This document shows positions 1-41,904 of a DNA stretch of 41,904 bases, piece by piece. The notes below the pieces were generated by a model that saw nothing but the letters and a program-made list of their open reading frames with translations, had not been told where the DNA came from and did not search any database. The DNA is taken from assembly GCA_018398765.1 (NCBI GenBank), contig JAHBMJ010000724.1, positions 1 through 41,904 on the forward strand, given 5' to 3'. Source of the DNA: Chromera velia (Eukaryota; Sar; Chromeraceae). A program made the translations under genes and the position numbers. Within the stretch, counting starts at the first letter, position 1; each line of letters starts with the position of its first letter.

Positions 1-344
1 CTACTCGTCTAAAAGAAAATAGTGCTGGCTTAACACAGACAGAACAGAGAAGCTGAATGGATCGACAAAAACGTAAGCAGGGATTCTACAAAGGTCAGAC
101 CTATGCAGACTGAGAGTGCACAAAGGTTCCGACTGTGCACAAAAGTCCCGTCTACAGCCCACCTGCCGGCCAACGCACAAGCAGGGTAGATCAAAGAGTT
201 GAAGTTAGTCCTACAAGCCGTACAGATGCTTTGCTACTCCTCCAAAGACCTCTCAGATGGTCAGAAGTTTGGCTACTCTCACATACATTCATGCATGCAT
301 CAAAAATTCGCACTTTTGGAGTCGAAAAATGCAATTTAAGACAA

Positions 345-440
345 AAAAAGACCGGACCGGGGCTCGAACCCGGGACTCTTACTTGCCGGAGTCCTTGAGC
401 TGCGCACTGCGACGCGCTGATGCACAAATCCACCATAATT
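345..440 (-). repeat. tRNA-like / SINE-like Pol III element (candidate)
   Basis: Read on the minus strand, this segment contains a perfect B-box-like core, GGTTCGAGCCC, inside a stem of CCGGG and CCCGG. It is followed after seven bases by a run of seven T, a typical Pol III terminator. Upstream is a second hairpin, GGACTC paired with GAGTCC, which could be a long variable arm as in tRNA-Ser/Leu. A GCGC-rich segment lies further upstream. I could not form a proper acceptor stem, so it is not an intact tRNA gene. A tRNA-derived SINE head or decayed tRNA is the likeliest reading. Confidence 0.35.
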
Positions 441-999
441 AAGCGGGACCGCCGCCTACATACAGCTCAACACCGTATGTGGCGGCGCACAATCCGCCCC
501 CAAAATGCCCTTATGGGCTTGGCCCGACCGGGTCATGAAAGGTAGGGCCCAGCGACCAAGGAATCTTAGTTTGGGTCCAAACGGACTCAGAAACACCTAT
601 TGGTTCCGGCATGCCACGCCGGGGTGGGCCCACCAAAAATCTGGATGTTTTCTCAATATACCAAAAAGTGTAGACAAAGTGCCCGCCAGGGTGCCGGGAT
701 GCTTAAAGAACTCTGAAACTGACTCCGCAAGCTTTAGGGCCGCATTTTCAACGAAGTCCGACACAGCGATTCGCAAACGAGCGTCAAAAGGCAGGCTGGA
801 CATTTTGGGAAAAGAAAAGTACACAGACAGTGTCACGGTCAGATCGAATTCGCCAGCCTAAGGGTAGGTGCTGACTGTAGCAGACCGACAAACAGTAACA
901 AGCCAGAAGACTGAGACGTTTTTCAAACAGCTTTTATACCTTTGTGCATACATGCATTAATATGTATAAGTGCAAAAGCCATATGCATGTGGGCTTTGG

Positions 1000-1340
1000 G
1001 GCGGCACGGTCGGGCTTTGGTAGGTCCGCGCCTTCGGCATGGTCAGGCTTTGGCATGGCTGCACCTTCGGCATGGTTGGGCTTTGACAGGCCTGCGCCTT
1101 CGGCGCGGTCAGGCTTTGGTAGGCCCGCGCCTTCGGTGTGGTCGGATTTTCACAGGCCCGCTCGGGCTTTGACAGGCCCGCACTTTCGGTATGGTCGTGC
1201 TTTGGTATGGCCGCACCTTCGGCGTGGTTGGGCTTTGATAGGGTGGCTGAGGCTGAGGCCCGCGCTTTCGGTGCAGTCGGGCTTTGGTAGGCCCGCGCCT
1301 TCGGCATGGTCAGGCTTTGGCAGCCGGGCACCTTTGGTAC
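1000..1340. repeat. 33-bp GC-rich minisatellite
   Basis: About ten imperfect copies of a roughly 33-bp unit built around CGCGCCTTCGGCATGGTC and GGGCTTTGGTAGG lie in tandem. Because 33 is a multiple of three, several frames stay open on both strands and give low-complexity open frames. I treat it as non-coding repeat, not a gene. Confidence 0.75.
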
Positions 1341-2433
1341 CCAGACTTTGACGGCCACTCCGGATCAACCATAGGAAGCCTTCTTTAGGGTAGTGTATTT
1401 GAAACGTGTGACCTCGTAGTATTGTGAGGCGAGGCACGGGGCCGGCCAACCCCGGGCTGAGCCGAACTGGCGCGCCCTACCGCCGTTGGGACCCACACGG
1501 CTCACAGCACACGTACGTAGGCTCATGGAAGCGCCGCCATGGCAGTCTGTATTGGAAGAGAAATAATATGCAGACGGGAGTAATTAACGTACGACAAATA
1601 TAATTAAATAGAAAAGCATGCATTTGTCCTATCAGACGTTGACTGTAAGAAAGCAACCGCACTGTCAGTTCTTCCGTAAGTAGGATGAGTCAAGTCTCTG
1701 AACTAAGCTAGAACTAGCTTAGGAGGTGGGGAACTAAGCTTCCCTACGGACCTGCACATATATATAGCAGAACACATTAGCATGCATTGATTAATCTATG
1801 CATACGTTAATTCGGATGCACCATGCACTCGGTCAGCCCGACATCGCCCCTGCCACCCTATTTGTGACGTCTCCAAACTTCGTGGTGGTGGTAGGCAAAT
1901 TAAATGTGGGGGACGGGGGGGATGTCCCCCGACGTGGCGGTGGTAGCGGCCGGCCGATCGGCGGCGGTGGCCGAGGGTCCGCTTGGAAGGGATACGCACG
2001 GTCCCCTTTCCTGGACCGGTGTCAGGGGCGATAGCGTGCGCGCGCGGAAAATGTGCCGGGGCCCCTGGCGGGCCATGCCAGCAACAAAAAACAAAACAGA
2101 CTGCCCGCGTCCGGCACGTCGACGAGACAAAAAGCAACGCAGAGAGAAATGCTGAGAGGGAAGTCATGCAGAGTGTTCTCGATCATCTCATTTCAGATCG
2201 TGACTCCTTCCTCACTCATGATCGACTTCGATGTTCTGACTGCATTCTCCAGCGGTCCCAATTTCTTCGAGAGTCAAATTTCAAGCGTCTGCCGAAAGAG
2301 TCCTGTAACTGTCTTCTCTTCAATCTTTCCAAGACCCTGCATCCTGACACCCGCGTTCGAAAATTGACGAGCCACTCGTACGTCTTCCCTCCCACATTGT
2401 AGTTGACAACCGTTTCTCTGTAACGTTCTCGCG

Positions 2434-4198
2434 ATGACGGAAAGGGGATTCGGAACGGTGACCGACGTCAAGTTGGGCAAGGCAGAGAATTCCGACTTTC
2501 CTATTTTGTGCGAAACGTGTTTGGGGGGTAAGTTGTTTGGTCTGTTCTTTTGAGCCTTCTGTCGGTTCCATGTCATACGTTGCTTATTCCTGTCTTGTGT
2601 TTACACCGGTGTCTGCAGACAACCCTTATGTTCGGATGATCAGAGGGGAAGAGGACAAAGAGTGCAAAATCTGTGCTCGTCCTTACACTGGCTTCCGGTG
2701 GAGGCCTGGCGGGCAGCAGAGTCGGTACAAGAACACGATCGTGTGCCAATCATGCGCACGTTTGAAGAACGTTTGCCAGACCTGTCTGTTCGACATGGAG
2801 TATGGCCTCCCGGTTGAAGTCAGAGACAAATACCTTGAGGAGGCACAGAAAGTCCAGCTGCCTGCTTTGGGCCCCAACAGAGATTTCTACACCTCCCAGT
2901 TTGAGGCACAAGGACAGGCTCTGCAGGCCTACGGGAAGGCAGCAGCCCATCCGATGCTCTCCAAACTTGCCCGCACAACTCCTTACTACAAGAGGAACCG
3001 CACCAAGGTGTGTTCCTTCTGGCAGAAGGGGGAGTGTACCAGAGGGGAGTCGTGTCCGTTCTTCCACGGCGATCCCGACCATGACCCCGGTCTTGCGGAC
3101 CAGAACATCCGAGATCGCTTCTCAGGAGAGAACGACCCTGTAGCCAAGAAGATGATGAGAAGAGCGGACGACCGCATGAACCTGACAGCACCAGAGGACA
3201 GATCGATCACCTCTCTGTTTCTCTCCGGACTTCCAGATAAGTGTGGGGAGTCGATGATCAGAGACAAGTTCTATCCATTCGGCGAAATCCTCTCCATCAA
3301 AATGATGCCCACATCGCAGTGCGCCATTGTCACCTACGCCACCAGAAAGTCCGCAGAGGCTGCAGCGTCGCAGCTCTTCAAGAGGCTCACAATCAACGTG
3401 AGTGAGAGAGTTTGTGATCAAACAAATCAAACGTCTTCTCTCTCTACGTGCAGTGAGCGATTCGGTCTCTTCCCGCTGAGTGTGCATGCAGCCGTCTGTG
3501 CAGAGCATCTTTTGTGCTTTTCCCCACCTTTGTTCCGCCTTTCTCGCCCCCTCGCAGTTCTGCTCTTATTCTCGTGCACTCTTTTCTTTTGATGGTCCTT
3601 TGTCTTTGCGTTTTTTCTTTTCTTCGCCGCGGTTGTTTTGCAATCCCCACACTCTTGCTGCCCTTTGGATTTGTTGCATGCCGGTCTCTCTGCGTTTTTT
3701 TACTCTTTCTTGTGTGTCTCTCCGAAATTTCTTCGCAACCCCCCTATTTTCGCTACACCGATGCTTCTTCCCCTGTGACATGTTCACTGACTGCCGCACA
3801 CAAGTATCTCTCCCTTCATATCAACATTCCTTTCCATGACTGTTCCTCCTTTGCAGGACGCCCAGGTTCGACTGGCTTGGGGACGCGGCGGCACGGAGGG
3901 GGGTGGTGCCTCCTCCTCCTCCCGTGCTGTGGACCCTGACGGCCCCAAACCCCTGACCTCAGGGGCCCCCTCAGCCTCCCAGATGCCTGCCTACATCCCC
4001 CCCCCAGTGCCCTCGATGATGCAACAGCCGATGCAGCAGTTCCCCCACCCAGCAAGGGGGGCGCAATTCCCACCACCTGGACCTGGCATGGGGATGGGCA
4101 TGGGAGGTATGGGGAGGCCCCCGCCGATGATGCCCTTCATGCCGCCTCCACCTATCCCCCACCATGCGCGGGGGCGAGGGAGGGGCCCGCCCAGATGA
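2434..4198 (+). CDS. RBM22: RBM22/Ecm2-type pre-mRNA splicing factor
   Basis: Three exons: 2434-2527, 2619-3397 and 3857-4198 (introns of 91 and 459 nt, donors GTAAGT and GTGAGT), giving 404 residues. The family sits in the activated spliceosome near the U6 internal stem-loop and the catalytic core, in the nucleus. Order of parts: an N-terminal Cys-rich zinc region (CETCLG, CKICARPYTGFRW, CQSCARLKNVCQTC, residues about 26-85), the conserved LARTTPYYKRNR block, a CCCH finger (C-x7-C-x5-C-x3-H, about 163-181), then an RRM (about 229-305) with SLFLSGL as RNP2 and CAIVTYAT as RNP1. The tail is Pro/Gly/Met-rich and ends in RGRGRGPPR. The start fits because the first exon gives the family's DFPILCETCLG and the phase-1 splice restores DNPYVRM. 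Length and order match the human protein (about 420 residues). Confidence 0.95.
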
Positions 4199-6556
4199 TT
4201 CGATTTCATTTCTTTGCTCCGTGTGTTGAGAGAGACAGTGCGGCGTTCATATTTCTTCGTTTTCATTTGTCCCTTCGTGCCTTGTGGTTGGAGTGCAGAT
4301 CGATGGGGGGCATCCTTTGTCTCTCCACGTCGGTTTCTTGTCTGTCTGTATGTTTGTTGAGGTGGGACGCTAGGGCTTGTGCTCTGTTGAGAGAAGAGGA
4401 GGGGGAGACCGGGGAGGCGTGCACATGTGTTCCGTATAACTGCCTTGCTTTGTTGATCCTCGAGAAAGGAGATGCCTGTTGAGGATTGGAGAGAGGGCGG
4501 GGGCGGCTTGTTGCGTTGAGAGCTTCAGCAGCCTCATAAGGAGAGCGAGCTTTAGGGATGGGTGTGGGCGAGTCCCAACACGTCTCAAGGACTGACTCTG
4601 TACTGTTCACATGCTGCATTTGACAGGCAATCGGATGTGGTTATTCCGGGTCCGCTGGGGAATTCAGAAAACCGAAGTAGATCTACATTCATGCATTGGC
4701 CGGCTGTATGGTTGACACTGCAACTTGACAGTCAACAGGCTATAGGTCGACTGCGAGGACGCCGACGAGGTTCAAGTGTAGACTTAGATAAAGTTTCTGC
4801 AAATTTCACTCTTAATTACACTTCTGACACTTTATTATATTGCGTTCAATTCATATAATCGCATGAGTAGTGCATATATGGCTAGGTCTAGGGCTAGGTA
4901 TGAATTTTCAGAATAAAAAGGTATATATGGCTAGTGCATTTGGTAGTTCCGAGTCATTCAGTATATAGTGTATTAATGACCTGTATGCAGTGTGCAGCAC
5001 TATAGTTGCACCCACGACTTAATTGTTGAATGAATCCGACTAGGAATGAATTTACAATGTAGATTAATAACTAGGACCACTAGGTTAATGTCAGTGATGA
5101 ATGAATTAATGAATAAATTGAGTTATAGGATTCAATTGAATGATATTGATTTGATTTTTTTCTAGGGGTATCACATAGTATCACCGTACTATCACGTATA
5201 GTAAAAAAAAGAATAATTAAAGCCAATTCTGGCTTACTTTTTTTTTTTTTGCCGATGACCTTAAGTGACAAACAACTGTCAGTATTGTTCACGTGTTGCG
5301 TAATTATTGTTAGGGTGTTGCACAACTGTTGCTTAGTAATTGCAACAAAAAAAAAGAAAAAAATAATTAAAGCCAATTCTTTTTTCTTTTTTTTTACTTT
5401 GATACGCCTAGATTTTTTTTAGATTTATAAATTGTCAAATTGATTGATTAACGCATTCCGTTTGAATAAATATTTCAAAATCTTAAATCTAATTCAAAAG
5501 AAACTTTTAATGAACTGTAAACAATGTAAATTTTATATCTAGTTTTAGACTGTGGTATAACCGGCCCCCTAGCCGCCCTGCGGCCCCCGTCTAGCTTGAG
5601 AAACAAGTTGAAGGCTAAATTGAGGGCCCTAGCGTGAGCTAAGCCTAGAGCTAGGCCCCGGCCGTAATTTTGTTTAACTAGTTTTTTGAAGTACTCTTTT
5701 TTTGCTTTTGAGTGGAAAAGCGTTCACGATCATACACGAAAAGGATGTATTCAAGAGCACTGGCACAAAAGCATGTATGTATAATAAAAATCATAAAAAT
5801 TTTATAGAAAATGAGCTAGTCAATTATAGTTAATTAGAGCTAGAATTTAGAGGATGTCTAACGGTCCTGACCGGGGCCGACCCCAGCTCAATAAAAAAAA
5901 TGAACATTGAATTATATAATTAATGTTATTGATCATGAAGGTGGAATTCGAGAATGAATACGAATGAATCATCAGTCTCACTAGCAGTATCATCAAAGGT
6001 GTTCATAGACAATTCTAGATCAAATCACGTTTTGGAGACTGAGACATACGGAGATGCTGCAGGACGCTGCTAATGATGGATCTGACGTCGACTCAGTTAG
6101 TTACCGGTGTTCTCTTTATATGCACATGCAATCAATGGACAGCCGAACAATTGTTTACTTTACAATTATTCCGTTTCTTTTGAATTATTTTTCGTGCACC
6201 TCCAGAGCTGTCATTCTAGCTGCCATTTGCTTCAAATTCCGGGAAAAAATACATGCATTACGTGTACAGACAGAATACAGTGGAGCACGTCAAACTCCTC
6301 CCGGAAAACCTCATGCTTGTCAGAATTGAATGCCACCCCTTCCCCACGTCGCAGCCTCTTTCTCTTTCCAGCTCTCTCTCCTATCGATTCTTGACAGTAC
6401 TGTATCGTCTTCTCGCAAAAAGAGAAACACAACCAGGGCACCTTTCTGTTTTCTTTCACACGTCCTCTTTGCTCTGCTTATCCTCTGTGTCTTTCATTTG
6501 CTTCTCCTCTTTCTCTCCCTCTTCCATCACCGCCTGCCTGCATGAACAATAAGAGA
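4199..6556. other. AT-rich spacer, no gene seen
   Basis: This lies between the 3' end of the RBM22 gene and the 3' end of the S41 peptidase gene, which converge. From about 4790 it is strongly AT-rich with poly-A/T runs. An exact 19-bp direct repeat occurs at 5212-5230 and 5362-5380. A short GC-rich island lies at 5560-5660 (CCGGCCCCCTAG and CTAGGCCCCGGCC as partial inverted copies). No open frame here has convincing protein character, and I recognise no RNA gene. Confidence 0.6.
5212..5380. repeat. Pair of exact 19-bp direct repeats
   Basis: AATAATTAAAGCCAATTCT occurs at 5212-5230 and again at 5362-5380, exactly 150 bp apart. Each copy is preceded by an A-rich tract and followed within a few bases by a T-rich tract. 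This could mark a small insertion or a local duplication; no flanking transposon was identified. Confidence 0.7.
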
Positions 6557-6852
6557 TCAGACGAAAGCCAGGCTGTCGACCTTCAGTTTCGCGTGGTCGT
6601 CTATCATTTCGAGGGCTCTGTCGAGGGCCCTGTCTGGGTGCACGTGCACGTCCGGAGAGACCCCCTTGATCTCCCAGTTGTCCTTTGAGAGGGGGTCCTC
6701 GGAGGTGCCAGAGGGAACGAAGATGGAAAGGCCGGAGGAACCAATAGAGAAGGGACTCACAGGGTGGGCACCTGCACACATGCACACACACACACACACA
6801 CGCAGACACGCACACACACACACACACACACAGACACACACACACACACACA

Positions 6853-6885
<33 letters not shown>

Positions 6886-8802
6886 GATAGATAGACAGAT
6901 AGATAGAGAGAGAGAGAGAGGGTATCGCGTACACAGATGTACTTCTATGCAATATGCATGCACAAGAAAAAAAAGCCTGCTGTGGTGCTTTCAAGCAGAC
7001 AGGCAGAAAGGCAGGGGGCAGCAGACCACTTGCTCTTTTTCTTTCTTTCTTTCTTTCTTTCTTGATCCCCCCCCTTCTCCTTTGTTTTTCTCTTGGAGCC
7101 CCGTGTCAGGTACAGACAGCAAATGAAGAAAAGAATTTGAAGTTCTCAAGGACAGTCAGTCATCATCCAGCCTCAAACAAAGACACGTACACGAATCGTA
7201 TCTATCGGTCTTTCTTTTCTTTTGCACTTTTGTTCTTTTGCTTCACGCGACCGAAAGGTAGAACTTACTTCCTTTTCTCTTTCCTTCCCTCCTTCCTTCC
7301 TTCCTTCCTTTCTCTCTCTCAAACATACAAACAGATAACAGAGAGGCAGAGAGACAGAAAGACCGCATAATCTGTTTTGTTTTTTTTTCTTTCTTTTTGC
7401 TTTTAGACCAAACACAAGACAGACTATCTGTTTCTTCTTCTTCTCCCACACAAGACAGAAAGACAGACAGACGGACAATGCAAACAGCCGGGGGGGTACA
7501 AATGGATACATCGGGCGGGGTACAGGAGGTGGGAGAGAGACATACGACACAGTGAGAGAAGGAAGACAGAGAGACAGAGAGATGCAGCCACAGTCTTGGA
7601 GGCAGGCAGGCAAGCAGGCAGGCAGGCAGGGAGGCAGGCAGGCAGGCAGGCAGACAGGCGAGAAACGAGCGATTCCCCCTCGAACAGAAGAACCACAGAA
7701 ACACCCCATGCCAGCCTCACGTACCTCCCCACGTTGTGTCTCCAACCACTGTCCCCCTTTTCTGCAGCTGCACGTCGAACGAGAATTCCTCCCCTCCAGA
7801 GGCGGTCTTGTTGCTGCACAAGACGTAAATCGGCTTGCTGGGACCAAAGGATTTTCCAGGAACCGTCTCTTCTGTCACGCCCTGCGTAAGTGTGTACACG
7901 TACTTGCCCGCAGTGCGATAGTAAGTGTCGATCACATGCGTGTTTGGAGGCATCACGTAGCTGAGGTAGTAGTGGACCAACTCCGGGCTTCCCCCCATGT
8001 TATTCCGGAGGTCAAATATCAGTGCGTCTGTGTCTGCCACTCTACTCATGGCGGCATCGACTGCACTGGTGACCTCTGGCTGTTTGCCGGGGAAACACGC
8101 GATGTCCAGGAATCCCACTACGCCCCCTCCGGGTCTTGGAAGGGTGGTCACGTTCCGTATACATGTTTCCACTGGCTTCTCTGCTTTTTTCTCTGTCTGC
8201 ATAGAAACATCGACAGGCTTCCTGAGCCTCGGTGTGGAGAAGGGTTCGGAAAAGGGGAACTGGAAACAGACGGAAAAGTGCCTGTCGTGGCACACACCGA
8301 AGTAGACTTCAAACACATCCGTCACAAAATCTTTGCACGAGACGGAAAGGGAGTCTCTATCCATCAACCTTCCAGCCTCCCATGCTGCTAGTAACTCGAC
8401 ATTCATTGCCCTGGCCGTGGTTGCGTAAACGTAATTCTCATCGATCAAAACCCTCATTTGATCTGCAGCCGTCTCTGCCGTCTCCTTGGAGACTGTGCAC
8501 TTCTCAAGTGCACTGCCGTATTTTCGCCCAAACTCCTCCTCACTCAGTTCCCCCTCTGGCAGAAGCCACCCAGTGGACTCCTTACAAGCAGTCACGTTGC
8601 CCTGGGAGAGTTGATGGGCACCACCATCGCGCAGAAGTAGAAGGGGGCTGCCGTGTACCGCTCGGGAAATTCCGAACATGCCACCAGACGCCGCACGGCC
8701 ACTCTGCGCATCTGAAGCCCTAGTCGAGGCGTTAGAGCAGCAGACCAACGAAAGAAGACAGCACAGAACGATGCTCATCGATGTCATCTGGTCGGAAAGC
8801 AT
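6557..8802 (-). CDS. Secreted S41-family (C-terminal processing/IRBP-like) peptidase
   Basis: Two exons on the minus strand: 8802-7725 and 6771-6557, separated by a 953-nt intron (donor GTACGT, acceptor TGTGTGCAG), giving 430 residues. S41 peptidases are serine proteases that cleave near protein C-termini. The N-terminus (start 8802; alternatives at 8787 and 8778) has a signal peptide core, MSIVLCCLLSLVCC. FGVCHDRHFSV (about 168-178) matches the family's conserved H-containing segment. LIFDLRNNMGG (about 261-271) matches the DLRxNxGG motif. TASGGEEF (Ser about 335) matches the nucleophile segment, and GDTTWGGAHP is rebuilt exactly across the splice. The end matches family C-termini (FVPSG, GVSPDVHV, ALDRALEMI). 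I cannot identify the general base with certainty. The intron holds long CA/GT, CTTT and GGCA microsatellites. The gene is divergent from the lectin gene. Confidence 0.88.
6778..6925. repeat. (CA)n, (GATA)n and (GA)n microsatellites in the peptidase intron
   Basis: More than 100 bp of CA dinucleotides runs into GATA and then GA repeats. On the coding (minus) strand this becomes a long GT tract lying directly upstream of the TGTGCAG acceptor of the peptidase gene. The open frames through it (VCVC, HTHT) are artefacts of the repeat. Confidence 0.9.
7040..7660. repeat. Clustered CTTT, CTTC, CAGA and GGCA tracts
   Basis: A series of short tandem tracts inside the S41 intron: CTTT at about 7040-7063, CTTC at about 7285-7312, a CAGACTATCTGTTTCTTC piece at about 7420-7440 with CAGA around it, and GGCA at about 7600-7655. 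The middle piece is a member of the dispersed CAGA/TATATG family described under 32749-33166. Confidence 0.8.
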
Positions 8803-9246
8803 TATCTGAACGGGCAGCAGCGTGCGGTCGTCTCTAATACGATCATGTATTGACGTACACTGAATTCGGCCCCTCACGTCTGTCAAGCTTGCATACACGT
8901 GGCATCTCCCATTTTTCAAATTGGCGTCTTAGATTCTGTTGTTGTACGTGTGAAAAAAGTGTAGATGCGATCGAAGGTGGCAAACTAAGGCCATCGTTCC
9001 GGTGGTCACTCGCGGATACGTCAAGTCTATAGCTCTTGCATGAATGCAGGATGCATGAGCCGGCCGTCTCGCGCGCGCGCGCGTGTGCGCGCGAAAAAGT
9101 CAAACTGCATGTCAAGGATCAAAAAAAATTTTTTTTTTTTTTGAAGATTTCAAAAATTAAGTCAGGCTACACACACAAAAAAAAAAAAAAGCAAAGCTAA
9201 CATAAGCTAACAACATTTGAACTTCGCGACTTTCTGGCCGTCATGC
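8803..9246. promoter_or_regulatory. Divergent intergenic region (peptidase and lectin genes)
   Basis: This 444-bp region lies between the start of the minus-strand S41 peptidase gene and the first proposed exon of the plus-strand lectin gene, so it is the likely shared promoter area. It contains an alternating CG/GC tract near 9068-9092, a palindromic A8T14 block near 9123-9142 and an A14 run near 9177-9190. I see no recognisable TATA box. Regulatory function is inferred from position only. Confidence 0.4.
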
Positions 9247-12200
9247 ATGGGCAATCAGCGGGAGGATCGTCGGGAGGTTCCAAGGATCGGGAGGTTCCAA
9301 GGAAATAAAACAGGTGGAAGAGTCGGGCTGAAGTGTGGTGAGTGATCGTCTAGTTCCTTCTGCAGACGTGCAAAGGCTGTCTCTGTCTGTCCGTGTCCAG
9401 AGACCCTCTCTGAGATTCGACTGATAGACCCGTCTCTGCCGAGTGTATATCCTTCTATTTTTTCTTGTGGTGTCTTCCGTAAGGTGTCTGTTTTTCGGTG
9501 CTCTGTTTCTTGATAGCAGTAAGGACTGTTCCGTTTCTCACTTCCCCTTTCTCCTCTCATTTGAGTTTCATCATGAACATCGAGGGCGTGGAAAGATGAA
9601 AAGAGTGGATGCGCATTCCTTTTTTTGCGTGTCAAGAATGTCCCGTCTCTTCCCTGCGCTTCGTATGTACATGCAGACGCTCCTCATGGGCCTCCAGGGG
9701 CGGTGAGCCCTCTGGACTCTCGCAAGGAGCGTGGACCCCGGAGACGTCCGCACCTGCTCCACGAGGACACCCACGTGCTGCAGTCAGACCTCCTGAAGGG
9801 TGAGGAGGACCAAAAGTCTATGGGGGAGACGCTCCTGAGTGTTTCCAACAAGGAAACGAAGAGGAACCACAGGCGGATCAGAAGGCGTCAGTCAAAAAAA
9901 GAGAGCGCTCTGAGTCTATCAACTCACCACACTATTCCTCTTCTTCTCCCCTCTTCGCATTCGCTCTGGATGTATTCGTCCACATTGATGGAACGAAATT
10001 CGCTCTCCCGTCCGCTGTCCGCTCTTACCACCCCTCTGCCCCCTCCTCACTGGCTCATTTTTCGCATTCCTTCACCCCAACCACTCCTCCCCGCCTCCAC
10101 TTTCTCTCACACTCGCACCTTCTTCTTCCCCTCTCTCTGCTGTTTCTGCTGCAGGCAAGGAGTCGGCGTCCGAAGTCCGACAGGGAGACGACGATGACGA
10201 TGACGACGTGACGAACGCCGGGTTCCTTGCTGTCGACTGCGTGAACACTCTGCAGGAGGCCGAGGACTTCTGTGACAGTGAGGGGGGCGTGCTGGTGCGG
10301 TTCGACTCCGCCCAGAAGCAGGACGCCGTCAAGGGTCTCTACCCGTTCTTCCAGCAGAAGTGTGGGACCACCATGGTCTGGGTAGACGGGTGAGTGAGTG
10401 AGTAGGTGCATGGGTTGGGAGTGTGCTTTCTTTGTGGGGGGGCGATGCGCGCGTGTGGCGGGGCGAGGGGATGAAAGAGGGAATGTTGCTTCCTTCCTGC
10501 CTGTGTACGCACAATCGGAATCTGAATTGATGGGTCGGTTTGTGTGCACTTCAGTGGTGTGTGTGTTCTGAGGGGTTATCTCTGTCTCTACTGTAGTTTG
10601 GTCTGTTTACTGCCGATTTCTCACCGTAGGAGGGACAGAGAAGGAACGAAAGAGAGAATGCCTGAGCTGATCTTTTCTCGTTTTTCTCTTCTTCGCTCTG
10701 TGTGGGTGGGTGGGTGGGTGCGGGTGTGCCTACTTCTTGTCCTCTCTTGCAATCAGTGCACGACTGTGCCTGCCGGCAGTCTCGATGCAAGCGTGTAGCC
10801 TCATCGCAGCAGAAGAGCAGCCAGTTGAACAGCACTGAAAACTTCTTCGTGTGGCTATGAAGCTGCTCCTGAATTTGGGTTCCCCGTTCTCGTTCCACTG
10901 CTTCTGCCCCCCTTCATCTTTGTCTGTCTGCAGCACCGACGGCTACAAGGAGGGGACGTGGAAGCACCTCGACGGCACTCCCTGGACTCACCAACCCGAA
11001 TGGAACCCTCACGAACCGAATGACTGGGGCTCTGGAGTCAGTCAGTCAGGCGGGCAGTGAAGAGACAGGCCGAGCGAGGATGGACGAGAAGGGAAGCAAA
11101 TAAAAAAGAAGACTGAGCGCACTAGAGAGACAGAGAGAAAAGAAGAAAGAATCGAAGCGTGCTGTTGTTGAGGCGTGGTGGTGACTCATTTTGTAGAAGT
11201 GCAATAACAAAAAGGTATCTGCCTTCTTTTCCTTTTCTGGTGGACATCTATCTGTCTTCTGGTCTGCCGGCTCTGCAGACCCCTCCCCGTTTCCACACAC
11301 GGCATCGCAGTCAAATCACCATGTCTATCTGTAATCTCACCCGAATTCCGTACGCCACTCTGCCTCTCCTTCTTCTTCTGTGTGTACTCAGGAGGACTGT
11401 ATGGTCACTTCTGGGGACGCGAAGTTGAACGACATCCGTTGCAACCTCCACCGCAAGGCAGTGGCTCTCTGCCAGGACTCCCCAGGCAATCCTGTGGAGG
11501 CCCAAGGGTTCCTCGCAGCTGAGTGTGTGAACTCTCTGCAGGACGCGAAGGACTTCTGTGAGAGCGAGGGGGGAGTGGTCGTCAGGTTTGACACTCCAGA
11601 GAAACAGAAGAAGGCAGGCGACCTCCTCGACTACTTCGAGAATGAATGCCAGTCGGACAGGATCTGGGTAGACGGGTCGGTCGATTTTTTTGGTGACTGA
11701 CTGGAGGTTGATGGGGAACAGGGGAGAGAGGGGTGAATGCATCCGTCTGTGTTTCTTTGTGTTTTAACGGTTTCCACTCTCCATCCATCAAAAAGGGAAG
11801 GAAGGTTCTTGATGTGCGTGCGTCAGTGCCACCTCCTCCTTTGCGTGCTTGCCCATCTTGTGCCAGGCAGACATCTTGTCTCCTTTTCTTTCCTTTCCCT
11901 TTCCCCTGCATTCATTGGCGTGAGTCTGATTGCAGCACGGACAGCACGAAGGAGGGCACGTGGTTGAACTTTGATGGGTCCAAGTGGAAGCCTGCGAAGT
12001 GGTACTCGGGAGAGCCCAACGATTGGGGATCTGGGGTGAGTGCGTGCGTGCGTGAGAGAGTGCAGGGGTGAAGCTACGTGAGGCGTGGGGTGGGTGCGTG
12101 GGTGGATCTATAGAAGGGCCCTCTTGAACTCTTGCGCCTGTAGATGCCGAACGCCGTCTCGCCGGTCCACTCTCTGCTCACGGGCTCTCTTTCCCTTCTT

Positions 12201-14166
12201 CTTTCTTCTTGTCTGTACAACGTCTTTGCTCACAGACTGTTTGTTCTGTCAGTTTGGCTCGTGTGAAGCTGAACCACTTTTCCCCGTCACCTGTCTTTTC
12301 GGACAAGTAAAATAAATAAACGGACAATTAAGGTAGACTTCTCTTGCGATAAACGGACGGACGGACAAGTAAAATAGATAAATGCATGAACAAACGTCTG
12401 CAGGAGGACTGCATCACGACTTGGAGAGGCACCTCTGAGTTGAACGATATGCCCTGTGGGTGGCACGGGAAGTCTGTGGCACTCTGCCAAGACGCCCCGG
12501 TGGATCCTGTGGAAGCTGCTGGGTTCCTCGCGTATGAGTGTGTGGACTCTCTTCAGGAGGCCAAGGACTTCTGTGAGAGTGAGGGAGGGTCTATCGTCCG
12601 GTTTGATTCTGCAGCAAAGCAGGAGGCAGTGGGCAAACTGATCCCCCACTTCAAGCACGTGTGCAACATCGGCAGGGACGGGGTGTGGGTCGACGGGTCA
12701 GCCAGACTGAAGGACAGACAGTAGCGAAAGACAAAAGAAAGTAAAAAGGGGGTCCCTCAGATAGACGCACAGTTAGGCAGAAGAAACGAGAAGACAGAAA
12801 GGCAGGCAGGCAGGAAGGGAGGCATGAAATGAAAACAGGAAGGGAGACTGCAAGCTTTCTTTTTGTTTCCCTGCGTTTACCTCGTCCACGAACGTTCAGT
12901 TCCTTTGCGAAGCAGGAAGAAAGACGAAAACAGGGGTTGCAAGCCAGAAAGAATGAGGTTTACAGACAGACAGGCGGACACGCAGATATATCTGTCCCCC
13001 CCCTGCCTTCCTCTCTTCTTGAATGCAGCGCTGACATCATGAAAGAGGGCAAGTGGAAGTACTTCGACGGCACCGACTGGACCTTCCAGCCCAAGTGGGA
13101 CAGCGGAGAGCCGAACAACCACAAATGGGCCCACTACAAGCAAGTCAGTCAATTAGTCACTCAGTCAGTCAGTCAGTCGGAGAGGGACCCTTCTCTTCTC
13201 TTCTCGGCTGAATGAAGGACGCCATTTCACTACACAGTGCACGAATGTGGAAAGAAAAAAGACGTGGCCTGCCTGTCCGGCAACCAAGACAAAGAAAGAT
13301 TCATTTTGTCGAATCGGTTCGACAGTGAGTCGAAGGATCGGTCTGGCATTAGGAGACGGTCTGACTGAGGATGCGTTTGTTTACACGGTGCGTCACACCA
13401 GACAAAAAATGGAGAAGGGTGAAAAGAAACTTTGTGAAACTGTTGTTTGCAGCCTAAAGGTCATGAAATTTCTTTTCTCAACTGTCATGCTTATTCATGC
13501 ACTGCCCTTGGCCCAACTTTGCATGCAGGAGGACTGCATGATGACCTGGAAGGAGACCGAGAAGCTGAACGACATGCCCTGCAACTACCACGGGAAGACC
13601 GTCGCCCTCTGCCAGAACTACGTGGGCAACAGACCTGCACCCGATCCCGTCGCTGACGCTGGCTTCCTTGCTGCCGACTGTGTGGACTCTCTCCAGGAGG
13701 CCAAGGACTTCTGTGAGAGCGAGGGCGGAGTGGTCGTGAGGTTTGACACTTCGGCAAAGCAGCAGGCAGTGGGAGGACTCCTTGACTACTTCGAACATAA
13801 GTGTGACTCCAAGCGCGTCTGGGTCGACGGGTGGGTCTTTTCGGTCGCGAGCTGTAGGCAGTTGAGAACAAAAGGAAGAAGCGTGTTTTTTTCATTTCTT
13901 TTTTCTTTCGTTTTCCCCTCTTTCTGCTTCTGGTGTCGTAAGTGTTTCATTTGAGCCTCTTGGTAGGCAGTTCCTTGATGAGTTGCTTCTCAGGCGATCC
14001 GATGCTTCCTCATTCACGATTTTCCTGTTGTCCCAAGTCGCGTGATCTCATGTCTTGCCTGCCTCTCTGCCTGCCGATCTGTTCCTTGCCTGTCGTCTGC
14101 CTGTCTCTGTTCACCCCTGCTTCCTGCATTCCGATTTCCTTCAACACTCTCTATCTCTCTCCCTCC

Positions 14167-14200
<34 letters not shown>

Positions 14201-15555
14201 GACTGACTGGAGGAAGGAGGGCAGTTGGAAGTTCTTCGACGGCTCCGACTGGGTCCACAAACCCGTCTGGTACAGCGGGGAACCCAACGACCATGTGTTC
14301 TCTACATTTTCCGGGGTCAGTCAGTCAGGCTGTCCGGTGGCTTTGCTTTCGTTGCATTTTCACTCTTCTTCAGTTTTTTCCTTTTTTCTTGGTACAACCA
14401 TCTCGTTCAATTGCCGCACTTCTCTCCTGACGTCCAACTGCCCTTTTCCTATTCCTGCGAAGGTCTCTCGAAATTCGCCAAGTGAAAATCAATTTCGAGT
14501 GAGGGTCTTCATTCACTTCCCTCACCCAATTTTTCTCCCTCCATCCCTTAATTCGATTCTTGCAGGAGGACTGCATGATGACTTGGAGGGACACAGAGAA
14601 GCTCAACGACATGCCCTGTGCTTGGACAGGCAAGACAGTGGCAGTCTGCCAAACCAAACCCCCTCCCGTCCCCCCCCCCGCGAATCTGAACATTCAGACG
14701 ATCTGCGAGAACCACTCGAAGACGCTCAGCTGCCCTTCCGGGAAGGTCATCAAGATGAAGAAGGCCTGGTACGGTCGGGAGAAGCCGGGCAACGAGGTCT
14801 GTGCCCACTCGTCCATCAAGACCCTCACGTGCCACCAGGACATCTTGGACAAAGTGGGAGACCACTGCGATGGAGAGGAGAGTTGCGATTTCAGGCCCCA
14901 CAACGGCATTGCGGGGGATCCTTGTGGCGGCACTTATAAATACGCAGAGGTCGCGTATGAGTGCGAGGATGCTCCCACCGATCCTGTGGAGGACGCTGGA
15001 TTCATCGCTGCCGACTGCGTGAACTCTCTTCAGGAAGCGAAGGACTTCTGTGACAGTGAGGGGGGCCGTCTGGTCCGCGTGGATTCTTCCCAGAAGCAGG
15101 ACGCCATTGGAAGCCTCCTCGATCATCTGAACCAGAAGTGCCACACCAAGAGGGCATGGATCGACGGGTGAGTGCGTCTCTCTAGCTGTCAGTGTGTCAA
15201 AGTGTGTTTGGGAACAGAATCGGGGAGGGTCTGTCAGCGATGCGCTTTTTCGCATGAATGACGTCGTGATACTCTGGTGTGGCTGTGACAGAGTCCACTT
15301 AGAGGCTCGGGAGGGAGGGAGAGTCAGAGGAGAGGGAGGGAGGGAAATTTGAAGGAAGGAAGGAAGGAACGAATATGAGGACAACGAACGAACACTCTTT
15401 CTCTCGCCCGTTGATACATAAAGACTTGCAGGAGTGCTCACCTAGCTCTGTGTTTGTGCGCGCGTGTGTGTATTTTTGTGCGTGCCTGTGTGTGGAAGGA
15501 CTTGCGAAAGCCTTCCTCCATGTATGCTGACGCATATGTATGCACATTCCTTCTG

Positions 15556-15616
<61 letters not shown>

Positions 15617-15829
15617 GACCGACGCCGGAAAAGAAGGCACTTGGACTTTCTTTGACGGCACTGCCTGGACCTTCACCCCTAAGTGGTACAGAGGAGAGCC
15701 TAACGACTGGGGATCAGGGGTCAGTCAGTCGGGGAGGTGGAGGGGGGGGCGGTCAAAAGAGGAGCTAGAAGTGTACTAGTTGAAAGAGAGACCGGACTCT
15801 CTTTTTCATCTGCTGCTGTTTCTGTCCGC

Positions 15830-15864
<35 letters not shown>

Positions 15865-18321
15865 CAAAAGCAAAAAGAGAACCATATAGTCTGTCGCCCA
15901 CCCCCGGACACTCTGGCTCTGATGCGCTACTTGATGAAGAACATCGCTTTTTTGTTGTTGTTGAACGGCCCACCCTGCGTGCAGGAGGACTGCATCACCA
16001 CCTGGCAGAACACAGAGGAGCTCAACGACATGCCCTGTGGGTGGCACGGGAAGACTCTCGCCATCTGCGAGGCTGTCCCCACCCCCGCCCCGAACCCGAA
16101 CGAGCACACTACGAACATCTGCGAGGGCCGCACAGGGTCTCTGACTTGTCCTGCCGGCAAGATGATCAGAATCATCGACGCTTGGTATGGCCGTGAGAAG
16201 CCAGGTTCCGAGGTCTGCCCCCACTCCTCCATCAGGACGCTCAAGTGCAACAGAGACATCTTCAATCACGTCCACACCCACTGCGACAGCACGCAGAGCT
16301 GCAGCATCAGACCCACCAACGGGATTGTGGGAGACCCGTGCGGGGGCACATACAAGTACGCAGAGATCACTTACGAGTGCGAAGACATGCCCTCCACCAC
16401 AACCACCACCACAACACTTCCCCCGACCACCACCACGACTACTACTACTACCACCACTACCACTACTACAACCACCACCACTACCACTACTACAACCACC
16501 ACCACTACTACTACTACCACCACTACCACTACTACAACCACCACCACTACCACTACAACCACCCCTCCTCCCACAACCACGACCACCACCACTGCCGGTC
16601 TTGCCGCATCCTGCGCTGAGCTGAGTAAGTTTTTTTTTCTTTTTCTTCTCTCTTTTCCTCTTCTTGTGAGGCTGCTGGGCTTCCAGAGAAGCAACATGAC
16701 TGCATGAGAGAGAGGGGACGTGTATTCTCAAATATGATTGAAGAAGCACACGAAACCCGTGCAAATTCGGAAGATATTTGGTACGCAACAGCTGCCGTTC
16801 TCTCTTTGCATCTTCAATGCCTTCGTCCGTCCTTGTGTTCGTGATCCCCAAATCGTCCTGCCAGCCAGACAGTGTTTTTCTTTTGCGCTTCTCACTTCAC
16901 AGTTGATTGCAAGTCCTGCCTCGAGGCTCTCTCTCAACGAGGCTTCCACTGTCGCCCCTTCGTGTGGTGCCCTCCTTTGTGAGCTATTACCTCCATTCCT
17001 CCGCGTTCCTTGTTGGACCCCCGTCTCTTCAATGGCACCCTGATTCGTTCATGTTTTTTCCGTTTCTTGTGCGATTGAAGGCTTGAAAAATGAAAAGAAT
17101 GAATGAATGCGCGATCGAGTGACTGCAGACAATTGCGGATGGGGCAACCCGAATTGGTCTGGACGGTGCAAGGCAACGGTTGGTCGCTCGGTTGGTCTTT
17201 CTGCCCCAATCAACGGTCGATGCATGGGTCGAGCTGGGGTTGTTCGTTCTCTTTCCTGCCTGCCTGCACGGTTGCAGCGACGAATAAGCACAAAGTCAGA
17301 TCACAGAGAATTCTTTTGCGATAAGAAAACTGCCCGAAGACCAATCCGTGCCCACAGCAGATTACAGCATCTTCAAGTCATTTGTTTTTCTTGTATCACA
17401 AAACTCTCCCTCCCTTCCGTCCACCCCCTCAGGCGGCTCCTCTCTTCTACTCTTCACATGTGTCTGTTCATTCTTTCTTTCTTTCTTTATCCCTCGTGTC
17501 CCCATTTTTGCTTTTTTAATCTGCATATGTCTTTCCTACCTGGTTCCCTCCCTGCCTCCCTCCGTGCAGACGGTGAACGGTGTCTCTGGCTACGCATGCA
17601 CATGCTTTGGGGGATGGGAGGGACGCGACTGCGGAACCCAGATTCCTCCTGGAGAGGGCATGACGGCAGCCTCGTGCGCAGACCTCAGTCAGTCAGTTTA
17701 TCTGGAAGGGAAACCCACCCACGTGCACATCTCTGCGCTTGACTTCAGTCTGCCTACATCACTTCCTTCGAAGCGTGTTCCTGCGGTTTTATTCTCCCTC
17801 GTTCTTCTCCGCATCACAGTGAAGCAGTCCGAGTTGCGCCTTGTCTTTAACGTACTTGTGTCTCTGGGGACCACGTGTTCTCCTTGATTCCCTCCCTGTT
17901 GTTTGCAGACAACTGTGGCGGGGAGATGGGCAAGGGAGGGTGCATGCACTGGGTCTGTCCGTTAGGCAGAGAGTGAGAGAGAGGGAGTACGCCTGCTTTG
18001 CTTTGCTTTCCTTTCCCGTTCTCCATCCTTGCCTTTTCCCATCGGCTTGCCTCTCCTTAGCACAGCCGTTTCTTCCCTGTTTCGTTCTGTCCTCTCTTCT
18101 ATGTGCAAGTGTTTCCACTTACGCGTTTTCTCTGTCGCTTTCCACGGAGTTTTCCTCCATTTTTCTGCTTGTAGCAGCTGCTTGGTGTTGCTATCACGCT
18201 CCTTCTGTGCTGCCGCTTTCCTTCCTTCCTGTGTTGATTTGTGTTGCAGAACAACTACAGCGAGTACTACTGCGTGTGCAACGATGGGTGGACTGGGAAG
18301 ACGTGCGAGACTGCAGCATGA
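9247..18321 (+). CDS. Multidomain secreted-type lectin: 5 C-type lectin + 2 SUEL + Thr stalk + 2 EGF
   Basis: I join 17 exons by frame: 9247-9337, 9677-9799, 10155-10389, 10934-11036, 11392-11675, 11936-12035, 12404-12696, 13029-13143, 13529-13830, 14201-14315, 14566-15167, 15617-15719, 15985-16624, 17129-17178, 17570-17687, 17909-17952 and 18250-18321. The sum is 3390 nt, 1129 residues and a stop. The fold order and every junction from 10155 on are well supported by repeated family motifs. The first two exons rest on matching phases only and show no signal peptide, so the true 5' end may lie elsewhere. The product should bind sugars outside the cell: five EPN-type C-type lectin domains, two rhamnose-type lectin domains and EGF modules. 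No membrane segment follows the EGF modules, so it is probably secreted. Such mosaics are known in alveolates for adhesion or particle capture; the exact role here is unknown. Confidence 0.85.
10155..16084 (+). other. Array of five C-type lectin domains (CTLD1-5)
   Basis: Each domain spans three exons. One exon carries an ADCVNSLQEAKDFC-like start followed by a WVDG end. A small exon carries KEGTW-FDG and EPN. The third opens with EDC and carries LNDMPC and a final Cys. EPN (mannose/fucose/GlcNAc-type calcium and sugar site) is present in all five small exons (10934, 11936, 13029, 14201, 15617). The classical WND is LND throughout, so Trp is lost but the calcium-ligand Asn-Asp is kept. Six cysteines per domain fit three disulfides. 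Domain 3 has NNHKWAHYKQ and domain 4 NDHVFSTFSG where the others have NDWGSG between EPN and EDC, so the sugar-loop edge differs. The close similarity points to recent tandem duplication. Confidence 0.9.
14160..14200 (+). repeat. (GT)n tract forming a splice acceptor
   Basis: About 14 GT units run straight into GCAG, the acceptor of the lectin exon at 14201. A second case, (CT)n(GT)nGCAG, is at about 15558-15616 before the exon at 15617. The tracts replace an ordinary polypyrimidine tract. Confidence 0.85.
14692..16386 (+). other. Two SUEL/rhamnose-binding lectin domains
   Basis: SUEL1 is at about 14692-14968, between CTLD4 and CTLD5. SUEL2 is at about 16110-16386, after CTLD5. Both carry the family's two diagnostic motifs: YGREKPG (the YGR motif) and GDPCGGTYKYAE (the DPC motif). 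They also carry the start IC-(6-7)-LSCP/LTCP and eight or so conserved cysteines. In the family these bind L-rhamnose or D-galactose. Each sits inside the exon that also holds a CTLD end, without its own introns. The two copies are very similar, suggesting duplication together with a neighbouring CTLD. Confidence 0.92.
16390..16605 (+). other. Threonine-rich (mucin-like) stalk coding tract
   Basis: About 70 codons, nearly all ACC, ACT or ACA, with Pro-rich edges (LPP near the start, PPP near the end), lie in frame in the exon 15985-16624 between SUEL2 and the first EGF module. Such Thr/Pro tracts are usually O-glycosylated, extended spacers. The mix of Thr codons shows selection for threonine or an old repeat, not a fresh trinucleotide expansion. 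The opposite-strand poly-Val frames are shadows. Confidence 0.9.
16612..18321 (+). other. Two C-terminal EGF-like modules
   Basis: Module 1 is made of SCAEL (end of exon 15985-16624), NNCGWGNPNWSGRC (17129-17178) and GYACTCFGGWEGRDC (17570-17687). Module 2 starts with SCADL at the end of that exon, then NNCGGEMGKGGC (17909-17952) and YYCVCNDGWTGKTC (18250-18321), ending at TGA. Both show the EGF pattern with CxCxxGWxGxxC. The two modules share the same split: a phase-1 intron after ADL/AEL and a phase-0 intron before the second half. The donors of the two small exons (GTTGGT and GTCTGT) are weak, but the frames join exactly. Confidence 0.8.
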
Positions 18322-19769
18322 TCGGGACGAGAAACTGAAAAGAGAAGAGAAGAGAAGAGGAAAGAGATTTTCAACCGGGCGATCACTTTTTTTTTGTTTG
18401 TCGCCTCTCTCGATCTGAATTGATGATCGGTCTGCGTGAAGAGAAAAAGGACACGACATGAACTCGGGGTAAATTGAACTCGGGGAAGCGAAATTTATGT
18501 TTTTGTTGTGCGTTGGGTGTGCACAGCCTGAGGATATTCGGTCGATTAAACGTTCGGGGAGTGACTTCGCATCTTTCATGGCGGCACTCACCCACCGTTT
18601 GACCGGTCCTTCAAAGAAATTAAGGCGCTCACCTTCCTTCCATCTCCCTTCCCCGCTTTCCTCTCGGGCCTGTCAGTCCTTTTTCTGCGCTTTCTTCCTC
18701 TTCTTTGTGTTGCTCGTCGCATAAGTTAATTAATCAGCAAAGAAGTATTTTTCGTTTTTGAGATCCAGAAGAGCAGCCCGTCGTTCGATTCCGTCCAGGG
18801 GCTGCATGCGGGGTGCGTACGAAGAGAGACGAGAGAGAAAAAAGCAATCAAGCAGCCGCAGTGAAGTGTGTACACGTGCTTTTGGGATGTTTCCCCTTCA
18901 CCTCCGTTTTCTAGCAGAGCTTCCACAAAGATCCTCTTGCTGCCTATAGCTTCTCTCAAAAAACCCAACAGGCAAAATCCCATTGTCAGATTATGTCTGT
19001 GCTCCTGTGGCTCATGCGCACAAAGTCGATCGATAGGCTGAAAGCGTCTAACCCTTTGTGATCAGACTTGCTGTGTTTGTTTGAAGAGAAAAGAAGGACC
19101 CCACAGATTTTCTCCAAAAACAGTTGACGCAGCAGATGTGCACACTCCGTTTCGTGCCTGCATTGATCGACCGTGTGCTTCTTTGTTTGGCAGTACGCAA
19201 AGATTCCAAAAGCATAGGCAATGCTGGCAAGGAACCTTGTATGCAGTCAGAAAAGTCAGGGCGCAGGAGAAACATCCAATGAACAAACAGACCAAAAGAT
19301 GAAAGTGGAAGCACATCTGCATGCAGCGCAGGGTGACGCACGCACGCTTGTCGAATCGCTGTGCGGACCGGGAAAGAAACCATGTGTCCCGGGGTGGGGA
19401 GGGGCGATTTAGCACAGTCGGGTGTTGAATCGCGAATTTCGAAGTCTCTAGCGAAGTCTGATTGTATTCGAGGGGATCAACCATATGTATTAGCTGAGTA
19501 TGTATTCGGCAGGGATCGTGGGCAAAGCATGTAGGGGATCAACAAATAATCTATAGCAAATAATCGATGAAAAAGAGGAACTAGAAGAGGAAGTTATATT
19601 GAACTTATTTTTACTACTGTGACGTACTAAAATTACTAGTATTTTTATGATTAGCCGTCAATGCCGCATCTTCTTTCAACAAACAGGTCGATTTGGTGTT
19701 TTTTTCTTATAAGCAAACAATTATATATAAGACTGATGGAATGAGGCGGACTAAAGCGGACGTGCTAGG
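18322..19769. other. 3' flank of the lectin gene, no gene seen
   Basis: The first few hundred bases are probably 3' UTR and downstream sequence of the lectin gene. Beyond that I find only short open frames without family similarity. The sequence becomes AT-rich from about 19500, up to the left target duplication of the transposon at 19762-19769. Confidence 0.5.
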
Positions 19770-20916
19770 TAGTGACCAGATTTGATTTGATTTGATTTGA
19801 AGTAGGGCTTAACCTCAAATCAAATCTTAGGCCTGAAAAACTTTAGCATGATAGGGCCTATCAAATCTACTTCAAATCTGACCTTTTAACCTCAAATCTT
19901 CGAGGTCAATCCATCATCCAGTCTCTTAAATGAGTCTCAGCTAGGCTTCGCACTTTTTTGTGCGTAAAAAAAAAAAAAAATTTATAAAAAGAGTTTTTCA
20001 TCAGTTTTCACATGAATATGAACGCCCAAAAGCTTTTTTAAATGTTTGTTCAGTGAAAAAGAGGTCATCCAGTCTATTTTCCAGATATTCAAGTTTTGAT
20101 TGAGGGTTTAAAGTGGTTCTTTGTTGTGCTGTAGCAGTTTTTACGCTTCTTTCTCTGCCTTGGGCTCTTCTTGGGTCCCCCCTGATCAAACCGATCAATG
20201 ATGTCATACAATTCTACAGGTCATAACAACAAGAAGGCTGCATTAGTATACATTGCCGGCTACGCGAAGAAAGTGTGGTCTGCAGAAAGAGAGATTAATG
20301 TAATTGTATGCTAAGTCAAGATTCAGGGTAGAGAAGGAGAGGGAAAGACGATTGGTAGGTATCAATACGCCGCCAGTGCCACCTCCTCCTTCCAAAAACA
20401 TCTTGTTACAGCTCATGGTCTGACCATTATATCCGACACATAGATTAAGATCCTCTTTTTCGTTGGCAGTTAAGTGTAGCAGTTTCAAAGTAAACTGGAG
20501 CTTCAAAAATTGAGATTCTAACTTGAGAAGTACAGTTTTCAAGTAAGTTTTGGTCCGCTTTTTCCCTTACAGTTTTAAAGGGAATTTAAAGTATAAAATT
20601 TGTAAAATTTGGCTATAATTATTAATGATTAAGTGAAAATTCTAGTCTTAAATTAAGATGACTCTCTAGGATGACTCTAAGATAAAAACTTATGTAAACT
20701 CTTAGCTTTGACAATAGTTCATTAATTTTGAGAGTCTTAATTTTCTTATCTCAAGGGCTTTCTAAGATTTGCTAGTGGTGTCGACTGTGTCATGTCGTCT
20801 TCAGTGCTGTCGAGAGTGACCTCTAGACTTCAACCTCAAATCTACCTCAAATCTGGTCAGATTTGAGCTTGAAGCTCAAATCAAATCAAATCCTATCAAA
20901 TCAAATCTGGTCACTA
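19770..20916. mobile_element. Terminal-inverted-repeat DNA transposon, 1147 bp, degenerate
   Basis: The left end TAGTGACCAGATTTGATTTG is matched as an inverted copy at the right end (CAAATCAAATCTGGTCACTA at 20897-20916). Both ends are flanked by the same 8 bp, GTGCTAGG (19762-19769 and 20917-20924), a clean target-site duplication. An 8-bp duplication and a TAGTG terminus fit the hAT superfamily; P elements also make 8-bp duplications. A plus-strand remnant near 20230-20310 reads AALVYIAGYAKKVWSAE, resembling the YxAGYxxxK segment of P/THAP-type and related transposases, and soon meets a stop. Further AAATC/GATTT repeats lie just inside both ends. There is no intact transposase, so it is a decayed or non-autonomous copy. 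Confidence 0.85.
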
Positions 20917-20924
20917 GTGCTAGG

Positions 20925-21636
20925 AACGGATCTTAAATACAGTTTCCCCCATTATATAAGACTAGGCGTAATACATTTAAAAGAAGGGTTGCATATATAT
21001 TAGTAGAGTTAAGTGAACGTGTTTTTATTATTATCATTTAATATTTTATTTCAAGTATACTTCAAAGAAGGCTATAGCAAAAGGGAAAAGATCACTTTCG
21101 ACTTGGAGCCTCGGACTCTTATTCTCGCTATATAGACGTAGTAAGACGTAGCTGTTTCTATATTAAGGCGGCGGAAAAGCTGTTTGAACTTGTGTTGATC
21201 TAGGTCCTAGGTGTTGAGTCACTGTTGACATGCTTTTGTCTTCTTTTGATCATTTTTTAGATAATTATTATTAAATTATATATCTGATATATATTATTGC
21301 ACTTTATTGTTTTGAAATAAAAAAGATATATACAACTTTTGAACATTTTAATTGTTACTCAACATACTAGACTGACTGGCTTTAACCGTCTCAATTCATT
21401 CAATTCAATAGAATGTATAGCGCGTCATAAACAGTATCATAAACTTTTTTCAAGACTTTTCTTTTCTAGTTTTTTTTTCAAGTGTGGTGTTAGTGAATCA
21501 GTGATCAGATATCCGAGTCAATGCATGCATATACATCTAGATATACACACAGACTGTAACACAGTTCTTGACTTGATTTTTTTTTTAATTAAAAAAAAAT
21601 TCTAGTTTCTTGCAAATGTTTAGTTTAATGTTCACT
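20925..21636. other. AT-rich spacer, no gene seen
   Basis: This lies between the transposon and the stop codon of the minus-strand gene at 21637. It is AT-rich with poly-A/T runs. No exon or RNA gene is recognised. Confidence 0.6.
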
Positions 21637-24504
21637 TCAGCTTGTGCCTTGAGAACGGTTCATCTCCGCCGGCAATTGGCCTCCACCCATCCACCAAGCG
21701 ATCTCACGACCGCAGTAGAGACCCCCTGTCTTTTTTGAAACTCTGTCGACATCATTTTCATTTGAGGCATGACGCTTCGTCCGATCGCCCCCATCTGCCG
21801 CGGAAATTGCCTCCATGAAACGACCCCCGGGGGAAGTGCCTCTATTCACGAAGGACACTAGCGACCCCGGCCAGATTGCGAAAGGGACTTGCAGAAGATC
21901 AAGAGGGCTGCGTCCGTCTCTGTAAACTCGCACACCCGTCTCCCCACCTGGATTCTCCCGCAACCTCTCCTCCACTGGTCGCGTAGAGAGGGACAGAGAG
22001 TCCGGTAAGACACGGCGCGATTTCACTCGCTCACATTCCTCCCCCTCTCCTCCCTCGAAATGCATTTCGTCTCTCCACCTTCCTCCAAAAACCCTCAAAC
22101 GGGCACTAAGAGATGCATGGAGACGGGAGGAGACAGTTAAGAGGATCTCTGACTCCACACCCCTCACAATCAGACTCTCCTCAGGACACACGGCAGACAC
22201 ACCGGAGGGCGTCCAACTGTCAGTCAACCAAGGTCGCTCCTGACGAGAAACGAAGGGGAACGGCTCCCCGTTTCCATCTGAAATGAGATTTGAAAACCTC
22301 AAAATGTCTAAGCACTCTGAAAGCACAAATGAATCCATTGCCCCTGCGAGCTGACTACCAAAACCCTCCGGCTGCTTGCTTATCTCCGCACCGTCTCCAT
22401 GTTTCTCACTTTGCAACGGCAGCATCGCAGCAATGAGAGCTGCAAAGAGCGTCTCCTCCCAACTGATTTCGTCTCTCTCCAAGCGACTGTCTCCTAAAGA
22501 CCAGCACCGAGCCAGATAGCGAGCCACTGTCGTTACAGCAGCGACTGCGAGACTGTCCTCCTCGTGTGGCACAGACGCCCCGAGAGTTTGCTGTGGGCGA
22601 TCTCTCGCGTCTCTCCATGAAATCCTCTCATGCAACCCCGACATCATGATGAGAGAGATGCCACAGGAGGCAGCCAGGGCACGCGACTGGAGCCTGTGTT
22701 CTGAAGAAGACTGGGAGAGACAAAGCGGCGTCTCCGCAATCCACCCTGCAAAAGAAGCCTGCAACCCCAAAAAAGTGCTCCTCGGTTCCCCCAGTGGACA
22801 CAGTCTCTCATCTCCGCTCACAAAAGCAGCTAAGCGAAACGCACTGCTACATTGACGAAGTAATACCAGACTGTCCCTACTGTTTGCTCTGCCACCATGC
22901 CCTGACTCCTCCCCTGCTCGACACTGGCCGTCCAAGAGCTGACAGAACACTCTGCACAGAAAGCAAGTGCAGAAGAAAAAGGAGGAACAAGAAAGCAAGC
23001 CACCAAATCAGAATTAACGCTGCATGCAGACACATCGATCGAAAGGGACGTCGCACAAAGCTCACACACGCTCAACTGAAGAGGGTCGACATCTCATAAC
23101 AAAGCACCCTGACGACCAATTGAAATTCTGAAGAGAACTTCAGGCAACCTTGCCATCACTCTTGAATTGAGATCTGCTGACACCTCCTGTTCCAAATGAC
23201 GCTCGTGACAAACCCCTTTTCCCATTCCACCCCCAACCCCAGGCCCCGACTGACTGCAGGAACTGCACGACCGATGTCGCAGTTGAGGGAGCTAACCGAG
23301 GTCCCACCAATCCGCACGCATCCACGCCCTCTACACCTGCCTGCAGAAGGTCCTTCGTTTCTCTCTCCTTCTGGTCTGCACTCATCACGCCTCTCTTTGC
23401 CTCTTGCAATTCACTCACCTCCGATCTTTTTTCGATCATCACCAGCACATGCGTGAGGGCCTTCAAAGCGGATTCGAAGAGTGCTACGCTGCCTTTCTCC
23501 CCTGCTTCCTCTTCTTTTCTGTGCATGGATGCAAGCGGACCCACAGCCAAAAAAGAAAGGATCCCGGCTACTCTGGGCGCAACCCTCAGGCGTCTACTGG
23601 CAGGAACAGCAAAAAGATCCGAGAGAAGAGGGAGGGACTCACAATTCGATTCTCTCACTGCAGTCAAAGGAGCGTCCTCTTTGGAACTCCCCTCCTTTTT
23701 CTTCCTCCTTTCACCCTCTTCGTCTACAGACTCAACCCTCCATGCTGCACGACAGAGCGCTTCGACTGCCGATGCCACGGAGGCTTGGACAACAGCTTCA
23801 GCCTCTGGGTGAGTGGAGGTGGGGGAGTGGAGGCCCCGACTTGTGGGCTCAGAGAGGGATGAAGTGTCTCTTGAGAGAGCAGCCACCGCGACAGACCGGC
23901 ATTTCGAGAAACTAGGCTGGCGTCTGGCCTCTGAGGCTGGAGGGGAAGACTGATGGGGGGGCCTGACAGAGAGATCTGCCGGAGAGGGTAAATCAGACAG
24001 CGATTTTCCCGATGCTCCTTCCCCCTCCTGTTCTCCTGACGGAAGGAGACTCGAAGAGAAAGCAGAAAGAGAATCAGAGGCACACACAGACACAGACACC
24101 ACAGGGCTTCTCAAGGCTCGGTCAACCGCCGTCACCCGTCCCCCAACCCCCCCTCCTGTGCCGATCGCAGACGCGGATCTGCGCCACCCTCCCCTCTGGC
24201 CTCCAGCATCAGACAGGCCCAGCCGAGGGGACCTCAACAGAGACCGCCCCGAGGCCGCTTGCCCCCTCCTTGCCTCCGCTGCTGGAACTGCGGGGACGTT
24301 CTCTTTCTCTGCATTGCCTCGAAGAAGAGAGAGCGACACTCTCAGTGGTCCGCTTTGGGAAGAGGCAGACAAAGTCAAGGATCTCTGAAGCAGCCGACAT
24401 AAGGGCAAGAGGGCTGTAGAGAGTTTGAGGAGCCGTCTCTTCTCTGCCTGATTGTCATGGAGACTTTGTGAAACCCGAAACTCAAATGCACGCGCAACCG
24501 TGTC
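21637..24504 (-). CDS. Large minus-strand protein, 3' exons, function unknown
   Basis: Two long exons are joined: 24504-23255 and 22951-21637 (stop TGA), over a 303-nt phase-2 intron (donor GTCAGT, acceptor TGTGCAG). The frame joins as VVQFLQ then VFCQLLDGQC. The second exon encodes 437 residues to the stop. The upstream acceptor is uncertain: CTCTGCAG at 24505 opens in phase 0 with AFEFRVSQSLHDNQAEKRR, and CTACAG at 24414 opens in phase 1. The phase-1 option joins in frame to the exon ending at 27689, so this may be the 3' half of the gene at 27689-29829, over a 3.3-kb intron with the minisatellite. Composition is Ser/Leu/Arg-rich with amphipathic helical stretches (SVASAVEALCRAAWRVES, ALFESALKALTHVLVMIEK). 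I recognise no catalytic motif and name no function. Confidence 0.6.
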
Positions 24505-24660
24505 CTGCAGAGAGAAAAAGAGAGAATGTGCATCATCTGCTCAAACAGCATGAGGACATACGGAGAGGAATACAGAACCAAAGATGCACAGCCGAGGTTC
24601 GCGTCAAGTTCCCTAAGGACTTCAGAAGTTACACCCTGGCAAGATGCCCAAAATTTCTAG

Positions 24661-25950
24661 GAGTAAGTGGGAGTAAGTGGGAGCAAGTGGGAGCAAGTGG
24701 GAGTAAGTGGGAGTAAGTGGGAGTAAGTGGGAGTAAGTGGGAGTAAGTGGGAGCAAGTGGGAGCAAGTGGGAGCGAGTGGGAGTAAGTGGGAGTAAGTGG
24801 GAGTAAGTGGGAGTAAGTGGGAGTAAGTGGGAGCAAGTGGGAGCAAGTGGGAGTAAGTGGGAGTAAGTGGGAGTAAGTGGGAGCGAGTGGGAGCGAGTGG
24901 GAGCGAGTGGGAGCAAGTGGGAGTAAGTGGGAGTAAGTGGGAGCAAGTGGGAGCAAGTGGGAGTAAGTGGGAGTAAGTGGGAGTAAGTGGGAGTAAGTGG
25001 GAGCGAGTGGGAGTAAGTGGGAGTAAGTGGGAGCAAGTGGGAGCAAGTGGGAGCAAGTGGGAGCAAGTGGGAGTAAGTGGGAGTAAGTGGGAGTAAGTGG
25101 GAGCAAGTGGGAGCAAGTGGGAGTAAGTGGGAGTAAGTGGGAGTAAGTGGGAGTAAGTGGGAGTAAGTGGGAGTAAGTGGGAGTAAGTGGGAGCAAGTGG
25201 GAGTAAGTGGGAGTAAGTGGGAGTAAGTGGGAGTAAGTGGGAGTAAGTGGGAGTAAGTAGGAAAAAGTGGGAGTAAGTGGGAGTAAGTGGGAGCAAGTGG
25301 GAGCGAGTGGGAGTAAGTGGGAGTAAGTNNNNNNNNNNNNNNNNNNNNNNNNNNNNNNNNNNNNNNNNNNNNNNNNNNAAGTGGGAGCAAGTGGGAGTAA
25401 GTGGGAGTAAGTGGGAGTAAGTGGGAGTAAGTGGGAGTAAGTGGGAGTAAGTGGGAGTAAGTGGGAGTAAGTGGGAGTAAGTGGGAGTAAGTGGGAGTAA
25501 GTGGGAGTAAGTGGGAGTAAGTGGGAGTGAGTGGGAGTAAGTGGGAGTAAGTGGGAGTAAGTGGGAGTAAGTGGGAGTAAGTGGGAGCAAGTGGGAGTAA
25601 GCGGGAGTAAGTGGGAGTAAGTGGGAGCAAGTGGGAGTAAGTGGGAGTAAGTGGGAGTAAGTGGGAGTAAGTGGGAGCAAGTGGGAGTAAGTGGGAGCAA
25701 GTGGGAGCAAGTGGGAGCAAGTGGGAGCAAGTGGGAGTAAGTGGGAGCAAGTGGGAGCAAGTGGGAGCAAGTGGGAGCAAGTGGGAGTAAGTGGGAGCAA
25801 GTGGGAGTAAGTGGGAGTAAGTGGGAGCAAGTGGGAGTAAGTGGGAGTAAGTGGGAGTAAGTGGGAGTAAGTGGGAGTAAGTGGGAGGAAGTGGGAGCAA
25901 GTGGGAGTAAGTGGGAATAAGTGGGAGTAAGTGGGAGTAAGTGGGAGTAA
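24661..25950. repeat. 10-bp minisatellite with assembly gap
   Basis: About 124 visible copies of GGGAGTAAGT, with variants GGGAGCAAGT and GGGAGCGAGT, lie head to tail. They are interrupted by 50 N (25329-25378), a typical fixed-size assembly gap. The true length is therefore unknown and probably larger. Since the unit is 10 bp, all three minus-strand frames stay open with a 30-bp/10-residue period (LLPLTPTYSH). This yields three apparent long proteins of about 370-450 residues. Identical open frames in all phases argue that these are repeat artefacts. The tract probably lies in an intron or upstream of the minus-strand exons. Confidence 0.95.
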
Positions 25951-27688
25951 CGTTATTGCGTCCGGTCAAATTCAGACAGATTAAAACGGCCTGGAAGCCT
26001 CCTGGTGATCACAACGGTGGAAGCAGGGAGTCCTCCGACGCACGCGAAAGAGATGATGCAGCGAAATGAATAGGATCTCTCACACAAAAAGGAAGACAGA
26101 GAGGCATACAAACGGACAGACCGATCGACAGACTTTGTCGCCTTTTCTTTTTCTTCCTCTCTTTCTTCTTTCTCTTCTGTTTTTCTCTTTCTTCTTTTGG
26201 CGATCGACAGACAGACCGACAGACAGATCCACAGACAGATCGACAGACAGACAGAGCTTGACAGAGAAAAACAGAGATCGACGAAGACAAATAGAGACGG
26301 ACTGAAAGGGACAGAGACAGACCACATGAGTTATTTTTTCTCCTTTCTTCAGACAGACAGACAGACAGACAGACAAACAAACAGACCAAGAGAGGACCCG
26401 AGCAGAGGCCCAGACTTCCAAGTGCCGCGATCGTCTTGCACACTGTCTCGTCACTCGTCGCAATTTCCCTGCCACAGACAGACAGACCGACAGAAGGAGG
26501 AGGAAAGGAGTCAGAGACAGAACAAAGAGAAGATGCGTACACCATTGTACAGAGGGAGACCAAAGAGAAGCAGAGCAGGTTGACTGGAGCCCCGCGTTAC
26601 AAGTATCCAATGCGTCCGCATAAGCAAGAGGAATGGGGGGGAGGAAGAAGCCAGCGAAAACCTCCCCACAGGGCGAAAGCAGACGTGCCTTTTCAATTTC
26701 TTTCGAATACAAACCCAGAGAAGAGGGAACAAGGCGGGGGTTGAGAGGATAAGAGGGGAAAGAGAGCCAGAGGAAAAAGGAAGGCAGACAAAAAGTCAAT
26801 GCGATAGAGCTGAGTGTGTGTGTCACGATGGTCGATACAGCTGCATGCGCAATCACCTCCTTTCTCTGACTAGGAAGGAAGGAAACAATGGCAGCTGGCA
26901 CTCCGGTCCGTCCGGTCAGACATCATTCCCCTCAAACCTCACCTAGGATGTTTCACAATCAACGCAGAAAGGCATGCCGCACCCGACGGAGAGATTTGGA
27001 AGAATGCAGGGCTTGGCGATTCTCCCTTTGGGCCATTCCGAGCTGAGGAGACGGGAGAGACTCCACGATTTTGTGAGCACGCAGCGGCAGCTCCGAGGAG
27101 GAGGAGCCCAGTGTCCCTCTGGGCCTGGTGGAGACGCCGAGGCAGAACTGGACGGACGGTTGCCTCGGTGCAAGGACAGACCGAGAGGGATCACGTTCAA
27201 TGGACGAAGGGTGGATGTGCAAATGGGCGGAAAGAAAGACACTGGGGACGGCGGTCACATAAAGACACACACACAGACAAATTGTAGTACTTCATTTATT
27301 CTTCAAACAAAGGGACAGACGAGAGAGAGAGACATGCAGGCAGGCAGGCAGGCACTGAGGCAAGCAGTTAGGGAGAAAGAAAACGAGTCAGAGGCAGGCA
27401 GACATCTGAGAGAAAGTCCCTGCGGCTTGGGGCTGTGTTTGCTTGAATTTTTATCATGGATAAAGAAAACGAGGCAAGAAAGCAAAGAAAGAAACCGGTG
27501 GCGAATGCAAAAAGAGAGGAGTGTTTGTGAAGAGCAGAAAAGAGGTAGCGAGGGACGCTTGGAGAAGAAAACGCGGAAACAGATGTTAAGAGGAAAAAAG
27601 GAAAAGTCGGAGCGTACGAAGCAAGAGACCGGGCACGTACGAAAGAGATGAAACAACCCACACATTTTGATCCAACCCTCTGACTCAC
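25951..27688. other. Intronic or intergenic region with CAGA tracts
   Basis: This holds CAGA/CAGAC tracts at about 26200-26260 and 26340-26390 and a member of the CAGA/TATATG family near 26325-26355. A minus-strand open stretch at about 26955-27250 contains VESLPSPQLGMAQRENRQAL and could be an additional exon, but its splice phases do not fit its neighbours. I therefore call no gene here. Confidence 0.45.
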
Positions 27689-29829
27689 TTTCGAATATTT
27701 TGGACAAAAGAGAATTGGCAGCCCCCTGTTGCTCTTCGGCCTTTCGCAAGGCAAGCTCGAGGCTTCTCACCCTCTCATTGCCATCGTCAACTTCAGCCAG
27801 ACCCCGCGCTTCCCTGCTCTGTTTTATCCTCCTTCCTCTGCCTGCCTGCCTTCCCACGCCTCGGATACTCTCCATCTCACCTTCCAGGGAGAGAGCGCTG
27901 TGTCTGTGGCTGTGCGGGAGCGCATTCCTGATCCTTGTGTTATGCCCCACGGCCTTGGAGACGGAGACGGAGACGGAGAGAGAGAGGGAACTCGAAATGG
28001 ATGCTGCGGCCTTGGAGAGGTCAGCCAAGTGGACTGTGTCTGTGGAGGACGAGAGAAGCCTCGCTATGGACCTGCAGAGAGGGGCGAAATAGGCGAGAAG
28101 CAAGGAGAAATCGGACAGGGGGCAGTCCGAAAGAGTGATAAGCGAAAAAAGAAGAAGAGACGCGGCGCGGAGATCACTGTTGAGTTGTTCTTTTGCTTCT
28201 GGGGTCTTTTCCGTTTCACTCTGCATTTGCCTACTTGTCTCAAAATGCTTCTTTCTGCACGATGCGTAGGTGCGTTCCAACCGACGGAAGTACTCTGGGG
28301 CACCAGAGACCTCCATCATCCTTTCCTTCCTCGTGCCTGTTTCTTTCTTCCACTTCATTTGCTGCAACGAAATCGCCTAACAGAGGAAACCGAGGACATG
28401 GAGGAAAGGAAAGCCTGAGGCAGGCAGGGGTCTGGAGAGCAAACATGCAGGTCGGGAAAGGATAGCAAACGCGGAAGGCAGGGAAGGAAGGTACAGGGCA
28501 GAGAGAACAAAATAACGCGAGGAAGTGTCTGAATGTGTTGCGAAATGAGACTGACGCGAAGATGGCGCCGTCTACAGCAGCTCCCATCTGTGCGAGTGAA
28601 GGGGCAAGTCTTGCCAGGCTTTTCCCCTCCAGATGTGTCAGCTGTCTGACGACGAGGGGGCCCAGAGAATTGAAGAAAGAACGTTTCCTGTCCTCCAAAG
28701 GCGTCCACTCAATTCTGTCAGTCAACCTGGCTGGGAGGGACTTCTGTTCTTCGGGTGCACATGAGAGAAGAGAGACGAGCGCTCTGTGGGTGTCTGGCGG
28801 TACTCCCCCCTTCCCTCCCTTCTGTCTTTCCTTCTCCTCAACAATCTCTAGAAATATGCCAAACAGCTCTGCGCTAAACAATCGCTCTCTCGCAAGCGCA
28901 TCGGAGAGAAGCCCAACATCTTCCGGACGCATGTAGTCTCGTCTGTCGGGCACGAGCGCTGCAACAGACTTCAGCAGATCTACGTACTTCATGTCTCCTT
29001 GTCTCCATACCCCCTCACTCTCCCGTCCCCCCACAAGAACAGACAGCGACCCAACAATAGAGCTCAGATCCCTCATCTGCAATCGGTCGAGTTTATCCAC
29101 ACACACATCACATATCAACCGCGCCAGCCCCACCTGATCCCGCATCTGCAGCCGAGCGAGCACTGCAGACGTGCAGTAGAGGAAATGACCATCCAGATCC
29201 CTTCGCAGAGCAGCCGCCGCCGCTTCCACAATGCGCCAGAAGGTCGGATGGCGCAATTGCCTTTTCTGAGCCTTGGTAACGGCTCTGGATAGGTCCTCGA
29301 CGCTCAACCTGGGAAGGGGGGAGCGGAAGAACTGCGGAAAGGGACGGATGACGGACTCGGCCCTGAGGGGGCGGCGAATCACATCGGGGTTGGGTTTGCT
29401 CAGGTAATTATATGGGCAAAACTGGTTCTTCCGTCTCCTTCTCCAGCCCCATACAGGCCGTCCCATGTCGTTGGAGGGAACTCCCATCGCACTGAGGCAA
29501 GAAGAAACAGAGGAAGGCGAAGGAGACGGCGTGTGAGGAGACGGCCGGTTGAAGGAACCCGTCTCCTCCGGACTCTCAGCATTTCCCAGTAGACACGCTG
29601 AGGGAGATGCCTTGGAAGAGCGGTGCAAGTCCACTGAAGCTGTCGAAAAGCTCCGCCCCTCTTCCCGAGATACAGACAAGGAGTGCTTCTGTTGTGAGAC
29701 GGAGACGGGGGAAGAAGGAGTCGTGCAGACCGGTCTCGGGTAGAAACTGACAGTGATTGATGTGGCTGTATGCTTTCGAAGGTTTGGCCCTGACCTTCTC
29801 ACAGAAGGTCCTAGTGACCATGCACACAT
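27689..29829 (-). CDS. Predicted organellar helical-repeat protein, 5' exons
   Basis: Exon 1 runs from ATG at 29829 to about 28556; exon 2 runs 28361-27689 (donor GTGAGT, phase 1). The N-terminus is rich in Arg, Ser and Thr with few acids (VRRSGPNLRK, RSFSTASVDLHRSSKAS), like a mitochondrial presequence. The body of exon 1 has repeated helical units (LARLICDVCVDKLDRLQMRD, SVAALVPDRRDYMRPEDVG, GKSLARLAPSLAQMGAA). These resemble the alpha-helical repeats before RAP domains in alveolate organellar RNA-binding proteins; this is a resemblance by eye, and no RAP domain was seen. Exon 2 has EYFRRLERTYASCRKKHF and two leucine-rich helices. The junction between the two exons is unresolved: GTCAGT at 28555 gives phase 2, while the TTGCAG acceptor needs phase 0, so a small exon or another donor is missing. 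Confidence 0.6.
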
Positions 29830-30204
29830 ATTGGCCCTCCTTCAAGAGGGTTGAAAGCCTTCAAAGGATCTGGATGGTCTGGCAGACAGGCGGACCCTGT
29901 CAGGAGACGGCTCTGTGCTCTTTACGTTTCCGTCGACCTGCTCTTTGCTTCTCTCTGCCTTCCTTTTTCTCTTGTTTGCCATAGCTTACAGTTGATCTGC
30001 TTGGATAAAAGCACACAGATTCAAGCGTTTGGCTGGTGTGTGAGTTTCAAGAGCGTCAGCTCAAAACCACGAAAGCCACCAAGAGAAAGTCCATGTACTG
30101 TGAATTTTGCAGCGCTGAAAGATTCAAGTGGCCGTCTCGCGTGTTTTTTTTTTCCTTCGAAAAACCGGAACTTTGTTACCCCCCAAAAAAGACCATCTCG
30201 AAAT
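29830..30204. promoter_or_regulatory. Upstream region shared by minus-strand gene and U1 gene
   Basis: This 375-bp stretch separates the start of the minus-strand helical-repeat gene from the 5' end of the U1 snRNA, which points the other way. It should contain the promoter elements of both. I recognise no canonical PSE or TATA box. A T-rich block is at about 30145-30155 and a poly-C/A block at 30179-30190, close to the RNA start. Confidence 0.35.
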
Positions 30205-30360
30205 AAACTTACCTGGCTGGCGCTCGGGCTGGATCACGCAGCAGCCTGTCGTAGCTCGGAGCAGGTCATTGCACATTGACGACTGTAATGGGCTATGGGG
30301 ATCCAATGGGTCTGCCAACAGCAGAATTTCTGTCAGCGGCGGGTGCTACGGCCCCGCCAA
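30205..30360 (+). ncRNA. U1: U1 spliceosomal snRNA
   Basis: The 5' end AAACTTACCTGG carries the U1 sequence that pairs with 5' splice sites (ACTTACCTG). Stem-loop I has GGGCTG and CAGCCT closing the ten-base loop GATCACGCAG, matching the U1-70K binding loop (human GAUCACGAAG). Stem-loop II has the loop ATTGCACATT, matching the U1A site (AUUGCAC). After a third, less clear hairpin comes a Sm site, AATTTCTG, at 30324-30331. The 3' stem-loop IV is GGCGGG paired with CCCGCC, capped by a C(UACG)G tetraloop. Length about 156 nt compares with 164 in human. Exact ends are inferred by alignment from memory of the conserved motifs. Confidence 0.93.
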
Positions 30361-31226
30361 TGAAAACAAAAAAAACAAGCTTAGTAAGACAAATACAAAC
30401 ATAGACGTTAGAGTTAGAAGAACTGTGTCAGTTAGTGTTAGTTAAGTTAGAGCTGGAGATCTTGATTATGGGTATGCTTGTGTAGCTGTTGACGAGAAAG
30501 CGGATACAATTGAAGGTGCCGCTAGTAAAGAGAGAAGTATGGAGGATAGGATGAGACTTTGTTTTCTGTCCACTGTTGTCCACTGCTAGGTATTGGCTTG
30601 CACTACTTTTATATATTATTATTATTAGTCAATTTGATTGAGCTAAGGAAACTCATAATAGATGTTTTTGTGTGGTTGTTAACGAGAAAGCGTATGCATT
30701 AGGATTTATTGAGGGGAACTGTCGGCTTTGAAAATGTTGACATTAGTGTTGATAGGAAAGAAGTGTGGACTTTGAAAGTATTTAGTGATTAGTGATTGAC
30801 TTTGAATCTTATACTATCCTATTATATTTTTCTAGAGATTTTCCCATCTGTTAAAGTAAGCTCGTCACTCTGACCACTACATAAAAGTTAAGTACAATGT
30901 AACCCTGTAATCTAGCCTATTTTTGGATAATTCAACCCTTTTATGATAATAGCAACTTGGGTTAACACTGGTGAACAAAATAGACAAAAGGATTAAAAGG
31001 TGAAAGCCATATATATTAAAATTTTGATTCTCCAAAAATAACCAGAAAAATAATGTAATTTTATAAAAACAAACCTTCACATATTTTCACATAAAAATAT
31101 CAACATCTAAACTGAAAGTCACACATAAAAAAAAAATTATCATATAATATCACATATTATCATATATCAACAAAAAAGAAAGAGATTGATTGATAGAGAG
31201 AGAGAGAGGGAGGGAGAGAGAGAGAA

Positions 31227-31285
<59 letters not shown>

Positions 31286-32177
31286 CTAGGAGGGAAGGAA
31301 CAAGAGAGAGAAAGAGAGACAGAAACAGAGAAAGAAGGATAATTTCAAAGAGAAAGAGGAAGAGGAAGAAGGAAAAGACAGAGAGACCGGGACAAACAGA
31401 CATACACACAAACAGAGACATTACACACAGACAGACAAACGATAGGTTAGGATTAATGTCCGGAGGATTGGCCTCCTGCTCAATAGACAGACGTAGACAC
31501 ACACGCACACAGGCGTACACACACACTCACACATACATGCTTACCTACATACACTGTGTGAGAAACAAACGCCCATTAGCCGCAGAAAATGAAATTTCAT
31601 CAATTTGACTGCCAATCAATGAAGGGGGGCTCGCCCAGTCCCACTTTTTTCGACATTTCTACCGCTTTCCTCTTTTCCTATGAGTCTTTACTATCCCATT
31701 CGAATTTTTCTCCAAAAAGTGCACTGATCGGCAAGAACCAGGGGACAGCCAATAGGCACCAAAAAAAGGGAGACTGAGAGCATCAGTGCCTGGGTACCCT
31801 TCAGAGCGCTGCTCTTCTTTCCCCTAGGCTTCCCCTTCAAGTGTGAGTCCCTGCCTCCCTCTGCATGATGTCCATCCAGTGAGAGACGGTATGCAGCCTC
31901 ACTGCTGGCACACCCAATCTCAATGGAATTCGTTTCATTCACCCGAAGGCTCAAAAGCCCACGTAAGATCAACAGCCGCGTTTTGAAAAATGAAAATTCG
32001 TTTTCTTGGTGTTGGGCCTCGGACGCGGAAACAAACAGACAAGGAAAGCAGACACGAACAAGGCGTATGCAACAGGATTACGCCTCCCCCCCCCCTCCTG
32101 TGACCAATACCCGCCCACGCAACATAAATGCACATTTGGCATCCCCTTTGCTTTCCTCAGCTGGACGAAGTTCAAGT
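30361..32177. other. AT-rich spacer with microsatellites, no gene seen
   Basis: This follows the U1 gene. It contains a roughly 25-bp direct repeat (30481-30505 and 30671-30695, four mismatches, core GACGAGAAAGCG or AACGAGAAAGCG), a long AT-rich part (30770-31180) and a (GA)n tract at about 31186-31300 followed by CACA-rich sequence. Towards 32177 it becomes the 3' flank of the pyrophosphatase gene. No convincing exon was found. Confidence 0.55.
31186..31300. repeat. (GA)n microsatellite
   Basis: More than 100 bp of imperfect GA dinucleotides. It keeps several frames open (RERERE on plus, SLSLSL on minus); these are repeat artefacts. Confidence 0.9.
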
Positions 32178-32863
32178 TCAGCTGATGCGGATAAACTTCT
32201 GCTTCAGGCGCACCTCCTTGATGTACCTGCATGCGCGGTGTGGCCAGACAGGGAGAGGGAAAGGGGGGAATAAACGGACGGAAGCGGGAAAAAATGAATC
32301 TTCTGTGAACTAAGTGTTGCATTCATTTGATCTCAGGAAAAAGAAAAGACGGTCTGCCCAGAAGGAACTCAACCAGTCACGTGGATGCAGATCTACTGCA
32401 GGGCAGGAAGCAGCGTGCAATCAGAGACTTGGACAGGAAACGGGATTGAAGGAAGATTGCGGCCTGGCGTTCCGACGCTCTCGAATGGATGAGGATGGAT
32501 CGAATGAAAGCAGACAGAGAGTGAAACCAAGGAGAGCAAGCATGGAATACAAATGAACGGAGCCAGGAAGAAGAAACGGAAGGACCGGAGGCAGGAAAAC
32601 TGAGCGCGTCTGTGTTAGAGACAGCCTCCACGAACAAACAAACAAACAAACCTCTCGCAGCCATCCTTCACGATCTTCTTCGCGTCATCCGCACCAAAGA
32701 ATTTGTCCACAGCGACCTGATCAATCAACCACAACCACACACATACACAGACTATATGTTTCTTCTTCTTCTCCCTCCTTTTCTTCATGACACAGACAGA
32801 CAGACTATATGTTTCTTCTTCTTCTCCCTCCTTTTCTTCACAGACAGACAGACAGACAGAAAG

Positions 32864-32895
<32 letters not shown>

Positions 32896-32951
32896 AGAGA
32901 AATAGACAGACAGACTATATGTTTCTTCTTCTTTTCCCTCCTTTCCTTCAT

Positions 32952-32982
<31 letters not shown>

Positions 32983-33116
32983 TATATGTTTCTTCTTCTC
33001 CCTTCTTTTCTTCATGAACAGACAGACAGACAGACAGACAAACAGATCGACTATATCGTCTTTTCAGACAGACTATATGTTTCTTCTTCTTCTCCCTCCT
33101 TTTCTTCAGGAACACA

Positions 33117-33158
<42 letters not shown>

Positions 33159-35942
33159 TATATGTTGAGAGAGAGAGAGAGAGTAACAGGGGTAAAGGTG
33201 AAGAGCCAGAAGAAAACTCAGTTGCTCAAGCATTCCTTTGTTGAGGAAGTCATACAAATTTTCAGGCAACACCTTCCCGACTTTGAAGCAAAGCGGCCTG
33301 CTTGTCTTCCCACCTCCGACGCGACACAAAAAAGAACCGAGCACAGGCTCTACACACACACGCACCACACCATCTGAGTGCCTGTGCCTCCCCTTGCCTT
33401 CATCCCCTCAGGTGACCAACCTCTTTGTTCTCGTTCTTCTTGTAATCTGTCAAAGAGAACAAAGACAGCCGAAGGGGAGACGGTCAGAGAGATGAAACGC
33501 TTGTCGAAAATTGCGTTTGTCAGTTTTGCTCTTTCTCTTTCTGTCTGTCTGCCCTGCGTGCCTGCTTCCCTACCTCACATATGGAACTCTTTGTACTGCT
33601 CTCGCGTGCGGGGCAGGTCGCAGAAAAGAGAAACAAGTCAGAGAGAGACTCGCCTGGTGCCCTTGAGGTGCTGGGTTTGGTTCACTTGCACAAAGAAAGA
33701 AGTCAAGCAAGCAAGGAAGGAAGGAAGAGCACTGAAGGTCAATGCTCTAGCTCTCGGACACACACCCCAATGCTCTCTCTCTCCATGGACTGGCTGGCGC
33801 ACGCACCTTCGAAGAACCTCTTGATTTCTCGCAGTCGGTGTTGAGGGACCTGATCGATCGAGTCGATGTCTCTGAATTCTGTAATTAAGGAAACAAACAG
33901 ACAAACAAAGAGGGTGGTAAAAAGATGAGACAGGACAGGCAGGTGCTCTCCCTCCATCCTCCATTCACACACAGCCCACCGAGGAATCGATATTTCAAGC
34001 TCCCTGAGAGGACAGACAAATGTTCATGTCCAAATGAATCGGTAGAACGCAGCAACCAACGCCTTCCCCCACATTCTTCCTGTCCGCCTGTGTGTCTGTC
34101 TGTCTGTCTGTGAAGAAGAAACGTGTAGTCTGTCTGTCTGTCTGGATGGATGGATGGATGGATGGATGGAAACTGACCAGGATCGTCAAGGTGTACACAG
34201 ATGATTTTGTCGTCGCGTTCCCCCTGGTCTGCCAGAAGTGGGAAGGAAGGAAGGAAGGAAGCAAGGAAGGAAGGAAGGAAGCAAGGAAGGAAGGAAGGGA
34301 AGGAAGGAAGGAAGGAAGGAAGGAAGGAAGGAAGAAGGGAAAAGTGAGAAGGAAAGAAAAGAAGGAAAACAGGGACGTGAGGCCGATCGAACGGCCTCCT
34401 TCCTTTCAAAATCTATGCCTGCCTCTGTGCGTGCCTTTCGTGCATTTTCTTCCGTGTGCGTGCGTGCGATCATGGCACACAGGGAGGTAAGGAGTCGAAA
34501 GAAGAGAAAGGCGATGAACCAAGAGGAAATGCACGGGACGGGACAAGATGAGAGGAGAGGAGAAGACAAGATGGTTTGGGGTGGAAAGGGAAAGAAATCA
34601 AAAGAGGGACCCTCATACGAAGGAGAGGACAGAGAGGAGTAAGAAGGGAAAAGTAGGAGGTTAGTGGCCGTCTTTACCCTATCTCTCTCTACTGATTTAT
34701 CCGGCGAAAGAGATTTGGGGGACAGTGGGGGGAGGTAATCAGACAGAAAGAACACTTCGCCGTCTACGAAAGGCGGGCCGAAGGGGGACCTCACTCACTC
34801 ACTCACCGAGCATGTCCATATAGCCTGCAAAAATCAGCAGACAACACAGCACCATTCGCTCAAAATTGAAAGAAAGAAGGCAAGAAACGCGCCCATGCGC
34901 CCATACACAGAAAGGTGAACATGGGCAAACTAGTACAAACTCGACCCCGCACATTCACTCACAGACAAATACACGCACATTTAGACAAACTCAAACGGAC
35001 TCCAGAGAGGAGAGGAAGTAGATGTGTGAGTGTTCAGCCAGCAGACCATTCCATACCATACTGTCAAAGGGTCTGAAAGACGGTATGCAGCCCCACTCTG
35101 TGAAGGGAGTTGACTTTGCTGATTCTCGTCGCTCTGCAACTGTCCTTTAAGCCTGACAGTAGCACATCACTCGGAAGAGAGAGAGAGAGACCAGGAAAGA
35201 CGGACCGATCGGCTTCACCCTCAGAATTGAGAGCGGCACCACAGGCTCTTGCATCAGCACCAGAACGTCCTGCAGCCATGCAGATCAGATGACAGAGAGG
35301 CAGACTGACTGACTCACTGAGCCAAGGAGACGGGGAGGGAGACAGCGCACGAATGAAGCACACGGAGCAGCTACACAGACTCAAGCTGTCAAAGATAAGC
35401 ATTGCAAACCAGGGCGGGAATCTTGAAGGCAAAAAGACGAACAGGAGCCACGAAAAGCAAAGCAATATCTCGATCTCTTCAAGGAGACAGGACTGTGCGA
35501 ACTGACCAGAGGATCATGGTCTTCACCAAGTGTGCGCGGTATGAAACCGTAATTTGCAGGGTAGATCACACTCGAGTAAAGAATGCGATCCACTTTCAGC
35601 AACCCGGAATCTGCACGCACAGTCTCAGGCAGAACTCATCAAGACATCTGTTGCCGATGCCTGCAGGAATGTGTTGCCGAAGCTCTGAAGAACACACGCA
35701 CCTTTATCCAGCTCATACTTGACCTTGCAGCCTTTGGGGATCTCAATGACGCACATGAACTCATCGGGAGCCTTCTCTCCGATGTCAACATCGTGCCAGG
35801 GATGCGTTGTCGTGGACATGGTCGCTAGGGACGCAGCTGCAAGGGTTTCAGTAAACCGAGCTACTGAATTTCGTGAAGTTGGCCGGAGTGCAGCTGTCAC
35901 CAGAAAGAGGCCTGCACAGAGGAACACAAATGGCCTTAGCAT
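32178..35942 (-). CDS. PPA: Soluble inorganic pyrophosphatase, plant/bacterial family I
   Basis: Nine minus-strand exons: 35942-35702, 35610-35507, 35269-35206, 34824-34807 (18 nt), 34228-34178, 33878-33807, 33446-33421 (26 nt), 32716-32652 and 32226-32178. Total 690 nt, 229 residues; every junction keeps frame. It hydrolyses pyrophosphate to phosphate, pulling biosynthetic reactions forward. Family signatures in order: [52 protein letters not shown] (catalytic Asp cluster), [49 protein letters not shown]. In the signature D-x-D-P-L-D the x is His, a variation. The leader (start 35942) is hydrophobic, [15 protein letters not shown], followed by a Ser/Arg/Thr-rich stretch, like a signal-plus-transit plastid leader. 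The internal ATG of [11 protein letters not shown] could give a cytosolic form. An upstream in-frame ATG lies at 36059. Confidence 0.95.
32749..33166. repeat. Cluster of CAGA tracts alternating with an ACTATATG...CTTC unit
   Basis: Five copies of a roughly 40-bp unit that begins GACTATATGTTTCTTCTTC and continues with CCCTCCTTTTCTTCATGA are separated by (CAGA)n tracts, one with (CA)n. Copies start at about 32749, 32803, 32913, 32980 and 33069. A shortened one starts at 33049 (GACTATATCGTCTTTTC) and a truncated one at about 33157. They lie within the intron between pyrophosphatase exons 33446-33421 and 32716-32652. Confidence 0.85.
34098..34335. repeat. CTGT, GGAT and GGAA tandem tracts
   Basis: A reversed member of the CAGA/TATATG family (GAAGAAGAAACGTGTAGTCTG between CTGT tracts, 34098-34142) and a GGAT tract (34145-34170) lie in the intron between pyrophosphatase exons 34228-34178 and 33878-33807. 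A long GGAA tract (about 34240-34335) lies just upstream of the first of these exons. Confidence 0.85.
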
Positions 35943-36540
35943 TGATGCCCTGCCTTCATGGCGATCAAGGTTGCGATGTGAGGTTGAAAGCCCATCTCCG
36001 GAGGTACAACAATGGGTCTGAAAGAAGCGAGTAAGTCGTGCATGCACCGAGCAAATCATAAACAAATCTCACACGCGATCTCACACGCTGCATGTCTCGA
36101 ATCTTGTACGCAATTGTACGCACATGAAGTCGATCGCGCGGGCGGCGCGCGGCCCTAGCCTGGCCCTATATAGCCGCGCATGCATGCTGCGCGGGCGGTG
36201 GCGCGGGCCGCGCCATGCAAGCGCCTGATAAGCGCCTGGCTGACCATGACTGACCATCTTTCATCATTGAGAGTCAGAGTCTCAGCTAGCTAGTCACTCG
36301 GTGTGTGGGACACAGACTTCCCCTTGAACCGTTGACATCACTGCCAGGCTTTTTTGCAAGGATTCAGAAATGATTAGAAAAGTATGGACATGCCAAAGTC
36401 GTGTCAAATCCATGAAAGCCACAGTCTGATTTGACGCCATTTTTGGACCCGGCCCAAAAGGAGACGGGTGAGTGGTGACGTGACGTACTAGGTCTGGATG
36501 CGTAGATTTTCTTGAAGCTGCAGTCGTCTGCCTTTGACAG
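35943..36540. promoter_or_regulatory. Divergent intergenic region (pyrophosphatase and uL15m genes)
   Basis: About 600 bp lies between the two start codons. It contains a strongly GC-rich block at about 36125-36235 with many CpG (GCGCGGGCGGCGCGCGG, GCGCGGGCCGCGCC) around CCTATATAGCC, which could be a TATA-like site. CGCCTGATAAGCGCCTGGC is a short internal repeat. The position and CpG density suggest a shared promoter for two housekeeping genes, by inference. Confidence 0.4.
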
Positions 36541-38212
36541 ATGGAGCGTCTGAGAGGCACCGCTTTATTTCTCGGAAGGCGCCTCCCGTCTCCGCTTTGT
36601 CCGACAGAAGGGCATGCAGTTGGAGGATCCTGGTGGCATATCTGGAGACGGCATTTCCATACGGACCAACAGTGGAGTGACGGCACACAGGGAGCGTTCA
36701 AGCCCCACCCTTTCACTCTGAGGTTTGCAGTACCCAGGAGACGGCCCTTCTTTCCGATTACGGAAAATAACCTCAGAGATCCGGTCAGACTGCTACTGCC
36801 GTCTCTTCCCCTTGACACCCTTACACATTGTGCGTGGACGTCGGTTCGAATTGTATTGCATGGGTTCCGGACGCTGATGCTTTGTATTTTGTATTCATGA
36901 AATCAGTTTGTCTGTACTGTTTCTTTTACCCTCAATGTTCCGCTTGCCAATCCAGCGCTCTCCAGCCCGTCTACACGCATTACCATCTTACGGTTCGTGG
37001 ATTTTCTACGCTTAATCGTCTCCCTGCCTGTCTTTGTTGGTCCCTCCCTCCTTCCATCCTTCTGCTGCATTGCAGTACAAGTTGAAGAGAAAGAAGCAGG
37101 TACCGCGAGGGCGAAAGTCTGGAGGGAAGGGCCAGAGGGCCAAGTGGAGAAGTCGGGCCTGTCTGATCTCCAGGAAACCCTATCACTCCAAACAGGGACC
37201 CCCCCCGCTCTATCAAAGAATCCCAAAGTGGAGGGCTGCACACCTTGCAAGGTGGGTCAGATGGTGGAAGGCAGATGAATGCGAGGGGGGCAAAGAGCAG
37301 AGAAACGGAAGGAGCAGCTGCCCCCCACATGTTGTCGAACATCTTCTGGATATCTCTCTCGCTTGCCTCTTCTTTTTTGTTTTCTGCACGGTCTCGTGAA
37401 ACCGTTGTCCTTATCAGCGGTGGCTATTGCTTTCTGCCTCAGAACCTTGGGTCTCGGCCCCTTCTCTTCTCATCCCCCCACCCGTCTACCTTCCCTCCCA
37501 GGCAGCGCAAGGGACTGCAGCCTCTTTCTTTGAGGAAACTGCGGTACTTCATCGAAGGGGGGAGGCTGGATGCAAGGTGAGTCCGCAGGCGGCTGATAGG
37601 AAGAATCTCGTCTGTGTCCCTTCTCTTGCCTCGCTTCCCACACTGTCCCTCTGCTTTTCTTTCCCCCTTTCTTTCCTTTCCTTTCCTTTCCGTTCTTGGC
37701 CTATTTGTCAAAGAAAGATGGGGAGACGCTCTCAACAAAACAGAAAGACAAGTGAGAAGTGAGGCTTTACTTGTCTCATGGTGAGAACCGAAATTATAAG
37801 AGGCAAAAAACACAGCACTTGAAGCTCCGGTCGCTTGCCTGCTTCCCACCATCGTGTGAGATTTCACGTGTCGGGTTCGGCTTTTCACTTCGTCGACCTC
37901 TGTCTGTTGGCCATTGCCTGTTTGCCTGTGGGCCTCTGATGACTTTGTTCTTTCCTCCCACGCCCCGTGCTCCTTTTTGAAGGTTCCCTATCACACAGAG
38001 GCACCTGCACGACTCCAGGTGCGCCCGTGTGAAGACGGGAGTGAGGCTCTTCAACCCGGTCAGTCCCCTCACGCACCCACATGACCATTGAAGGGGACAA
38101 TCACCCTCCGTGCCCCCCAGAGACTCTCTCTCTCTCACACACACACACGCCACACACACATACACACACACACATACACACATACACACAGACACACAGA
38201 CACACAGACACA

Positions 38213-38259
<47 letters not shown>

Positions 38260-39490
38260 ACAGACACAGATAGATAGATAGATAGATAGACAGATAGAGA
38301 GAGAGGGAGGGAGGGAGAGACGGACGAAGAGGGAGAGGGAGAGCAGACGCTTTGCTCACATCTCCTGAGGGAGCTCTGTAAAAGCTTGTCTCTACAGAGG
38401 ACAATGTGATCTACGAACACGCCTCATTCCTTGACTGTCCACAAAAGCCCGTCTGAGCAACTGTCCATACAGACTGTAGTACAAACTGTGGAAGACTCTT
38501 TCTCCCCTCTCCGCTATTGGTTCTGAGTCCTTCACTTACTCAGTTCAGCTTCGGTTTCTGAAAAGAGTCCAGAGTCAGAACCGCAACCTGCTTCCAGAGA
38601 GACGGATTGGGGGGCAGGCAGGCAGGCACGCCGACAGCCAGACACACAGACAGATATACGCGCGCTGACCATGGAATTGCAACGCTGTTTGAGAATGAAT
38701 CATTCGAAAAAGTGTCCCTCACCCAGCAAGATATCCCACTGACCGACAACGGATTTCAATCTTCGAGGTCAACCTTTGTTGAAAAACACCTTCTCAAGAT
38801 ATCCCAAGCAAAGCCCTCCCACTGACTTTCAACCTTCTTTTCGTTTCAACCTTGCAGAATGACTACCCATTCCCCTACAAAATTGACATCGAGGTCGCAG
38901 GGGCAGACCAGTCGGCCATCGATCAAATCCGCAGAGTGGGAGGTGCGTCGGTGCGCTTGTGGGCATTAGCCTGTGAGAGTGTGTGTGCGTGTGTGCATGT
39001 TTTTTCACGCATGTACTTTGTGCAAGTGCCGGTGTGTTTATGCCTGTTCATGTGCATGCGTTTGTGTTGATTGGTTGCGTGTGTACGTGAGGCCTGCCTG
39101 CCCTCATTGAAATCCCCCCGTAGTCTCTCTGTGTCTGTGCATGCTCCCGCCGTCTTCAGTTGCTCTCGCCCTCTGTCGCTTTCTTTGTCCTTGTGTATCC
39201 CGAACATTCAGCTGGCATCCTCACTGCCGTCTTGCGGCGTCTCACTGGTGATCGTCTGTGAATGTCATCTCCCTCTCCCTTTCCTGTGTAGGCTCCGTGA
39301 CGATCGTGTACCTGGACCGTGTCGGCTTGAAGGCACACCTGCGGCCTTACAAGTTTGAAGTTCTTCCGAGAACGGTGAGTGAGGGAGAGGGTGAGGGTGC
39401 GGGAGGGGGAGGGGGGGGACAGAGGAAGCAGATTATGCAAAGAAAGAAAGAGACAGGCAGGCAGACAGACAGACAATATCGTCTTTTCTT

Positions 39491-39529
<39 letters not shown>

Positions 39530-39612
39530 CAGCAAAACCGACAGGGAAGCACAGAAGTCGAACAAAGGGCCCCGGGAACAGTCACGCTCTCTCTCTCTCT
39601 CTCTCTCTCTCT

Positions 39613-39645
<33 letters not shown>

Positions 39646-40905
39646 ACAAAGCACTGAGGGAAAGACAGACTGATAGAAGGAAGGACACAGGGAGTCACCT
39701 GTTCATTCACAGGACCACCAGTTGCTCGACCTTCTTGCCCCAGAGTTCGGATGCAAGCAATGAAAGACGATAGGCAATCAACCTGCCTGCGTACGCAAAG
39801 AAGGTAGCGCGACAGAAACAGAAACAGGGACAAAAAAGAGTGCATCTGTCTCCACACGCTCCTCCACTGATGCATACCCCCCCTTTATATCCATTCAACC
39901 TCAATCGGCTCTCTCCTCTCTTCCCCCCCCCCCCTCTGTGGTCACCTTGGTGTAATAAATGGATGGATGGATAGATGGATGGATGAATGCATGCATGCAG
40001 GCCCGACCGAATCTGGAGATGGTTCATTTCCTGGAGAAGATGCGGGCGCGTGGGTGTTTTGTGCGGTACGTGAAGCCCCAGTGGTTGTTGGACGAGGAGG
40101 CCCGACTGAGAACCACGTTCGCGGAATTTGATGCGGAGGAGCACGCAGGGACACAGGGGGAGGAAGAGAAGGGTCAGGAAATGGATAGGAAAGAATTGTG
40201 AAACATGGTTTGGATGTTTTGTCGTCATCTTGCACTGCTGTCCTTCTCTCTTATGCGTCATTCGTTGCAAGTTCTCTTCGGCCTCTGCTTGTCGGCCCAA
40301 ATCGTTTGAATTTGAGTTTCTAAATCCATTCGATCCTATTTCCTGTCCTCGAATCAAACTGAATGTGAGACTAGCCTGCAGGGAACTACATGGATTGATA
40401 GATACAACATTGCACCCAACGTACAGAAGATGTCCCCGATCCCTCCCCTCCCTTGACCCAACCCCTCCCTGCAGCTCTCTCTGCGATGTACGACTCCGAC
40501 GGGAGGCCCCGGAGGTCCGACCTGCCTCTGCAGTATCAGAGGTTCCACAGAGCGCAGATGCTGGCAGACTCGGCCAGGGTGGGGGGGGGAGATGCGGCAG
40601 CGCCGGGTCCTCTTTCGGATGAGGATCTTTTTGCCCAGCGACTGGCTGAGTGGAGAGTGAGGAAGGCAAAGAGACGAGATACGCTGGTGATGCGAGACTT
40701 TGGGTATGCGAAGGTGAAGAGGGAGGACTTGCGACCCGATGGGTGGGACACCTTCCTCGACCAGAGGAAGGAGCGGGAGTATATGTTCCATAGAAGAAAA
40801 ACGAAAAACAGATTCTCAAGACGCGTTGTCGGAAATCCGAGGGAAGATGAGAGAGGGGAACCGTTGCACCCAAGGGAGAGGCTGGTGGAGGTTGTTCGAG
40901 ACTGA
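36541..40905 (+). CDS. MRPL15: Mitochondrial large-subunit ribosomal protein uL15m (L15)
   Basis: Eight exons: 36541-36843 (end tentative), 37076-37251, 37502-37576, 37983-38058, 38858-38942, 39292-39374, 40001-40172 and 40475-40905; 1401 nt, 466 residues. uL15 helps assemble the large subunit near the peptidyl-transferase base. The first exon gives an Arg-rich, acid-poor start (MERLRGTALFLGRRLPSPL), as in mitochondrial presequences, then ENNLRDP, like the uL15 NLRDN motif. Exon 2 has the basic loop PRGRKSGGKGQRAKWRSR and PPPLYQRIPK, the GGQTPxYxRxPK site. Exon 3 gives QPLSLRKLRYFIEGGRLDA, the best match to L15m. Exons 5-6 give the KIDIEVAGADQSAIDQIRR / GSVTIVYLD fold. The last exon adds about 143 residues rich in Arg and acids (LSAMYDSDGRP onward), an extension compared with bacterial L15. 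The exon 1 donor (GTTCGA) is weak; one more exon could be missing. Confidence 0.88.
38130..38310. repeat. (CA)n, (GATA)n and (GA)n microsatellite
   Basis: About 120 bp of CA-type repeats is followed by GATA and GAGG repeats, all within the 799-nt uL15m intron after exon 37983-38058. The HTHT and VCVC open frames are artefacts. Confidence 0.9.
39458..39640. repeat. CAGA, CT and CA tracts in a uL15m intron
   Basis: (CAGA)n surrounds a short CAATATCGTCTTTTCTTGA unit, a member of the dispersed CAGA/TATATG family. It is followed at about 39584-39612 by (CT)n and then (CA)n. All lie in the intron between exons 39292-39374 and 40001-40172. Confidence 0.85.
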
Positions 40906-41904
40906 AAGTGTTATCAATTTCGTAAGGCACGCAATGACGCAGTCTGTTCGAATCACTGGGGGGGCACTTAATTGTACACTGAAGATTCTTCTAGAGTCCA
41001 GAGAGCCAGCTAGAGAGTCTACAGGAGACTAGACAGGAGAGTGGCTGCGAATAGTTCCACACTAGGTTCCACAACTCTACTTACAATGCAGCTAGCCACA
41101 TGTGGTATTGTCAGTAGCAAATATGCAGCAACTACCACCTTTTTCAGAAATAAAATAACTAACACAATAAAAAAACTTAGCTTCCAGTGTTTTTTAGAGT
41201 GTTTTTGAATAATTCTGAACATCACAGTTGTTTTATACATATTGGTACTACGTATTCATTTTTTTAAAGCGCATTGAAGTACATTGGACCTAACACTACC
41301 CGGGCCTACGTATGTGTATAGTTCAAGAATCAGTTCAAGTTAGGATTTTAATTTATACATGATTTTATACTAGGATCAAAAATGAAAAAAGGATTGTAAC
41401 AGATTTTATATAGAATTTCAGCTGGGATTTTATCGGATTTCATAGGATTTTAAGCCTAGCTAAGAAATTAAGTAATAAGTGATAAGTGATTTATTGGTGC
41501 TTTCGAGCACTATCGCCGCTTTGTTTATCAAACTTTTTTAATTATTTTTTAGTGTGGATCTTCATACTTTTTGTTAAATTTTAGAATTATAAAGTTTTGA
41601 CATCCCTGCCAATATAGTAACTGTTATGAACCACCCTGGTTCATACCTAACGTCTGGCTTATGTATGCTTGTGTGCGTCGCGGGTCAGCCTCGTACCTTG
41701 CGGTGCAACCAGTGCGCCGCCCCTGCAGTGCCTGTCAGTCGGCCCCGGATGGCATGCATGCGGGCCTATCGCATTCATTGGCATGCAGCGACTGATCGAT
41801 TGATGTTTATCCTCACACCCAAAGAATGTGATCGTTATCTTTGTCTGGTGATTGTGCTTGGTACTGGACTGATATTCCTCCTGACTGATGGAGTCCAACG
41901 TACG
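40906..41904. other. AT-rich spacer, no gene seen
   Basis: Downstream of the uL15m stop codon the sequence becomes AT-rich from about 41100, with repeated ATTTTAT/GGATTTTA pieces near 41340-41460. The last 260 bases return to balanced composition. A minus-strand open frame of 79 codons (41659-41898) has no recognisable similarity, and I do not call it a gene. Confidence 0.55.

What the first reader, a model, noticed from the sequence alone, without database searches (positions are those of the whole stretch)
9247..18321. Lectin mosaic: five CTLDs, two rhamnose-type lectins, a Thr stalk and two EGF modules in one gene
Seen: repeated EPN and LND motifs, YGR and DPC motifs of SUEL lectins, a tract of about 70 Thr codons and EGF CxC patterns, all joining in frame over 15 exons (17 with the two tentative 5' exons). 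Known: EPN-type CTLDs bind mannose-like sugars with calcium; SUEL domains bind rhamnose or galactose. Inference: one secreted protein with seven carbohydrate-binding domains of two unrelated folds, a possible capture or adhesion protein. I do not know a described protein with exactly this order.
Basis: partly seen in the sequence, partly recalled or inferred. Interest (0 to 1): 0.8.

Follow-up and report, generated by a model that had tools for sequence, protein, structure and literature searches.

The report
Secreted-type lectin with seven sugar-binding domains
A single-celled alga carries a gene for a probable secreted protein that strings together seven sugar-binding domains of two unrelated kinds; the parts are all well known, but this exact assembly was not found described in the papers searched.

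Summary
Seventeen exons (9247-18321, +) join in frame with GT-AG introns into one 1129-residue frame. Pfam scores five C-type lectin domains (PF00059, E 2.3e-46) and two SUEL lectin domains (PF02140, E 5.4e-30) well above cut-off. All five CTLDs keep the EPN...EDC...LND residues of a mannose-type calcium site. Each join between lectin domains lies inside one uninterrupted exon, so separate genes are unlikely. Repeats are under purifying selection. The Thr-rich tract has 60 Thr in 69 residues. The two EGF-like modules have the right cysteines but miss Pfam's cut-offs. The two 5' exons, hence the signal peptide, are unproven.

The genome is probably Chromera velia (inferred). CTLD plus SUEL in one protein is known in SpREJ3 and human PKD1L2, SUEL plus EGF in Acanthamoeba; secreted sugar-binding and Thr-rich proteins are in print for chromerids. 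Two SUEL relatives in this genome sit in Thr-rich frames. Best reading: a soluble, multivalent, dual-specificity extracellular lectin. New variant of a known kind; modest interest.

The parts
9247..9799 (+). tentative 5' exons 1 (9247-9337) and 2 (9677-9799); no signal-like segment; may be wrong
   Evidence: in-frame GT-AG joins; alternatives also in frame
9428..9518 (+). alternative 5' exon with a strongly hydrophobic segment, in frame with exon 3; unproven
   Evidence: splice enumeration
10214..11481 (+). CTLD1 (exons 3-5)
   Evidence: Pfam Lectin_C 53.6 bits
11500..12496 (+). CTLD2 (exons 5-7)
   Evidence: Pfam Lectin_C 40.7 bits
12515..13621 (+). CTLD3 (exons 7-9)
   Evidence: Pfam Lectin_C 40.1 bits
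13655..14658 (+). CTLD4 (exons 9-11)
   Evidence: Pfam Lectin_C 35.2 bits
14680..14970 (+). SUEL1 rhamnose/galactose-type lectin domain, wholly inside exon 11
   Evidence: Pfam SUEL_Lectin 66.3 bits; PDB 5h4s E 4.1e-47 for the three-domain chain, best stretch 3e-17
14992..16077 (+). CTLD5 (exons 11-13)
   Evidence: Pfam Lectin_C 55.0 bits; PDB surfactant protein D E 1.4e-10
16108..16386 (+). SUEL2, wholly inside exon 13
   Evidence: Pfam SUEL_Lectin 64.9 bits
16387..16593 (+). Thr-rich stalk, 69 residues with 60 Thr, inside exon 13
16612..17632 (+). EGF-like module 1 (exons 13-15), six cysteines
   Evidence: patterns; phmmer; below Pfam cut-off
17675..18306 (+). EGF-like module 2 (exons 15-17), six cysteines, same intron phases as module 1
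   Evidence: patterns; exon table
18319..18321 (+). stop codon; no transmembrane-like segment before it

Best explanation
One gene of an alveolate alga (probably Chromera velia) encodes a soluble extracellular protein that works as a multivalent, dual-specificity lectin. Five calcium-dependent mannose-type CTLDs and two calcium-independent SUEL domains form the N-terminal head, which cross-links or captures glycans outside the cell: its own wall and mucilage, bacteria, or coral mucus. The Thr-rich tract, probably O-glycosylated, spaces this head from two C-terminal EGF-like modules that probably bind another extracellular protein. Shown: gene structure in sequence, domains, conserved binding residues, purifying selection on the repeats. 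Inferred: transcription, secretion, sugar binding, ligand, role.
For: One open frame with GT-AG joins. Exons 5, 7, 9, 11 and 13 each carry the end of one lectin domain and the start of the next part without a stop. Pfam hits above cut-off for 7 of 7 lectin domains. CTLD5 aligns with surfactant protein D including the E-P-N, E and N-D positions; 5 of 5 CTLDs keep them. SUEL1 aligns with sugar-binding SUEL lectins of known structure (5h4s, CSL3). dN below dS in 11 of 11 repeat comparisons, pN/pS 0.33-0.47; third codon positions of exons 3-13 are 75% G+C against 50% in the introns (the printed position labels are shifted because exon 3 starts at codon position 2). No 17-residue window of the model exceeds a mean hydropathy of 0.8.
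Against: No signal peptide is established, and a hydrophobic 5' alternative could make it membrane-bound. No transcript, expression or binding data. EGF modules are below HMM cut-offs. Binding residues were checked by alignment only; no structure was predicted. dS of 0.9-1.7 is near saturation, so the selection estimate is rough. Passages on the coral-Chromera pairing speak of coral lectins, not of lectins of the alga (PMC5864212), so a coral-facing role has no direct support.
Confidence: 0.55

Rival explanations
1. A cell-wall or matrix cross-linker: it holds the alga's own wall polysaccharides together during growth or division rather than recognising foreign cells.
For: Two close SUEL relatives in the same genome (C3915, C3885) lie in Thr-rich frames; the C3915 frame also has four chitin-binding stretches and two SUELs, which looks like a wall-related family.
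Against: Those relatives share only the SUEL and Thr parts, not the CTLDs; no fetched locus outside the window matches both (0 of 35 loci).
Confidence: 0.25
2. A membrane-anchored adhesin or gamete receptor, with a signal-anchor made by an alternative 5' exon.
For: A strongly hydrophobic frame at 9428-9518 can be spliced in frame to exon 3. SpREJ3 and PKD1L2, which also join CTLD and SUEL, belong to a family of membrane proteins (PMC1934368, passages).
Against: T-rich introns often give hydrophobic frames by chance; the upstream start and donor it needs are doubtful; no REJ, GPS or PLAT domain appears in the Pfam scan.
Confidence: 0.12
3. Two or more neighbouring genes wrongly joined, for instance an EGF gene separate from the lectin gene.
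For: Exons 14-17 are short (44-118 bases) and joined only by splice signals; EGF models are below cut-off.
Against: The first EGF cysteine lies in exon 13 with the Thr stalk, and both EGFs share intron phases. The lectin domains join within exons.
Confidence: 0.06

Closest known systems
Sea-urchin SpREJ3 and human PKD1L2 (PKD1 family; PMC1934368, passages)
   Same: CTLD and SUEL in one chain
   Different: The family are large membrane proteins with REJ, GPS and PLAT domains; here there are five CTLDs, two SUELs, a Thr stalk, EGF-like modules and none of those domains in the Pfam scan.
Acanthamoeba castellanii SUEL-EGF proteins (PMC4053784, passages)
   Same: a protist with SUEL domains joined to EGF modules in about half of 11 proteins
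   Different: the passage does not report CTLDs in them
Chromerid mucin-like and sugar-binding secreted proteins (PMC4501334 Appendix 5)
   Same: same group of organisms by inference; Thr/Ser-rich stretches and sugar-binding extracellular domains
   Different: this architecture is not spelled out in the section read; its supplementary file was not readable
Collectins such as surfactant protein D
   Same: EPN-type CTLD; best solved match
   Different: collectins reach many sites by trimerising through collagen stalks (recalled); this protein has its sites in one chain
SUEL lectins of sea urchin (5h4s) and salmon (CSL3)
   Same: tandem SUEL domains, best solved matches (the source animals are recalled)
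   Different: the solved chains are SUEL repeats of 284 and 195 residues; the recalled ANYGR and KYL motifs read AWYGR and KYA here

Membership tests
C-type lectin domain (PF00059), mannose-type | profile score above curated cut-off | tested here: met
   5 of 5 domains, 35.2-55.0 bits against 22.6
C-type lectin domain (PF00059), mannose-type | EPN, E and ND calcium-site residues (roles recalled) | tested here: met
   5 of 5, CTLD5 aligned with SP-D
C-type lectin domain (PF00059), mannose-type | calcium-dependent mannose binding | not testable with these tools
   needs protein
SUEL/rhamnose-binding lectin (PF02140) | profile score above curated cut-off | tested here: met
   2 of 2, 66.3 and 64.9 bits against 31.4
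SUEL/rhamnose-binding lectin (PF02140) | eight cysteines with YGR and DPC motifs (recalled) | tested here: met
   eight Cys, WYGR and DPC in 2 of 2
SUEL/rhamnose-binding lectin (PF02140) | KYL motif (recalled) | tested here: not met
   both read KYA; taken as variation, since the profile score is well over cut-off
SUEL/rhamnose-binding lectin (PF02140) | rhamnose or galactose binding | not testable with these tools
   needs protein
EGF-like domain | curated Pfam score | tested here: not met
   EGF models 10.6-14.7 bits, all below their cut-offs
EGF-like domain | six cysteines and CxC pattern | tested here: met
   2 of 2 fit both recalled patterns
PKD1/REJ family | REJ, GPS or PLAT domain and membrane segments | tested here: not met
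   none in the Pfam scan at E up to 1; no hydrophobic segment in the model
Secreted protein | N-terminal signal peptide | tested here: inconclusive
   none in exons 1-2 by hydropathy; alternative hydrophobic exon possible; no predictor run

The most novel reading that the evidence does not exclude
A photosynthetic relative of the Apicomplexa assembled, independently of animals, a soluble single-chain lectin that reads two unrelated sugar classes at once (calcium-dependent mannose-type and calcium-independent rhamnose/galactose-type), and uses it to bind bacteria or coral surfaces: an animal-like recognition molecule in an alga.
Probability: 0.25. Interest if true: 0.55.

Novelty: new variant of a known kind. 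Interest (0 to 1): 0.35.

Why it matters
It is a clear example of domain shuffling giving an animal-like multivalent recognition protein in a probable free-living relative of the Apicomplexa. If it binds bacterial or coral glycans it would give a testable molecule for how such algae recognise partners. As it stands it is a domain-order novelty built from known modules.

Tried and rejected
Considered and rejected: (1) chance motifs - profile scores and five-fold repetition rule this out. (2) Separate genes - domain joins lie within exons. (3) Pfam hits NosL and BAMBI in the full protein: NosL has 26.4 bits against a cut-off of 24, but no single stretch passes and its best stretch is 19 residues; BAMBI is below cut-off; both taken as artefacts of the repeats. 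(4) A prokaryotic source for the SUELs: 13 bacterial loci matched, 11 were read, 9 of these scanned by Pfam; SUEL was found in 9 of 9 (8 over cut-off, 1 below) and a CTLD in none at E up to 1e-4 (several frames run off the fetched piece). In 10 of the 11 the motif reads YGT where the window has YGR; in the eleventh (L060) that part was not in the match. Identity of the 11 is 32-47%, so none looks like a donor. No viral relative among 29 candidate stretches. (5) A SUEL tree of 15 sequences from the genome left the window domains unresolved, and SUEL1 is as close to SUELs of C3885 and C3915 (61-64%) as to SUEL2 (62-64%), so the order of duplications stays open. (6) Organism check by published primers: the listing offered none that I followed, and PMC6379472 gave only universal primers (passages). 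(7) A piece upstream of the C3885 SUEL that by eye looked like a glycosidase gave no Pfam hit at E up to 0.1. (8) In one search the C1658 match began at query residue 93, inside the CTLD part; the CTLD queries found no CTLD there, so I do not count it as one. (9) A literature search on wall and adhesion of Chromera listed nothing to the point.

Full report
What is there. The window is the whole of contig C723 of a 177.8-Mb, 4040-contig genome. I rebuilt the gene exon by exon. Seventeen exons between 9247 and 18321 on the + strand join with 16 GT-AG introns (221-544 bases) into one frame of 1129 codons and a stop. Pfam finds five Lectin_C stretches (157.4 bits, E 2.3e-46) and two SUEL_Lectin stretches (104 bits, E 5.4e-30) in the joined protein. 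Taken singly, 5 of 5 CTLDs (35.2-55.0 bits, cut-off 22.6) and 2 of 2 SUELs (66.3 and 64.9, cut-off 31.4) pass. The order is CTLD1-4, SUEL1, CTLD5, SUEL2, Thr tract, EGF1, EGF2.

Is it one gene? Each CTLD is cut by two introns at matching places and phases. The main point is that the joins between lectin domains do not depend on splicing: exon 5 holds the end of CTLD1 and the start of CTLD2, exon 7 CTLD2-CTLD3, exon 9 CTLD3-CTLD4, exon 11 CTLD4-SUEL1-CTLD5, and exon 13 CTLD5-SUEL2-Thr tract-first EGF cysteine, each in an open frame. The EGF exons 14-17 rest on splice signals and cysteine pattern alone. No transcript was available.

Repeats and selection. CTLDs are 55-68% identical to each other and the SUELs 62%. 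By Nei-Gojobori counts dS is 0.9-1.7 and dN 0.25-0.35 over 11 of 11 pairs, so the copies have been kept as protein; dS is near saturation, so these values are rough. Third codon positions of exons 3-13 are 75% G+C against 50% in the introns between them (labels there are shifted by one because exon 3 begins at codon position 2).

Binding sites. All five CTLDs keep E-P-N, the E of EDC and N-D, which in CTLD5 line up with the same letters in surfactant protein D; that these bind calcium and mannose-type sugars is established knowledge, not a result here. The SUELs keep eight cysteines, WYGR, GDPC and YKY and SUEL1 matches rhamnose-binding lectins of known structure (5h4s E 4.1e-47 and CSL3 E 9.5e-26 for the multi-domain chains).

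Stalk, EGF and ends. The Thr-rich stretch is 69 residues with 60 Thr. Both EGF-like modules have six cysteines and fit two EGF patterns that I recalled (2 of 2); phmmer aligns them with Notch1 at E 1.2e-4 for the whole sequence and 0.0039 for the best stretch, yet no Pfam EGF model reaches its cut-off. Exons 1 and 2 contain no signal-like segment. An enumeration gave 132 in-frame 5' combinations, the most hydrophobic using an exon at 9428-9518; T-rich introns give such frames easily, so the 5' end is open. No transmembrane-like segment is seen elsewhere in the model.

Relatives in the same genome. PF02140 has 15 places on 10 contigs (14 over cut-off), two of them in this gene. PF00059 has 12 places on 9 contigs, none on C723: that search reads frames without regard to introns and missed this gene's own five split CTLDs, so it can miss others. 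With the CTLD5 protein as query, 23 matches include 14 on C723 and 9 elsewhere. Across only C723 carries both kinds, and 0 of 35 non-window loci (17 window loci left out; many overlap, 33 are about 3.3 kb, two are 8 kb) match both. CTLD plus SUEL therefore looks unique within what could be searched, with the caveat just given. The nearest SUELs are on C3885, C3915 and C1658 (53-64% identical). The C3885 and C3915 frames, which I read, are Thr-rich; the C3915 frame of 976 residues has two SUELs and four chitin-binding stretches. The C1658 frame was not read through.

Which organism. This is an inference; the held assembly is smaller, and no sequence test of identity was possible.

What is known. 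CTLD and SUEL together are described in SpREJ3 and hPKD1L2 (PMC1934368, passages). SUEL with EGF is described in Acanthamoeba, about half of 11 SUEL proteins, among candidate microbe receptors (PMC4053784, passages). In three monogonont rotifers short secreted SUEL lectins lacked other conserved domains, while bdelloids have SUEL in large membrane-associated proteins (PMC8878817, passages). Chromerids are reported to have Thr/Ser-rich mucin-like proteins and numerous secreted sugar-binding proteins (PMC4501334 Appendix 5, whole section). Passages on the coral-Chromera pairing concern coral lectins (PMC5864212), and passages on alveolate LAP proteins describe other domains (PMC11285972). The listings I saw (capped) did not name this architecture; the supplementary file of PMC4501334 that lists such proteins was not readable here, so this gene may already be in it.

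Mechanism and verdict. The most likely working is a soluble multivalent lectin: seven sites in one chain raise avidity, two folds widen the sugars read, and the glycosylated stalk sets the head apart from the EGF end. Whether it binds bacteria, coral mucus or the alga's own wall cannot be told from sequence; the wall-like relatives make a structural role a serious rival. It is a new arrangement of known modules, worth recording, not a new kind of system.

Noticed in passing
window 7717-8919 (-): Divergently transcribed neighbour: peptidase family S41 stretch (57.9 bits) with a start that by eye looks like a signal peptide; it limits the lectin gene's upstream region.
   Followed up: partly
window 2537-3592 (+): First part of a gene like the splicing factor RBM22/Slt11 (STL11_N 79.8 bits, RRM, CCCH zinc finger).
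   Followed up: partly
window 24660-25950: Long 10-base tandem repeat, about 129 copies (unit GGAGTAAGTG), with unknown bases inside; it translates as a repeating peptide on the - strand and looks like a minisatellite.
   Followed up: no
L049 (C3915:20000-27999), - strand frame of 976 aa: Paralogue with two SUEL domains, four chitin-binding (PF00187) stretches and long Thr tracts; further similar frames lie beside it.
   Followed up: partly
L053-L062, L065: SUEL-like domains in bacterial contigs, including Gillisia mitskevichiae, many in multi-domain proteins; YGT in place of YGR in 10 of the 11 read.
   Followed up: partly
window 35625-36065 (-): Frame that by eye resembles a soluble inorganic pyrophosphatase exon (recalled); no Pfam hit at E 0.001.
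   Followed up: no
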